Assembly (NCBI RefSeq): GCF_030378065.1
Contig: NZ_JAUCGJ010000003.1
Location: 1 to 64,000, forward strand
DNA: 64,000 nucleotides
Direction: 5' to 3'
From: Candidatus Venteria ishoeyi
Lineage (GTDB): Bacteria > Pseudomonadota > Gammaproteobacteria > Beggiatoales > Beggiatoaceae
Shown: positions 1 through 64,000 of the stretch, piece by piece
Layout of the letters: every line of letters starts with the position of its first letter
How positions within the stretch are numbered: the stretch's first letter is position 1
Program-made: the position numbers and the translations under genes
The notes under the pieces: generated by a model
The model's input: only the letters and a program-made list of their open reading frames with translations
The model's database searches: none
Told to the model about the DNA's origin: nothing

Positions 1-195
1 ACATGAATTTTAGTGCTTAATATTAAAAACATGCCATTTCAAGTTATAAATTTGAGCATTCAGTAGCTATTTTTGGCTACTTCATACGGTATAAAATACA
101 ATTTTACATCGAAAAAAATCAGCACCCTTTTCACTTCCTTCATTTCCCAGTAAACAGTGGATGGAATTAGTCCATCCTGATTGATTTCCTATATT

Positions 196-882
196 TTAAG
201 GCTTTCTACTTTCAAAACTTTTTATAAGTTTTATATTTTTCTTTTCTATCGTAGTTAAAAATGCAGATACATCTTTATGTTGAGGTCGATACCATCCTTG
301 TTTTTTAAAGTACTTATCCATTTTCCCGTTAAGTTTAAATATGTAACCATACCTTGCAAAAATTTCATTTCTCATAATTTTTAATTCAAAGTATGTCATA
401 TCCTTTAATGTGTATTTACTTAATAGTGTTAATGAAGCATGAGGATATTTCCCTGGAAAATAGTCTACAAGACTTTCATGAAAAACACCTATTTCATAAT
501 CACCAATACCTCCATTTATTTTTATACCCTTTTTTCCTTGGTAAATTATAAATTTACCATTATACTTATTTGATAAAAATTTATTCCCTTTTACCTTTAC
601 ATTTTCCAGATTTTGATATTTAAAAATTGGGAAACCATTATCACCCCACTCCTGAAAGGATATCTGCCCATGATACTGTCCATTGGCAAAAAATAATGCC
701 ATATCATATGAACCCTCAGAAAACCCCAGACTATACACACCCTGATATTCTGTGCTTGTCAGCCCTATCCAGGGTTTTACATCTGATTTAATGACTTCCT
801 CATCAGCAATGTATCCTACTTCTTGGCTATAAGAAAAAATTGGAATAAGTAACAAGATTAAAATATTTAATATTGTTTTCAT
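196..882 (-). CDS. exported YARHG-domain protein
   Basis: A 228-residue protein with an N-terminal Sec signal peptide (Met-Lys, a hydrophobic ILILLLIPIF core, then SYSQ as probable cleavage region), so it should be periplasmic or surface exposed. The C-terminal third (about residues 165-220) carries RNEIFARYGYIFKLNG followed by YF and GWYRP, which matches the YARHG domain of unknown function found in exported bacterial proteins. The middle part is not recognised. The gene is strikingly AT-rich with A/T-ending codons compared with the cco genes next door, and the SYSQ-type signal peptide resembles those of Bacteroidota; recent transfer is my inference. No operon partner is visible. The YARHG assignment is fairly sure, the role unknown. 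Confidence 0.75.
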   Translation of the reverse strand: MKTILNILILLLIPIFSYSQEVGYIADEEVIKSDVKPWIGLTSTEYQGVYSLGFSEGSYDMALFFANGQYHGQISFQEWGDNGFPIFKYQNLENVKVKGNKFLSNKYNGKFIIYQGKKGIKINGGIGDYEIGVFHESLVDYFPGKYPHASLTLLSKYTLKDMTYFELKIMRNEIFARYGYIFKLNGKMDKYFKKQGWYRPQHKDVSAFLTTIEKKNIKLIKSFESRKP

Positions 883-1024
883 AAATATAAAAGTTTCCTT
901 TTAAACTGAACTGTAACAAATAAATTAAATTTGGAAAAATTGCTAATTTTGCTATTCTCGAACAGCTTCCCAAATTAAATCACTTAAACTGGATATGTTT
1001 TGTCAAAAACCAGCGTGAGATTTT

Positions 1025-1059
1025 GGCTTCTTTCAGCGCGATAAGCGCTGAAAGAAGCC
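1025..1059. repeat. 15-bp perfect inverted repeat downstream of ccoG
   Basis: GGCTTCTTTCAGCGC (1025-1039) and its exact reverse complement (1045-1059) flank the loop GATAA, just beyond the ccoG stop. The hairpin is very stable, but neither strand has a T-run after it, so it is not a classical intrinsic terminator. It may protect the ccoG mRNA 3' end or stop transcription from either side. Confidence 0.6.
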
Positions 1060-1072
1060 GAAATCGAACACA

Positions 1073-2485
1073 TTATATATTCAATGGCCCCAGAAAACGT
1101 GCCTGTTCTTCCACTGTGATTTCAGGATGCTCCACTGACTGAATTTTGAAATAGACCTTACTGCTACGCTCCGTTAAGATATCTGGATCAGCTTGCAGAC
1201 GCACGATAACCTCTGTGACAATACCTGATTTTACTTTCACTTCAGGTTCTGGCATTTCCAGTTTCAAACCTTCAATGCCTTGCGCGCTAAACTTATAGGT
1301 TTGTGCATTTTCAGTCATATTCATGACTTTTAAGACATACACATTTTCCACCCAGCCATCATTGGTTTCCCGGTACAGCATATTACGATCCCGAATCACA
1401 TCCAGGCCCACTTTGTCACGCTGACTGATGGAATATCCCATGCCTATAAACAGGGTTAATAATAAGGTACCATAAATCAAAATACGTGGTCGGAAAATTT
1501 TAGTTTTTTTACCTTCCAGACTATGTTCAGTGGTGTAACTTACCAAATTTTTGGGGTATGCCATTTTTTCCATGACTTCATTACAGGCGTCAATACAGAG
1601 TGAGCAACTGATACACTGGTATTGGTTACCATCACGAATATCGATACCCACAGGGCAAACCTGTACGCACAAACCACAATCGACACAATCACCTAAATCC
1701 TGTGCCTTATAATCGGCTTTTTTATTACGCCGACCACGGTTTTCTCCCCGCTTTTCATCATAGGCTACAATCAGTGTATTTTTATCAAACATGGCGCTCT
1801 GGAAACGTGCATAAGGGCACATGTAGATACAAACCTGCTCACGCATCCAGCCGGCATTGCCATAGGTGGCAAAACCATAAAAGAATATCCAGAAGGTTTC
1901 CGTGGGGCTGGTTGACAAGGTGAAAACAGCATCGGTTAATTCCCGAACAGGCGTGAAATAGCCGACGAAAGTAAAACCGGTAAACAAGCCAAAAGTGACC
2001 CATAAGAATTGCTTAGTGGCTTTAATACGGAATTTACGTGGCGACATCGGGGCTTTGTCGAGCTTCATCTGCTGTTGGCGGGAGCCTTCAACCAAACGCT
2101 CCATCCAGATATAAACATCGGTCCAGATGGTTTGCGGGCAGGCAAAGCCACACCAGAGTCGTCCGGCCAGTGTGGTGAAGAAAAATAAGGCAAGTCCGGC
2201 AACAATGAGTAAAAAAGCCAGATAAATAGCATCCTGGGGCCAGAACGTCAGTCCAAAAATATAAAATTTACGTGCAGGCAAATCAAACAAGACAATTTGC
2301 CGCTCATCCCAGTTAATCCAGGGCAGAATATAATAAAGACCCAGCAATATAATACCGCTCAGTGCTTTGAGATTGGTAAACAAACCTTTAGATTGCCTAG
2401 GATAAAGCTTTTGGTGTTCAGCATACATACCCGTTTTTACGGATTCCACCGGAATTTTTATTTCTTTTTTGGATGGCTCAGGCAT
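1073..2485 (-). CDS. ccoG: cytochrome c oxidase accessory protein CcoG (FixG/RdxA)
   Basis: This is a polyferredoxin-type membrane protein of 470 residues, the usual size for CcoG, which reduces copper during assembly of cbb3-type oxidase. Membrane segments lie near residues 40-58, 85-108, 160-180, 195-210 and 333-352. Two 4Fe-4S cluster motifs are present: C267-x2-C270-x2-C273-x3-C277 and C291-x2-C294-x2-C297-x3-C301. The membrane-embedded pairs CGFACP (about 112) and CIYMCP (about 219) are also present. A C-terminal Ig-like periplasmic domain follows the last membrane helix. It lies downstream of ccoNOQP on the same strand, separated by about 400 bp containing a bidirectional terminator, so it is probably transcribed separately. 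Confidence 0.95.
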   Translation of the reverse strand: MPEPSKKEIKIPVESVKTGMYAEHQKLYPRQSKGLFTNLKALSGIILLGLYYILPWINWDERQIVLFDLPARKFYIFGLTFWPQDAIYLAFLLIVAGLALFFFTTLAGRLWCGFACPQTIWTDVYIWMERLVEGSRQQQMKLDKAPMSPRKFRIKATKQFLWVTFGLFTGFTFVGYFTPVRELTDAVFTLSTSPTETFWIFFYGFATYGNAGWMREQVCIYMCPYARFQSAMFDKNTLIVAYDEKRGENRGRRNKKADYKAQDLGDCVDCGLCVQVCPVGIDIRDGNQYQCISCSLCIDACNEVMEKMAYPKNLVSYTTEHSLEGKKTKIFRPRILIYGTLLLTLFIGMGYSISQRDKVGLDVIRDRNMLYRETNDGWVENVYVLKVMNMTENAQTYKFSAQGIEGLKLEMPEPEVKVKSGIVTEVIVRLQADPDILTERSSKVYFKIQSVEHPEITVEEQARFLGPLNI

Positions 2486-2651
2486 ATAGATACTCCTTTT
2501 AAAAATAAAATAAGGTGATTGTTATCCAATAAAGTATCATTTAACTGAGCTTTATTTTCATCAGTCGCCTAAGATAAAAAACGGGTGGCTTGCCTTTGGG
2601 TCTTACTAAGTTTATTAATATATTCTTATATGAAATTTGCCATTCTACAAT

Positions 2652-2689
2652 AAAAAATGGGCTAAACACAAGTGTTTAGCCCATTTTTT
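2652..2689. terminator. bidirectional intrinsic terminator between ccoP and ccoG
   Basis: An 18-bp perfect stem starts with AAAAAATGGGC and ends with GCCCATTTTTT, closed by a two-base loop. It has a T-run on whichever strand is read and should end the ccoNOQP transcript (minus). The rest of the gap between ccoG and ccoP (2486-2886) is AT-rich; it would hold the ccoG promoter and shows no gene. Confidence 0.85.
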
Positions 2690-2886
2690 ATATTTCATTT
2701 AAAACCAGTCAAGTGTTATGCAAGGATGATTATTTTACCTTCAAAACAATTATTTTAAGTAAAAAAACCACCCTGGCACAACAGTACATTTAGTGACTGA
2801 TGTTATGCAATTCCAGTTGTTTTTAGCGAGACCTCATATTTTTTTGGTTCAGCTAAAAATCAGCCTGAAGCTTACATAATTTCAGT

Positions 2887-3801
2887 TTATTTGTTAGACA
2901 GACTATAAATATAAGCTGTCAGTAAATGTACCTTGGCTTCTCCCAGAAACTCACCATGTGCTGGCATTTTTCCGGAACGACCTTCAGTAATGGTTTTATG
3001 AACCGCTTTTTCAGAACCACCATAAAGCCAGATGTTGTCAGTCAAGTTAGCACCACCTAAAGCCTGGTTGCCTTTACCATCGGGTAAGTGACAAGCCATG
3101 CACACGGTGTCAAAAGTGGTTTTACCTTTGGCTGCATCACCGGCTTTTGCGTCACGACCGCTGAGGCTGAATACATAAGCCGCAACATCTTGCACATCAG
3201 CCTCGGTCATATCTGTTTTACCGCCCTTAGGTGGCATCATACCCATACGACCATTAGTGATACCTGCCTTAATCTGCTCTGGCGTACCGCCCCACAGCCA
3301 ATCTTCATCACGCAGATTAGGATAGCCTGGGCCACCACCTGCATCAGAGCCATGACAAACAGTACAATAATTCAGATACAGACGCTCACCCATTTTTAGC
3401 GCATCAGCATCTTTGACTAATGCTGCAACCGGTACTTTCAGGTGCTTTTCATATAAAGGACCATATTGCGCGTCTGCGGCTTTGACTTCAGTGTCATATT
3501 GATTTGCCTGCGTCCAACCAAGAACCCCTTGAAAGGAACCCATGCCGGGATACAGAATCAGATAAACAATGCCAAATACCAGGGTGATATAAAACATATT
3601 CAACCACCATTTGGGCAGCGGATTATTATATTCCGCCAAGTCTTCATCCCAAACGTGTCCCATGGTGACAGTTTCACCATTTTCACCCTTAGGTCCGGAG
3701 TCTTTTCCCAACCAGATATTGAGGATAAACATCGCAATGATACCGCCTCCGGTACCCGCTATAATAAACCAGCTCCAAAATGGGCTGACAAAATCAAACA
3801 T
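2887..3801 (-). CDS. ccoP: cbb3-type cytochrome c oxidase subunit III CcoP (dihaem)
   Basis: The dihaem cytochrome c subunit feeds electrons to the CcoN catalytic subunit in the inner membrane. The 304-residue protein starts with a membrane helix (about residues 9-31). A cytoplasmic segment and a second helix (about 66-88) follow, then two cytochrome c domains with CTVCH (146-150) and CMACH (234-238), each with a distal Met ligand (GMMPPKGG and KMPAHG). The start codon overlaps the end of ccoQ by 8 bp, so the subunits are translationally coupled. It is the last gene of ccoNOQP, followed by a strong terminator. Confidence 0.97.
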   Translation of the reverse strand: MFDFVSPFWSWFIIAGTGGGIIAMFILNIWLGKDSGPKGENGETVTMGHVWDEDLAEYNNPLPKWWLNMFYITLVFGIVYLILYPGMGSFQGVLGWTQANQYDTEVKAADAQYGPLYEKHLKVPVAALVKDADALKMGERLYLNYCTVCHGSDAGGGPGYPNLRDEDWLWGGTPEQIKAGITNGRMGMMPPKGGKTDMTEADVQDVAAYVFSLSGRDAKAGDAAKGKTTFDTVCMACHLPDGKGNQALGGANLTDNIWLYGGSEKAVHKTITEGRSGKMPAHGEFLGEAKVHLLTAYIYSLSNK

Positions 3802-3982
3802 GATTATTCTCCTTTACAGAGGCTTTTGCCTTGAATTCATCTTCATCATCAAAAGGTAGATGCGCGGCTTCGTCAAATGCTTTTTTATTAGAGCCACTCC
3901 AGGCCCAAGCAATGATACCGAGAAACATCACCATTACTAATACAGTCCAAATGGACTGGAAGACTGCATAGAACTGCTCCAT
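3794..3982 (-). CDS. ccoQ: cbb3-type cytochrome c oxidase subunit CcoQ
   Basis: A 62-residue single-pass membrane protein with a helix at about residues 10-29 ending in WAWSGSNKKAFDEAAHLPF, the family signature, and an acidic tail (DDEDE). CcoQ stabilises the interaction of CcoP with the CcoNO core. It starts 2 bp after the ccoO stop and overlaps ccoP by 8 bp, exactly where CcoQ is expected. Confidence 0.93.
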   Translation of the reverse strand: MEQFYAVFQSIWTVLVMVMFLGIIAWAWSGSNKKAFDEAAHLPFDDEDEFKAKASVKENNHV

Positions 3983-3984
3983 GA

Positions 3985-4602
3985 CTACCTCCGGGCTTTA
4001 CCGCCAGCAAGTCCTAAGTTTTGCAGGTATGCAACCAAGGCCTGTGCTTCGGTTTTGCCTTTGATGGCTTCAGGCGCTTTCGCGATTTCTTCATCCGTAT
4101 AAGGTGCGCCAAGCATTCTCAGCACTTCCATTTTCTTTTGAATCAAATCGGTACTCAGCTCAGTCTCTGCAAGGAATGGATAGCCTGGCATAATAGATTC
4201 TGGCACCACATCACGCGGATTAATTAAATGCGCATAATGCCAGGCATCACTATAACGACCGCCTACACGGTGCAAATCAGGGCCTGTACGTTTAGAACCC
4301 CACTGGAATGGATGATCATAAACAAACTCACCGGCAACGGAGTAAGGACCATAACGCTCAGTTTCTGCGCGGAACGGACGAATCATCTGTGAATGACACA
4401 GATAACAGCCTTCACGTACATAAATATCACGGCCTTCCACCTGCAATGCCGTATAAGGTTTTAAACCTTCAACGGGTTCAGTGGTATGTTTCATAAAAAA
4501 CAAGGGTACGATCTGAACCAAACCCCCAATACTGATTGTGATGATGATTAAAATTATCATCAAACCAATATTTTTTTCGATTTTCTCATGTCCTGCTGCC
4601 AT
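3985..4602 (-). CDS. ccoO: cbb3-type cytochrome c oxidase subunit II CcoO (monohaem)
   Basis: The membrane-anchored monohaem cytochrome c subunit has 205 residues. One N-terminal helix (about 13-37) is followed by the haem motif CYLCH (66-70) in the characteristic [15 protein letters not shown] context. Downstream are the conserved [12 protein letters not shown] segment and the axial Met in ESIMPGYPF. It lies 34 bp downstream of ccoN in the same operon. Confidence 0.97.
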
Positions 4603-4636
4603 TATTTGTTCTCCTTAATATTTCGGACTGGTTCAA

Positions 4637-6058
4637 TTAATGAGCCAGGACAGGTTCGGGAATTTTAGCTTCCTGGGGTTCACTACCAGCAACTGTGCGC
4701 CAGACATTTAATGCCATAATGCACATACCCGCCAGGAACAACAGACCACCAAGCATACGAATCACATAGAATGGGTGCATGGCTTCTACAGATTCAATGA
4801 AGCTGTAAGTCAAGGTGCCGTCAGCATTCACTGCGCGCCACATCAGACCTTGCATAATACCGGATACCCACATAGAGGAGATATACAGCAACACGCCAAT
4901 GGTTGCGAGCCAGAAATGAATCTCAATCAGTTTCATGCTGTACATTTCTTTATTAAACAGACGTGGAATCATGTAGTACAAACTACCCATGCTCACCATA
5001 GCAACCCAGCCTAATGCGCCAGAATGGACGTGACCTACGGTCCAGTCGGTATAGTGGGATAAAGCGTTAACGGTTTTAATTGCCATCATCGGGCCTTCAA
5101 AGGTAGACATGCCGTAGAAGGAAAGTGAAACAATCATGAAACGGATAACCGGGTCACTGCGCAGTTTTTCCCAAGCGCCGGACAAAGTCATAATACCGTT
5201 AATCATACCGCCCCAGGAAGGTGCCAGCAGAATCAGCGACATGACCATACCCAGAGACTGGGTCCAGTCAGGCAGTGCGGTATAATGCAGATGGTGAGGG
5301 CCAGCCCAGATATAGGTGAAGACTAAAGCCCAGAAATGCACAATAGACAGACGATAGGAATAAACCGGACGCCCAGCCTGTTTGGGTACAAAGTAGTACA
5401 TCATACCCAGGAAACCTGCGGTGAGGAAGAAACCTACTGCATTGTGACCATACCACCACTGTACCATCGCATCCTGAACCCCGGCATAGACTGAATAGGA
5501 TTTGGTCAGGGAAACCGGAATTTCCAGGTTATTGAAGATATGCAATACGGCGATAGTAATAATAAATGCACCATAAAACCAGTTGGCAACGTAAATATGT
5601 GGTGTTTTACGTTTCATGATAGTGCCGAAGAAGACAACGGCATAAACCACCCAGATCACAGTGATCAGAATATCAATCGGCCATTCCAGCTCTGCATATT
5701 CTTTACTGCTGGTAATCCCCAGAGGAAAACTGAGTGCTGCCAGTACAATAACCAGTTGCCAGCCCCAGAAGGTAAATGCAGCCAAGCCACCGCCAAACAA
5801 GCGAGTATGACAAGTGCGTTGTACAACATAATAGGAGGTTGCAAATAACACGCTACCGCCAAATGCAAAAATCACTGCATTGGTATGTAATGGGCGTAAA
5901 CGGCCAAAGGAAAGGTAAGGGATATCGAAATTTAGAAAAGGCCAGGCCAGTTCTGCGGCGATATAGACCCCAACGGTCATACCGACAATGCCCCAGACAA
6001 TCGCCATAATGGAGAATTGTCTGACGACTTTGTAATTGTAGGTGGCTTGATCTGCCAT
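4637..6058 (-). CDS. ccoN: cbb3-type cytochrome c oxidase subunit I CcoN
   Basis: The catalytic haem-copper oxidase subunit reduces O2 to water with high affinity and pumps protons. It has 12 or more membrane helices; the haem and Cu ligands lie in [30 protein letters not shown] and HVHSGALGW. The start is placed at [10 protein letters not shown] (6058), not 13 codons upstream, because AGGAGGT lies just before that ATG and no ribosome binding site supports the upstream one; this gives 473 residues. It is the first gene of ccoNOQP. The 367-bp gap upstream (6059-6424) must contain its promoter, but I found no complete FNR/Anr box there, only TTGAT half-sites. Confidence 0.97.
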
Positions 6059-6424
6059 ACTACCTCCTATTAAATTGGGAAATAACAAACGGGTCAAAAA
6101 AAGATTTCCAAATGGTAATACCCCACTTGGAAGCCGGGAGTTATACCTAATTTTGGCGAAAATCGCAACTTTAATGCTTTAAATCAAGGAGTTTTACTAT
6201 TTTTACCAAAAACTCTGAAAAAGCCCATAAGTCATTGATTTTAGGTGGTGTACATCTGTATAAGCTATTGATTTTATTAGAGGCAAAAAAGTTCTTCAGC
6301 GTTTTCAGTATTTTTAATAAACCCTGAAGCAGAATAGTGCCAAATACCCATAAAAAACATAGGTATATCTATAATCATCAAATATCCCATAAATAAATAT
6401 TTAGTATTAATATATTTTTTCAGG

Positions 6425-8917
6425 CTATTTCAACGGTTCAACTTTCCAGATTTCTTTTGCATACTCAGCAATAGTGCGATCTGAAGAAAATTTTCCCATA
6501 TTAGCGACGTTGATAATGGCTTTACGGGTCCATTCTTCAGGTTGTTGATAAAGTGCGTCCACTCGCTCCTGACAGGCGATATAATCGGCATAATCCGCCA
6601 GTAATAAATAATAATCACCACCATCTAGCAGGCTGTGAACCAATGGACGAAAACGATCTGGCTGCTCGGGGGAAAAATGTCCTTCGGCAATCATATCCAA
6701 AGCCTGCTTTAACTCATAGTTTTTCTGGTAGTAATCTCTGGGGTTATAACCTTGCTGACATAGCTGATGCACACCTTCGGTGGTCAGACCAAAAATAAAA
6801 ATATTATCTGCACCTACCTCATCATGAATTTCAATATTGGCACCATCCAATGTGCCAATCGTCAACGCACCATTCAGTGCTAGTTTCATATTTCCCGTAC
6901 CAGAGGCCTCGGTACCCGCAGTGGATATTTGCTCGGATAAGTCAGCTGCCGGGATAATGCGCTGGGCATTGGAAACATCGTAATTGGGGATAAATACCAC
7001 TTTCAGTTTATCGCCAACTTGTTGATCATGATTGATAATAGCCGCCACATCGTTAATCAGCTTAATAATTAACTTGGCCTGCGCGTAACCTGGTGCGGCC
7101 TTACCGCCAAAAATGACCACCCGCGGTATAATATTCTGTTTCACGCCTGTTGTACGAATACGGTTGTAGCGGGTAATAATATGCAGCACATTCAGCAATT
7201 GGCGTTTGTATTCATGAATCCGTTTAATCTGCACATCAAACAAGGCATCCTCGCGTAAGCTAATATTCAATTTTTTTTGTATAAAATCAATCAGGCGCTG
7301 TTTATTTTGTTGTTTAACCGCCTGAAAAGCCGTTCTGAAATCTGCGTTATCAGCCAGTGGTTCTAGCTGTTTTAATTGCTCCAGATGACGCAGCCAGTCT
7401 TTACCAATATGTTCATTGATTAAGTGGGTTAACGCCGGGTTTGCTTCATTGAGCCAGCGGCGTGGTGTAATACCATTGGTTTTATTGACTAATTTACCTG
7501 GATAAAAGCGTTCAAAATCGGCAAACAAGGTGGTTTTTAACAGCTCTGTATGCAAGGCTGCAACACCATTGACTTTATGACAGCCCACCACCGCTAAATG
7601 CGCCATACGCACCCGCCGTTCACCGTCTTCATCAATCAGTGACATGCGTTGTGCCAAGCCACTGTCACCGGGATATTGCCGTTGTATATCCTGCAACAAG
7701 CGCCAGTTGATTTCATAAATAATCTGTAAATGCCGGGGCAGTAAGGATTCAAACAGGCTGACAGGCCAGGTTTCCAAAGCTTCAGGTAATAAGGTGTGAT
7801 TGGTATAAGCACAGGTACGGGTGGTTATACTCCAGGCTTCATCCCATTCAAATTGATGTAAATCCATTAATAAACGCATCAGTTCCGGTACCACTAATGC
7901 CGGATGGGTATCATTCAGTTGTATCGCTACTTTTTCAGGTAATTTGCTTAAATCATCATGCACGCTTAAATAACGCCGCAAAATATCCTTCACGGTAGCG
8001 GCAACAAAAAAATACTCCTGACGCAAACGCAGGGTGCGCCCAATATCCGTACTATCATCAGGGTATAAAACCTTGGATAAATTTTCTGAATTGGTTTTAT
8101 CTTCAACGGCTTTCAGGTATTCGCCCTGGTTGAACGATTGCAGATTAAAATCACGGGAAGATTTTGCCGACCACAAACGCAAGGTATTAACCGACTCCCC
8201 GCCATAACCTGCCACTGGAGTATCATAAGCCATTGCCATGACTGGCTCGGTATCTATCCATTTATAACGCAAATGTTGTTGCGCATCATAATGTTTTTCA
8301 ACCCGCCCGCCAAAATGTACCGTATAAAGAATTTCAGCACGCGGGAATTCCCAGGGGTTGGCATAACGCAGCCAGTTATCTGGTTGCTCAACTTGTTGAC
8401 CCTTTTCAAGGCGCTGATAAAACATACCGTATTCATAACGGATCCCATAGCCATATCCCGGCAGATTCAAAGTCGCCATGGAATCCAAAAAACAGGCTGC
8501 TAAACGCCCCAGTCCGCCATTACCCAGCGCAGGATCAGATTCCATTTCCTCAATATCAGCCAGTAAGGTTTCCGGCAGGTTCAGCGCACCTAAAGCTTCA
8601 CGACAAAGATCATACACATCCATGTTTAACATATTATTAACTAATGCACGCCCCATCAGAAATTCCATAGACAGGTAATAAATACGTCGACTGTCTTCCT
8701 GATACATCTGGCGTGTGGTTTTCATCCATTGTTTAGTGAGAAAATCACGTACGGTATAAGCAATAATATTAAACCAGTCACGCGGCGTTACCGTGTGTGG
8801 ATCCTTGGCAATGGTATAAGAAAGATGGTGGATAATCCCTTCTTGCAGGGCAATGCGGGTTTGCGCCATGTTGGGCGCGGCTAAGCTGCTGGCAATGGAT
8901 GATTGATGTTCGGTCAT
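6425..8917 (-). CDS. glgP: glycogen/maltodextrin phosphorylase (GT35)
   Basis: This PLP-dependent enzyme releases glucose-1-phosphate from glycogen or maltodextrins. Full family length (830 residues) is reached from MTEHQSSIAS, which has AAGGAG seven bases upstream; an in-frame ATG 20 codons earlier lacks one. Visible signatures are SMEFLMGRALVNN, NGGLGRLAACFLDSM, the nucleotide/substrate segment RIHEYKRQLLN, and the PLP-lysine motif EASGTGNMKLALNGA followed by TIGTLDGANIE. No other glycogen gene is near, so it looks like a stand-alone gene; glycogen versus maltodextrin preference cannot be told from sequence. Confidence 0.96.
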   Translation of the reverse strand: MTEHQSSIASSLAAPNMAQTRIALQEGIIHHLSYTIAKDPHTVTPRDWFNIIAYTVRDFLTKQWMKTTRQMYQEDSRRIYYLSMEFLMGRALVNNMLNMDVYDLCREALGALNLPETLLADIEEMESDPALGNGGLGRLAACFLDSMATLNLPGYGYGIRYEYGMFYQRLEKGQQVEQPDNWLRYANPWEFPRAEILYTVHFGGRVEKHYDAQQHLRYKWIDTEPVMAMAYDTPVAGYGGESVNTLRLWSAKSSRDFNLQSFNQGEYLKAVEDKTNSENLSKVLYPDDSTDIGRTLRLRQEYFFVAATVKDILRRYLSVHDDLSKLPEKVAIQLNDTHPALVVPELMRLLMDLHQFEWDEAWSITTRTCAYTNHTLLPEALETWPVSLFESLLPRHLQIIYEINWRLLQDIQRQYPGDSGLAQRMSLIDEDGERRVRMAHLAVVGCHKVNGVAALHTELLKTTLFADFERFYPGKLVNKTNGITPRRWLNEANPALTHLINEHIGKDWLRHLEQLKQLEPLADNADFRTAFQAVKQQNKQRLIDFIQKKLNISLREDALFDVQIKRIHEYKRQLLNVLHIITRYNRIRTTGVKQNIIPRVVIFGGKAAPGYAQAKLIIKLINDVAAIINHDQQVGDKLKVVFIPNYDVSNAQRIIPAADLSEQISTAGTEASGTGNMKLALNGALTIGTLDGANIEIHDEVGADNIFIFGLTTEGVHQLCQQGYNPRDYYQKNYELKQALDMIAEGHFSPEQPDRFRPLVHSLLDGGDYYLLLADYADYIACQERVDALYQQPEEWTRKAIINVANMGKFSSDRTIAEYAKEIWKVEPLK

Positions 8918-9077
8918 GGGAGGTCTCCTTGGATAATGGATAATACCTATCTTCGGGTAATAGACATGGATCGTCAATATCGGAAATTGAGAAACAAAGG
9001 TAAATCTGTTATTTTATAACGCTAATTTTCGCAAGATTATATTCTTTGTATCCACCCTCCTATTTGCCCTATTTTAA

Positions 9078-10721
<1,644 letters not shown>

Positions 10722-10723
10722 AC

Positions 10724-11290
10724 ATGGCTAAATGTCCAATATGTAATGCCCGAAAAGGCAAAAGAAAATGCAAACTTCACGATGATTTTATTTGCAGCCT
10801 TTGTTGCAATGAGGTAAGAACAGAAGCAGACTGCTCAGGATGCAGCTTTTATCAGAAACCCAAACGAAAATATCATGAAGTTCCCGCCTATACGCCTAAG
10901 GATATGCAAAATGATACATTGCTGGAATCCTATAGCCATACCATAGAAGGTGCATTATGCGCTTACGATGTGCAAGTAGGTAACACCCTGAAAGATGCCC
11001 AGGCAATCCATATTTTAGAATGCCTGCTGGATATTTATCATTTTGGCGACACGGTTTCAAACCCTGGCGATCCTGTTGTCGCCGATGGCGTACAATATGT
11101 TGATAAGGCTATCAAAGCCGATGCACCTGACATTGATATTAAAATCCTGGTGAAGATTTTAGCTGTACTACGGTTTGTCGCCCATAGAAGAGCCAAAAAT
11201 GCCGACACAAGCAGAGAATATATGACGATTATTCATCAGTATACGGGGGTGAGGGTCGGTTCTGGTATGCGAGCCATTCCAAATATTTAG
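10724..11290 (+). CDS. Cys-rich putative zinc-binding protein of unknown function
   Basis: A 188-residue protein that I do not recognise. The N-terminal 40 residues hold a Cys ladder (C4, C7, C16, H19, C24, C27, C28, C37, C40) typical of one or two small zinc-binding modules, within a very basic stretch. The rest is predicted helical with no membrane segment or signal peptide, so a cytoplasmic nucleic-acid or protein-binding role is possible. It begins 2 bp after the pyrG stop, with AGGAA inside the pyrG 3' end as ribosome binding site, so it is co-translated with pyrG. A cargo insertion in the conserved pyrG-kdsA interval is likely. Confidence 0.65.
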   Translation: MAKCPICNARKGKRKCKLHDDFICSLCCNEVRTEADCSGCSFYQKPKRKYHEVPAYTPKDMQNDTLLESYSHTIEGALCAYDVQVGNTLKDAQAIHILECLLDIYHFGDTVSNPGDPVVADGVQYVDKAIKADAPDIDIKILVKILAVLRFVAHRRAKNADTSREYMTIIHQYTGVRVGSGMRAIPNI

Positions 11291-11398
11291 ATAAACCATA
11301 TCGTTTTTCATAAAACATGGTTATTACGGATAACATTATTTCTGGCGCAACTATGGATATGGGTGCTTATGAACGGCAATAAGCGATAGTATTTTTAT

Positions 11399-11425
11399 GG
11401 ATACCTCCCTTAAAGGGGGCTATCC
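11399..11425. repeat. GGATACC palindrome, copy 1
   Basis: An imperfect inverted repeat (GGATACCTCCCTT and AGGGGGCTATCC around a short loop), flanked by TTAT and ATTC. A closely similar palindrome lies at 38995-39019, so this looks like a small REP-like repeat. It lies upstream of the antitoxin gene; an ATG inside it (11397) is not its start. Confidence 0.5.
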
Positions 11426-11465
11426 ATTCGATGAAAATAACCATGCAAATGATGCCGAGGTGAAC

Positions 11466-11729
11466 ATGACACAACCTGTACCCATTGCGGAAGCGCAACA
11501 GCATTTTACAGAAATACTCAATCGAGTATGGAAATACCAGGAAGAGATTATTATTGAGCAAGCAGGAAAACAAGTTGTCCGCTTATCTCCTATCAATGAA
11601 AAAAAACAGCAGGCATCAGGAAAACTGGATTTTCGCAAGGCCGCAGGACTAGGGGCAGAAATCTGGCAGGATATTGATGTAGAAAATTATGTAAAAAATG
11701 AGCGTATGGATCAGCATATTATTAGATGA
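11466..11729 (+). CDS. orphan type II antitoxin, Phd/YefM family
   Basis: An 87-residue protein starting at MTQPVPIAEAQQHF, chosen because GAGGTGAAC precedes this ATG and the upstream in-frame extension runs through a palindromic repeat. Residues 1-55 match Phd/YefM DNA-binding antitoxins (prevent-host-death fold with IIEQAGKQVVRLSP). The tail GLGAEIWQDIDVENYVKNER is the toxin-binding tail typical of antitoxins paired with PIN-domain RNases. No toxin follows: kdsA starts 52 bp later. A possible remnant of the toxin start overlaps the stop codon. Confidence 0.85.
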   Translation: MTQPVPIAEAQQHFTEILNRVWKYQEEIIIEQAGKQVVRLSPINEKKQQASGKLDFRKAAGLGAEIWQDIDVENYVKNERMDQHIIR

Positions 11730-11736
11730 TTTATAA
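11707..11736 (+). pseudogene. possible remnant of a PIN toxin start
   Basis: In the frame next to the antitoxin end, TGG ATC AGC ATA TTA TTA GAT GAT TTA TAA reads WISILLDDL and stops. PIN toxins commonly begin with a strand of the type ISILLD leading into the first catalytic Asp. The position matches where the partner toxin would start, but nine residues are too few to prove homology. Confidence 0.25.
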
Positions 11737-11781
11737 GCTGGATACAACTACTTGTAACTTATAGGATTCCCTACAAACCCC

Positions 11782-12591
11782 ATGAAACTCTGTCATTTTG
11801 AAGTTGGCCCTAACCACCCCCTATTCCTCATTGCTGGCCCCTGCGTGATTGAATCCGAACAACTGGCTTTAGACACGGCAGGTTTTTTAAAGGAAATCAC
11901 AGGTACATTAAACATCCCGTTTATTTATAAGTCTTCTTTTGACAAGGCTAATCGCTCATCACATCAAAGCTTTCGCGGCCCAGGGCTGGAAGCTGGGCTG
12001 CAAATACTGGAAAAGGTCAAACAACAGATTCAGGTACCGCTATTAACCGATGTGCATGAAGACACACCACTGGCTGAAGTTGCTTCTGTGGTGGATGTGT
12101 TGCAAACCCCGGCTTTTTTATGCCGCCAGACCAATTTTATCCAGAATGTCGCCAATCAGGGCTTGCCGGTGAATATCAAAAAAGGCCAGTTTCTGGCACC
12201 CTGGGATATGCGACATGTGACTGATAAAGCGCTGGCAACCGGTAATCAACAGATTATGGTGTGTGAGCGCGGGGTTTCTTTTGGCTATAATAATCTGGTC
12301 TCGGATATGCGTTCACTGATGGTGATGCGTGATACCGGCTGCCCGGTGGTGTTTGACGCTACCCACTCGGTGCAGTTACCTGGCGGTCAAGGCAGCAGCA
12401 GTGGTGGGCAACGTGAGTTTGTGCCAGCCTTAGCACGCGCAGCGGTGGCGGTAGGGATTGCCGGATTGTTCATGGAAACCCACCCCGATCCCGATAAAGC
12501 GCTCAGTGATGGCCCTAACGCCATGCCGCTGGCAGAAATGAAAGCCTTGCTGGAAATGCTGAAAACACTGGATACAGCAGTAAAACCTTGA
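11782..12591 (+). CDS. kdsA: 3-deoxy-D-manno-octulosonate 8-phosphate synthase
   Basis: Condenses phosphoenolpyruvate with arabinose-5-phosphate to KDO-8-P, the precursor of the KDO sugars linking lipid A to the LPS core. 269 residues, slightly shorter than the E. coli enzyme. Signatures include [42 protein letters not shown], the PEP-binding [13 protein letters not shown] and [12 protein letters not shown]. The Asn of DKANRSS marks the metal-independent class. It lies in the pyrG-kdsA-eno series and confirms an LPS-bearing Gram-negative. Confidence 0.97.
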
Positions 12592-12608
12592 GGTTTTAGA
12601 GTACTAAA

Positions 12609-13514
12609 ATGGTAAGAAAACTGATAAGTTTTGATTGGGCAATTAAAAAAATACTCAGAAGTAAGGCGCACTTTGGTATTCTTGAAGGATTTTTGTCCGA
12701 ACTGCTGTTTACTGATATTCGCATTCTGGAGATACTGGAAAGCGAAGGTAATCAGGAAACACAGGATAATAAATTCAACCGCGTGGATATTAAGGTCACG
12801 GATAGTAATGAACGCATCATTATTATCGAAGTACAATACTCGCGGGAATTGGATTATTTACAGCGGATTTTATACGCAAGTGCCAAAGTTATTGTCGAAC
12901 ACCTGTCAAAAAGTGCCGCTTATGCAGATGTCAGCAAGGTTATTTCAGTCAATATATTACATTTTGATCTGGGCAGAGGGGATGATTATATCTATCACGG
13001 TACCACGCGATTTATTGGCCTGCATAACCAAACCGAGCTGGAACTCAGCCAGGAACAGAAAAACCTCTATACAACGGAAACCATCGCTGACCTTTATCCT
13101 GAATACTATCTAATTGAGCTAAGGAACTTTAACGACATCGCCAGAGACACCCTGGATGAATGGATTTACTTTCTGAAAAATGAAGAAATAAAAACTGATT
13201 TTAGTGCCAAAGGTTTAGAAGAAGCCAAAGAAACGCTGGATGTACTCAAAATGAACCCGGAAGAACGCCTGGCTTATGAACGCCATCAGGAACAACTTCA
13301 TTATGAAGCAAGTATGTATGAGTCAACTTATGTTTTAGGCAAAATGGAAGGTAGAGAGGAAGGCAGGGAGGAAGGTGTATATGAAAACAAACGCCAAACC
13401 GTTTTGCTTGCGCATCAACAAGGCATGGCGATTGATATGATTGCAAGCATTGTCCAATTATCCCAACATGAGATTAAAAACATTTTGCATGAAGAAGGGA
13501 TTACCGGCTTATAA
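12609..13514 (+). CDS. Rpn-family PD-(D/E)XK nuclease / putative transposase-like protein
   Basis: 301 residues. The N-terminal 210 residues match the Rpn/PDDEXK_2 family: FDWAIKKILRSK at the start, then the nuclease core with D60 (NRVDIKV), E74 and Q76 (IIIEVQ), and QRILYASAKVI. Rpn proteins are Mg2+-dependent DNA endonucleases, some promoting RecA-independent recombination and some acting in phage defence. The C-terminal part has a charged repeat MEGREEGREEG and a helix-turn-helix-like end. It lies 17 bp after kdsA and splits the usual kdsA-eno neighbourhood, consistent with being mobile cargo. No terminal inverted repeats are visible. Confidence 0.85.
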   Translation: MVRKLISFDWAIKKILRSKAHFGILEGFLSELLFTDIRILEILESEGNQETQDNKFNRVDIKVTDSNERIIIIEVQYSRELDYLQRILYASAKVIVEHLSKSAAYADVSKVISVNILHFDLGRGDDYIYHGTTRFIGLHNQTELELSQEQKNLYTTETIADLYPEYYLIELRNFNDIARDTLDEWIYFLKNEEIKTDFSAKGLEEAKETLDVLKMNPEERLAYERHQEQLHYEASMYESTYVLGKMEGREEGREEGVYENKRQTVLLAHQQGMAIDMIASIVQLSQHEIKNILHEEGITGL

Positions 13515-13571
13515 ATGAACAACATCAAATTTTTCATTAAAACTCATGCCAAATTCAGATTGCATATTTAA

Positions 13572-14870
<1,299 letters not shown>

Positions 14871-14880
14871 TCTGAACTCG

Positions 14881-14921
14881 GTGTAAGCTTATTTTAGTGC
14901 CTACTTAAAATAAGCTTACAC
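14881..14921 (+). terminator. intrinsic terminator after eno
   Basis: A 15-bp perfect stem, GTGTAAGCTTATTTT (14881-14895) and its complement (14907-14921), with an 11-base loop, starts 10 bp after the eno stop. It may also serve the convergent flavoprotein gene. Confidence 0.7.
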
Positions 14922-14948
14922 TTCACACTAAGTTATTATCAGTGCCTT
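14921..14948 (-). repeat. 41-bp dispersed repeat, partial copy R1
   Basis: In reverse orientation this stretch reads GGCACTGATAATAACTTAGT then GTGAAG. It corresponds, with one or two gaps, to the left half of the repeat at 27862 and 36845. The right half (TTTTCAGC) is missing. Confidence 0.45.
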
Positions 14949-14974
14949 AAGGGATTCGATGGAAATTGAAGGCA

Positions 14975-15829
14975 TTAATCATAAAGCAGTTTTGATAGTC
15001 TCTTTTCATCTTTTAGTTTTTGCTTTAACGCTTCCCAGTTCTGTTCAGAACCTGCTGCCTGAGTCATAACCGTATCTAAAGAGGATGAAATTTTTGCAAG
15101 GCCTGCAATAAAGACATAAGTATCAGGTAAGTTGATTAAATCCCAAACTTCTTGCTGATTGTTTTTTAATGACTTTTCCAAACCTACTTCCTCACCTGAC
15201 AAGGGTTTATCCGCTAATGCACTGTATGCATTAAAGGTGTCCTGGTGATAATAATTAGTCAAATCATTGTTTTTATCATTCATATACAACAAATCAAGTC
15301 CGGTTTTTACGCCGTAGAATAACCTTACTTTTCCATTCCATTCACCTTCTTGTTTATATATAGCTTCAATAAAGGAACGGAATGGCGCGATTCCAGTACC
15401 TGTTCCAATCATAAGAATATTGGCATTTTTATCAGTAGGTATATTAAATACACTACGGTAGGGACCCGTCACAGAAACGGTATCACCAACTTTAGCATCA
15501 CAGAGATAATTTGATGCTTTTCCAGGGTACTGTTCACCGCTCACATCATCGATATAAAAACAGCGTCTCACTAATAATGTCAGCTCAACGCCTTGTTCAG
15601 ATTCAGGATGATTGCCTTTGGCTATGGTATATCTGCGGATATGCTTGCCACTTCCAAACTCCCCCTTACCTGGCACAATAACATCAATACTTTGCCCTAC
15701 ACGATAACGAAAAGATGGCTCATCAATATATATGACCAGCTCTCTTACTTCATCTGTTGAGTCATCGGTAATTCGCGATGATGCTCTTACTACAGCTGAT
15801 AGTGACTGCTCTATTTGTTTTTCACTCAT
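14975..15829 (-). CDS. ferredoxin/flavodoxin-NADP+ reductase-like flavoprotein
   Basis: 284 residues with the two domains of the ferredoxin-NADP+ reductase superfamily: an FAD-binding barrel with HIRRYTIAKG (the R-x-Y-T/S FAD motif) around residue 80, and an NAD(P)-binding domain with GTGTGIAPFRSF and LFYGVKTGLDLLY. It should shuttle electrons between NAD(P)H and a small carrier protein. The N-terminus has no signal peptide. The next gene on the strand (ugd) lies 336 bp upstream, so it seems monocistronic. Partner protein and nucleotide preference are unknown. Confidence 0.85.
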   Translation of the reverse strand: MSEKQIEQSLSAVVRASSRITDDSTDEVRELVIYIDEPSFRYRVGQSIDVIVPGKGEFGSGKHIRRYTIAKGNHPESEQGVELTLLVRRCFYIDDVSGEQYPGKASNYLCDAKVGDTVSVTGPYRSVFNIPTDKNANILMIGTGTGIAPFRSFIEAIYKQEGEWNGKVRLFYGVKTGLDLLYMNDKNNDLTNYYHQDTFNAYSALADKPLSGEEVGLEKSLKNNQQEVWDLINLPDTYVFIAGLAKISSSLDTVMTQAAGSEQNWEALKQKLKDEKRLSKLLYD

Positions 15830-16020
15830 TATGACTTCCTGATTTAATGGCCAATGTCAATTGCTAATGGATGATTTTACTTAAGTTAATCAATACTTAT
15901 TATTTATAAAATAAATACTTATTAATCATATTATTAATAATATGCATAATACGTTAATAATTCAACATATAATACAGAATATGAAAAAAGGGTAGGGAGG
16001 AAGGGGGAATCAGACTTGGC

Positions 16021-16090
16021 TTAGGAACGCGTATGCAACAACTTAGACATCTGCACGATATTGTTGAACTTATTTTGTATACGTTCCTTA
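16021..16090. repeat. 70-bp imperfect palindrome with TTAGGA ends
   Basis: TTAGGAACG at the left and CGTTCCTTA at the right begin two roughly complementary arms (GTATGCAA versus TTGTATAC further in). The tips resemble those of the 164-bp palindromes at 47890 and 60352. It sits in the 336-bp gap 15830-16165; the rest of that gap is AT-rich, with no gene seen. Confidence 0.5.
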
Positions 16091-16165
16091 GCATACGCTG
16101 TGAAGCCGACAGAGTATCAGCACTCCCAGCAAATAAATGTATTTACCTTGTTGTTTAGGCTAAGT

Positions 16166-17518
16166 TTAAGATGCTCCTGATTCACGTTGAATAGAAGCGC
16201 CACGTCCTATGCCATAATAAATAAAGCCATCCTGTGCAAGCGCCTTGGGATCATAAATATTACGCCCATCAAAAATCAGTGCCTGCTTAAGCTGATTTTT
16301 GAGCACTGCAAAATCCGGGTTTTTAAATTCGGCCCACTCTGTTTGTACAATCAGCGCATCTACGCCATTGATAGCACTTTCTTTATTGTCGCATAACAAT
16401 AAATCATCACGCTCACCATAAATGCGGCGGGTCTCGATCATTGCCGCCGGATCGTAAGCACGCACCTTCGCGCCCGCTGTCCACAAGGCTTCCAGTAGAA
16501 TCCGGCTGGGTGCTTCGCGCATATCATCAGTTTCCGGCTTAAATGCCAGTCCCCATAAAGCAAAAACCTTATTTTTAAGATCGCCTTTAAAATAACGATT
16601 AATTTTTTGAAATAAAATACGTTTTTGTGCTTTATTCACTGCTTCAACGGCGTGTAGCATCCAGCCATCTTCTTCCTGATTTTGCGCAATACGCTCTAAA
16701 GCCTTCACATCCTTGGGAAAACAAGAACCGCCATAACCAGAGCCAGGATATAAAAAATGCTTGCCTATACGCGCATCCAGACTGATGCCGTGACGGACTT
16801 CTTCAATATCCACCCCCACCTTTTCAGCCATATTTGCCATTTCATTCATAAAGCTGATTTTAGTTGCCAGCATGGCATTAGCTGCGTATTTGGTAAATTC
16901 CGCAGAGCGCACTGCCATAATGAGTAAACGATTGTGCTCCTGATTAAACGGTGCGTAAAGCTCGGTCATTAAATCTGTAGCATGGGACATTTCAACACCC
17001 ACTACAATCCGGTCAGGTTTCATGAAATCATCAATGGCCGAACCTTCTTTAAGAAATTCAGGGTTGGAAACCACATCAAAATCAATTTCTTTTCCCGCTT
17101 CCTCCAGTTTTTGGCTTAAAGCTGCACGTACTTTATCGGCAGTACCCACGGGCACTGTGGACTTATTAATAATAACCTTATAATCCTGCATATGCTCACC
17201 GATGCTTTTGGCAACGGCTAATACATATTGTAAATCTGCGCTGCCATCTTCATCAGGCGGGGTACCGACAGCAATAAACTGTAATAAACCATGCTCAACA
17301 CCTGTGGCGATATCGGTGGTGAATAGCAGACGGCCTGTCTGGCTGTTGTTTTGTACCATTTCATCCAGGCCCGGCTCATAAATTGGAATTTGTCCCTGCT
17401 TAAGTTGATTGATTTTATGCTCATCAATATCAACACAAATAACCTCATGTCCCACTTCAGCCAGACATGCGCCGGTGACTAAACCCACATAACCGCTGCC
17501 AAAAACGGTGACTTTCAT
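16166..17518 (-). CDS. ugd: UDP-glucose 6-dehydrogenase
   Basis: Oxidises UDP-glucose to UDP-glucuronate with two NAD+, supplying exopolysaccharide or LPS synthesis. 450 residues, full length. The N-terminal Rossmann motif [18 protein letters not shown] is followed by [28 protein letters not shown] and the catalytic Cys motif [13 protein letters not shown]. The C-terminal substrate domain has [18 protein letters not shown]. It lies downstream of the pilin operon on the same strand but behind two terminators, so it is probably expressed separately. Confidence 0.97.
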
Positions 17519-17550
17519 AGTGTTTCCTTGTTTGCTATAAAGTTTTTAAC

Positions 17551-17628
17551 CTGCCAAAATCTGGCAGATTTTAAAAAAAAGAATCCGCAGAGCGGATAGT
17601 GTTTTTATTACCATGCAGAGCATGGTAA
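17551..17628 (-). terminator. tandem terminators closing the pilin operon
   Basis: Read on the minus strand after the last pilin stop, a hairpin with GCATGGTAA/TTACCATGC arms (17608-17628) is followed by ATCCGC-TCT-GCGGAT (17583-17597). The latter has a long T-run (17572-17582), a classic intrinsic terminator. A third small hairpin, CTGCCA/TGGCAG, lies at 17551-17567. Confidence 0.85.
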
Positions 17629-17646
17629 CAAGGTGGAAAAAATGAT

Positions 17647-18138
17647 TTATTTTTTCCAGGAGCGGCAAGCGGGTGAAAGCTGTTGCGGTTTCAGGCTGGT
17701 TTGATTTTGACCTGCTGCGCTCATCCCATCAACCACTTCGGCATAACCACAAACCCAGGAAATCGGATTTTCAGGATGACTGCTGACTGTCGCTGGGCGC
17801 AAGCTCAGTACCTTGCCTTTTGCCAGGGCGTTGATGCGATTACCCAGATGAATATGAATCGCACCATCTTCAACGCTGATCGCAGTGACAAAGTTACCCA
17901 TAAAATGTTGGCTGTCTGCCAGGCCCAGCGTTTGGTTATTGGTGGGGAAATGCTTACGCATCTGGTAATATTCAGTCACAGCGGCTTTAATGGATGCCGA
18001 TAAATTTAAGGCTTCACTGACCTGAGTGCGAATGACGCTATTTTGATAAGTCGGCACCGCCATGGTTGATAATATACCGATAATGGCAACCACTATCATC
18101 AGTTCAATCAGGGTAAACCCGCTGTTTTGCTGTTTCAT
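17647..18138 (-). CDS. type IV pilin (PilA/PilE-like), distal copy
   Basis: A 163-residue prepilin with leader MKQQNSG and the type IV signature [16 protein letters not shown] (cleavage after Gly7, Glu5 of the mature protein present), giving an N-methylated Phe. The start is MKQQ because GGGGAG precedes it. The mature part has one long helix and a C-terminal disulfide-loop pair, Cys in WVCGY and in SPACRS, as in PilA-type subunits. It is the last gene of the operon, 17 bp after a paralogous pilin. It could be a major pilin; the two copies may be alternative or mixed subunits. Confidence 0.9.
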   Translation of the reverse strand: MKQQNSGFTLIELMIVVAIIGILSTMAVPTYQNSVIRTQVSEALNLSASIKAAVTEYYQMRKHFPTNNQTLGLADSQHFMGNFVTAISVEDGAIHIHLGNRINALAKGKVLSLRPATVSSHPENPISWVCGYAEVVDGMSAAGQNQTSLKPQQLSPACRSWKK

Positions 18139-18155
18139 TATTGTCTCCCCATTCC

Positions 18156-18686
18156 CTATCTGCAAGCACTGGGTTGATAAGTCTCTGCTAAGGTTGTTTT
18201 ATTTTCACCTGCCAGCATTTTATCCTGCATCGCTGTTTTAGTTAATGTCGCATTACCACAAACCCAGGAAATCGCAAAGCTTTCAGTTTCTTGTGGTTGG
18301 CGTGAAATAACCGGGCGCAGACTCAGTACCAACTTATCCGCTTGTTGCCCCTCTTCCAGCCAGCTGGACATTAATTCATCTCGATAAACAATATGCACCG
18401 CGCCTTGCTCGACTTCAATACGCTGTACGTAATTACCTGCGATATGCTCAGCTTTGGCAAGTCCTGCCGCAAGGTTATTTGCAGGTAAGTATCCATGCCA
18501 GGCATAATATTCAGTAATGCTTTTGGTCACAGGTTTCGCCAGTATCAAACCTTCAACCGCTTTGCTGCGCTTAAGATAATTGGTATAAGCAGGAATTGCA
18601 ATGGCTGCCAATACACCGATAATCGCAATCACCACCATCAGTTCGATTAAAGTAAAACCTTGTTTTTTTAGCTGTGGAAGTCTCAT
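18156..18686 (-). CDS. type IV pilin (PilA/PilE-like), proximal copy
   Basis: A 176-residue prepilin beginning [10 protein letters not shown] then [15 protein letters not shown], with the cleavage Gly and Glu5. The ATG lies one base after the stop of the upstream PilC/GspF-like gene, so translation is coupled; a longer reading from 18746 would overlap that gene and is rejected. The C-terminal Cys pair is in SWVCGN and PSACR. The mid-region ([12 protein letters not shown]) resembles the distal pilin's YYQMRKHFPTNN, so the two arose by duplication and then diverged. Confidence 0.9.
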
Positions 18687-18687
18687 T

Positions 18688-19746
18688 TTACAACACCGTT
18701 CCGACATGAAAGATAGGCAAATACATGGCAATGACCAAGGTGCCAACGATCAACCAGAGTATCAATATCATAAACAGGTTAAAAATCTGAGAAGCAGGTT
18801 TTATCATCAAATTAAGTTTCTGCATATAAAAATCTGCCAGTGTTGATAATAATACCTGTTTTTGAGTTTTTTCCACTATCGTTAAAATGTGCTGTAATTT
18901 AGCGGGGAAATAACGTCCAACTTCAGAAATTGCCTGGGGTAAACTCGAACCCTGCTCGACCTGTTTATTTACCTGTGCCAGCAAATGCGCATAAAATGGA
19001 TTATTACTGGCTTCCACAGCGGCTTTAGTCGATTGTGCCAGGGATTGCTGTTGTTCCTGCATAAACACCCAGGTGCGCAGTGCAGTGATGGTTTCCATGT
19101 ATTGGGTCATACGCCCGAATCCTGGTGTTGCCAGCAGCGCCCAGTGAATATATCGTGAAAAGGCCCCCTGCCTTTTTACATCAAAGACATAATAAAAAAT
19201 TAAAGCAATCAATATAAGCGCAATAATCGGCCCGTATTGCAGCAAAAACCCTGAGAAAGCAAGCACACCGGCTGTAAGTTGCGGCAAGGCTGCGCCAAAA
19301 CTTTGAAACATCTCATCAAACACCGGTACGACAAAAATCATTAAAAAAAGACTAATGGCAAGCACGGCAATGAATAGCAACGCTGGATAAATCAGTGCAT
19401 TACGCAGACGCGCTTTGAGATTAATCTCTGCAAAAGCGATAGACTCACGATAAGCCAGCAAGGTTTTCAGCGTGGGTATCAAATCTGCTGGTTTGCTCTG
19501 GCGTAATACATCCAACTGAAACGCTGGGAAAAAAGCAGGGTGTTGGGACAAGGCGTCAGTAAGTGTTTCGCCATTTTTGACCACCTGGCAAACACGGCTT
19601 ACAAAACGTCGCATAGCACGGTTTTCCTGACCATTTTGCAACACTTCCAACATGTCATTGGTTTCCATTCCCGCTTCAGATAATAAAACCCATTCATGTA
19701 GAAACTCGTTAATATCCGTATCAATGAGCCTGTTTTTTTCAGACAT
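18688..19746 (-). CDS. PilC/GspF-family inner-membrane assembly protein
   Basis: A 352-residue T2SSF-domain protein, the polytopic platform that couples the assembly ATPase to pilin polymerisation. Two GspF-like repeats are visible: an N-terminal cytoplasmic helical part ([35 protein letters not shown]) followed by membrane helices (about 118-142 and 160-185), then a second repeat ([32 protein letters not shown]) and a last helix (about 322-345). It lacks the extra N-terminal region of some PilC proteins. No cognate ATPase, secretin or prepilin peptidase gene is in the window; they must be encoded elsewhere. Confidence 0.88.
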
Positions 19747-19747
19747 C

Positions 19748-20233
19748 CTATTTACTCCTGGAACGGCAACTAAAAGGCACTAAATCCGGTGAAATCCGGG
19801 TTTGATTTTTACCTTGTACGCTAAAGGGTGCAGGGGGATGATGATTACCGCAAACCCACAACAACACGGGTATATCCGCATGAATAGCAGGGCGCATGGT
19901 CAAACGTGCATTTTCCAGTGTAGTGGTTTGAAAACTTGCAGTAACAGCGCCCTGTTCGTCCATTTCAATATTTTGCGTATATTGCCCCTGAGTTTTAAGC
20001 CCCATATCAATTAATGTGCTTTCCCGTTGCGGCAGCGTGCCATAAACCGCATAATGTTCTGTCACTGCCTGACGAAAAGTGCTCATTAAGCCCAGTGATT
20101 CCGCAACTTTGGCTTTGTTGAGATAAGTGGAAAATAGTGGAATAAATAACATGACTATAATTGCAATTATCACCACGGATAATAAGGTTTCCAGCATTAG
20201 ATAGCCGTGTTGATTCAGTGTTTTTATGTGCAT
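19748..20233 (-). CDS. type IV pilin-like protein with atypical prepilin motif
   Basis: A 161-residue pilin-like protein. The leader MHIKTLNQHG is followed by YLMLETLLSVVIIAIIVML, so Gly-1 and Glu5 are kept but the usual Phe1 is Tyr and the T-L of FTLIE is replaced. The mature part follows the same plan as the two downstream pilins (HYAVYGTLP, RLTMRPAI, LWVCGN, FSCRSRSK), including the C-terminal Cys pair. It ends one base before the GspF-like start. It is likely a minor or initiating pilin. Confidence 0.82.
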   Translation of the reverse strand: MHIKTLNQHGYLMLETLLSVVIIAIIVMLFIPLFSTYLNKAKVAESLGLMSTFRQAVTEHYAVYGTLPQRESTLIDMGLKTQGQYTQNIEMDEQGAVTASFQTTTLENARLTMRPAIHADIPVLLWVCGNHHPPAPFSVQGKNQTRISPDLVPFSCRSRSK

Positions 20234-20301
20234 ACTTTCCGTCCCCTTAGCAAAACACCATAAACAAATTAACTAAGTTTCTCAAGCTTAAATGCCAAAG
20301 T

Positions 20302-21018
20302 TCAGAATTGCAAAACACCGGCTTGCACCATTTGTGGTATAAAAATATTTTTGGGTAGCCAGACTAAAATATCATCAAAATCACTGCTCGGATTCGATTC
20401 ATTATAGCGGGGAGAATCTTGCGCATAGGTTGCATCAGGTGAGGTGCCATTAGTACATTGTAAGCCACCACCATCATTATTACGTTGATCTGGTTTAGCA
20501 TTTTTTCCACAGGAAAATATAATGGCTAATACTTGGGAGTCATCGTTAGCATCGGTCGTGATTAAATCCGGTGCACTCGTATTGACAAGCCCAATACGCA
20601 GTTTATCTGAAGTTGCAGTCGTTGGCGTAATGCTTGTCATCCAGGCATTGCTGGTATAGTTATTATCTGCTCGATAGCGCATTGGATTTTTCCAGGCGTC
20701 ACGGCTGATAATACCCAATGTTGCCCAAGGTAAATAACCTTCAGTATTTGCCTGACAAACCGTAAGATCGCTTGGATCATATTCTTCCTGCCCATCATTA
20801 TCCATATCCGGGCAAGGCAGGCGTTGATTAAGCATGGCAAAACCAATCAAAGCTGTTTTTGCCTGCTCTAAAATAGATTGTGTTGCTTGAACGCGCCGCA
20901 CATCTTGCTGCATGGAAAGTGGTTTGAGTACCGTACCTAATAATGCCGACACGATAATAAGCACAATTGCCAGCTCAACCAGCGTAAAACCCTGTAATTT
21001 TAAACCTGGCTTGTTCAT
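20302..21018 (-). CDS. prepilin-like protein with LPCPD / PWxTLG motifs (short paralogue)
   Basis: A 238-residue protein with leader MNKPGLKLQG and FTLVELAIVLIIVSALLG, a canonical prepilin N-terminus. The mature part contains LPCPDMDNDGQEEYD and GYLPWATLGI followed by WKNPMRYRAD. This same arrangement occurs in the larger neighbour at 21018-22460, so the two are paralogues of different length. Its start overlaps the neighbour's stop (TGATG), giving translational coupling. The acidic DxDxDG-like segment could bind calcium, as in some pseudopilins, though I infer this. Likely a minor pilin or tip component. Confidence 0.8.
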   Translation of the reverse strand: MNKPGLKLQGFTLVELAIVLIIVSALLGTVLKPLSMQQDVRRVQATQSILEQAKTALIGFAMLNQRLPCPDMDNDGQEEYDPSDLTVCQANTEGYLPWATLGIISRDAWKNPMRYRADNNYTSNAWMTSITPTTATSDKLRIGLVNTSAPDLITTDANDDSQVLAIIFSCGKNAKPDQRNNDGGGLQCTNGTSPDATYAQDSPRYNESNPSSDFDDILVWLPKNIFIPQMVQAGVLQF

Positions 21019-22460
21019 CAGCAGCCACCTTTAATACAGACCCAATCATCAGCAGCCGTTGCAGGCCGGTTATTGGGGAAATTAGCAACCTGGTTGCTTA
21101 ACAACTTATTTACTGCATCTCTATAATCACCTTCCAGATAATTATCAAGATCATTTTTTTCAGTATCGTCACTGCGTACCTGGGTGTTTTGCCTGCGCCC
21201 TGCCACCAGTATCAGATAGTCTGTTACCACTGTGCCATCAAATGAAATATCTGCCTGAGTGCTTGCCAGTGCTGGATAGGGGCTTTTATCCTTATTGACG
21301 GCAATAAATACCTTATCGTGCCATTCGGGCCAGGAATACCAACCATAAGCGGTGTTAATATCGGTGTCATCCTGATCAAAACAATTATCGTTGGTAATGG
21401 GATCATCCGGCCATTCATCATTCATTTCCCAGAAATCACCATCAATATAGGGATCGGGATCGTCTTCTCCTCTTTGATAACTGTCTCTTTTCGTAAACTT
21501 AAGTGGCTCTTCAGCCTTAATGGCAATATGACCAAAACGCAAGCCACTGATATCTATATCTTCCGAAATATTATTATAGGATGCCATCCACGGATATAAA
21601 TCTCCGGGATCGGGTACATCACCATAATTATCATGTTCCCGCGCATATTCATCCAGACAAGTGCTGATACGTTGCGCAATCCAGCGATTCATCTGAATAT
21701 AAACGGGTGCAAAATCATCCGGTGTAATCCAGCGCAGTTGATCATTAAAAGTCACGATATTATGCGCATCTTTTAGTACGGGAGAACTGATAAATACCGA
21801 GCGTTTCTTTGTAGGTAAATTTCCCGTTGCTCTAACACCATTTTTTTTCCCCGTATCATTGTGTACATTATTAAGCGTTTCAAGGTATTGACTTGGCTCG
21901 CTACAATCAGGACTGCGCCCCTGGCTGTCCACTTGCGGCCCTGGGGCAAAAATAACGGCGATGGCATATTCCTGATCTGTATTATCCAGCGCATTGCCTG
22001 CACTGTCTTCAATCACAAATAAACCATCAGTATCTGCTGTCAACACACTTTTAGGATTATTTTTGTAACCACCGGAAACTGCGTACCAGAGCGGTGCGCC
22101 ACTGACATCACTTAATTGGGGTAAGCCCAGGGTGCGCCAGGGGAAGCAACCAATAACGCTTTTACCCGCATTACTGCAAGGTGAAGTTGAACTGCCATTA
22201 CCGCTGCTATCAGGACAGGGCAAATAACCAGGTGAGAACCCTGGATGGGTCTTGTCGTATAACAAGGCATAGCTGATTAAAGCAGTTTTTGCATCTTCCA
22301 GCGCGCTAATAGTGCTTTTGTGATAAATGGCCTGGGCTTGATCCTGGTTGAGCCTTAATGCAATAGAAGTCACTATGCTGAGTATGAGTATGGAAACAAT
22401 TAACATCAAGACCAGACCACCTTGCTTATCAGGCATGTTAATAAAATGATGCCGTTTCAT
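21018..22460 (-). CDS. large prepilin/PilX-like membrane-anchored protein (long paralogue)
   Basis: 480 residues from MKRHHFINMP; this ATG overlaps the hprK stop (ATGA), so the longer upstream reading is rejected. The N-terminus has DKQGG then LVLMLIVSILILSIV, a pilin-like membrane helix that lacks Glu5 and the FTLIE motif, as in PilX/GspK-type proteins. The body has TALISYALLYDK, GYLPCPDSSGNGS, CFPWRTLGLPQL and WYAVSGGYKNNP, matching its shorter neighbour. Repeated Asp-rich stretches (DPDPYIDGDFWEMND, DQDDTD) suggest metal binding. It probably caps or primes a pilus-like fibre. The family exists in other proteobacteria but has no assigned function that I know of. Confidence 0.72.
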   Translation of the reverse strand: MKRHHFINMPDKQGGLVLMLIVSILILSIVTSIALRLNQDQAQAIYHKSTISALEDAKTALISYALLYDKTHPGFSPGYLPCPDSSGNGSSTSPCSNAGKSVIGCFPWRTLGLPQLSDVSGAPLWYAVSGGYKNNPKSVLTADTDGLFVIEDSAGNALDNTDQEYAIAVIFAPGPQVDSQGRSPDCSEPSQYLETLNNVHNDTGKKNGVRATGNLPTKKRSVFISSPVLKDAHNIVTFNDQLRWITPDDFAPVYIQMNRWIAQRISTCLDEYAREHDNYGDVPDPGDLYPWMASYNNISEDIDISGLRFGHIAIKAEEPLKFTKRDSYQRGEDDPDPYIDGDFWEMNDEWPDDPITNDNCFDQDDTDINTAYGWYSWPEWHDKVFIAVNKDKSPYPALASTQADISFDGTVVTDYLILVAGRRQNTQVRSDDTEKNDLDNYLEGDYRDAVNKLLSNQVANFPNNRPATAADDWVCIKGGC

Positions 22461-23026
22461 GTTGAATGTCCTTGTTGCATTAATAATGCTTGCTGCCAAT
22501 TCATAAACTCTTCGGCAGCAGTGTACCCCTTTAATTTTAGTTGATAATTGCGCACTGCGCATTCCAGCAGCACGGCAAGGTTGCGTCCAGGAGCCAGTAA
22601 CAAGGAAATTTCAGGTAATTCGATACCCAGAATCCGGGCTGCGGCCCAATTCCCATTTAAACGATCCTGTAGCGCTTTTTCTACCGTATCTTCCTGTTGC
22701 AAATGTACAATTAATTGCAGGTGGGTACTGGGTTTCACCGCATGTTGACCAAATAAACGGGCAATATTGACAATTCCCAGGCTGCGGATTTCCATGAAAC
22801 AACCTGCGCCAAACAATGGCGAACCCCCTTGCAGGGTTTGTGTGGCTGTGCGTTGTAAATGTACCGAGTCATCTGCAATAAAAAAATGCCCACGACTGAC
22901 TAATTCCAACGCCAATTCACTTTTTCCCGTGCCACTGTCACCGGTAATCAGAATGCCGCAGCCAAAAACTTCAACCAAAACGCCGTGTATGGTTGTTTCC
23001 AGGCAATTCCTGCGGCTTGTATTCAT
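22457..23026 (-). CDS. hprK: HPr kinase/phosphorylase-like protein, kinase domain only
   Basis: 189 residues, about the size of the C-terminal catalytic half of classical HprK and of the short alphaproteobacterial type. The Walker A GDSGTGKS is at 29-36, followed by LALELVSRGHFFIADDSV, then the HprK signature GSPLFGAGCFMEIRSLGIVNI. HprK phosphorylates HPr-type proteins on serine, but no HPr or other PTS gene is in the window. It starts 9 bp after the dsbD stop, and its own stop overlaps the start of a pilin-like gene. Its setting between a disulfide exporter and pilin genes is unusual and its target here is unknown. Confidence 0.85.
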   Translation of the reverse strand: MNTSRRNCLETTIHGVLVEVFGCGILITGDSGTGKSELALELVSRGHFFIADDSVHLQRTATQTLQGGSPLFGAGCFMEIRSLGIVNIARLFGQHAVKPSTHLQLIVHLQQEDTVEKALQDRLNGNWAAARILGIELPEISLLLAPGRNLAVLLECAVRNYQLKLKGYTAAEEFMNWQQALLMQQGHST

Positions 23027-23035
23027 GGTGGTTAA

Positions 23036-25828
23036 TTAAAAGGTGGCTTTAAGATGTGCCAGAAAGTCTTCTGGTGATTTAAAACCAACCAGTCGCGCAT
23101 GGCTTTGCTCTTCACCTGCGGCATTATAAAAAATAATACCCGGTGGGCCGAATAAACCAAATTTCTTTAACAAGGCCTTATCCAGTTCATCATTCGGGGT
23201 AACATCTGCCTGTAATAACACCACATCGGCCAAAGCCTGTTGTACCTGACTATCAGAAAAAGTGACATGCTCCATTTCCAGACAAGAAACGCACCAGTCG
23301 GCATAAAAATCCAACATAACGGGTTTGTTTTGTTTTTTAGCTTCAGCCAGTGCTTTATCCAAACCTGCTATGCCTTTAATGTTCTGGAACTTTGCAGCCT
23401 GATTTGCTGACGTTCCAGCTATTTGCATGGCAGTACCACTGCTTAAGCCTTTTAGCGGTTGTAATAAACTACCCTTGCCTGTGGCAATGCCGATAATCAA
23501 TAAGCTGCCATATAACAGCATGACTACGGCTAAACCTTTCCAGAGTTTTTGCCAACCACTGCAAGTTTCCGGCAGACTGTCCAGCGCCCGCATATAAATT
23601 GCGGAAATAATCAACAGTAAGGCATACAGCAACATGGTTATCTGATCATCTAAAATACGATCCAGCATCCACACCCCGGTTGCCAGCAGCATCACGCCAA
23701 ACACATATTTAACCGTATCCATCCAGCCACCAGCACGGGGTAATAACTTACCTGCCGACATGCCGACTAACAACAGTGGCACACCCATGCCCATACTTAA
23801 GGTAAATAGTGCAATACCGCCCAATAGCGCATCACCGCTCTGACTGATGTAAATCAGCGCGCCAGCCAGTGGCGCGGCAACGCAGGGGCCGACAATCAAG
23901 GCGGATAAAAAGCCCATAATCGCAACGCCGATTAAAGTTCCACCCTGCTGCTGGTTACTCATTTCAGTTAATTTGGTTTGCAGCGAGGAAGGCAGTTGCA
24001 ACTCATAAAAACCAAACATGGACAAGGATAAGGCAACAAATACCAGGGCAAAACTCCATAACACCCAAGGCGTTTGGAAAGCAATGCTCAAATTTGCACC
24101 CAGCAGACCGGCAATCACGCCCACAGCGGTATAGGTCAAAGCCATTGCCAGCACATAGGTCAGCGACATGATAAAGGCTTTACGTTGCGTTAAATCCTTG
24201 CCTTGACCCACGATAATACCTGACAGAATCGGTATCATGGGGAAAACGCAAGGGGTTAAGGACAACAACAAACCAGAGCCAAAAAATAGCAATAAGATCC
24301 ACAACAAATTACCTTCTTTCAAGGTCTTGGCAATGCTGTCTTGCTCTGACAGGTTTTCTGCTGGTGTTGTTGTTGCCTGCTTTTGCAGATTAGTGGCTTT
24401 GCTTACCGGCATGGCTTCCAGCAAGGATAATTGTATGGTTTTTTTTGTCGGAGGATAACATAAACCGGCATCCGCGCAGCCCTGAAAACCCACTTCCAAA
24501 TCCAAATGGCTTAAGCGGTTAATACCACTCACGGGTAATTTAATGCCCACCTGTTGATGATAAGTTTCTACCTTGCCAAAATACTCATCTTCTTTAATGT
24601 CTCCTGCGGGAATTTCCGGCTCACCCAAAGTACCGCCTGAAGTGAGCTGAAATTCAAATTTATGACGATAAAGATAATAACCCGGGACAATCTGCCAATA
24701 AGCATAAATATGATCGCCACGAAATTCTGCATCAAAAATAAAGGCTTTATCCGGGTCTAAAAATTCATCTTCATCAACATTGCTTAATGGAGCCTCCGTC
24801 ATGGAAGCTGCCTGAGATTTGCCCATATTGCTCAGTATGCTGATAGCATCTTGCCCATCTGCATCAGGCGTGGCAGCTAATGGAGACGCGCTTTGTGCGT
24901 CTACTTTCAGAGCTTGTTTAACTTCTGTTAAATAAATAGTACGATTTTTTTTAATAACCGGGTAGCATAAACCCGCTTCTGCACAGCCTTGATAGCTGAC
25001 TTGTAAAACCAGATGATCCAGTTTTTCTATATTTTGCAGGGGTAACAAGGCCTGCAATTTATCGTAATAAACCTCGGATTTACCAAAATAAGCATCGTCT
25101 TTGACCTTGGCTGGCGGTAATACAGCTTTGCCTAATATATTGTCAGCATTAAGTACTTCAAATTTTAATTTGTTACGGTACAGGTAGTAATCTTGCGCAA
25201 TACTCCAGGATAGCTGAATTTGTTGGTCTTTAGTTTTATGCGCGGAAAACAAAAAAGCCATTTCCGGGTCTAAAAATGTCTCATCCTCATTTGAGGCGGA
25301 TATGGGTGCTGCATTGTTTTCAATCTGTATCGGTGGTGCAGCTTGACTATTGGATTGGCTTTCTGAGGCTTTTTCGGTTGGAGCCGCAAGCGTGCTGGCA
25401 AATAATGGAGGCAAAGCCAGTGATAGTTTTTTTTCCTGGCGGGGGTAACAACTTTCAATATTCAGACAACCTTGTAATAAAATTGAAAAATCCAGTTGGT
25501 TGTCTGCACTTGCCAGGCGTTCAAGTGGCAGGTCTATGCTCACTTGCTGGCGGTAAACGGCATAATCACCAAAAAAATCATCATGTTCTATTTTTCCGGG
25601 TGGCAACTCAACCCGCCCAAACTCAATACCCGGTGTATTGGACTGAAAACGAAACTTATCACGAAAAAAGAAATAACCCTCCGCAAGCTTCCAATTTAGG
25701 CGAATATGCTGCGCACCAATGACCTTTGCCTGCATTTGAAAGCTTTGTTCCATTACTGGTAAGGGCGTTGCAGCCCAGACCGATTGCATCAACAGGGATA
25801 AAAAAAAGAACTGAAACCCGTATTTCAT
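23036..25828 (-). CDS. dsbD: thiol:disulfide interchange protein DsbD with three N-terminal alpha domains
   Basis: DsbD carries electrons from cytoplasmic thioredoxin to the periplasm. At 930 residues this one is far longer than the usual 550-600. A signal peptide (1-19) is followed by three DsbD-alpha domains: about 22-142 (C121/C127, LQGCLNIESCYP), 186-300 (C282/C288, YQGCAEAGLCYP) and 354-470 (C451/C457, FQGCADAGLCYP). The beta membrane domain has C527 and C649, 122 residues apart exactly as in E. coli (C163/C285). The C-terminal thioredoxin-like gamma domain has WCVSC (C846/C849). All redox Cys are kept. It heads the hprK-pilin operon, 9 bp before hprK. Confidence 0.95.
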   Translation of the reverse strand: MKYGFQFFFLSLLMQSVWAATPLPVMEQSFQMQAKVIGAQHIRLNWKLAEGYFFFRDKFRFQSNTPGIEFGRVELPPGKIEHDDFFGDYAVYRQQVSIDLPLERLASADNQLDFSILLQGCLNIESCYPRQEKKLSLALPPLFASTLAAPTEKASESQSNSQAAPPIQIENNAAPISASNEDETFLDPEMAFLFSAHKTKDQQIQLSWSIAQDYYLYRNKLKFEVLNADNILGKAVLPPAKVKDDAYFGKSEVYYDKLQALLPLQNIEKLDHLVLQVSYQGCAEAGLCYPVIKKNRTIYLTEVKQALKVDAQSASPLAATPDADGQDAISILSNMGKSQAASMTEAPLSNVDEDEFLDPDKAFIFDAEFRGDHIYAYWQIVPGYYLYRHKFEFQLTSGGTLGEPEIPAGDIKEDEYFGKVETYHQQVGIKLPVSGINRLSHLDLEVGFQGCADAGLCYPPTKKTIQLSLLEAMPVSKATNLQKQATTTPAENLSEQDSIAKTLKEGNLLWILLLFFGSGLLLSLTPCVFPMIPILSGIIVGQGKDLTQRKAFIMSLTYVLAMALTYTAVGVIAGLLGANLSIAFQTPWVLWSFALVFVALSLSMFGFYELQLPSSLQTKLTEMSNQQQGGTLIGVAIMGFLSALIVGPCVAAPLAGALIYISQSGDALLGGIALFTLSMGMGVPLLLVGMSAGKLLPRAGGWMDTVKYVFGVMLLATGVWMLDRILDDQITMLLYALLLIISAIYMRALDSLPETCSGWQKLWKGLAVVMLLYGSLLIIGIATGKGSLLQPLKGLSSGTAMQIAGTSANQAAKFQNIKGIAGLDKALAEAKKQNKPVMLDFYADWCVSCLEMEHVTFSDSQVQQALADVVLLQADVTPNDELDKALLKKFGLFGPPGIIFYNAAGEEQSHARLVGFKSPEDFLAHLKATF

Positions 25829-25978
25829 GAAGTGTTGTCTCTAGTGGTTTGCAAAATAAAATGGATTGCCGATGCAATATTGTTTTTAGCTGGTCTATTG
25901 TCACATTTGTTACATTGGGCGAAAGTTTTAAATATGTGTATGATTAAGACCGATATAAAGGGAAAAATATTTTCAGGT

Positions 25979-27412
25979 TTAACCGAATTTCAATAGACCC
26001 ACGGCATTTAAGAACACCAGCAAAACGCCCAGCGGCGTGACATAACGAATTAGAAATAACCAGGTGTGATAACTAATATCAGCGGGTTCCCCGCCCATTT
26101 CTTCACAACGCGCACTATGTGACATAATCCAGGCTGCAAATATCGCAATAAATAAACCACCCAAGGGCAACATAATATTAGAGGTGATGTAATCAAACAG
26201 ATCAAAAAAGTTTTTAGTGGCAAAGACATTATCCCCCAGAAAAGCCAAAGGATGAAAGTCACTCCAGTTATTAAAAGATAAAATGGATAAAATGCCCAGC
26301 AGCCAAATCAAAAAACCACAACCGATTGCCGCATGGCTGCGGGAGAGTTGCCAGCTTTCAACCAACCAGGCAACCACCGGTTCCAATAATGAAAATGCAG
26401 AAGTCCAGGCGGCAAATACCAGCAGAATAAAAAATAAGCTGCCAAAAATCACGCCGCCATCCATTTGCCCAAAAGCAATGGGCAGGGTGACAAAAACCAG
26501 ACCGGGACCTGAGGAAGGATCCAAGCCATTGGCAAAAACAATGGGGAAAATCGCCAGACCCGCCAATAAAGCCACCAGACTGTCAGCAATGGCAATCGTT
26601 ACCGTAGTGCTGGTGATCGGCGTGGTTTTAGGCAGATACGCGCCATACATCATAATTGCGCCCATGCCGATACTGAGTGAGAAAAAAGCCAGACCCATTG
26701 CGCTGAGCACGCCCTGCCAGCTCATTTCACAAGTCACGCCCTGTTCAGGGTTACAACCGGGGTAAAATAATGCCTGAAAATCGGTATCAAATAAAAAATG
26801 TACACCCTGCATAAAGTGTCCACTACTGACCGCAGCATAAATCACCAACGCTACCAGCAGGAAAAATAAAGTGGGCATTAATACGCTGACTGCTTTTTCC
26901 AGACCCTTTTCCACCCCCTGCGCAATCACAAATATCGTCATGCCCATAAACAGGCTGTGCCATAGCAACAACATCCAGGGGTTGGCTGTAAGCGTATTAA
27001 AAACCTGCCCGGCACCCTCAGGCGTAATGCCAGAGAAAGTGCCAGAGAGCATTTTTGGGATATAAGCCAACGCCCAGCCCGCGATGACACTATAAAAAGA
27101 TAAAATCAAAAAACCGGCAATCACGCCAGACCAGCCTATGCCTTTCCAGATGGGATGTTGTTTGGCTTCAACCGCCAGAGTATGCATGGCGTTAATCGGG
27201 CTTTGCTGCCCCCGCCGCCCAATCATGATTTCTGCCATCATCACTGGAATGCCAATGCTAAAAACACAAGCTAGGTAAACCAGGACAAATGCACCGCCCC
27301 CATTTTCCCCGGCAATATAAGGAAATTTCCAGATATTGCCAAGACCGACAGCAGAACCGGTTGCTGCCAGAATAAACATCCAGCGGGATGACCATTGAGC
27401 GGCTGTTTGCAT
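25979..27412 (-). CDS. neurotransmitter:sodium symporter (SNF/NSS family)
   Basis: A 477-residue, about 12-helix transporter of the LeuT fold, which uses the Na+ gradient to import amino acids or related solutes. The first helix has GSAVGLGNIWKFPYIAGENG, the family signature holding the Na+ and substrate site. Further matches are GIPVMMAEIMIGRRGQ, SFYSVIAGWALAYI and LAFFSLSIGMGAIMMYGAYL. The substrate cannot be read from sequence. The start is 3 bp after the hslR stop, suggesting co-transcription. Confidence 0.93.
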   Translation of the reverse strand: MQTAAQWSSRWMFILAATGSAVGLGNIWKFPYIAGENGGGAFVLVYLACVFSIGIPVMMAEIMIGRRGQQSPINAMHTLAVEAKQHPIWKGIGWSGVIAGFLILSFYSVIAGWALAYIPKMLSGTFSGITPEGAGQVFNTLTANPWMLLLWHSLFMGMTIFVIAQGVEKGLEKAVSVLMPTLFFLLVALVIYAAVSSGHFMQGVHFLFDTDFQALFYPGCNPEQGVTCEMSWQGVLSAMGLAFFSLSIGMGAIMMYGAYLPKTTPITSTTVTIAIADSLVALLAGLAIFPIVFANGLDPSSGPGLVFVTLPIAFGQMDGGVIFGSLFFILLVFAAWTSAFSLLEPVVAWLVESWQLSRSHAAIGCGFLIWLLGILSILSFNNWSDFHPLAFLGDNVFATKNFFDLFDYITSNIMLPLGGLFIAIFAAWIMSHSARCEEMGGEPADISYHTWLFLIRYVTPLGVLLVFLNAVGLLKFG

Positions 27413-27415
27413 GAA

Positions 27416-27826
27416 TTAATCTCCTTTTTTCCAGTCTTGTAATTTTCTACGATCTTTTTTTGTGGGACGGCCTGTTCCACGTTCCCGGCTCATGGATAAA
27501 TTCGCCACCTGTCGCTGTTTGCTTTGTTGTTCACGTTGTTCGATGCTTTCCGGGGTTTCCTGATACAGTTGCTGGGCAATGGTGGCACTGCCACGTTTGG
27601 CTGCCAAAGCGGTAATTACAACCGTGCGTTCGGTAAAACCGGTGCGTATGGTTAAGGTTTGTCCAATTTGTGCGGCTTTAGAGGGTTTGATGCGTTGCCC
27701 GTCAAGATGAACCTTGCCACCGGTTATGGCATCGGTTGCCAGACTGCGGGTTTTGAAAAAGCGCGCGGCCCACAGCCATTTGTCCAAACGAACTTTTTCT
27801 TCACTATTGTTGTGTTGCTGAGCCAT
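27416..27826 (-). CDS. hslR: ribosome-associated heat-shock protein Hsp15 (S4 domain)
   Basis: 136 residues. The N-terminal S4 RNA-binding domain (KVRLDKWLWAARFFKTRSLA, GGKVHLDGQRIKPSKAAQIGQ) is followed by a basic C-terminal tail (SKQRQVANLSMSRERGTGRP, KKDRRKLQDWKKGD), as in Hsp15. Hsp15 binds 50S subunits carrying stalled nascent chains after heat shock and helps recycle them. It is upstream of, and nearly touching, the NSS transporter gene. Confidence 0.93.
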   Translation of the reverse strand: MAQQHNNSEEKVRLDKWLWAARFFKTRSLATDAITGGKVHLDGQRIKPSKAAQIGQTLTIRTGFTERTVVITALAAKRGSATIAQQLYQETPESIEQREQQSKQRQVANLSMSRERGTGRPTKKDRRKLQDWKKGD

Positions 27827-27861
27827 AAAATTTCTTTGTTAATCTGAATCCAGTATTTGGT

Positions 27862-27904
27862 AGACACTATCAATAACTTAGTGTGAGGTAGCGGCACTTT
27901 TCAG
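27862..27904 (+). repeat. 41-bp dispersed repeat, copy R2
   Basis: The core ACTATCAATAACTT, then TGAGGTA, then CA-x-TTTTCAGC aligns without gaps over 41 positions to copy R3 at 36845-36889. It lies between hslR and the DUF6901-like gene. Confidence 0.6.
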
Positions 27905-27944
27905 CGTCTTTAGCACTGCAAGAAACCTTCATCGAACTCACTGT

Positions 27945-28616
27945 TCAATCAAATAAATGCTCAATTTCACCTAAGTGACGTTCCAGCGATAAGGATAACA
28001 TGGAAGAAATCGTAAATAAGGTGGCCAGTACATTAAGGTTGGAATCCCCCTCGCAACCTGCGCGTATACGTTCTAAGAAATGAAAATTCAAGGTTTGCAT
28101 TTCCTGAAAATGTATTTTTAAGCCAGCAAACTCAAAATCAGGCTCCTGCCCGGTTTTTTTATGCTTAAAATATTGATTTAACAGATAAGAAGAGCTGATG
28201 CGGTAGACCGCTTCATCCATAGAGGCAAATGGCAGGTGAAAATAAGCCATGCCGCGCATGGTGGAAAGAATGGGGCAGGCGCTGCTGGCCATGACAAAAC
28301 CAATCAAAGCACGCAAACCGGTTTGCGCATCCGTTTGTTTGGAATATTCTCGCTCCGGAGTTTTGACATGAATCGCGGTGGCTTTACACGACAAAATTTC
28401 GTTAAAGCCCATCACAATTTCCTGCGCATCAATAGCAGCAGGGCAATGAGAATATTCATCGGTATGCAACGGACAATTCGGACATTGATGAAATTTGAGT
28501 TTTGTCCAGTTCGGGTATTGTTCAAAATCCAGTTTTTTGTCCCGTGGACGATCAAAGTCCACATGATAATCCAAGCGTTTTCCATCATCCATTTCAAAGG
28601 TATATTCAATATACAT
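27945..28616 (-). CDS. DUF6901-like protein with a Cys motif
   Basis: 223 residues from MYIEYTFEMDDG, preferred over a start 12 codons earlier because AAGG lies at a usable distance before this ATG. The opening YIEYTFEMDDGKRLDYHVDF resembles DUF6901 proteins; this is from memory and not certain. A Cys cluster CPNCPLHTDEYSHCP (about residues 46-60) may hold a metal. The rest is soluble and helical, with no signal peptide. It stands alone on its strand; the role is unknown. Confidence 0.65.
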   Translation of the reverse strand: MYIEYTFEMDDGKRLDYHVDFDRPRDKKLDFEQYPNWTKLKFHQCPNCPLHTDEYSHCPAAIDAQEIVMGFNEILSCKATAIHVKTPEREYSKQTDAQTGLRALIGFVMASSACPILSTMRGMAYFHLPFASMDEAVYRISSSYLLNQYFKHKKTGQEPDFEFAGLKIHFQEMQTLNFHFLERIRAGCEGDSNLNVLATLFTISSMLSLSLERHLGEIEHLFD

Positions 28617-28749
28617 ATTGTCGTGCCTTGATTTTAAGCGTCTGCCATCCATTTAGGAAAATTGAATTCTTTTCAATATTGATGCCATGCAGCGTATATG
28701 ACGCGGGTTCGTGAATCTTAGCGGTTTCACGATGGGAATGCAAAGCAGT

Positions 28750-29220
28750 TTAACGTAATGAAGAAATAGAAAAATCACTTTCATTCAAACGCACCACAAC
28801 CCCTTCATAAGGATCGATACGTGCGCGGTGATTACCGGGTGAAACATAATTGGCGAACACCACCGCGCCCACACCTTTACGGGTCGTTTTAGGCAATTTG
28901 AAAAAAGGCACAACCTGCCCTGGTACCAGTTCCCATTCCCAGCTTTGCAAGGCGGCGGGGTAATCCATTTTGTACTGCTGACGTTTTTTAAACCACTCTT
29001 TGGCAGAAATTTTCAGCAAATCCAGAAACAGTGATTGGTTGTAAGCAATGACCAGATCCAGCGCAACCGGATGGTTTAAATTTGCCCGTTGTGAAACATC
29101 AATGGCAAATAAACGGGTTTTGACTTTGCTGATACCTGCGCGTGTACCATTGCTGCCGCAACTGGTCAAAAACATCAGTATCACTAAATAAAGCCATAAA
29201 CGCATATTCTGTTTTTTCAT
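28750..29220 (-). CDS. lipoprotein, possibly TssJ/SciN-like
   Basis: 156 residues with a lipoprotein signal: a hydrophobic stretch LWLYLVILMF then LTSC, the lipobox, with Cys21 as lipidation site and no Asp at +2, so outer-membrane sorting is expected. The mature part has LFAIDVSQRANLNHPVALDL, WELVPGQVVPFF and a final ARIDPYEGVVVRL, reminiscent of TssJ, the type VI secretion outer-membrane lipoprotein. No other T6SS gene lies within the window. It is followed at 54 bp by a DUF58 gene further upstream on the strand. TssJ kinship is tentative; the lipoprotein call is firm. Confidence 0.7.
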   Translation of the reverse strand: MKKQNMRLWLYLVILMFLTSCGSNGTRAGISKVKTRLFAIDVSQRANLNHPVALDLVIAYNQSLFLDLLKISAKEWFKKRQQYKMDYPAALQSWEWELVPGQVVPFFKLPKTTRKGVGAVVFANYVSPGNHRARIDPYEGVVVRLNESDFSISSLR

Positions 29221-29273
29221 CGGTTTTCCTGTTCCTTTGAAGCAACCTAGGAGCCTGTCCGAGAGTGCCGCTA

Positions 29274-30614
29274 TTATGATCGCTGTAAATGGTTTAAATC
29301 TTCTTGGATTTGTCCACTATGCAAAACATAAATATCTGCGGGCAAGGCTTCTAAAATAGTATCTGGTGGACAAATAATTAAACCTAGTAAAGGGATGTTC
29401 AGTGCGTGTAAGCACTGAATTAAATTTTTACGTGCATCATCCCAACCTAATAAAATGCAAATACAACCACTTAAGATATTGGCATGTTCCGTGACTAAAG
29501 GTTTAAGTTCTTTGATAGTTTTACGTGATTCCGGTTGTACACAGGCCAGAATTTCCAACATTTTATCGAGATGCTGCAAACCGCGTCCACTGGTAAAACA
29601 ATACGCCTGATCACCGACCAGCATCATATCCAGTAAGGTATCCTGCGTGGTCATATTCGATACAAAAGAAGCTGCCACAGAAACCGCGTCTTCAAATATA
29701 TCACCACCACCTTCCGGGTGAAATGTATCCAATATCAAACCGTGGCGTACAAAAAACTCATCCTGATATTCTTTAACAATGGGTTTGCCTTGTCTGGCCC
29801 AGCTTTTCCAATGAATATTACGCAGAGGATCACCGGGACGGTATTCGCGCAGGGCAAAAAACTCCATGGCATCTCCAACTGACATAGCGAGGTTTACACC
29901 ACCCGGTTGATATTTACGGGTACCGGGCAGCTGTACATCAGGTGCCTGATATAAACGCGGTAAAATTAACAAACGTTGTTTCTGCTCATTTTTATATAAT
30001 GCGCGAAATAAATTCATGCTGTCGCTTTTGGCGATAATCAATGCTTGTAAATCAATAAATCCACGACGATGCGGATACAGGGTTAAGGGTATTTTGTGCC
30101 ATTGTTTTGGCAGTAATGTTGGCAAAATCTGCCAATCACAGGAAAAACCGCGCTGCTGACGAATCCAGATCAGCCAGCGGGGGTAGCCTACGTAGCGATC
30201 AAAACGATTACGGTAGTGATCCCCTGGTTCTTTAAATTGTTGAAATTGGCTAAAGCGTAAATGCCGGGTTTGCGCTTCTTCACGCACAACCAGATTTAAG
30301 CAAGGTGCTTTGCTGTGTTGTTTGATGTGTAATTGATAATGCACCGGCTCACCTACCGTGCCAAAACGGGGTAATTGGCGATGCAGTTCAAAGCGACTGC
30401 GAAAAAATAAGCTGCTGAACATAGCCAATAGCAGCAAGGCGAGGGCGAAGGCAAAAATTTGATAAGCAAAGGTTTTGCGCGTGTCAATACCAAATACAGC
30501 ACCCGCAATCGCAACGCCGAAAATCAACATGCCCAGCGGTGTAAAACGTTGCCGGAACCAGCGATCAACGCGGTATACCGTACGAAAATTATAAAATAAC
30601 AGACGCCGTAACAT
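29274..30614 (-). CDS. DUF58 domain-containing membrane protein
   Basis: 446 residues. Two N-terminal membrane helices (about 28-45 and 52-70) precede a cytoplasmic region with the DUF58 signature GDPLRNIHWKSWARQGKPIV near residue 265, followed by a VWA-like fold (GLILDTFHPEGGG). DUF58 proteins typically occur with MoxR AAA ATPases and VWA or transglutaminase proteins and may act in assembly of envelope complexes. Here the ATPase partner is missing. It starts only 2 bp after the response-regulator gene, so it is probably in the operon of the two-component pair. Confidence 0.85.
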   Translation of the reverse strand: MLRRLLFYNFRTVYRVDRWFRQRFTPLGMLIFGVAIAGAVFGIDTRKTFAYQIFAFALALLLLAMFSSLFFRSRFELHRQLPRFGTVGEPVHYQLHIKQHSKAPCLNLVVREEAQTRHLRFSQFQQFKEPGDHYRNRFDRYVGYPRWLIWIRQQRGFSCDWQILPTLLPKQWHKIPLTLYPHRRGFIDLQALIIAKSDSMNLFRALYKNEQKQRLLILPRLYQAPDVQLPGTRKYQPGGVNLAMSVGDAMEFFALREYRPGDPLRNIHWKSWARQGKPIVKEYQDEFFVRHGLILDTFHPEGGGDIFEDAVSVAASFVSNMTTQDTLLDMMLVGDQAYCFTSGRGLQHLDKMLEILACVQPESRKTIKELKPLVTEHANILSGCICILLGWDDARKNLIQCLHALNIPLLGLIICPPDTILEALPADIYVLHSGQIQEDLNHLQRS

Positions 30615-30616
30615 AA

Positions 30617-31198
30617 TCAGGACAAGGCAATACGCACCAACTCCGATAAGGATTTTACTTGTAATTTTTCCATCAGATTCGCGCGATGTCCTTCAACGGT
30701 ACGAATGCTGATACCCAATTCATGCGCAATAACCTTATTGAGTTTACCATCAACCAGTAATTCAAAAACCTGACGCTCACGTTTGGTGAGTAAAGCCAGG
30801 CGTTCATTTTTCTGTTGACCACTACGGGTTTGCTGACTGAGCAACAGACATTCCTGTATGCGCAGGATTAATAATTCAGCATCAAAAGGCTTTTCAATAA
30901 AATCAATCGCACCTGCGCGCATGGCACGCACTGCCATGGGTACATCGGCATGACCGGTGATAATCAGTATCGGAATATCAATTTGCCGTTGTTGCAATTC
31001 CTGTTGCAATTCCAGGCCATCCATGCCGGGCAGACGCACATCCAGAATCAAACAACCAGCCTGCTCGGGTTCAATTGCCGATAAAAAGCTGTCTGCTTCT
31101 GGAAAAGTCTGGGTTTGCATCCCCACAGCACTCATTAATAGTGATAATGAATCACAAATAGCGGGATCATCATCGACAATATAAACTATTTTATTCAT
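30617..31198 (-). CDS. FixJ/TtrR-type response regulator
   Basis: 193 residues from MNKIVYIVDDD; an ATG four codons earlier is also possible. The receiver domain has the acidic pocket DDD at 9-11, phosphoacceptor D53 in LILDVRLPGMDG, the Thr of LIITGH, and Lys in FIEKPFD. The C-terminal LuxR-type helix-turn-helix (LTKRERQVFELLVDGKLNKV, GISIRTVEGHRANLMEKL) binds DNA as a dimer after phosphorylation. The gene overlaps the sensor-kinase stop, so the pair is translationally coupled. Its regulon is unknown; the downstream DUF58 gene is in the same transcript. Confidence 0.92.
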   Translation of the reverse strand: MNKIVYIVDDDPAICDSLSLLMSAVGMQTQTFPEADSFLSAIEPEQAGCLILDVRLPGMDGLELQQELQQRQIDIPILIITGHADVPMAVRAMRAGAIDFIEKPFDAELLILRIQECLLLSQQTRSGQQKNERLALLTKRERQVFELLVDGKLNKVIAHELGISIRTVEGHRANLMEKLQVKSLSELVRIALS

Positions 31199-33806
31199 CG
31201 CTAAGCTCATTATCTACCGGTTTGACCGGTAAGCTGAAATAAAAAGTGGTACCACCTTGGGCATTGGGTTTTGCCCATAACTGACCTTCGTGCGCCTTGG
31301 CAATCGATAAACCAATCGACAAACCCAAACCCACACCATGTTTTTTGGTTGTAAAAAAGGAGGTAAAAGCCTGCTCAATCGCTTCTTTAGAAAGTCCAGG
31401 CCCGGTATCGGCAATTGTAATTAAAAGCTGATTATCATTGGTTAACTGCGTGCCAATAGTCAATAAACGCGAAGATTTAGGAATCGCATCCATCGCTTCA
31501 ATCGCATTATGCGCCACATTAAGCAACACTTGTTCTAACAAAATTTTATCCGCCAGAATCAACGGTAATTTCTCAGCCAAACGCAAGGCAAGACGGACTT
31601 CATGCCACTGTGCTTCTACCGAGATCAGATTCACCGCTTCATCCACCAATACATTGATATGCAACTTGGCTTTGTGCAACTTGCTACCCTGGCTGAGGCT
31701 GCGCAGGTGACGAATAATCTCGCCCGCACGCTGTGCTTCGCTGTTAATCTTGTCCAGCACTTCATAAACTTGTACTTTTTCCTGTTTATCATCATTGCCT
31801 GGCAGCGGGATTTGTTTAACCAGGTGTTTGCAGGCAATACTGTAGGTCGCAATTGCCGTCAGTGGTTGATTTAGCTGATGTGCAATCTGGGTTGCCATCT
31901 CGCCCATCACACTGAGTCTTGAAGTATGCGCCAGTTTTTCCATATATTGCCGTTCCAGGGCTTCAATGCGTTTACGTTCGGTAATTTCGCCTTGTAAGCG
32001 GTAGTTGAGTGTTTGTAATTCTGCGGTGCGCTGGTGTACCAGTTGTTCTAAATGTTCACGATGTTCAAACAGCTCTGTTGTCGCTTGTTTATGTTCCGTA
32101 ATATCGATTGCCACGCAAATCAAACCTGAAACAGCTTGCTTACCGTCATTACGCTTATCCTCATAAGTCGGCTCAACTATCCAATCATAAAAACGAGTTT
32201 GCTCATTGACAGATAAAGGAATTTCCTGACGTGCACTCAGATGGGTTGTCAACACACGCTGCTTGATTGAAGTCAGTTGCATGGCTGCTTTTGCCGGCAA
32301 CAACTCGTCATCGGTTTTGCCAAATGCTTGCGCCAACACAGGTGGCGCATTATATAACCATTGGTAACGCAAGTCATAATCATGACAGAATACGGCAATC
32401 TTGGAATATTTCAAAGCCGCCCGAAACCGGGCTTCACTTTTTTGCAGCGCAGATTGACTTTCTTCCAGTGCCAGCATAGATTGCTTGAGTGCATGCGTAC
32501 GCTCAGTCACCCGCTGTTCCAGGGTATAAAAAATTTCCTGCAACTGCCGTGTCATACGCCGGAAAGCACTGGATAACTGCTGTACTTCGCTGATGCGGCT
32601 GTCTGGAAAATACTGCCCCCATTGTACATGAGAAATACGTGAAGTCGTTTCACTCAGTACGGTAATCGGTTGAATAATAATGCGTGTCAGCATCCAACCC
32701 AGCAATAATAGCAGTAGTAATCCAGCAATGAGTAACCAACTGCTGAGTTCAAAATAATTATGTTTGTATTGAATAAAATCAGCTTCTTTTAAAACCACGA
32801 CAATGAGCCACTGCAAACCCAGCGGTTCCTGAAACGGGGTAACCTGAATAAAAATACGTTCATCACCTAACATAAAATCTGTTTTATGGCAGAATTCAAG
32901 TTCTTTCAGATCACCGCCAAGGTTCCCAAAAAGATGTTTAGTCGCATGGCTTAATAAATGTTCATCACTGTCTAAGGCGGCAACGCGTTGCAGGTGAGAG
33001 ATACTGGAACCCGGCATCAGTCCTGCTGAAGTACGGCTTTGCCGTATAAATGCGGTATTTTGTCTGGAAGAGGCCACCAGAAAACCTTCTTCATCAATTA
33101 AAAATGTCATGCCTGAACGATCCGCATCCAGTTCACTAAGCATCTCGTTAAGCTCAGATAAAGCCAGTTCTGCCCGCAATACCCCTTGGCGCTGTCGGTT
33201 GTTATCCATCACCACACGACTCAATGCCATTCTAATTTCAGAATGCTGGTTTGCAGGGGTTTCTGCCGCAGCATAAAACGGACTCCAGGCATTGTGTTCT
33301 TGTTGCATGGCAATTTGATACCAATTTTGCTGACGCACATCGGTTTGGGCTTCAATTTCTACAAATGCCTGACAGTCCAGCGAAAACATCTGTTTTGCAA
33401 TATCGGGGCTGGCAATAACCCGCTTGGTACCATCAGCATGTTTACGCACCAGTATCTGTTGCCCTGTAACAAACCCAAAACCAATCGCATTTAAGGTGGG
33501 ATATAGATCCATTTGCAGACAAAAGTAGTTGACCAGTTCTGCGGGATCGCGAGCATCCAGCCACTGATGTTCAAACGCATTCAGCGCATTTTGGTTAGCC
33601 AGCCAGGGGGTGTGGATGTATTGCTGTAAATAGTCTTTAATGCGGGTGGTGATTTCAGCGCGCAGCTCCATGGTCATGCGCTCAGTATTTTCCTTTTCAT
33701 GACGCTCAGACAAATAATCACTGAGCCATATGCTAAACAGGATAAATAGCATAAACGGTACTGCAAGCGCAGTATGCAAGGAAATTGGGAAAAAACGCTG
33801 GAACAC
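31191..33806 (-). CDS. sensor histidine kinase (Cache-HAMP-PAS-HisKA-HATPase)
   Basis: 871 residues. Membrane helix about 11-30, a large periplasmic sensor region (about 40-350) of the Cache type, second helix about 355-377, HAMP with GRISEVQQL-like region (about 380-430), coiled coil, a PAS domain (about 465-580), coiled coil with HREHLEQLVHQRTAEL. The kinase core has MGEMATQIAHQLNQPLTAIAT (the phosphorylated His in AHQLNQPL, typical of the FixL/DctB/TtrS class) and the ATP-binding boxes LLNVAHNAIEAMD, IADTGPGLS and GVGLGLSIGLSIAKAHEG. It signals to the coupled FixJ-like regulator. The ligand is unknown. Confidence 0.92.
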   Translation of the reverse strand: MFQRFFPISLHTALAVPFMLFILFSIWLSDYLSERHEKENTERMTMELRAEITTRIKDYLQQYIHTPWLANQNALNAFEHQWLDARDPAELVNYFCLQMDLYPTLNAIGFGFVTGQQILVRKHADGTKRVIASPDIAKQMFSLDCQAFVEIEAQTDVRQQNWYQIAMQQEHNAWSPFYAAAETPANQHSEIRMALSRVVMDNNRQRQGVLRAELALSELNEMLSELDADRSGMTFLIDEEGFLVASSRQNTAFIRQSRTSAGLMPGSSISHLQRVAALDSDEHLLSHATKHLFGNLGGDLKELEFCHKTDFMLGDERIFIQVTPFQEPLGLQWLIVVVLKEADFIQYKHNYFELSSWLLIAGLLLLLLLGWMLTRIIIQPITVLSETTSRISHVQWGQYFPDSRISEVQQLSSAFRRMTRQLQEIFYTLEQRVTERTHALKQSMLALEESQSALQKSEARFRAALKYSKIAVFCHDYDLRYQWLYNAPPVLAQAFGKTDDELLPAKAAMQLTSIKQRVLTTHLSARQEIPLSVNEQTRFYDWIVEPTYEDKRNDGKQAVSGLICVAIDITEHKQATTELFEHREHLEQLVHQRTAELQTLNYRLQGEITERKRIEALERQYMEKLAHTSRLSVMGEMATQIAHQLNQPLTAIATYSIACKHLVKQIPLPGNDDKQEKVQVYEVLDKINSEAQRAGEIIRHLRSLSQGSKLHKAKLHINVLVDEAVNLISVEAQWHEVRLALRLAEKLPLILADKILLEQVLLNVAHNAIEAMDAIPKSSRLLTIGTQLTNDNQLLITIADTGPGLSKEAIEQAFTSFFTTKKHGVGLGLSIGLSIAKAHEGQLWAKPNAQGGTTFYFSLPVKPVDNELSDE

Positions 33807-33893
33807 AGTTAATCCGAAAGTTAATTAGAAGTTACGCAAAAGTTTCTTTTTTGCACTTTGAGGCACAAAAAAACTGCTTTTGCTCCACACTGT

Positions 33894-33923
33894 TTTTTAT
33901 CCAGCCCGTTTTTATCCAGCCCG
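33894..33923. repeat. 15-bp tandem direct repeat
   Basis: TTTTTATCCAGCCCG occurs twice back to back in the 432-bp gap 33807-34238. Function unknown. The right half of the gap holds the NtrC and sigma-54 sites listed separately. Confidence 0.5.
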
Positions 33924-34046
33924 GGTAAAGTACTAACTCAGGTTATTTCAGAGTGTAGCACGTTTATGTTTAGCCACACGAGATGACCATATATCAGGAT
34001 ATGGCGTCATGATTGAATTTAGTGCGTGCTATTACACCGTGCAAAC

Positions 34047-34061
34047 GCACTATATTGGTGC
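34047..34061 (+). promoter_or_regulatory. NtrC binding site
   Basis: GCAC-TATAT-TGGTGC is an exact match to the NtrC enhancer consensus GCACN5TGGTGC. It lies about 105-120 bp upstream of the predicted start of transcription, the usual enhancer distance. A neighbouring CACCGTGCA (34035-34043) is a possible weak second half-site. Confidence 0.7.
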
Positions 34062-34137
34062 GCAAAAATACGATATGGTTTATTATAAATAATTGCAAAA
34101 ACATGTAATAAATTGATTTTATTAAAAATTGATTCAT

Positions 34138-34153
34138 TGGCACAGTTATTGTC
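34138..34153 (+). promoter_or_regulatory. sigma-54 promoter of the OMP-glnK-amtB operon
   Basis: TGGCAC-AGTTA-TTGTC fits the -24/-12 consensus TGGCACN5TTGCW with one mismatch (T for C in the -12 GC). Transcription should start near 34165, leaving a leader of about 75 bases. Together with the NtrC site this predicts induction under nitrogen limitation. Confidence 0.65.
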
Positions 34154-34238
34154 ATTAGATTGAGCATCGCAGGAAAAGTACAGACGTTTTGCACAATATG
34201 TGTACTTATTTATTTTTTATGTTTAAGGAGAATTATCA

Positions 34239-34943
34239 ATGTATTTGAAATCAGCCATGGCTTTAGCCTTAGTCAGCAGCTTATCCAGTGTACAAGCCGC
34301 AGAAAAAACCAACGGCATGGAAATCAGTGCCAATGTGAGCATGGCCAGTGATTATGTCTGGCGCGGTTTTAGTCAGACTTATAAAAAACCCGCTATCCAG
34401 GGGGGCTTGGATTTGGTACATGACAGCGGTTTATATGTGGGTACCTGGGCATCTAACGTGCGTTTTGTTCCTGATGGCGCAGTATCAGATGGCGCGCAGG
34501 TGGAATGGGATACTTATTTAGGTTACAGCACTGAATTCAAAAATGGCATGGGTCTGGATATGGGTTATAACCATTACTTTTACCCAGGTGCCAATAGTGA
34601 ACGGAATTATGATTTTGGAGAATTCTATGTCAAAGGTAGTTACAGCTTTTTAACCCTGTCTTATAACTATTCACCAGAATTTTTTGGCAATAGCGGCAAA
34701 GCCCATTATGTTGGTCTTGGTGCAGAATATGGCTTGCCTTATGACATTACCTTGAGTGGTGCGGTGGGTCGGCAGAACTTAAAAGGTGACGGTGATTACA
34801 CTGACTGGAGCATTGGACTGGGTAAATCATTTTTTGGTTTGGATTTCAGTCTGGCTTATGTGGATACCAATATCAAAGATGCCGATGATGCCGACGATCT
34901 GGCAGCCGCGCGCGCTGTTTTCAGTGTTGGTAAAACCTTTTAA
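34239..34943 (+). CDS. TorF/TIGR02001-family outer-membrane beta-barrel protein
   Basis: 234 residues with signal peptide (MYLKSAMALALVSSLSSVQA) and a mature beta-barrel. ANVSMASDYVWRGFSQTYKKP is the TIGR02001 (Gcw_chp) start signature; SVGKTF at the C-terminus ends in Phe, as outer-membrane barrels require. Aromatic-rich alternating strands run through the protein. This family is repeatedly found upstream of PII and amtB genes, as here, and may be a porin for ammonium or small nitrogen compounds, though this is inferred from context. TAAGGAG precedes the ATG. It is the first gene of the NtrC/sigma-54 operon. Confidence 0.88.
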   Translation: MYLKSAMALALVSSLSSVQAAEKTNGMEISANVSMASDYVWRGFSQTYKKPAIQGGLDLVHDSGLYVGTWASNVRFVPDGAVSDGAQVEWDTYLGYSTEFKNGMGLDMGYNHYFYPGANSERNYDFGEFYVKGSYSFLTLSYNYSPEFFGNSGKAHYVGLGAEYGLPYDITLSGAVGRQNLKGDGDYTDWSIGLGKSFFGLDFSLAYVDTNIKDADDADDLAAARAVFSVGKTF

Positions 34944-34962
34944 TACAGCGTACAAGGAATAA

Positions 34963-35307
<345 letters not shown>

Positions 35308-35323
35308 CAAAAGGTGAGATACG

Positions 35324-36631
35324 ATGAATATGAAAAATATGAAAAGACCGCTGCAAATCGCAACCGGTTTATTCACATTGCTGCCAGCAATGGCTTTTGC
35401 CGAAGATAAACTCAGTGCAGGGGATACCGCCTGGATGCTGGTTGCCACCGCTTTGGTCTTATTTATGACGCTGCCGGGACTGGCCTTGTTTTATGGCGGC
35501 ATGGTACGCAGTAAAAACGTGTTATCGGTTTTGATGCAATGTTTTGCAATTACTGCCATGATGAGTATTTTATGGGTAGTTTATGGTTACAGCCTGGCAT
35601 TTTCCGACGGTGGTGACATGAATGCCTGGATTGGAGGGCTGGATAAAATGTTTCTGGCTGGCATCACCCCGGATACAGTTAGCGGCACAATTCCTGAGTA
35701 CCTGTTCCTGACTTTTCAGATGACCTTTTTCATTATCACCCCGGCCTTGATGGTGGGCGCATTTGCTGAACGCATGAAATTCTCCTCCATGATGGTTTTC
35801 ATGGCGCTGTGGGGCACTATCGTTTATGCGCCAGTTTGTCATTGGGTCTGGGGCGGCGGCTGGATGAGTGCTGACGGCGTGCTGGATTTTGCCGGTGGTA
35901 CGGTAGTACATATTAATGCCGGGGTTGCCGGTCTGGTTGCGGCGATAATGCTGGGTAAACGTAAAGGTTATCCGACTACGGCGATGCCGCCACATAACTT
36001 AGGTTTAACTGTGATTGGTGCTTCCATGCTGTGGGTCGGTTGGTTTGGCTTTAATGCCGGTAGTGAGTTAGCGGCTGATGGCATTGCTGCTTCCGCGATG
36101 CTGGTCACACAAATTGCAACCGCAGCAGCGGCTTTAGGTTGGTTATTTATTGAATGGCTCAATCATGGCAAACCCAGTGTTTTAGGTATTGTTTCCGGTG
36201 CGGTTGCAGGTCTGGTTGCGATTACCCCGGCATGTGGTTCCGTTGGCCCTATGGGTGCTATCGCCATTGGCTTCAGTGCGGGTATCATCAGCTTCTTTGC
36301 CGCAACCAAGCTGAAATACATGCTGGGTTATGATGACTCACTGGATGTATTCGGTGTTCATGCCGCAGCAGGTATTGTCGGTGCGATTCTGGTTGGCGTG
36401 TTTGCAGCACCAAGTTTAGGTGGTTTGGGTTTTGGCGGCGACAACACTACCATTGCGGCACAAGTTGGCATACAAACTGTCAGCGTGCTTGCCACCATCG
36501 CTTATACCGCAGTGATCAGTTATATCCTGCTGAAAATTATTGATCTAGTGATGGGTCTGCGGGTTAGTGAAGAAGACGAAGTGAAAGGTCTTGATATGGC
36601 ACTACACGACGAACGTGGTTACATACTGTAA
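35324..36631 (+). CDS. amtB: ammonium transporter AmtB
   Basis: 435 residues with a cleavable signal (ending AMAFA) and eleven predicted helices. Family signatures are the D-x-A-W-M-L-V-x-T-A start (GDTAWMLVATALVLFM), PGLALFYGGMVRSKN, the first pore His in VCHWVWGGGWM and the second in DVFGVHAAAGIVG. AmtB moves ammonium across the inner membrane as a trimer and is gated by GlnK. Transcribed with glnK from the sigma-54 promoter and closed by a strong terminator. Confidence 0.97.
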   Translation: MNMKNMKRPLQIATGLFTLLPAMAFAEDKLSAGDTAWMLVATALVLFMTLPGLALFYGGMVRSKNVLSVLMQCFAITAMMSILWVVYGYSLAFSDGGDMNAWIGGLDKMFLAGITPDTVSGTIPEYLFLTFQMTFFIITPALMVGAFAERMKFSSMMVFMALWGTIVYAPVCHWVWGGGWMSADGVLDFAGGTVVHINAGVAGLVAAIMLGKRKGYPTTAMPPHNLGLTVIGASMLWVGWFGFNAGSELAADGIAASAMLVTQIATAAAALGWLFIEWLNHGKPSVLGIVSGAVAGLVAITPACGSVGPMGAIAIGFSAGIISFFAATKLKYMLGYDDSLDVFGVHAAAGIVGAILVGVFAAPSLGGLGFGGDNTTIAAQVGIQTVSVLATIAYTAVISYILLKIIDLVMGLRVSEEDEVKGLDMALHDERGYIL

Positions 36632-36692
36632 AATTCTCACGCCTTAACTCGGGCTAAATTATATTTTCCTGGCTATGCCATGCGTAGAAATT

Positions 36693-36726
36693 GCGGGTAT
36701 CTTTCATAGATACCCGCTTTTTTTTT
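36693..36726 (+). terminator. intrinsic terminator after amtB
   Basis: GCGGGTATCT and AGATACCCGC form a perfect 10-bp stem around TTCAT, followed by nine T residues. Confidence 0.92.
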
Positions 36727-36759
36727 ACTACTTTTTAATACAAAATTTTTTGACAGAAG

Positions 36760-36777
36760 TTGTCTGAGCGTAGACAA
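36760..36777. promoter_or_regulatory. palindromic candidate operator upstream of an OmpR-type regulator
   Basis: TTGTCT-GAGCGT-AGACAA is a perfect 6-6-6 inverted repeat about 120 bp upstream of the regulator gene. It could be an autoregulatory operator; no family is assigned. Confidence 0.35.
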
Positions 36778-36844
36778 TTTGTTACAAAAATCTAAGCAAT
36801 CCGAGTTCGAGATGAGATTTTTTATCCAAAATACTTAAACCTGT

Positions 36845-36889
36845 AAATACTATCAATAACTTGGCATGAGGTAAAAACAGTTTTCAGCC
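36845..36889 (+). repeat. 41-bp dispersed repeat, copy R3
   Basis: TACTATCAATAACTT, TGAGGTA and TTTTCAGC match R2 (27862) gaplessly. It ends about 10 bp upstream of the first possible start codon of the following regulator and so forms its leader. Confidence 0.6.
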
Positions 36890-36898
36890 GTATAGCAA

Positions 36899-37669
36899 AT
36901 GAAAGAAGCTCGCACCAAATTCAAATTAAATAACAAGAAAATGGACAAGATGACACAGGAAAGCACTGTAAAAATATTAATTGTTGATGACACGGAAGAT
37001 GGTAGCGCAATTCAGCATTATCTTCAGTTCGCAAGTTTTAACACTGACTGGGTACGCAATTGTCAAGAAATGGAAAATTATCTGAGAAAGTATCAGGTTG
37101 ATCTGATTATTCTCGATGTGCATTTGCCTGACGGCAACGGCTTAAGCCTGGTTGAAAAATTACGTGCCTATCATCAAAAACCCATTATCCTCATATCTGC
37201 GGTATTCGTAGAAGAAATTGATCGCGTGGTTGGGCTGGAGTTAGGTGCTGATGATTATCTGATAAAACCACTCTCATTTTTAGAATTAAAAGCCAGAATC
37301 AATGCCATTTTTCGTCGCTATCAAAAACAAGTCGATATCCAGATTCAAGCTGAAATACAAGAAACTTTTCACTTTGGTGATTATGTTTTTAATGTGAGTC
37401 AGTATCGTCTGCATTACCAAAACAATGAGATTTCTTTGACAAATACAGAATACAAATTACTCACAGCATTCGTTACCCATGCCAATCAAACCTTAAACCG
37501 AGAATGGCTGACTAACTATTGTAAAATCAGTCTGGAAGACCATAAAACGGCACGCGCGATTGATGTTAATATCAGTCGCCTGCGCAGAAAAATTCAACTC
37601 AGTGATAAAATTCCCCCTTGTATCCGCAGTGTACGCAAACAAGGTTATCGTTTCATTCCCACTCCTTAA
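36899..37669 (+). CDS. OmpR/PhoB-family response regulator
   Basis: 256 residues as read from 36899. The start is uncertain: in-frame ATGs at 36941 and 36950 give a protein beginning close to the receiver domain (VKILIVDDTEDG), which is more usual, and none has a clear ribosome binding site. Phosphoacceptor D73 lies in LIILDVHLPDGNG, followed by LISAVF and YLIKPLS. The C-terminal winged helix has NEISLTNTEYKLLTAFV, TARAIDVNISRLRRKI and IRSVRKQGYRF. No kinase is adjacent, so it is an orphan in this window. It ends 12 bp before purD; the two may be co-transcribed. Confidence 0.88.
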   Translation: MKEARTKFKLNNKKMDKMTQESTVKILIVDDTEDGSAIQHYLQFASFNTDWVRNCQEMENYLRKYQVDLIILDVHLPDGNGLSLVEKLRAYHQKPIILISAVFVEEIDRVVGLELGADDYLIKPLSFLELKARINAIFRRYQKQVDIQIQAEIQETFHFGDYVFNVSQYRLHYQNNEISLTNTEYKLLTAFVTHANQTLNREWLTNYCKISLEDHKTARAIDVNISRLRRKIQLSDKIPPCIRSVRKQGYRFIPTP

Positions 37670-37681
37670 GTAAAAGTTCCT

Positions 37682-38977
37682 ATGAATAAAAAAATCCTGA
37701 TTATTGGCGGCGGTGGTCGCGAACATGCGCTGGCCTGGAAAGCCGCACAATCTGAATACGTCAACAAGGTTTACGTGGCACCCGGCAATGCCGGTACAGC
37801 ACTGGAACCTAAACTGGAAAATATCGACATCAGTGCCGATGATTTAGCGGGTTTACTGAGATTTGCCCAGGCACAACACATTGATTTAACCATAGTTGGG
37901 CCGGAAGCCCCTTTAGTTGCCGGTTTTGTGGATCAATTTCTGGCAGCAGGCTTGCCTTGTTTTGGCCCAAGCCAAGGTGCAGCACAACTGGAAGGTTCTA
38001 AAACCTTCAGCAAAGACTTTCTGGCACGTCACAAAATCCCAACTGCGGCCTATGCCACATTTACCGAAATTGAACCCGCCTGTGCTTATATTCAACAGCA
38101 AGGCGCGCCGATTGTGGTCAAGGCGGATGGTCTGGCAGCCGGTAAAGGCGTGATTCTGGCGCAAAGCGAAGAAGAAGCCATGCAGGCAGTGAAAGACATG
38201 CTGGCTGGTAATGCTTTTGGTGATGCCGGACATCGCGTGGTGATTGAAGAACTTTTACAGGGTGAGGAAGCCAGTTTTATTTGCATGGTGGATGGCAGCC
38301 ACATTCTGCCGATGGCAACTTCTCAGGATCATAAAGCCCGTGATGCTGGCGATCTGGGGCCTAATACCGGTGGTATGGGGGCTTACTCACCAGCACCCGT
38401 GGTGACAGCGGAAATGCACCAGCGCGTTATGCGTGAAGTGATTGAACCCACCGTTGCCGGTATGGCGGCGGAAGGCCATCCTTATACCGGGTTTTTATAT
38501 GCAGGATTGATGATTACCGCAGATGGTACGCCTAAGGTGCTGGAATACAATTGTCGTTTTGGCGACCCGGAAACTCAGCCTATCATGTTACGTCTGCAAT
38601 CTGATCTGGTGACTCTGTGTGAAGCCGCGCTGGCAGGCACACTGGATCAATGTAGCGCACAGTGGGACAGCCGGGTTTCCCTGGGCGTGGTATTAGCCGC
38701 AGGTGGTTATCCTGCCGATTATGCTAAAGGCCACCCTATCAAGTTACCGGAAACAGATGGAAAACATGCCAAAATTTTCCATGCCGGTACAGCGGAAAAA
38801 GACGGTGATGTTGTCACCAATGGTGGGCGGGTGTTGTGTGTTTGCGCATTAGGCAATACGGTCAGTGATGCGCAAAAGGCTGCCTATGACTGGGTTAAAC
38901 AAGTGCATTGGCAGGATATGTTTTATCGCCCGGATATTGGCTATCGCGCTGTACAACGAGAAGCCGCTAATAATTAA
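37682..38977 (+). CDS. purD: phosphoribosylamine-glycine ligase
   Basis: Second step of purine synthesis: joins glycine to phosphoribosylamine using ATP. 431 residues, standard size. N-terminal IIGGGGREHALAWK, the ATP-grasp core APIVVKADGLAAGKGVILA, LPMATSQDHKARDAGDLGPN, GGMGAYSPAPV and metal-binding LEYNCRFGDPETQPIM are all present. The usual partner purH is not adjacent. Confidence 0.97.
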   Translation: MNKKILIIGGGGREHALAWKAAQSEYVNKVYVAPGNAGTALEPKLENIDISADDLAGLLRFAQAQHIDLTIVGPEAPLVAGFVDQFLAAGLPCFGPSQGAAQLEGSKTFSKDFLARHKIPTAAYATFTEIEPACAYIQQQGAPIVVKADGLAAGKGVILAQSEEEAMQAVKDMLAGNAFGDAGHRVVIEELLQGEEASFICMVDGSHILPMATSQDHKARDAGDLGPNTGGMGAYSPAPVVTAEMHQRVMREVIEPTVAGMAAEGHPYTGFLYAGLMITADGTPKVLEYNCRFGDPETQPIMLRLQSDLVTLCEAALAGTLDQCSAQWDSRVSLGVVLAAGGYPADYAKGHPIKLPETDGKHAKIFHAGTAEKDGDVVTNGGRVLCVCALGNTVSDAQKAAYDWVKQVHWQDMFYRPDIGYRAVQREAANN

Positions 38978-38994
38978 TTTCCCAGAAAAATAAC

Positions 38995-39019
38995 GGATAC
39001 CCCCTCCGAAGGGGTATCC
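38995..39019. repeat. GGATACC palindrome, copy 2
   Basis: GGATACCCC and GGGGTATCC (perfect 9-bp arms) surround CTCCGAA, with flanks TAAC and ATAA. On the minus strand it reads TTATGGATACCCC, the same as the left end of the palindrome at 11397-11425. It lies between purD and hldE and may also attenuate transcription, though there is no T-run. Confidence 0.55.
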
Positions 39020-39044
39020 ATAAAGTATTTACCTGATAAGCACT

Positions 39045-40460
39045 ATGTATTTACCTATTCCTGATTTCAAACGCGCCCGTGTTCTGGTGCTTGGTGATGT
39101 CATGCTGGATCGTTACTGGCACGGCAGCACTTCGCGCATATCCCCGGAAGCACCCGTACCCGTGGTGCGTGTGCAACAGCAACAAGAGCGTCCTGGCGGC
39201 GCGGCAAACGTCGCGCTGAATATTCGTGCATTGAATGCTAACGCGCAACTGATGGGCGTTACTGGCGATGATAGCATCGCCGATATGCTGGAACAGCAAT
39301 TACGCGAACAAGGCGTTGACTGCTTTTTTCAACGTCACGCCGATGTCCCCACCATCACCAAACTGCGTATACTCAGCCGTCACCAACAACTGATTCGCGT
39401 GGATTTTGAAGAAGCTTTTGCCAGTCTGGACATCCCCGCCTTACAAACACAACTTGCTGACATTCTGCCTCAGGTTCAGGTTGTGGTGTTATCCGATTAC
39501 GCCAAAGGCGCATTATCCGATCCCGGTGAATACATCGCTATGGCGCGTGCTGCCGGACGCCCGGTGCTGGTAGACCCCAAAGGCCAGGATTTCCGGCGTT
39601 ATCGTGGCGCAACTTTGATTACACCAAATTTAACCGAATTTGAAGCCGTGGTTGGTACCTGCCCAGATGAAAACACCCTGGTGGAGCGCGGTGAACAACT
39701 ACGCAAAGACCTGGAGCTGGCAGCCTTGCTCATCACCCGCAGCGAACACGGCATGACGCTATTGCAAAAAAATCATGCCCCGCTGCACCTGCCTGCGCAA
39801 GCACGGGAGGTTTATGACGTAACGGGCGCGGGTGATACCGTCATTGGCGTACTGGCTGCCAGCCTTGCCGCCGGAGAAGATCTTGCCAGTGCCACTGCAC
39901 TGGCAAACCTCGCCGCCAGTCTGGTGGTAGCCAAACTGGGCGCGGAAACCATCACCCCGGCAGAACTGGAAACTGCACAGCATATGCCGCACGAACACGG
40001 GATATATGCTGCAGAAATGCTCAAGCCACTGGTATTACAGGCACAGGAACAAGGTCAGAAGGTGGTGATGACTAACGGTTGTTTTGATTTGCTTCACGCC
40101 GGTCATGTACAGTATTTATCTCAGGCTCGGCAACTGGGGGATAGGCTGATCGTTGCCGTAAATGATGATGATTCCGTGCGCCGCCTCAAAGGTGACAAGC
40201 GCCCGATTAATCCTCTGGCACAACGCATGGCGGTACTCAATGGCCTGGAATCTGTGGACTGGGTGGTACCCTTTGGTGAAGACACTCCTGAGCAATTGAT
40301 TTGTGACTTATTGCCCGATGTTTTAGTCAAAGGGGGGGATTACCAGGTACATGAAATTGCGGGACATCAATGCGTACAGGCACAAGGTGGTGAAGTGCGG
40401 ATACTGGATTTTCTGGCGGGTTGCTCCAGCAGCGCAATGATTCATAAAATGACCGATTAA
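39045..40460 (+). CDS. hldE: bifunctional D-glycero-beta-D-manno-heptose-7-P kinase / heptose-1-P adenylyltransferase
   Basis: 471 residues, fused HldA and HldC activities for ADP-heptose synthesis, needed for the LPS inner core. The N-terminal ribokinase-type domain (1-320) has [15 protein letters not shown] and the catalytic [17 protein letters not shown]. The C-terminal nucleotidyltransferase domain (about 340-471) has [19 protein letters not shown] with the HxGH motif, and [13 protein letters not shown]. Both domains are complete. Followed at 15 bp by a GT-C-like membrane protein on the same strand. Confidence 0.97.
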
Positions 40461-40475
40461 ACTGAGCCTGTACCA

Positions 40476-42185
40476 ATGCCAATATCCATCAAGCGAATGA
40501 AAATTTTATCCAACAAAACAAATTTATGGGTTTTTCTGTTTTTCCTGTTAACTTGTTTCAGCCTGTATCAATACAGCCTGGGATTCTGGTGGGCCTGGGA
40601 TGATACCCAGATTCTGAAACACGCCTTATCTTATCAACCCTGGCAATATTTTTTCTCCCCGGAAAGCTGGCAGATTTTATCCAGTGCCAACCTCACCCCC
40701 TGGGTTTCTTTCTCATTTGCTATAGACGCTTATTTATTCGGTCATACCCCTGCCGCTTTTTATGGACACCAATTACTGGCGCTGGCGTTGGTCGTTTACC
40801 TCAGTTATGCTTTATTACGCTTATACACTGGCTTATATCCCGCTTTATTTGGCAGTTTGTTGTTTTTATGCGCACCCGCCAGCGTTGCCATCAGCCAGCA
40901 ATTAATGATTCGGCATTATCTGGAAGGTTTGTTATTTTTTATTGTGGCCTTGTATGCCTATATCATGTCCCTGCGTCACGCTAAACCAGTTCGTTATTAT
41001 TGGTTAAGCTTAAGTGTCTGCGCTTTTGTACTGGCGATGACCGCAAAAGAAACCTATGTGCCACTGGTATTACTACTGCCCTTTCTGCCGGAAGCCACAC
41101 TCAAGCAACGCTTAACACATTTTATCCCTTATCTGGTATTGCTGCTGGCTTATGCACTGTGGCGCTCTTTTATGCTGGAGTCCTGGATCGGTGGCTATCA
41201 GGATCAGGCGCAGTCCTTATTACATTTACAACTGCAATTACCGGTTTATCTCAGTAATATGTTATTTGGAACAAGCACTTATGCGCTGCTTGCGGCTTTA
41301 CTCGTCTTATCCGCTGTGTTGTACAGCCTCTGGTTTTTCCGCCACACACGTTATTTAATTTTGGCAAGCAGCGTGTTAATTGCCGGGCCACTGCTGCCGG
41401 TTATTTTATTATTAGCCAGCCAATCCCCGTTAAATCAACGCTTATTAATACTCCCCACCTGGGCGGTTTGTATGGCAAGCGCGCTGATTATTAATCAGTT
41501 GTACCAGCGCTATCGCCCCCTCAAGCTGCGGATTTTACTGTTTTTGGCTGTTTTATTTATGAGTTTTATCTGGGTGCGTCAGGCTATGAGCGTGCATACC
41601 ATATTAAACCAGCAACGTCAGGCGTTTGAAGTCAAAGGCCGTTTTATCGCCCATGCCAAAGCCAATCAGGTGCTGGTTGATGCGGGGGATTGGTATGCAC
41701 ATGGTGCTTTATGGCTACGTCAGCAAAGCAGCGCGACAGCACCACGTTTATTATTTGACTGGATAGAAATGGATCAAGCTGCATTGCCAGATAACGAACC
41801 AGCTAGCGAGTTTTTTCAATACCAAACGGCTTGCGCCTGCATTAAAAACATCACCCCACAACTTGAACCACAATTACAGCAGTGGCGCTCACAACGGAAA
41901 AGCACAGCGCCTTTATCAGTACAGCTCTCTTACCAGGGCCATCATCTGCAATGGCAGTTTGGCCCTTATACCACGGGCAGCTATCAGATTATTGATCCGG
42001 TTTTATTCGGGGCTTCACCCCTGCCTGCCAAAGGCCAGGTACGCACCCGTTATCCTGAGCCACAGTTTCGCTTTTATTTGCGTTACCAATCCCTGGAAGG
42101 CTGGATACGCTATTCACCTTTATTAACACTGGACTTTACCACAACGCCTATTACCCTTGACTGGGTGAACGAATCTGCAAAGTAG
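40476..42185 (+). CDS. polytopic membrane protein, GT-C glycosyltransferase-like
   Basis: 569 residues (or 562 from an ATG seven codons in). About ten hydrophobic helices span residues 15-400. The loop after the first helix has WWAWDDTQILKHA, an acidic motif in the place of the catalytic Asp pair of GT-C enzymes, followed by LTPWVSFSFAIDAYLFG and FYGHQLLALAL. The C-terminal 170 residues are soluble, probably periplasmic. GT-C enzymes use polyprenyl-phosphate sugars to glycosylate lipid A, glycans or proteins. The location behind hldE suggests an envelope glycan role; the family is not identified firmly. Confidence 0.65.
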   Translation: MPISIKRMKILSNKTNLWVFLFFLLTCFSLYQYSLGFWWAWDDTQILKHALSYQPWQYFFSPESWQILSSANLTPWVSFSFAIDAYLFGHTPAAFYGHQLLALALVVYLSYALLRLYTGLYPALFGSLLFLCAPASVAISQQLMIRHYLEGLLFFIVALYAYIMSLRHAKPVRYYWLSLSVCAFVLAMTAKETYVPLVLLLPFLPEATLKQRLTHFIPYLVLLLAYALWRSFMLESWIGGYQDQAQSLLHLQLQLPVYLSNMLFGTSTYALLAALLVLSAVLYSLWFFRHTRYLILASSVLIAGPLLPVILLLASQSPLNQRLLILPTWAVCMASALIINQLYQRYRPLKLRILLFLAVLFMSFIWVRQAMSVHTILNQQRQAFEVKGRFIAHAKANQVLVDAGDWYAHGALWLRQQSSATAPRLLFDWIEMDQAALPDNEPASEFFQYQTACACIKNITPQLEPQLQQWRSQRKSTAPLSVQLSYQGHHLQWQFGPYTTGSYQIIDPVLFGASPLPAKGQVRTRYPEPQFRFYLRYQSLEGWIRYSPLLTLDFTTTPITLDWVNESAK

Positions 42186-42201
42186 AGGAATTTGCAGGCA
42201 A

Positions 42202-42240
42202 TGACTGAAAACCGTTTCCACCTCAACCTAAGTGCTTGAT
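42202..42240 (-). repeat. 41-bp dispersed repeat, copy R4
   Basis: On the minus strand it reads ATCAAGCACTTAGGTTGAGG then TGGAAACGGTTTTCAGTC, matching R3 at most positions. It overlaps the last codons of the PP2C gene (its stop TGA lies inside the repeat), so the C-terminal tail of that protein derives from it. Confidence 0.5.
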
Positions 42241-43071
42241 ATGGAAAAATGCAAGCAGATGTTGCCACCAGCTTTGGCGTGGCAACTGGGAAGATGAAGG
42301 TGGAATCTGTACCAGAATAACGGAAATATTATCTTCGCCACCGCTGTTATTAGCCGCTTCCAACAATTGTTTTGCTGCCTGATCTAAATCTGTTTGCGCA
42401 CAAAGTATCTGCTGGATTTTAATATCCTCCAGCATATCATTCAGGCCATCGGAACACAGCAGATAACGATCACCGGCCTGGGTCTGGGCTTCAGTAAGCT
42501 CAACCTCAACATCCATATTCACGCCTAAGGCACGCGTGACCAGGTTGCGGTTAGGTGAATGGCGCGCTTCTTCCTGGGTATAAAGACCGTTATCAATTAA
42601 TTCCTGTAAAACGGAATGATCATTGGTCAGGCATTCCAGCTTTTGTCCACGCAACCGGTACAAGCGGGAGTCACCCACATGCGCGATACTTAAGGCTTGT
42701 GCGTAAAATAATGCTGCGACAATCGTGGTTCCCATGCCGCGATATTCAGTACGGCTTTGCGCCGTTTGAAAAATCGCAAGATTGGCTTTTAATACCGCTT
42801 GCTGCAATAATAAACTGGCATGTTGATAACCCAGGCTCTCATCCACTGCCACCAGATTTACCTGGGCCTGCTCCGCTTGCAGGGCCTGCATGGTTTCCGT
42901 AACGGCTACCTCACTGGCAATTTCACCCGCCTGATAACCGCCCATGCCATCAGCCAGCACAGCAATTGCACAGTCAGGCCCCACATCCGCAACAATACGA
43001 TCTTCATTATGCTCGCGCAACTGTCCCGTATCTGTGTGGCAAACAATTTGTATGGTATTGGTTTTACTCAT
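42223..43071 (-). CDS. PP2C-family Ser/Thr protein phosphatase (Stp/PppA type)
   Basis: 282 residues from MSKTNTIQIVC; this ATG overlaps the kinase stop (ATGA), and a reading 25 codons longer is rejected. PP2C motifs in order: GQLREHNEDRIVAD, AVLADGMGGYQAGEIASE with metal-binding Asp and Gly, GMGTTIVAALF, AHVGDSRLYRL, DHSVLQELIDNG, LVTRALG, LLCSDGLNDML and GGEDNISVILV. Soluble and cytoplasmic. It should reverse phosphorylation by the coupled kinase. The last residues fall inside a dispersed repeat. Confidence 0.94.
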   Translation of the reverse strand: MSKTNTIQIVCHTDTGQLREHNEDRIVADVGPDCAIAVLADGMGGYQAGEIASEVAVTETMQALQAEQAQVNLVAVDESLGYQHASLLLQQAVLKANLAIFQTAQSRTEYRGMGTTIVAALFYAQALSIAHVGDSRLYRLRGQKLECLTNDHSVLQELIDNGLYTQEEARHSPNRNLVTRALGVNMDVEVELTEAQTQAGDRYLLCSDGLNDMLEDIKIQQILCAQTDLDQAAKQLLEAANNSGGEDNISVILVQIPPSSSQLPRQSWWQHLLAFFHIKHLG

Positions 43072-45662
43072 AATGAGGTGTCTGATCCGTTCTTTAATTC
43101 GGGCTGGTTTTTTACATAAGCTTGTAAAATCCACTGATCCCGGCACTGACGTAACGCTTCAGCCAGACTTGCGCCATCGGGATACCTGTTTTTATAGTTT
43201 TTTTCCAATAAAATATCAATCACTTCTTGTAAACAAACGGGCAAATCTTTACGCACGGATAAAATATCCCGATGTGGCTCACTGGCAATCTGAAACATCA
43301 AACTGGCCATAGAGTCTGCCTCAAAAGGTAAAGCCCCCGTCAATAATTGATAGAGGCTAACACCTAAAGAAAACAAATCTGAGCGACCATCAACAGTTTT
43401 ACCCGCTAATTGCTCTGGCGACATGTATGAAGGTGTGCCTAATATGATACCAGTACGGGTTTTCTGACTGTCAGTGATTCGGGCAATGCCAAAATCAGTC
43501 AGTTTGAACTGTCCATTAGCGGCATTGTACAGGATATTATCGGGCTTAATGTCGCGATGTACTACTTTTCGCTCATGCGCATAAAACAGTGCTTCAGCGG
43601 TTTTAATCGCAATATCAAACAGGTTATCCAATGGCAAAATGTTATTCGGGCGCGTGTAGGCAGCCAAACTGCCGCCCTTAAAGTATTCCATTGCGATATA
43701 AGCCAGATCGCCTTCTTCACCAGCATCATACACGGCAATGATCGATTCATGCGTCAAACGCCCAGCTGCGGATGCACCACGAAAGAAACGGGCAATGGCA
43801 TCTTGCAGGGCTTCGCCTTCAAATTCTGCTGCCAGGGCTAAGGTTTTGATGGCAACCATACGATCCATTTTACTGTCTCGTCCCAGATACACCACGCCCA
43901 TTGCGCCTTTACCCAGCTTTTTCTCGATTTGGTAACGTCCCAACATGGGCTTGCGTAATTCGCTGTTCGCTTCCAGCCATTGACTGAGGCGATTGCTGGC
44001 ATATTTACCCGGCAGGCGCGCGCGTTGTGCTGTTTGTAATTGTAACAAACGTTGTTCAACATCCCGATAATTCGGTGATTTTTCTATTAGGTATTGATAA
44101 GCCGCAAGTGCTTGCCGGGTCTGTGCCTTACGCTCAAAATCCAATGCCAGGTTATATAAAATACCGGCCATCTGTTTATCCACCGGACATAATAAAAATT
44201 TTTCAAAGGCTGCTTCCAGCCGTCCCTGCCCTTGCCAAGCCAGCCCTAGCAAACGATTGGCTTCTATCGCCTCATTCCCCAGATGTACCTGATGACGTAA
44301 GGTAAAACTGATATATTTCAGGATTAATACCAGCCATACACTCAATAGTAACAACATTGCCCACGACAAGGGAATCCACCAGGACATCCACAACAGCAAA
44401 ACCCATTGCACCATCAATAACAGCAATAATCCCATGAAACTTGCCAGGGTCAACCAGGCCGGGTTGCGTGGTGATAATACAAACCAGCAAAATAATAAGG
44501 TCAGCAGGCCAGCGATGGCTTGCGCTAATAGCATCCACCGTGGTTGACTGACCAGTTGTTGATTTAACAAACTGCTTAAGGTATTGGCAACTTGTAACAG
44601 CGGGGCAACACTGGCATTAGCCAGTGCCTGTTGCGGCAGTTGCAAGCTGCTGGCAGTTAAGCCCAGTAATACAATTTTGTCACGAAACCTGTCGGGATCA
44701 GCCTGGTTTTGTAGAATCTGCGCCAGAGAAATCACCGGGAAGGGGCGGTATAACCAGGGACGCGCCTGTAATTGCGCATCAGTCATAAAACGCTGCGTGC
44801 CGATGCGCACGCCTTGCCCTAAAGCAACTGAAATCGGTGCGTCTAAAGCCTTGGCTGCCAGTGCTAAACTCAGCGAAGGATAATAGTGCTGTTGATACTG
44901 GAACACCAGTGGCGAGAGATAAGGACTACTTTTTGGATCAAAATCTCCGGGAGCCAGACCACCCACACCAGCAATTGCGCGCTGCAAAGCTGACAATGGG
45001 GGAATCACCATTGCTGCCCTGCGAGGCGGTGCTTCTGGCAATTGAAAATCCTGATTAACTTGTTGCAGGCGATGGGCAATAATACTGGTCGGGAGGGGCT
45101 GGGTTTGCAAAATTGGGTTTGCAGTTTCTGTGGTCAGTTGTTGATCCAACCAAAACGGCATGGCTTGAATAAATTTGCCATTGTTTTGAATTGCGCGGGC
45201 TAAAATCTGCTCAGGGTTCAAAACCTGTTTAAGCTGTCCCAGTTGTATACCCAGTTGATTAATTTCTGAGATGATTTGTGGATCATCATCAAATGCGCGG
45301 TTGAGTAACTCACTGGCTTCGTAAAAATCCAACACGGTTTGTATAACCGGATATATGGATTCATATTCTAACTGATGCCAGAACAAGGTATTACCCAATA
45401 AACGCGGTTGCTGCTGATTCAACCATTGTACGGCGCGCGCGTAGTGCGTATAAGATAAGGGCCAACCACTGAGTGCTTGCAGGCTTTGATCATCAATGGC
45501 AACTAACAGAATATCCGGGTGCGGCGGTGTTGCCAACCAGGACATTTGCGTTTCATACAGCCAGTCCTCCAGCGGTTCTAACCAGCCTATGCGCGCAAAC
45601 AATAAAATGCCCAGTGCCAGGATAACACTGATTAACCAGTCTTTACGGTGTTGAAAGCGCAT
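43068..45662 (-). CDS. CHASE2-domain Ser/Thr protein kinase
   Basis: 864 residues. One N-terminal helix (9-27) and a periplasmic CHASE2 sensor (about 30-365; ILLVAIDDQSL, DKIVLLGLTA) are followed by three closely spaced helices (about 376-450). Next come a cytoplasmic TPR-like helical linker (about 465-545) and a Hanks-type kinase domain (577-845): LGKGAMGVVYLG, VAIK with K606, HRDIKPDN (702-709), DFG (723-725), GTPSYMSPEQ and DLFSLGVSLYQLLTG. All catalytic residues are kept. It follows a CHASE2 cyclase gene and overlaps the PP2C gene, forming a kinase-phosphatase unit. Signal and targets are unknown. Confidence 0.94.
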   Translation of the reverse strand: MRFQHRKDWLISVILALGILLFARIGWLEPLEDWLYETQMSWLATPPHPDILLVAIDDQSLQALSGWPLSYTHYARAVQWLNQQQPRLLGNTLFWHQLEYESIYPVIQTVLDFYEASELLNRAFDDDPQIISEINQLGIQLGQLKQVLNPEQILARAIQNNGKFIQAMPFWLDQQLTTETANPILQTQPLPTSIIAHRLQQVNQDFQLPEAPPRRAAMVIPPLSALQRAIAGVGGLAPGDFDPKSSPYLSPLVFQYQQHYYPSLSLALAAKALDAPISVALGQGVRIGTQRFMTDAQLQARPWLYRPFPVISLAQILQNQADPDRFRDKIVLLGLTASSLQLPQQALANASVAPLLQVANTLSSLLNQQLVSQPRWMLLAQAIAGLLTLLFCWFVLSPRNPAWLTLASFMGLLLLLMVQWVLLLWMSWWIPLSWAMLLLLSVWLVLILKYISFTLRHQVHLGNEAIEANRLLGLAWQGQGRLEAAFEKFLLCPVDKQMAGILYNLALDFERKAQTRQALAAYQYLIEKSPNYRDVEQRLLQLQTAQRARLPGKYASNRLSQWLEANSELRKPMLGRYQIEKKLGKGAMGVVYLGRDSKMDRMVAIKTLALAAEFEGEALQDAIARFFRGASAAGRLTHESIIAVYDAGEEGDLAYIAMEYFKGGSLAAYTRPNNILPLDNLFDIAIKTAEALFYAHERKVVHRDIKPDNILYNAANGQFKLTDFGIARITDSQKTRTGIILGTPSYMSPEQLAGKTVDGRSDLFSLGVSLYQLLTGALPFEADSMASLMFQIASEPHRDILSVRKDLPVCLQEVIDILLEKNYKNRYPDGASLAEALRQCRDQWILQAYVKNQPELKNGSDTSL

Positions 45663-45684
45663 GGATAAGGGCCGTTACCTGTAA

Positions 45685-45807
45685 TTATGGCGCTGGCAGC
45701 GGTATTTCACGCTGTTGTAAAATTGACAGTGCAGTCAATGAAATATGCGCGTTAAAACGCCAGACTATTTGAAAAAATCGTGACGTATCTATTACCGGTT
45801 TAAGCAT
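45685..45807 (-). CDS. small ORF of 40 residues between the cyclase and kinase genes
   Basis: ATG at 45807 lies two bases after the cyclase stop, with AAGAGAA upstream as a possible ribosome binding site. It encodes MLKPVIDTSRFFQIVWRFNA and 20 more residues, ending 22 bp before the kinase start. It fills an otherwise tight operon gap, and a weak amphipathic helix is possible. No homology is recognised, and chance is possible. Confidence 0.3.
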   Translation of the reverse strand: MLKPVIDTSRFFQIVWRFNAHISLTALSILQQREIPLPAP

Positions 45808-45809
45808 CT

Positions 45810-47858
45810 TCAATTCTCTTCTGCTTCATCGGGAAAGCTATCTAGTGGTAAAAACTCCGGCCCGGTGTCGCGATAACCATAAATCAGGTGAATCGCCACC
45901 AGATCCTCTTTACCTTTAAGGTGTACCGTACCCACGCTTTCGCTGTCAAAATCATTATCCAGACAATTTAAGGTGGGATTACCGACCAGGATTCGGCAAG
46001 GATTATCCGCATCCAGGGATTTGTCGAAACTTTCCAGACGGGAGGCGGTATTGACCGTATCCCCCAGCACCGTATATTCCTGACGTTCTATGCCGCCCAG
46101 TGTACCTGCCACCAGCGGTCCCGTAAAGATGCCAACACGCATTCTAATTTGTGGTAAATGTGCATGTTGCCAATGTTCACGTAATTGCTCAATTTTTTTG
46201 CGCATCGCCAAGGCGCATTCCACAGCATTACGCGCATCCCTGGCAATGGCTTCATCACTGGTACTCGGCACGGGTACACCAAAAATTGCCATCACTGCAT
46301 CACCAATAAATTTATTCACCTGACCACCATGCGCTTCAACGATTTTGACCATCTCTCCCATATATTCATTCAGCCAATCCATCAAGGCTTGGGGTTCCAT
46401 GCCTTCAGACACGCTGGTAAAATTCTGTAAATCAGTAAACAATACGGTTGCCGTCAGCCGGTGAGAAAGCAGACGGCCTTCCGATAAATATTCATCCCGA
46501 CTTCGCCAGATGGCTTCAGCGACATCTTTGGACACATGTTTGCTGAAAATATTCATCAGCACTGTGCGCTCGCTGCGATTCAAATAAGAAAAATAACCGG
46601 TAATCAATATAATGCTCAGCACCCAGGCAAAAATAGGTGCAGCCATGGGCAGCCACAAACCCTGTATAAAGCTCAGATAGACAATACTAATAATTAAACT
46701 GATACCGACCAGGGCAGAAATAAATAAATGGCTGAAAGAATGGGTATAAAAGCATAATAAACCGGCCAGCAAACACCATAAAACAATCCACAATCGCTCC
46801 TCAGTTTCATTCCAGCTTTGCAGCCAATGTGACTTGCCTTCTGCCCAATGTAATAACTGACTCACCGCATAACCATGCACCGCAGCTCCTGCCATGCGCT
46901 GCTCGCCTTCCAGCCAGCGGCCTATCGGGGTTGCCAGAAAGTCTGGCGTGGCTTCGGCGCGGGTACCGATAATAATAATTTTGTCATGGATTAAATCTGC
47001 ATCAAAATTGCCATTTAATAAAGCTGACAGGTTGATGCCTTTGAGTTCACCGGGTGCGCCGGGATAGCTCATCATAAATTGCATACCCCCTTCATCGTTG
47101 GTGACATAACCACCGAAGTCTTTACTTAATACCTCAGGAAAACGCGCCATAATTTTGCCAAAGTGCCCGGTTTCATCGACTGTGCCTAAAGCGATATTAG
47201 AGGTTTCACCTTCTTTATTTTGCAAATAAACCCCTTCATAGGCCATATAACGCCGCACCAGATGCAGACCAAAATACTCATACCAGTTATCCTCGCTGGT
47301 CATAAATAACAGTCCACGACGCACTAAATAGCCGGGATCGTAGGTAATATCATTAAATCCTACTTGCTCATGATCATCTTTTAAAAAGGGTGGAGGCAAC
47401 ACATACGCTTCTTTATCATCAGTAAACTTGGTAATCAGCACAATATTTTTATTGTCTTTGATGACTTGCTGAAAACGCTCATAACCCGCACCTTTTTCCT
47501 GAGGAACAGGAATATCCCGGTACAGATCCACACCGATTGCACGGGGTTGATATTTTTCCAGCGTTTCCAGGGTATCGGCGAGCAAAGCATCAGATAATGG
47601 CCACCCATAACGACGCTGATCGGCATCATTTATCCAGATCATCGAGATACGCTGCTCAACAGGTTGCTTAATCGCCTGTTTTGCCAGCATAAAATCATAA
47701 GCCATCAATTCTATGGGTTGTACCTGCCCACTAGCGCGAATGGCTAATACTAAAATAAAACTTAAACCGGCAAGTAATGAAACCATCAGCCAGCTCATCC
47801 TGCCAAAGCGCCGCAGCTGTTGACGAAGCCAGTAAAAATATTTAGTTTTTTGGGACAT
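45810..47858 (-). CDS. CHASE2-domain adenylate/guanylate cyclase (class III)
   Basis: 682 residues from MSQKTKYFYW. The 38 codons upstream would run into a 164-bp palindromic repeat and are excluded. One helix (about 22-41), a periplasmic CHASE2 sensor (about 50-370; RAIGVDLYRD, DKIIIIGTRAEATPD), three helices (about 385-460), then a class III cyclase domain with LFTDLQNFTSVSEG (first metal Asp), VNKFIGDAVMAIFGVP (second metal Asp), LGDTVNTASRLE and MRVGIFTGPLVAG. It makes cAMP or cGMP; which one is not certain from sequence. It is first in the signalling operon with the CHASE2 kinase and PP2C phosphatase. Confidence 0.93.
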   Translation of the reverse strand: MSQKTKYFYWLRQQLRRFGRMSWLMVSLLAGLSFILVLAIRASGQVQPIELMAYDFMLAKQAIKQPVEQRISMIWINDADQRRYGWPLSDALLADTLETLEKYQPRAIGVDLYRDIPVPQEKGAGYERFQQVIKDNKNIVLITKFTDDKEAYVLPPPFLKDDHEQVGFNDITYDPGYLVRRGLLFMTSEDNWYEYFGLHLVRRYMAYEGVYLQNKEGETSNIALGTVDETGHFGKIMARFPEVLSKDFGGYVTNDEGGMQFMMSYPGAPGELKGINLSALLNGNFDADLIHDKIIIIGTRAEATPDFLATPIGRWLEGEQRMAGAAVHGYAVSQLLHWAEGKSHWLQSWNETEERLWIVLWCLLAGLLCFYTHSFSHLFISALVGISLIISIVYLSFIQGLWLPMAAPIFAWVLSIILITGYFSYLNRSERTVLMNIFSKHVSKDVAEAIWRSRDEYLSEGRLLSHRLTATVLFTDLQNFTSVSEGMEPQALMDWLNEYMGEMVKIVEAHGGQVNKFIGDAVMAIFGVPVPSTSDEAIARDARNAVECALAMRKKIEQLREHWQHAHLPQIRMRVGIFTGPLVAGTLGGIERQEYTVLGDTVNTASRLESFDKSLDADNPCRILVGNPTLNCLDNDFDSESVGTVHLKGKEDLVAIHLIYGYRDTGPEFLPLDSFPDEAEEN

Positions 47859-47889
47859 TTTGGGTTGCCTGTATAAAAAGATCCTACCT

Positions 47890-48053
47890 TTAGGAGTGAG
47901 GATGAAATAAGTGCAGGAACTGGGCGCAGGATTTTTATTTATTTTCAAGGCGTGAAAACAGGCGCATAGCAAGCTATGTAACTGTTTTCATAACGCAGAA
48001 AATGGAGAAAAAGACCAGCCAAGTTTCTGAAGTTATAAAATTCTCGCTCCTTA
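47890..48053. repeat. 164-bp full-length imperfect palindrome (ERIC-like), copy A
   Basis: Tips TTAGGAGTGAG and CTCGCTCCTTA begin two complementary arms of about 80 bases meeting at CATAGC-AA-GCTATG (centre 47971/47972). TGAAAACAG (47953-47961) pairs with CTGTTTTCA (47982-47990). It is nearly identical, over the same 164 bp, to the inverted copy at 60352-60515. It lies in the 325-bp gap 47859-48183 between the divergent cyclase and ABC_sub_bind genes, which shows nothing else beyond promoter-like AT-rich sequence. Confidence 0.88.
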
Positions 48054-48183
48054 CTATTCATTCTAGTTAATAGAAGAATACAAATTATTTTTTGTTTCAG
48101 TATTCAGTCGCGCAAAATTCATTCCATACACTAATCTTTAATATATAAACTAATAAAACCCAAGAATCCACAGGGGGTACAAA

Positions 48184-49167
48184 ATGAAAAAATACCTGCT
48201 AATACTGTTATTATTATTTTTATCAGCGACAGCACTCTACTTTTTCCCCAGTTGGAATGGTGACACGGGAAAAACCCGATGGCTGATTGCGATTGTGCAA
48301 CTCACAGAAGTGGATAGCAGCACTCAGCAAGGATTCAAAACCGCTATGAAAACACTGGGTTATCAGGAAAATCAAGATTTGACTTACCTTTCCAGCGGCT
48401 TTGCAGGTCGTGTCGAACGCTTAGATAAAATGATCCTGGAACACCTGAAACAAAAACCGGACTTATTTATGGTTTCCAGCACACCTGCAACTTTAGCGGT
48501 TAAACGTTTAACCGCAGACTTGAATATCCCGGTGGTATTTGCGCCAGTTAATGATCCGGTGGCGGCAGGTATTGTTGCCGATCTTAAACAACCTGACGGC
48601 ATGATCACCGGCATTCGCTTGCCAACGGGGGATGATTTGCGTTTGCATTGGCTGACTCAGATTGTACCTGGCTGCAAGCGGGTGTTTGTGCCATACCATG
48701 CCAATGACAAAAGTGCTCAGACCAGCATTGCCCAGATTAAACGTGTCGCACCGCAACTGGGTCTGGAACTGATACTTGAGGATGTGCAACAGGCCAGTAA
48801 TATTCCCGCAGTCATTGCGGCAATGCCTGTAAATATTGATGCAATATTTCTGCCACGGGACAGCCGGGTTGAAGCAGCAATTGCTAAATTTGTAAGCGCA
48901 GCCCGAAGCCGACAACTACCAATTTCCGCACCCAGCCTGATTCAAGTGCAGCAAGGCGCACTGTTCAGCTATGGCTTTGTGCATTATGATATTGGTCGTC
49001 AGGCTGCACGCCTGGTTGATCAGATTATTAAAGGGGTAGCACCCGGTGATTTACCCGTGGAAATGGCTGAAAATACACTCTCACTGAATTTGGCAACAGC
49101 CAGCGCATTAGGCATTATAATTCCGGATAAAATTCTGCTTCAGGCCGAACATATTGTTCGTGAATAA
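48184..49167 (+). CDS. ABC transporter substrate-binding protein-like (ABC_sub_bind)
   Basis: 327 residues. An N-terminal hydrophobic segment (4-22) acts as signal peptide or anchor, followed by a periplasmic-binding fold of the ABC_sub_bind type (WLIAIVQLTEVDSSTQQGFK, VVFAPVNDPVAAGIV, AIFLPRDS, LFSYGFVHYDIGRQAARLVD). Such proteins can bind amino acids, purines or other small molecules. No permease or ATPase is adjacent. It ends 2 bp before a hybrid sensor kinase, so it probably works as a periplasmic ligand sensor for that kinase rather than for transport. Confidence 0.87.
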   Translation: MKKYLLILLLLFLSATALYFFPSWNGDTGKTRWLIAIVQLTEVDSSTQQGFKTAMKTLGYQENQDLTYLSSGFAGRVERLDKMILEHLKQKPDLFMVSSTPATLAVKRLTADLNIPVVFAPVNDPVAAGIVADLKQPDGMITGIRLPTGDDLRLHWLTQIVPGCKRVFVPYHANDKSAQTSIAQIKRVAPQLGLELILEDVQQASNIPAVIAAMPVNIDAIFLPRDSRVEAAIAKFVSAARSRQLPISAPSLIQVQQGALFSYGFVHYDIGRQAARLVDQIIKGVAPGDLPVEMAENTLSLNLATASALGIIIPDKILLQAEHIVRE

Positions 49168-49169
49168 AT

Positions 49170-52100
49170 ATGACACGCATCCGTATTCGTCATCGCTTAC
49201 TGATAGCTTTTATTGAACTTGCCACCATTCCGCTACTATTAGCCGGGGGCATTATGGGGTGGCTTACTTATCAGCAAAGTATTGATGAAGCCTATGCCCG
49301 CCAGCTTGAACTTACCCGGCGGGTAGCGGTACAAACCCAATCTTTTTTACAGCACTTTCAATTTATTCTGGAAAGCAGTGTACGTCTGAGCAATTTTGCA
49401 ACGGCTGATAAAAACAGACGGGAAGCCATTCTGGCTACGATACTGGCAGAACGTGATAGCTTCCGCGAAATTGCTTACATGAGTGGTCACAAGCAATTTG
49501 AAATCCATCATTCTAATATTCGTCTGCTGCTTCCAGGGTACAACCATTCTCCAGTCATGAATGAGGCTTTTCAGGCCATCATCCTGAGCCAACAGGCATT
49601 TCAAAGTTATGTTTATTTTGATGAGCAAAACAACGAACCGCTGATGATGATAGCCATTCCTATTATTGAGCCTCGCAGTGGTAACATGAGCGGTATCATC
49701 GTTGCAGAAGTACGCCTTAAACCCATCTGGAATATGATTGCTGAATTGAATCTGGCACAGGGGGAAGATGTTTATTTGCTTGATGACATGAATAAAGTTA
49801 TTGCGCACCGCAATCCCTCAATTGTTCTACGTGAAACCCAGCTTGCGGTAAATCCTCATCTGCAACGCCAATCCGGCCTGCATGGGCAGGATGCTTTTAT
49901 GGCGATAACCACAGTTCAATTTGGACAACGCAGTTTTCAGGTAGTCGCTGAACGTGAGACACGTGTTGCTTTACATTCAGTGATAAATGATCTGATTATC
50001 AGCGTAGTGGTGGTGGTGTTTACCTTATTAGGGGCGTATATGCTGGGTATTCCTATCGCTCGCCATATCAGTCGGCCCATTGTTGCAGTCTCTGCCACGG
50101 CCCGTGAAATTCGGGATGGTAATCTCAAATGTCGGGCAGTAGTGGAAAACGATGATGAAATTGGGGATATGGCCCATGCCTTTAATGATATGGCTGAGCG
50201 CCTTCAGCAATCACTGGAACAACTACAAGAAGAAGTTAAACAACGTAAAAAAACACAATCTGATCTGGAGCAACTCAACCGTGCTTATTTTGCACTAAGC
50301 ATGGGTAACCGTGCCGTTGCACGGGCTGATGATGAGCAGCTTTTGTTACAGGAAGCCTGTCGCATTGTGAAGGAAGATTGTGGCTATCGCCTGGTCTGGA
50401 TTGGACTGGCTGAACAGGATGAAAACAAAACCGTCAGACCTGTGGCTGAAGCCGGTTACTCTGATCATTACCTGGACACGGTGAATATCACCTGGTCTGA
50501 TTCCGTACGTGGACGTGGCCCGACTGGAACCGCAATCCGGGAAAGGCATGCGATGTTCACCCGGAATATCTTAAATAACCCCGACTATGCACCCTGGCGT
50601 GAACAGGCATTGCAACGTGGTTACGCCTCTTCTGCGGCTTTTCCAATACAAGCAGGAAATCAGATGTTGGGTGCCTTAAACGTCTATGCCACGGAAGCTA
50701 ATGCTTTTGCTAAGGAAGAAAGTCAATTACTGATCGAGTTGGCAGAAAATATTGGTTTTGGTATTTTACGCTTGCGTACGCAACAGGAATTAGATCAACA
50801 CCGCCAACATCTGAGCGAACTGGTCACCCAGCGGACCAGTGAACTACAGCACCAGCAAAGATTCCTCCAGGCTGTCCTGGAAAATATTGCAGACGGTATT
50901 GTCGCCTGTGATGAACGGGGTATGCTCTCATTATTTAACCGCGCAACCCGTGAAATTCACGGCATCACCCAGGAAAAACTACCCCCTGAACAATGGGCAA
51001 AGCACTATCACCTGCTGCAAGCCGATGCTAAAACCTTAATGCCTCAGGAAGACATCCCCTTGTTCCGCGCTTTTCAGGGTCATAAAGTGCATAATCAAGA
51101 AATGGTGATTGAACATGTCAATGGTGGCCAACGCATACTGGTTGCCTCGGGTCAAACCATACTTGATGAGCATCGCGTGAAAATTGGCGCTGTGGTTTCC
51201 ATGCATGACATTACCGAACAAAAACTGGCTGAAACCGCTTTGCTAAAAGCCAAAGAAGCAGCAGAGGCGGCAAACCGGGCGAAAAGTATTTTTGTGGCAA
51301 ATATGAGCCATGAACTGCGCACACCGCTAAATGCGATTTTAGGTTTCGCTCAACTGCTCCAGCATGATACCCAGTTGACAGATGAACACCAGCGTCAACT
51401 CGAAACCATTAATCACAGCGGACAGCATTTACTGTCATTGATTAACGATATTCTGGAAATCTCCCGTATTGAAACCGGAAGGGTGCATATTCAACAGGAA
51501 AGCTTTGACTTAAATAATACGATTCACAGCATTGAAGAAATGATTCAGGTTCGCACCAAAAGCAAAGGACTTTTTTTTAATGTGGAATTGGCTGATGACT
51601 TGCCACGCCACGTTTTGGGAGATGCGCCGCATCTCAAACAAGTACTCATCAATCTGCTGGGCAATGCACTAAAATATACTGAGCAAGGGGGTATTTATCT
51701 GCGAGTTTTTCCAGAAAAGCAAGCCATTGCTTTTGCAGTGCAAGACACCGGCCCGGGTATTGCGAAAGTGGATCAGCCTTATTTGTTTCAGGCTTTTTAT
51801 CAAACTGAACATGGCATTGCTAAAGGCGATGGTACAGGATTGGGACTGGCTATCAGCCAGGAATTTATCCACCTCATGGGGGGGGAAATTAAGATCAACA
51901 GCGAATTGGGACAAGGTTGTTGCTTTCATTTTGCTATTCCCTTGCCCGTAACTGAAGCGCCCACAGCGGTACTTGAGCAAACCCGCCGTGTTATTGGCTT
52001 GTCACCCGAACAATCCGAGGTACGGGTATTAGTTGCAGAAGATCACCCGGATAACCGTGAACTGCTGGTCACATTATTAAGCCGCGTTGGTCTGCAAACT

Positions 52101-52622
52101 CAGAGTGTGGAAAATGGTGCACAGGCCATTGAAATTTTCCAGACCTGGCATCCACAGTTTATCTGGATGGATATGAACATGCCGGTTATGGATGGTTATG
52201 AAGCAACCCGCTGTATCCGGGCGCTGCCCGATGGTCAGGAGGTTATCATCGTAGCCCTGACAGCCAGTGCTTTTACTGAAGAGCGCACAGATATTCTGGC
52301 TGCTGGCTGTGATGAACTGGTGACTAAACCCGTCATGGAAGCACGCTTATTTCAAATGATATATAAATTACTGGATGTACAATTCTTATATGAAGACATA
52401 CAAACTGCACCAGTGTCAGTTTCAAATAATGAAATGCATCTGGATAAGCTCCCTGAGACATTACGCACTGAACTGGAAACGGCGGCTTTGAATCTGGATG
52501 ATGAAGCAGCGCGTGATGTGGTCAACCGTATCCATGCTAATTACCCGGAAATTGCTGACACACTGACGGCCTGGGTGGATGCTTATCATTTTGAAAAAAT
52601 CATTGCTGCTTGCCAGCGGTAG
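49170..52622 (+). CDS. hybrid sensor histidine kinase/response regulator (Cache-HAMP-GAF-PAS-HisKA-HATPase-REC)
   Basis: 1150 residues. Helix about 10-30, a periplasmic dCache-type sensor (about 35-270; VYLLDDMNKVIAHRNP), helix about 275-295, HAMP (about 297-350), GAF (about 385-535; GRGPTGTAIRERHAMFTRNI), PAS (about 560-690). The kinase core has MSHELRTPLNAILGFAQLL with the phosphorylated His, LINLLGNALKYTEQGG, VQDTGPGIA and GDGTGLGLAIS. The receiver has VRVLVAEDHPDNREL and phosphoacceptor Asp in WMDMNMPVMDGYEATR. A short helical tail follows instead of a full HPt domain. The final output partner is not in the window. Confidence 0.93.
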   Translation: MTRIRIRHRLLIAFIELATIPLLLAGGIMGWLTYQQSIDEAYARQLELTRRVAVQTQSFLQHFQFILESSVRLSNFATADKNRREAILATILAERDSFREIAYMSGHKQFEIHHSNIRLLLPGYNHSPVMNEAFQAIILSQQAFQSYVYFDEQNNEPLMMIAIPIIEPRSGNMSGIIVAEVRLKPIWNMIAELNLAQGEDVYLLDDMNKVIAHRNPSIVLRETQLAVNPHLQRQSGLHGQDAFMAITTVQFGQRSFQVVAERETRVALHSVINDLIISVVVVVFTLLGAYMLGIPIARHISRPIVAVSATAREIRDGNLKCRAVVENDDEIGDMAHAFNDMAERLQQSLEQLQEEVKQRKKTQSDLEQLNRAYFALSMGNRAVARADDEQLLLQEACRIVKEDCGYRLVWIGLAEQDENKTVRPVAEAGYSDHYLDTVNITWSDSVRGRGPTGTAIRERHAMFTRNILNNPDYAPWREQALQRGYASSAAFPIQAGNQMLGALNVYATEANAFAKEESQLLIELAENIGFGILRLRTQQELDQHRQHLSELVTQRTSELQHQQRFLQAVLENIADGIVACDERGMLSLFNRATREIHGITQEKLPPEQWAKHYHLLQADAKTLMPQEDIPLFRAFQGHKVHNQEMVIEHVNGGQRILVASGQTILDEHRVKIGAVVSMHDITEQKLAETALLKAKEAAEAANRAKSIFVANMSHELRTPLNAILGFAQLLQHDTQLTDEHQRQLETINHSGQHLLSLINDILEISRIETGRVHIQQESFDLNNTIHSIEEMIQVRTKSKGLFFNVELADDLPRHVLGDAPHLKQVLINLLGNALKYTEQGGIYLRVFPEKQAIAFAVQDTGPGIAKVDQPYLFQAFYQTEHGIAKGDGTGLGLAISQEFIHLMGGEIKINSELGQGCCFHFAIPLPVTEAPTAVLEQTRRVIGLSPEQSEVRVLVAEDHPDNRELLVTLLSRVGLQTQSVENGAQAIEIFQTWHPQFIWMDMNMPVMDGYEATRCIRALPDGQEVIIVALTASAFTEERTDILAAGCDELVTKPVMEARLFQMIYKLLDVQFLYEDIQTAPVSVSNNEMHLDKLPETLRTELETAALNLDDEAARDVVNRIHANYPEIADTLTAWVDAYHFEKIIAACQR

Positions 52623-52820
52623 AGCATCAAACAATAGTGAAAAAGAAAAGGATGAGAATGAAATATCTGGGTGACAGTTGAATCTCCAAAATACAACCTT
52701 ATATCTTGCGCAATCTTTAAGCTGAGTTCGATGGCCACTTCTTGCACGCATACAGCGCCTATATCGAACCCAGCTTGCTTAAGCTAATTTTATAAATTCT
52801 GATAAGAATAGGAGACATGA

Positions 52821-54719
52821 ATGACTGTAAGCACTCAAAAAGAAACTTTTGGTTTTCAGGCGGAAATTAAACAATTACTGGATTTAATGATTCACTCTTT
52901 GTACAGCAACAAAGAGATTTTCCTGCGTGAACTGATTTCCAACGCTTCTGACGCGGCAGATAAACTGCGCTTTGAGGCTTTGTCCGATGACGCGCTGTTT
53001 GAAGACAGCCCGGAACTGAAAATTTTTATTGATGTCAACAAAGATGCCCGTACCATCACTATTCGTGATAATGGCATCGGCATGGATCGCGAAGAAGTGA
53101 TGGAAAATATCGGTACCATCGCCAAATCCGGCACCCGCCAGTTTTTCAAAAATCTTACCGGTGATCAAGCCAAAGACAGTCAACTGATTGGTCAATTTGG
53201 GGTGGGTTTTTACTCCTGCTTTATTATTGCCGACAAGGTTACTTTATGCACCCGTAAAGCGGGCATGGGCGCAGAACATGGCGTTTGCTGGGAATCCGGT
53301 GGTGATGGTCAATACAGCCTGGAAAATGTTGAACGCAGCCAGCGTGGTACGGAAATCACCCTGCATCTGAAAGAAGAGGAAGATGAGTTACTGGAAGATT
53401 GGAAGGTACAGAGTATTGTCAAAAAATACTCTGATCACATCATGATTCCCGTAACGATGAATAAAAGCGTTACCGATGAAGAAAGCAAAGAAACCACCAT
53501 CGAAGAAGAAACCGTCAACAGCACCCAGGCACTGTGGACACGTTCTAAGGGTGACATCAAAGACGAAGAATATAACGAATTTTATAAACATATTGCGCAT
53601 GATTTTGAAGACCCCATGCTGCACATGCACAACCGCGTAGAAGGCAACCTGGAATATACTTCCCTGCTGTTTATCCCGCAACGCGCACCTTTTGATCTCT
53701 GGGATCGACAAAATATTCATGGCATCAAACTTTATGTCCGCCGTGTATTTATCATGGATGATGCCGAGCATTTGTTGCCGCCTTATCTGCGTTTCATGCG
53801 CGGTGTGATTGATAGCGCAGACCTGCCGCTGAACGTTTCCCGTGAGATTTTACAAAACAACAAACAGATTGAAAAAATCCGTAACGGTGCTGTGAAAAAA
53901 GTGCTGGGTTCGCTGGAAAGTCTGCTGAAAAATGAGCCAGAAAAATATGCCACTTTCTGGGAACAGTTTGGCAAGGTATTAAAAGAAGGTATCTTGGATG
54001 ATACCAGTAACCGTGAACGTATCGCTAAATTACTGCGCTTCTCAACCACCCATGATGAAGTAGAAGCTTCTGCCATTGGTTTGACCGATTATGTCGAGCG
54101 CATGAAAGAAGGCCAGGATAAAATTTTCTATATTACCGCAGAGAGTTTTGCCGCAGCCAAAAACAGCCCACACCTGGAAATTTTCCGTAAAAAAGGCATT
54201 GAAGTTATTCTGCTGCACGAACAGATTGACGAATGGCTGGTTACGCACCTCACCGAATTTGATGGCAAACAATTGCAGTCAATTACCAAAGGTGATTTAG
54301 ATCTGGGCGATCTGGAAGATGAAGAAGAGAAAAAACAGGCGGAAAAAGTCAGTGAAGAACTCAAACCCTTTGCTGAACGTTTAAAAACCGCACTGGAAGC
54401 TCAGGTACAGGATGTTAAAATCACCCATCGCCTGACTTCTTCACCCGCCTGTCTGGTTGCTGATCAAAATGCAATGGATGCCAGCTTAGAGCGTATGCTG
54501 CAAGCCAGTGGTCAAAGTCTGCCTGCCAGCAAACCGGTTCTGGAAATCAACCCGGAACATGCTTTGATCAAGCATATTCAAGGTGAAAGTGATGAAGGCC
54601 AGTTTAATGAATGGGCCAACATCCTGTTTGAACAGTCTCAACTCAGCGAAGGCGGTCAATTAGATGATCCGGCGGCTTTTGTTGCACGGGTTAATAATAT
54701 GTTCTTGAAAGCAGCATAA
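52821..54719 (+). CDS. htpG: molecular chaperone HtpG (Hsp90)
   Basis: ATP-dependent dimeric chaperone, 632 residues, as in E. coli. The GHKL ATPase domain has FLRELISNASDAADKLRF, DNGIGMDREEV, GTIAKSGT and IGQFGVGFYSCF; the middle domain has LYVRRVFIMDD and DLPLNVSREILQ; the C-terminal dimerisation domain is complete. TAGGAGA precedes the ATG. The 198-bp upstream gap shows no convincing heat-shock promoter. Confidence 0.98.
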   Translation: MTVSTQKETFGFQAEIKQLLDLMIHSLYSNKEIFLRELISNASDAADKLRFEALSDDALFEDSPELKIFIDVNKDARTITIRDNGIGMDREEVMENIGTIAKSGTRQFFKNLTGDQAKDSQLIGQFGVGFYSCFIIADKVTLCTRKAGMGAEHGVCWESGGDGQYSLENVERSQRGTEITLHLKEEEDELLEDWKVQSIVKKYSDHIMIPVTMNKSVTDEESKETTIEEETVNSTQALWTRSKGDIKDEEYNEFYKHIAHDFEDPMLHMHNRVEGNLEYTSLLFIPQRAPFDLWDRQNIHGIKLYVRRVFIMDDAEHLLPPYLRFMRGVIDSADLPLNVSREILQNNKQIEKIRNGAVKKVLGSLESLLKNEPEKYATFWEQFGKVLKEGILDDTSNRERIAKLLRFSTTHDEVEASAIGLTDYVERMKEGQDKIFYITAESFAAAKNSPHLEIFRKKGIEVILLHEQIDEWLVTHLTEFDGKQLQSITKGDLDLGDLEDEEEKKQAEKVSEELKPFAERLKTALEAQVQDVKITHRLTSSPACLVADQNAMDASLERMLQASGQSLPASKPVLEINPEHALIKHIQGESDEGQFNEWANILFEQSQLSEGGQLDDPAAFVARVNNMFLKAA

Positions 54720-54726
54720 TGCTTTG

Positions 54727-54758
54727 TTCCGGGAATGCCCAATAGGGCTTTCCCGGAA
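54727..54758. terminator. hairpin between the convergent htpG and trmJ genes
   Basis: TTCCGGGAA...TTCCCGGAA with an inner GCCC/GGGC stem and AATA loop. It is a strong, compact hairpin between two convergent genes, followed by a weak T-rich stretch on the plus strand; it probably ends both transcripts. Confidence 0.7.
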
Positions 54759-54779
54759 TTCCTCTTAAACCGCAAACCA

Positions 54780-55523
54780 TTATTTGGATTGTTTTTGTGC
54801 CGCCGTTAAAATACCCCGCAAAATATTAATCTCGGTATCACTGGGGGCTGCACGGTTAAACAAACGGTGCAAACGCCGCATCAGACGCCGCGGCTTTTCC
54901 GGATCCAGATAATCCACATCAATCAGTGTCTGTTCCAGGTGCTGATAAAAACCATCCATTAACTCACTGCTGGCAGGAATATGCTGCTCGCTTTGCGCTA
55001 CTTGTCCGTTTTGCTCGGCTTCATTCGCCTCATTCTGCTGCATTTTCAGCCATAAACAGCGCATTTCATACGCCATCACTTGCACGGCTGATGCCACATT
55101 TAATGAAGAAAATGTTGGATTAGTTGGAATTTTTAACAATTGATGACAACGATCCAGTTCCTCGTTGTTCAGCCCGGAATGCTCGCGCCCGAATAATATG
55201 GCTGCTTCACCATTGACTGCTGAAATTTTCTGTGATGCATTTTCCGGGTCACACTCCGGCCAGGCAATACTGCGACTGCGCGCACTCGCCCCCAACACCA
55301 AGCGTGTATCCTGCAAAGCTTCATCCAATGTGTCACAAACTCTGGCTTCTGCCAACACCTTAACCGCACCTGAAGCCCTTGCAGTTGCGGTTGCGCTGGG
55401 AAATTTATGTGGTCGCACCAGTACCAGTTTTTCCAGCCCCATGTTCATCATCGCTCGCGCCGCCGCGCCGATATTGCCTGGATGACTGGTTTCAATGAGT
55501 ACAATAGACACTTGCTTTAACAT
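54780..55523 (-). CDS. trmJ: tRNA (cytidine/uridine-2'-O-)-methyltransferase TrmJ
   Basis: A 247-residue SPOUT-class methyltransferase that 2'-O-methylates position 32 of several tRNAs. VLIETSHPGNIGAAARAMMNMG is the N-terminal family signature, and the knot-forming motifs FGREHSGLNNEEL and LNVASAVQVMAYEMR bind SAM. The C-terminal RRLHRLFNRAAPSDTEINILRG is also typical. An insert with acidic and Gln-rich residues (about 165-190) varies between species. It lies alone, upstream of a divergent tRNA gene. Confidence 0.95.
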   Translation of the reverse strand: MLKQVSIVLIETSHPGNIGAAARAMMNMGLEKLVLVRPHKFPSATATARASGAVKVLAEARVCDTLDEALQDTRLVLGASARSRSIAWPECDPENASQKISAVNGEAAILFGREHSGLNNEELDRCHQLLKIPTNPTFSSLNVASAVQVMAYEMRCLWLKMQQNEANEAEQNGQVAQSEQHIPASSELMDGFYQHLEQTLIDVDYLDPEKPRRLMRRLHRLFNRAAPSDTEINILRGILTAAQKQSK

Positions 55524-55593
55524 AATTTTCCTTCATGAAAAAAGATATGGCTTGCATGATACGTAGAATCCACGTACAATTCACGTTTTTTAT

Positions 55594-55670
55594 CGGGGTG
55601 TAGCGCAGCCTGGTAGCGCACCTGAATGGGGTTCAGGTGGTCGGAAGTTCGAATCTTCTCACCCCGACCA
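55594..55670 (+). tRNA. tRNA-Pro (anticodon GGG)
   Basis: 77 bases with encoded CCA. The acceptor stem is CGGGGTG/CACCCCG; D-arm GCGCAGCCTGGTAGCGC; anticodon stem CCTGA/TCAGG with loop ATGGGGT giving GGG; the T-arm GGAAGTTCGAATCTTCT is intact. Confidence 0.97.
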
Positions 55671-55686
55671 AATTAATGTAAAAATC

Positions 55687-55711
55687 AACCGCTTACCATA
55701 GCGGTTTTTTT
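55687..55711 (+). terminator. intrinsic terminator after tRNA-Pro
   Basis: AACCGCT/AGCGGTT stem around TACCAT, followed by a T-run, 17 bp downstream of the tRNA. The remaining 148 bp up to the glycosyltransferase stop hold nothing recognised. Confidence 0.85.
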
Positions 55712-55859
55712 ATGCCTGCTTTGCTCCAAAATAGAATCAAAACCCTTCTGCATTACGTTGCTTATTTTACCTCTAAATAGATAAGCCTGCACTCGCTTGT
55801 AGCTCTCTATTTTTATGTCGAACAAGATAAACATTTGTGGTTTTGGCAAAAAAGCAAAA

Positions 55860-57032
55860 TCAGCCTAAAACATCCCGATATAGTGCTTGAATCTGCTCTG
55901 CAACGGGTTGAATAGCAAAACGTTGTTGCGCATCAATTGCTGCATTTTCACCTAATTGTTGACGCAGCGCAGGTTGTTGTGTCAGTTGCTGTAAGGCTGT
56001 TGCCAATGCATCGGCATCCCCCACCGGCACCAGTAAACCATTTTTACCATCTTGCACTACCCAGCCAACACCGGAACCGGGAATGTTGCTGGCAACACAG
56101 GGTTTGCCATAAGACATGGCTTCCATTAATACCACGCCAAAGGCTTCCGTGCGCTCCAGTGAGGGCAGACAAAAACAGTCACAAGTGGTAAATAATGCCT
56201 GTAATTGTGCATCTTCCAGATAACCGGGCAGGCTGACTTGTTTGGATAAACCCGCTTGTTGAATGTGTTGTTGCAGTGTCTCCCGCATTTCTCCCTTGCC
56301 CACCAGAATCAAATGCACATCGGGTAGTTGCTCCAGGGCTTGCAACAGCACTTCATGGCCTTTGTAATAGGTCATGCGACCAATACATAAAATACGCAGA
56401 CGGCTGTCACCCCAGCTTTTTTCCGCCCATTGCTGGTCTTGTGGCGTGGGCATTTTCTGGTGTTTTTTTAAGTCCATGCCCAGGGATATTGTGTGCGTTT
56501 TTGGTTGCCAGGGCGCTAAGGCTGGACTGGCTTGCTGGTAAAGCGGTGAGGTGGCAATGATTGCTGCGCTGCGTTTCAGCAGTGCCTGTTCAAATGGTTG
56601 ATAGAGACGATAAGCCAAAGCCAGTTGTTTGTGGATGTCGGAGGAAACCACATCAGAATGCCAGTGCAGCACCCAGGGGATTTTGCGCGCGCTGGGCGAG
56701 AGCAGCGCCCAGAACGCAGAGGTATTGGGTAGGTGAAAATGTAGTATATCGGGTTGTATACGTTTGAGCAGGCGTGAAAACCAAAGTGGGAAATGCGGCG
56801 CAACCGGGGCGTATAATAAGCGTCCATAGCTGGGACAGCGAAATAACCAGTCGGGATCAGCGGCTTGATGCAGAGGTAAAACAGGATTCCAACCCGGCAG
56901 GCGATGATCATGTACCAGCGCATAAACTTCGTCACCTTGCGCCTGTTGTTCCGGCAGCAAATCCGCCATGAAGTTTTCAATGCCACCGGCAAAGGGGGGA
57001 TAATATTTTCCAATATGTAAAATGCGGGGCAT
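55860..57032 (-). CDS. glycosyltransferase family 4
   Basis: 390-residue GT-B fold enzyme. The N-terminal KYYPPFAGGIENFMADLLP contains the acceptor-side Gly-rich loop of GT4 enzymes; HFHLPNTSAFWALL follows. The C-terminal donor domain has CIGRMTYYKGHEVLLQAL and the E-x7-E motif in ERTEAFGVVLMEAMSYGKP, then NGLLVPVGD. No membrane segment. It uses a nucleotide sugar, probably to build an exopolysaccharide or LPS glycan; acceptor unknown. The next gene upstream on the strand (EEP family) is 23 bp away, so they form a small operon. Confidence 0.9.
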   Translation of the reverse strand: MPRILHIGKYYPPFAGGIENFMADLLPEQQAQGDEVYALVHDHRLPGWNPVLPLHQAADPDWLFRCPSYGRLLYAPVAPHFPLWFSRLLKRIQPDILHFHLPNTSAFWALLSPSARKIPWVLHWHSDVVSSDIHKQLALAYRLYQPFEQALLKRSAAIIATSPLYQQASPALAPWQPKTHTISLGMDLKKHQKMPTPQDQQWAEKSWGDSRLRILCIGRMTYYKGHEVLLQALEQLPDVHLILVGKGEMRETLQQHIQQAGLSKQVSLPGYLEDAQLQALFTTCDCFCLPSLERTEAFGVVLMEAMSYGKPCVASNIPGSGVGWVVQDGKNGLLVPVGDADALATALQQLTQQPALRQQLGENAAIDAQQRFAIQPVAEQIQALYRDVLG

Positions 57033-57055
57033 GGTTGTATTTTTTTCCTGGGTCT

Positions 57056-57964
57056 CTACGTGGGTTGATGTAAACGCACTTGCGCAACCACTGCGCGGTG
57101 ATCGGATACCACATCCGGCAATACCCGGTAATTCACAAACTCCAGTTCTTTGGACAGCAAAATCCAGTCTATGCGTTTATCACTCATCCAGAATGTGCCT
57201 TCTTTATTTTGCTCTGGCTGCCAGGTATGCAGGGCAAGTTTTTCTGCAAAATTTTTCAAAATTTGTTGCTCATGCCAGCCAGTATTAAAATCACCCATAA
57301 TAATAACGGGATTTTGGCGCGCCTGTAATAACTGGCTTAAGGTTTCCAGTTGCTGACTGCGGGCGCGAGCACGTAAAAAATCCAGATGCAGTGACACCAC
57401 ATCAATTTTTTGCTGAGGATGTCCCGGAATATGCGTAGTGGCAATAACAAAGCCTTTCGGCGGTGTTGGCGGGGTGCTGGCAAAACGAATAGAACGGCCT
57501 TCCTGCAAGGGCAAGCGGGATAAAAGCGCGGTGCCATATTGCAGCCCCATGCCTTGCACATGCTTGCCTTGCACGCTGCTGTGCATATGACTTTTTTCTG
57601 CCAGATACTGCACATGATTAAATGCACCGCTCCAGAAGGATTCGGCATCGGCTTCCTGCAAAGCCACAATATCGGGCCGCACCCGCTGCAAGAGTTTTGC
57701 AATATTGTTTAAGTGTTGCTGAATCTTTTTTTCAGACTGAAAAAATTGATGAAAACCATTGCTGCGCCCGTGCGCAATATTTAAGGTGCAGACTTTTAAC
57801 ATGGCAGTGCTATTAGGTGGTGGTATCTGTCTGCTGTCAGCAAACATGGCATACTGGGTGACTTGCATCTTATCATGACCGGTCAGCCCGTAAGCCGTCC
57901 AGGTTGCCAAAGCCAGCAGGAAGAATAAACTGATTGTGATTGATTTCAATATTTTCGGCATCAT
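57056..57964 (-). CDS. endonuclease/exonuclease/phosphatase (EEP) family protein
   Basis: 302 residues with an N-terminal membrane/signal helix (about 9-25). The EEP fold motifs are in order: CTLNIAHGR, VALQEADAESFW with metal-binding Glu, VDVVSLHLD-type SLHLDFLR, IIMGDFNTGWH, RIDWILLS and DVVSDHRAVVAQV. All catalytic residues are kept. These proteins hydrolyse phosphodiester or phosphomonoester bonds; given the export signal and glycosyltransferase partner, a phospholipid or glycan substrate is possible. A 164-bp palindromic repeat ends only about 6 bp upstream of its first ATG. Confidence 0.85.
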   Translation of the reverse strand: MMPKILKSITISLFFLLALATWTAYGLTGHDKMQVTQYAMFADSRQIPPPNSTAMLKVCTLNIAHGRSNGFHQFFQSEKKIQQHLNNIAKLLQRVRPDIVALQEADAESFWSGAFNHVQYLAEKSHMHSSVQGKHVQGMGLQYGTALLSRLPLQEGRSIRFASTPPTPPKGFVIATTHIPGHPQQKIDVVSLHLDFLRARARSQQLETLSQLLQARQNPVIIMGDFNTGWHEQQILKNFAEKLALHTWQPEQNKEGTFWMSDKRIDWILLSKELEFVNYRVLPDVVSDHRAVVAQVRLHQPT

Positions 57965-57970
57965 TTATTG

Positions 57971-58135
57971 TAAGGTAACTCGCAAGAAATAACACCCCCG
58001 TAGCGTGCAGGATTTTTATTCGTTTTCAAGGCGTAAAAACCGGCGCATAGTGAGCTATGTAACGGTTTTTACAACGCGGAAAACGGGTAAAAAGACCAGC
58101 GAAATGGGGGGCGTTATGCGCTGCGAGTTACCTAA
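57971..58135. repeat. 165-bp full-length imperfect palindrome (ERIC-like), copy B
   Basis: TAAGGTAACTCGCA at one end pairs with TGCGAGTTACCTAA at the other. The centre has CATAG-TGAG-CTATG at 58046-58059, the same as copies A and C, and the middle 90 bp is clearly related. The outer arms differ in sequence from A and C, yet pair with each other (ATAACACCCCC with GGGGGGCGTTAT). It lies in the 210-bp gap between two divergent genes. Confidence 0.85.
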
Positions 58136-58174
58136 GTAGATTTTAGGGTGTTGTCTAAGGATAGGTGAAACATT

Positions 58175-58714
58175 GTGAATTTAAACATAAATTATTGTAG
58201 TTATTGCGGCGCGGATCAACTGGCAGAAGAAATCCCCGCAGGCGATAATATGCCGCGTATTGTTTGTTCACAATGCGGTAGCATCCATTATCAAAACCCC
58301 AAAATTGTTGCAGGTTGTCTGGTCACTTGGCAGGATCAGGTTTTATTATGCCGCCGCGCCATTGAGCCGCGTTATGGTTTATGGACGATGCCTGCCGGCT
58401 TTATGGAAAATAATGAATCCATAGAAGAAGCAGCCTGTCGGGAAACGTTTGAAGAAGCGCAGGCACGGGTTACACTGGATGGTTTATATGGCTTTTACAG
58501 CATTCCCAGAATCAGCCATGTGTATGTTTTATTTCGTGGTCATCTGGACAAACAAGAATTTGGGCCGGGCAGTGAAAGCCTGGAGGTAAAATTATTTTCT
58601 GAAGCGGAGATTCCCTGGGATGACTTGGCATTTAATGCAGTGAGAGTCACTTTGCGGCATTATTTTAATGACCGTAAACGTGGGGAATTTCCTTTACATC
58701 TACAAACGCTATGA
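58175..58714 (+). CDS. Nudix hydrolase with N-terminal zinc ribbon
   Basis: 179 residues. GTG start at 58175, supported by AGGTG upstream; no ATG nearby suits. The N-terminal zinc ribbon (CSYCGAD, then CSQCGSIHYQNPK) and PKIVAGCLVTW precede the Nudix box MPAGFMENNESIEEAACRET with FEEAQARV. The full Nudix motif G-x5-E-x7-R-E-x2-E-E is kept apart from the variable positions. It belongs to the group near NudC/YfcD-like nucleoside diphosphate hydrolases. The start of the HAD gene overlaps its stop (ATGA), so it heads a Nudix-HAD-gluQRS operon. Confidence 0.9.
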   Translation: MNLNINYCSYCGADQLAEEIPAGDNMPRIVCSQCGSIHYQNPKIVAGCLVTWQDQVLLCRRAIEPRYGLWTMPAGFMENNESIEEAACRETFEEAQARVTLDGLYGFYSIPRISHVYVLFRGHLDKQEFGPGSESLEVKLFSEAEIPWDDLAFNAVRVTLRHYFNDRKRGEFPLHLQTL

Positions 58715-59301
58715 GTCACTTATTAAAACGCAGTTTTTATGCTTTACAGCAAGCCTGGTCTTACCGGCATTGCCTGCAACAAGCACAACAAAACCGGCAA
58801 TGCGCTGATATCAGCACGTTGTTACCACAGGATTTGCAACAACAAGGCATTTCTGTGCTGGTGCTGGATTTTGATGGCGTACTTGCCAGTCACGGAGAAA
58901 TTGCACCTGCGCCAGCGGTGCAAAGCTGGTTGAAGCAATGTACAGCAAGCACAGATATTCAGCAGATATATTTACTCACTAATAAACCCATGTCTGCACG
59001 TTTTGCCTGGTTTGAGCAACATTTTCCGCAAGTGCAGTGTTTTATCAGTCCCAGCAAAAAACCCTATCCTGATGGTTTGTTGGCCATAGCTAAACAAAGT
59101 GGGCAGCCTGTGGAAAAGCTGTTATTGGTGGATGATAGACTGTTGACCGGCGTATTGGCAGCCTGTATTGCCAAAGTGCCGGTGCTGTGGCTGAATCAAC
59201 CGTTGACCAATTTTCGCAAGCGCCCACTACAGGAAAGCTTTTTTATGTTGCTGCGTAAAATGGATAAGCTGTTATTAGGCTTATTTAAGGTATTTCATTA
59301 A
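58711..59301 (+). CDS. HAD-superfamily hydrolase, subfamily IIIA (YqeG-like)
   Basis: 196 residues. HAD motif I is VLVLDFDGVLASHG (nucleophile Asp and acid/base Asp), motif II has the Thr in YLLTNKPM, motif III is the Lys in SPSKKPYPDG, and motif IV is VDDRLLTG. This matches the YqeG/IIIA type of small phosphatase, substrate unknown. The C-terminal basic amphipathic helix (RKRPLQESFFMLLRKMDKLL) could associate with a membrane. ATGA overlap with the Nudix gene; gluQRS starts 5 bp later. Confidence 0.85.
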   Translation: MSHLLKRSFYALQQAWSYRHCLQQAQQNRQCADISTLLPQDLQQQGISVLVLDFDGVLASHGEIAPAPAVQSWLKQCTASTDIQQIYLLTNKPMSARFAWFEQHFPQVQCFISPSKKPYPDGLLAIAKQSGQPVEKLLLVDDRLLTGVLAACIAKVPVLWLNQPLTNFRKRPLQESFFMLLRKMDKLLLGLFKVFH

Positions 59302-59306
59302 GCGCC

Positions 59307-60251
59307 ATGTCAGTTTATCGTGGTCGCTTTGCGCCTTCTCCCACCGGCCCTTTACATTTTGGCTCATTGGTCAGCGCCGTGGGCAGCTTTTTGCAAGCAC
59401 GCAGTCAGAATGGACTGTGGTTGCTGCGTATGGAAGATGTGGATCAAACCCGCTGCTTTACTCAGGCAGCGGATAGCATTCTGCGTACTCTGGAAGCTTA
59501 TGACTTGTACTGGGACGAGTCTTATATGGTGCAAACCCAGCGCAGTGAAGCCTATACTTATGCTTTGCAGCAACTGCATGAACTTGATCAGATTTATGCC
59601 TGCGCCTGTAGTCGTAAAGCGATTGCAACGCATAACCAAACACAGGGCCATCCACCAGGTTTTTATGCGGGACTTTGCCGCAATGGCATACCCAATGATA
59701 CGTTCAAAACCCATGAGCAAATGAGTGTTCGGGTTAAGGTTGAAAATCAATGCTTAGGGTTTGAGGATCGGGTGCAGGGGTTCTGGCAACAAAATCTGGA
59801 ACAGGAAGTAGGTGACTTCGTTATCCGTCGCGCAGATGGTTTATTTGCTTATCAACTGGCAGTGGTGGTGGATGACCGTGACCAGGGCATTACGGAAATC
59901 GTGCGTGGCAGCGACCTCATTGACTCAACGCCACGCCAGTGTTATTTACAGTCCTTGCTCGGTATACCATCCCCGGATTATATACATTTGCCAGTTGCAC
60001 AAAATGCCCAGGGTGAAAAGCTCAGCAAACAAACCCACGCTCCGGCATTACCGCTGGAGCGCCCCGTTATCTGGCTGTGGCAGGCCTTGGACTTTCTCGG
60101 ACAACAGCCCCCCAGAGATTTACAGGAAGCAGACCTGGATGCATTTTGGGACTGGGCAATCAGACATTGGCGTCTGGAACAAGTACCTAAAGTGTTGGGG
60201 TCGGAATATCAACCATTCCATAGCAGAGCTTCCACTCGATGTTCAAATTAG
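59307..60251 (+). CDS. gluQRS: glutamyl-Q tRNA(Asp) synthetase
   Basis: Truncated GluRS paralogue that loads Glu onto the queuosine base at position 34 of tRNA(Asp). 314 residues without the anticodon-binding domain. The HIGH-like motif is APSPTGPLHFGSLVSAVGSF; the KMSKS-like loop is EKLSKQTHA; zinc ligands are in CACSRKAI and YAGLCR; GSDLIDSTPRQ and RVDQTRCF-type residues are present. The C-terminal end (SRASTRCSN) is slightly longer than in many homologues. Confidence 0.95.
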   Translation: MSVYRGRFAPSPTGPLHFGSLVSAVGSFLQARSQNGLWLLRMEDVDQTRCFTQAADSILRTLEAYDLYWDESYMVQTQRSEAYTYALQQLHELDQIYACACSRKAIATHNQTQGHPPGFYAGLCRNGIPNDTFKTHEQMSVRVKVENQCLGFEDRVQGFWQQNLEQEVGDFVIRRADGLFAYQLAVVVDDRDQGITEIVRGSDLIDSTPRQCYLQSLLGIPSPDYIHLPVAQNAQGEKLSKQTHAPALPLERPVIWLWQALDFLGQQPPRDLQEADLDAFWDWAIRHWRLEQVPKVLGSEYQPFHSRASTRCSN

Positions 60252-60351
60252 AAAATTAGCATACATTAAAATTACTCAATCTTTCGCATTCAACAGGGTC
60301 TTCCTTGAGGTTTTTTAGGGGTTGAGTTGTTAAAGATGGGCTAGCATCAGT

Positions 60352-60515
60352 TAAGGAGTGAGAATTTTATAACTTCAGAAACTGAACTGGTCTTTTTCTC
60401 CATTTTCTGCGTTGTTAAAACAGTTACATAGCTTGCTATGCGCCTGTTTTCACGCCTTGAAAATGAATAAAAATCCTGCGCCCAGTTCCTGCACTTATTT
60501 CATCCTCACTCCTAA
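60352..60515. repeat. 164-bp full-length imperfect palindrome (ERIC-like), copy C
   Basis: TAAGGAGTGAGAAT and ATCCTCACTCCTAA form the tips; centre CATAGC-TT-GCTATG at 60427-60440. It is the inverted, nearly identical counterpart of copy A (same 164-bp length). It lies between gluQRS and aat; the remaining about 160 bp of the 328-bp gap hold nothing recognised. Confidence 0.88.
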
Positions 60516-60579
60516 GCACACAAGATTTTGTTATACTTTAAAGAAATAATATCACCTTAACACTGTCAGTAACCAAGCC

Positions 60580-61317
60580 ATGCAACGCCCTTATTTACTT
60601 TCTACAGATACGCCCTGGCATCAGTTTCCGCCATTAGACAAGGCGTTAAAATATCCTGATGGCTTACTCGCCATAGGCGGCGACTTGCATGTGCAGCGCC
60701 TGGTTCATGCTTATAAACAAGGCATTTTTCCCTGGTATAGTGATGAGCAACCCATATTATGGTGGTCGCCTGATCCGCGTATGGTGTTATTTCCTGAACG
60801 CCTGAAAGTCTCCCGCAGCCTGCGTAAAAATATCCGCAATGGTGGTTTCAGTGTTACCTTAAATCACGCTTTTCTTGATGTGATTGCCGCTTGTGCGCTG
60901 GTGGTGCGGGAAGAGCAGGAAGGTACCTGGATTACGGAAGAAATGATGGAAGCTTATTATGCTTTGCATCAACAAGGCATTGCCCACTCGGTAGAATGTT
61001 GGTTTGAGGGACGTCTGGTGGGTGGTTTATATGGTTTGGGCCTGGGTCGTGTATTTTTTGGCGAATCCATGTTCAGCCTGATGAGTAATGCCTCTAAAGT
61101 GGCTTTTTCTGTATTTACCCGCCAATTGCAAGCCTGGAATTATGCCTTAATCGATTGTCAGGTGCATACCACACATTTAGAAAGCCTGGGCGCGGAAACA
61201 ATACCCCGCACCCTGTTCCGGCAGTTATTAGATTCCCATTGTGAACAAGACAGTTGCTTAAGCAGTGCAAAAAAACAATTGGCAATGACTTCTTTTTTTA
61301 ATCATTCTTCTGAATAA
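60580..61317 (+). CDS. aat: leucyl/phenylalanyl-tRNA-protein transferase
   Basis: Transfers Leu or Phe from tRNA to N-terminal Lys/Arg of proteins, marking them for ClpS/ClpAP (bacterial N-end rule). 245 residues. Family motifs: PPLDKALKYPDGLLAIGGDL, YKQGIFPWYSDEQPILWWSP, DPRMVLFPE, TWITEEMMEAYYALHQQG, AHSVECWFEGRLVGGLYG, GRVFFGESMFSL and IDCQVHTTHLESLGAE. Followed at 18 bp by the other N-end-rule transferase. Confidence 0.96.
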   Translation: MQRPYLLSTDTPWHQFPPLDKALKYPDGLLAIGGDLHVQRLVHAYKQGIFPWYSDEQPILWWSPDPRMVLFPERLKVSRSLRKNIRNGGFSVTLNHAFLDVIAACALVVREEQEGTWITEEMMEAYYALHQQGIAHSVECWFEGRLVGGLYGLGLGRVFFGESMFSLMSNASKVAFSVFTRQLQAWNYALIDCQVHTTHLESLGAETIPRTLFRQLLDSHCEQDSCLSSAKKQLAMTSFFNHSSE

Positions 61318-61335
61318 ACTACGCGGGTTTACACA

Positions 61336-62082
61336 ATGCGCCCACTTGCCCAACATCATGAACAACGCCCACGGCAGTTAAATTTATATGCCACGCCAAG
61401 CCATGACTGTACTTATCTGCCGCAACAGCAAGCCAGAACCATTTTTCTGGATCCTAACATACCTAAAGATAGCTTTATTTATGGGCAGTTAAGCCAACAG
61501 GGATTTCGCCGTAGTGGTGAACATTTATACCGCCCACATTGTGATGCCTGTGAACAATGTTTATCAGTGCGGGTACGGGTTCAGGATTTTAAAATGCGTC
61601 GCAGTCAGCGCCGTATCTGGCATAAAAATACGGATTTAACCGTCATAAAACACCCAGCTATTTTTCAAACATCTCATTTTCAGTTGTATCAGAAATATTT
61701 GGCACATCAGCATCAAGGTGGGGGGATGGATAATCCAAGCCCAGAAGAATATATGCAATTTTTGACCAATCACTGGTCACATACTTTTTTTTATACTTTT
61801 TATCAAAACCAAAAATTGCTGGCTGTTGCGGTCTTAGATGAAATGAGTAATGGTTTTTCCGCCATTTATACCTTTTATGATCCAGAACAAAAACAACGTA
61901 GTCTCGGCGCTTATGCCATTTTATGGGAAATTGAAGAAACCCGACGTCAAGGACTGGAATGGTTATATTTAGGTTACTGGATACGTGATTGTAAAAAAAT
62001 GCGTTATAAAATCCAATATCAACCCCTGGAATTTTATCATCAGGGACATTGGGAATCCCAAGTACCCCAAAATTTAAAATAA
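61336..62082 (+). CDS. bpt: aspartate/glutamate leucyltransferase (Bpt; arginyltransferase family)
   Basis: 248 residues of the ATE1/Bpt family, which in bacteria attaches Leu to N-terminal Asp or Glu. The N-terminal domain has CTYLPQQQARTIFLDP and the Cys pair RPHCDACEQCLSVRV; the C-terminal GNAT-like domain has SLGAYAILWEIEETRRQGLE and YLGYWIRDCKKMRYK. It lies directly after aat, an arrangement found in many gammaproteobacteria. Confidence 0.94.
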   Translation: MRPLAQHHEQRPRQLNLYATPSHDCTYLPQQQARTIFLDPNIPKDSFIYGQLSQQGFRRSGEHLYRPHCDACEQCLSVRVRVQDFKMRRSQRRIWHKNTDLTVIKHPAIFQTSHFQLYQKYLAHQHQGGGMDNPSPEEYMQFLTNHWSHTFFYTFYQNQKLLAVAVLDEMSNGFSAIYTFYDPEQKQRSLGAYAILWEIEETRRQGLEWLYLGYWIRDCKKMRYKIQYQPLEFYHQGHWESQVPQNLK

Positions 62083-62126
62083 GGCTGCCACAGTTAAAGC
62101 TTTTATTGTATAATTCTAGCGCTTTC

Positions 62127-62201
62127 GCGGGTGTCGTATAATGGTTATTACCTTAGCTTCCCAAGCTAAAGATGACGGTTCGATTCCGTTCACCCGCTCC
62201 A
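62127..62201 (+). tRNA. tRNA-Gly (anticodon CCC)
   Basis: 75 bases including CCA. Acceptor GCGGGTG/CACCCGC; anticodon stem TTAGC/GCTAA with loop TTCCCAA giving CCC; T-arm CGGTTCGATTCCG. A P4-type integrase lies 183 bp downstream, so the 3' half of this tRNA is likely the attachment site of an integrated element. Confidence 0.97.
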
Positions 62202-62311
62202 CAATCTCATTTCAGAACGTTTCATAATATCCCACAAGCAAAGCAATAAAAGGGATTCCCGCCTTTCTGTTGTTTCATTAGATACCATCTTGTATAGTGA
62301 CATACCACCGC

Positions 62312-62351
62312 TTTTGCTGGTATTTATGTTGGCATTTTCATACCAGCAAAA
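62312..62351. promoter_or_regulatory. inverted repeat upstream of the integrase
   Basis: TTTTGCTGGTAT (62312-62323) and ATACCAGCAAAA (62340-62351) are perfect 12-bp arms. ATACCA occurs twice more nearby (62282, 62302) and again at 62356. The pattern suggests binding sites for the integrase or AlpA-type regulator, controlling excision or int expression. Confidence 0.45.
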
Positions 62352-62384
62352 CTGCATACCATCAAATCCCCAAAAGGTGCAGTT

Positions 62385-63617
62385 ATGTCATTGACCGATA
62401 TACAAATCCGTAACGCCAAACCCAAAGATAAGCCATACAAATTATCAGACGGCAAAGGGCTTTATCTGCTGATTAATAAAGCTGGGAAATACTGGCGTTA
62501 TGGTTATCGCTTTTCAGGCAAACAAAAAACGCTGGCATTAGGTGTATATCCAGAAACTACCCTCCAACAAGCACGGCTAAAACTGGCAGATGCTCGCTTA
62601 TTGCTGGCTGATGGCGTAGATCCAAGCACATACAAACAGGCGCAAAAACAGGCCAATAAACTGGATGCTGAAAACAGCCTTGAGATGGTAGCGCGTGACT
62701 GGTTTGGACGAACCCAAAGCAAATGGACAAAGGGTTATGCAGACGCAACTATCAAGCGATTGGAAAAGGATATATTCCCTTGGCTGGGTAATAAACCAAT
62801 TACCGATATAAAACCACCTGATGTATTACGGGTGTTGCGGCGTATTGAATCCAGAGGCGCAAATGAAACAGCACATAGGATGTTGCAAATCTGTGGTATG
62901 TTTTTTCGCTATGCCGTGGCTACTGGGGTACTGGAAAGTGATCCTTGCCGTGATTTACGTGGTGCGCTTGCGCCTGTTAAACGCAAACACCATCCAAGCA
63001 TCACAGACCCCGCAAACATTGCCCCATTAATGCAAGTAATCCGGGATTATGAAGGTGAACTTGTCACCCGATGCGCCTTAAAACTGCTTCCCCTTGTCTT
63101 TGTCCGGCCTGGCGAACTTCGCCAGGCTGAATGGTCAGAAATTGACCTGAACGCGGCGCTGTGGTCGATACCGGGCAGTAAAATGAAAATGAAAGCCGAT
63201 CATCTTATCCCCCTGTCCAGCCAAGCTGTTAAGATTTTGCAAGAAATTCAGCCACTTACCCAGCAAACAAGCCGCTATGTATTCCCCTCTATCCGTTCTA
63301 ATAGCCGTCCAATGTCTGAAAATACCATCAATGCTGCTTTACGGCGTTTGGGATATACCAAAGAACAAATGACCGGTCACGGATTCAGGGCAATGGCTAG
63401 AACCAACCTTGATGAAGTGTTGAGATTCAGAATTGAAGTGATTGAAATGCAGCTTGCCCATGCGGTACGTGATGCCAATGGACGGGCATACAACAGAACC
63501 CAATACATTGATGATCGCCAGCGCATGATGCAAGCCTGGGCTGATTGGTTGGATGATCTGCAAGTGGGTGATGGTATCAATGGCAATAATATTGTACCAA
63601 TCAATAAGGCTGGCTAA
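62385..63617 (+). CDS. P4-type tyrosine recombinase/integrase
   Basis: 410 residues. The N-terminal DUF4102 arm-binding domain has LTDIQIRNAKPKDKPYKLSD and GLYLLINKAGKYWRYGYRF; a central SAM-like core-binding domain follows; the catalytic domain has R241 in VFVRPGELRQAEW, the HxxR box in GHGFRAMART and the nucleophilic Tyr in AYNRTQYIDDR. AAGGTG precedes the ATG. The location next to a tRNA-Gly gene and upstream of an AlpA-type gene fits the integration module of a genomic island whose remaining part lies outside the window. Confidence 0.95.
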   Translation: MSLTDIQIRNAKPKDKPYKLSDGKGLYLLINKAGKYWRYGYRFSGKQKTLALGVYPETTLQQARLKLADARLLLADGVDPSTYKQAQKQANKLDAENSLEMVARDWFGRTQSKWTKGYADATIKRLEKDIFPWLGNKPITDIKPPDVLRVLRRIESRGANETAHRMLQICGMFFRYAVATGVLESDPCRDLRGALAPVKRKHHPSITDPANIAPLMQVIRDYEGELVTRCALKLLPLVFVRPGELRQAEWSEIDLNAALWSIPGSKMKMKADHLIPLSSQAVKILQEIQPLTQQTSRYVFPSIRSNSRPMSENTINAALRRLGYTKEQMTGHGFRAMARTNLDEVLRFRIEVIEMQLAHAVRDANGRAYNRTQYIDDRQRMMQAWADWLDDLQVGDGINGNNIVPINKAG

Positions 63618-63841
63618 GATGTTGTAACGATTAAGCCGGGGATAGGGCGGGAAGTCATGAACCTGCCTGATAAGGTGCTGTATCCCTTTCTATGGCACTT
63701 TCTTACCTGCTCCTATTTTTTGGTGAAAGGGAAATAATTGCTGGCACGCAGTTTTTTATTTGCCTTTACTTGTGTATCAGTGTTTTGCAAAAATAGGTGC
63801 GTAGTCTCATTTCACCCCAAACAATACCAGAGAGGTTAATT

Positions 63842-64000
63842 ATGGCAAATATGGAGTTACTACGCTTAAAACAGGTTTTGGAAATCGTACCAGCAAGCCG
63901 GGCAACAATTTGGCGTTGGACGCGAGACGGCAAATTTCCAAAACCTATCAAACTATCAGAACGCTGCACGGCTTGGAAAAAATCAGATATTGAATCCTGG
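63842..64000 (+). CDS. AlpA-family DNA-binding regulator (partial, cut by window end)
   Basis: The first 53 codons are visible. GAGAGG precedes the ATG. LRLKQVLEIVPASRATIWRW is the MerR-like helix-turn-helix of AlpA/phage Cox-type regulators, followed by TRDGKFPKPIKLSERCTAWK, the typical wing. AlpA proteins activate excision of P4-like elements. The stretch between it and int (63618-63841) has no recognisable gene. Confidence 0.88.
   Translation, partial: MANMELLRLKQVLEIVPASRATIWRWTRDGKFPKPIKLSERCTAWKKSDIESW

Follow-up and report, generated by a model that had tools for sequence, protein, structure and literature searches.

A MITE-like palindromic repeat of Candidatus Venteria ishoeyi with an interior that is probably conserved as a folded single strand

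What kind of element is the long palindrome at positions 47890-48053 of this Candidatus Venteria ishoeyi DNA, and is anything in it conserved besides its ends? An initial annotation, made from the letters of the window (the whole stretch of DNA analysed, 64,000 nucleotides), had described a 164-bp element present three times. For two copies that description holds. Copies A (47890-48053) and C (60352-60515, inverted) are each 164 bp long and mutually complementary at 96%, ungapped and over their full length. As annotated, copy A folds into a single long imperfect hairpin (−68.6 kcal/mol, z = −9.5, equalled by 0 of 200 shuffles), which is centred on CATAGC-AA-GCTATG and has the termini TTAGGAG/CTCCTTA. 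The outer TTA or TAA of A and C is a 3-bp target duplication and lies outside the element proper, so that each 164-bp unit is made up of a 158-bp element and 3 bp of duplication per side. The third copy departs from the description: copy B shares only the inner ~97 bp with A, at 86% identity (58007-58103 in the raw repeat list), and is itself a complete palindrome of 159 bp plus TAA duplications (57971-58135), with outer arms that are unrelated to those of A and complementary to each other (GGTAACTCGC...GCGAGTTACC). Copy B belongs to a second, sister subfamily with the same core and other outer arms; in the window, subfamily A is represented twice and subfamily B once. The features are as follows.

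47890..47892, + strand: left target-site duplication TTA of copy A (TNA duplications, middle-base match in 98/104 own copies vs 46% expected)
47893..48050, + strand: copy A, type-A element, 158 bp, full-length imperfect palindrome (BLAST with at least 40 near-identical copies, fold, boundaries)
48051..48053, + strand: right target-site duplication TTA of copy A (TNA duplication statistics)
47924..47936, + strand: left shoulder of copy A, GCGCAGGATTTTT, a conserved internal loop (kept across alignments A1 and A3)
47961..47982, + strand: apex of copy A, GGCG-CATAGC-AA-GCTATG-TAA-C (239 genome sites; covarying stem and fixed flanks in A3)
48008..48019, + strand: right shoulder of copy A, AAAAAGACCAGC (kept across A1 and A3)
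57971..57973, + strand: left target-site duplication TAA of copy B (flank comparison)
57974..58132, + strand: copy B, type-B element, 159 bp, same core, arms GGTAACTCGC...GCGAGTTACC (alignment to A, outward reading, genome copies)
58133..58135, + strand: right target-site duplication TAA of copy B (flank comparison)
60352..60354, - strand: target-site duplication of copy C, TAA on the + strand (flank comparison)
60355..60512, - strand: copy C, type-A element, 158 bp, inverted (96% complementary to A; BLAST)
60513..60515, - strand: target-site duplication of copy C, TAA on the + strand (flank comparison)

Copy B starts 6-10 bp upstream of the predicted start codon of a minus-strand gene at 57056-57964 (window positions 57964-57974), which puts the element end at the expected position of a ribosome-binding site. 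Near copy A, no promoter or terminator signal rose above shuffles.

From three copies in the window the annotation had concluded that the genome must contain many, and it had forecast that a genome search would return tens to hundreds of intergenic ones; both expectations proved right. In the host assembly (4.41 Mb, 115 contigs, 98.8% complete) the core GCGCATAGNNNGCTATG occurs at 239 sites when one mismatch is allowed, about 5.4 per 100 kb, and the reversed-pattern control gave 0. BLAST recovered at least 40 full-length type-A copies with 95-100% identity, and the genome holds at least 13 near-full type-B copies. Reading 1.26 of the 4.4 Mb as stretches, together with other fetched loci, delimited 106 distinct copies, mostly of 158 bp (type A), 157-159 bp (type B) or 170 bp (type A with a short extra insert to the right of the apex). 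Nearly all sampled copies are intergenic (1 of 93 lies inside an ORF), located in promoters and at 3' ends; they lie closest after the 3' ends of genes (median 36 bp), and the elements constitute ~0.9% of host DNA. Neither the direction of transcription relative to neighboring genes (26 vs 34) nor the replication strand as judged by GC skew (30 vs 32) showed any bias, and placement therefore gives no pointer to a particular RNA role. At loci L194 and L219, pairs of type-A elements form head-to-tail tandems that share one TTA per pair. In many copies an additional sequence, often one that forms a hairpin, is inserted immediately to the right of the apex: CCTAAGTCCAAACAGGC in the window's own genome (L193, L199, L200, L203, L221 and L227), and elsewhere (L092, L095, L106, L108, L121 and L149) a ~45-bp CTTGCCTACATCCATGTAGGC unit in Methylococcaceae and AGTTACGTAGTAACTTGA or TAATTGTTTTAACAATTTGA in Lachnospiraceae.

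At either end the three outermost bases read TNA, and the middle base agrees in 98/104 of the genome's own copies (46% expected) and in 70/73 copies from other genomes (52% expected). Because TTA, TAA and TCA were all seen, these bases represent a genuine 3-bp target duplication and not a fixed end. The family shows what is expected of a MITE: terminal inverted repeats (the whole unit is an inverted repeat, with ends GGAGTGAG/CTCRCTCC or GGTAACTCGC/GCGAGTTACC), the TNA duplication, and many dispersed short copies (158-170 bp) without a transposase. The TNA duplications and the dispersed intergenic copies together indicate a MITE-like non-autonomous transposon, and this is very likely a real, abundant and recently mobile family of that type. 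Core-less mini-elements that retain both ends are also found (L240:13646-13715, L244:15888-15909 and L201:16233-16284), and since the flanking TNA matches in those inspected, the element ends alone are probably sufficient for mobility.

The 3-bp duplication and the arm-swapped subfamilies go beyond the initial annotation, as does the presence of the core in other phyla. A 20-base apex pattern matched 91 stretches of 27 assemblies (genome contigs), with ~0.5 expected by chance. The hosts are Lachnospiraceae and other Clostridia (including strain records RAYF01 and RAYY01), Methylococcaceae, Methylomonas, SAR324 and three Bacteroidaceae MAGs, and these other hosts contain up to 84 apex sites per genome at one mismatch. 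The matches in Clostridia, Methylococcaceae, Methylomonas and SAR324 are nearly all palindromes of ~156-200 bp that have TNA duplications and share a conserved shoulder, which lay outside the apex search pattern. The core found in Lachnospiraceae, Methylococcaceae, SAR324 and 15 other genera of the window's class consists of the apex GGCG-stem-YAAC and the shoulder GCGC[A/C]GGA opposite GACAAGC; the Bacteroidaceae matches have the apex alone. With an independent covariance model built on the inner 99 positions, strong matches came from 16 of 369 genomes of the window's class, belonging to 15 genera; within the window's own family, its own genome was the only sampled one to give any. Likewise, the apex pattern matched 58 relatives at chance level only, the window's own genome excepted. 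Plasmids, phages and viral contigs gave no match, and neither did E. coli (5,426 genomes searched with the Lachnospiraceae form). This patchy occurrence fits an element that moves horizontally.

The ends around this one core differ widely. TNA-flanked GG ends carry lineage-specific arms (GGAGTGAG, GGTAACTCGC, GGAACTGT, GGTAATGCGC, GGGATGTGG and GGGCCGCGG), and other end types occur as well, namely TATACTTCGCRCGG ends (G296 with nine copies, L101 and L103) and AGCAAGCCCCAG ends (G085), both of which are probably TA-flanked. The same core is thus found between TNA-GG..., TATACTTCGC... and AGCAAGCC... ends. On a SAR324 contig (L099:4947-4991), one element end is present as three tandem 22-bp copies (TTAGGAATGCTCCAAAAATAAC), and a Lachnospiraceae palindrome (L155:6872-7031) has the same TNA-GGAACTGT ends with another apex (CGTAGGCGTAGTGGGCTACGGCGAGG).

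We used alignment A3 of 24 diverse cores to examine how the interior has diverged. Its 18 model-found rows are independent of the apex pattern; apex invariance in alignment A1 is partly ascertained by the search pattern, which A3 corrects only partly. The compensatory changes that the annotation had predicted are abundant, with two-sided compensatory change in 27/33 pairs (0/500 shuffles). Pairing was retained in 94.6% of pairing cells (73.5% when shuffled and at most 50% when slid), and the covariation score was 0.627 (0.221 shuffled and at most 0.148 slid). Covariation extends to the apical stem, in which CATAG/CTATG gives way to CATAC/GTATG, TATAG/CTATA or CATAT/ATATG, and the flanking GC(G) and (Y)AAC are unchanged in 16-18 of the 18 model-found rows; shoulder bases are retained at 62-100%. 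Single-site departures on the GCG...TAA strand are more often G-U than A-C (47 vs 22 distinct events, p = 0.0035), unlike what a duplex without a preferred strand would give. Covarying stems, fixed loops and mismatches and the G-U excess together point to a folded single strand under selection, and from these sequence comparisons we infer that selection preserves such a strand, whether as RNA or as ssDNA. The interior is likely conserved as a folded strand across phyla. Overall, we consider it quite probable that the element is a MITE-like non-autonomous transposon with a conserved interior module that acts as a folded single strand. An A>G excess among type-A cells was set aside, as it reflects shared ancestry and distinct events are without bias.

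Alternatively, the palindrome might be kept as DNA, through hairpin-templated repair or through intrastrand conversion, and compensatory changes could then arise without any selection on a folded strand. The palindromes are indeed near-perfect, and internal hairpin deletions exist (L225 and L243). However, templated correction should erase internal mismatches, and GCG/YAA and GCGC[A/C]GGA/GACAAGC have been kept as loops in several phyla; nor would it give any reason for an excess of G-U over A-C on one strand. This explanation appears rather unlikely.

It might also be supposed that these are ordinary MITEs left by an IS5/IS1031-type insertion sequence, with a core that is neutral filler and looks conserved through recent spread between lineages. 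Like the IS1031 group and the IS1031/IS5-group MITEs (Tourist/PIF-like), the element has GG... ends and a 3-bp TNA duplication, and copies within the genome are 95-100% alike, but no transposase of that group with matching ends was found in the genome. DUF4096, which we take to be the IS1031-type domain, is absent in nine host genomes, including the window's own with its 239 copies. Searches with PF01609, PF13359 and DUF4096 combined with end scans found no autonomous element with the same ends: the DDE_Tnp_1 loci (8 in the host genome and 20 in eight other hosts) are all without them, DDE_Tnp_4 is absent from the window's genome, and in the 1.26 of 4.4 Mb scanned, no gene lies between paired orphan ends. 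Half-elements in L191 and L207 were considered as possible IS ends and rejected, as they border host genes. The mobilizing enzyme is either lost, unrecognized or of another family, and because MITEs can outlive their parent element, a related autonomous element is not an absolute requirement for a MITE. Neutral filler, on the other hand, would not covary; between genera the stems have diverged with compensation whereas the loop bases have not, and the core sits between unrelated end types. With its conserved, covarying interior the element also differs from the IS1031/IS5-group MITEs, and we regard this origin as improbable.

Hairpins with fixed mismatches, a form that the element shares with the REP/REPIN repeats that occur with RAYT, resemble substrates of Y1 (RAYT) enzymes, and the element might be a REPIN-like hairpin moved as ssDNA by such a transposase. 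Y1_Tnp was detected in 16/18 hosts compared with 5/14 controls. Nevertheless, Y1 chemistry does not produce 3-bp duplications, a copy lies near only 1/12 Y1 loci, and the hosts G070 (52 copies) and G280, both perhaps incomplete genomes, lack a Y1 match. The element is moreover longer than REP/REPIN, has a target duplication and has no consistent Y1 partner, making this route very unlikely.

The annotation had called the element ERIC-like, which is apt for its architecture but not for its identity. ERIC (RU-1; enterobacteria and Vibrio) is likewise a short, non-coding, intergenic, full-length palindrome with many copies and a short target duplication, but it is 127 bp long and duplicates TA (PMC2759123), whereas the element duplicates TNA, gave no nhmmer match to ERIC and had Smith-Waterman scores within those of shuffles. 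YPAL (RU-2, Yersinia), a palindromic, MITE-like intergenic repeat of 167-168 bp that is reported with TA duplications (PMC2759123), also showed no similarity above shuffles to our TNA-flanked element, and neither did RU-3 (all three comparison sequences were taken from PMC2759123). Membership in the ERIC/IS630 (TA-duplicating) class of enterobacterial palindromes would suit the size, intergenic location and hairpin of the element, and the related end type TATACTTCGC (G296, L101 and L103) looks TA-flanked. For the window's type, however, the class is contradicted by the tested features, including the lack of any match to the Lachnospiraceae form among the E. coli genomes, and we consider membership highly improbable.

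By description, Correia/nemis and BOX/RUP/SPRITE repeats are also MITE-like hairpins near genes, and we know of none reported to place a single core between unrelated ends in several phyla. RNase III can take transcripts of Correia elements as substrates (PMC10969869). No Rfam family was matched near or above its gathering score by the window elements or nine loci, and the core appears in no paper searched, in line with the annotation's failure to recognize a named family; subscription journals lay outside that search and an earlier description is possible. Lastly, GCGCATAG...CTATGTAAC resembles the two dif half-sites, but it is hardly credible that the element has a XerC/XerD (dif-like) recombination site as its apex, given a spacer 2 bp shorter and an apical stem that varies freely with compensation in other genera; the host genome has no dif-like site above control at up to 2 mismatches with which the apex could be compared directly.

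Returning to a MITE-like element with a conserved folded interior, the observed units are 158-bp, intergenic, TNA-flanked palindromes with ~30-bp terminal inverted repeats (GG...AAATAA), the recent copies of which are 95-100% alike. A DDE-type transposase supplied in trans would cut the ends and join them at staggered TNA sites, its gene being presumably absent from the host genome or unrecognized there. The interior module (the apex GGCG-stem-YAAC with the internal-loop shoulder) may work as folded RNA or ssDNA, in the form of the GCG...TAA strand, and be recognized by some factor. Our best guess is that the module is kept for a benefit of the folded strand to the element, which could lie either in the recruitment of a host or element factor during transposition or in the disarming of read-through transcripts, for instance through processing of the hairpin. 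More tentatively, the core could be an ancient transposon-borne selfish RNA/ssDNA hairpin module, packaged between unrelated ends in at least three or four phyla because a widely conserved factor, cellular or encoded by the element, recognizes its folded form (the GCG/YAA and GCGC[A/C]GGA/GACAAGC loops).

In the usual view a MITE keeps nothing but its ends; here it is the interior that recurs across phyla and with various ends and duplication types. Should the folded strand be recognized, the module becomes testable and the search target would be a factor common to Lachnospiraceae and gammaproteobacterial methanotrophs. The question also bears on the persistence of palindromic repeats such as ERIC.

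The same genome contains a second long palindrome family (L202, L203, L206, L211, L214, L216 and L240; e.g. L206 near 8005 and L216 near 16450), with ends GGAGGCTGTCCGAGAAC / GGAGGCTGTCCGAGAACA at CTAG sites and an apex GGCG-AATATTGGGTATATT-TAACG or GGCGCATAGTGGTTCTATGCAACG, so that GGCG...AAC again surrounds the apex. Judged by its sequence, this family has a similar architecture with different ends and is possibly a distant relative of the core; the covariance model scores it no better than reverse-strand hairpins. The window further contains another dispersed 46-bp repeat (GTARAYACTATCAATAACTT...TTTTCAGC) at 27860-27905 and 36843-36888 (78% alike), with similar strings elsewhere in the genome. 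At 62127-63617, a tRNA gene is followed by a P4-type tyrosine integrase (Arm-DNA-bind_3 + Phage_integrase), the usual start of a genomic island.
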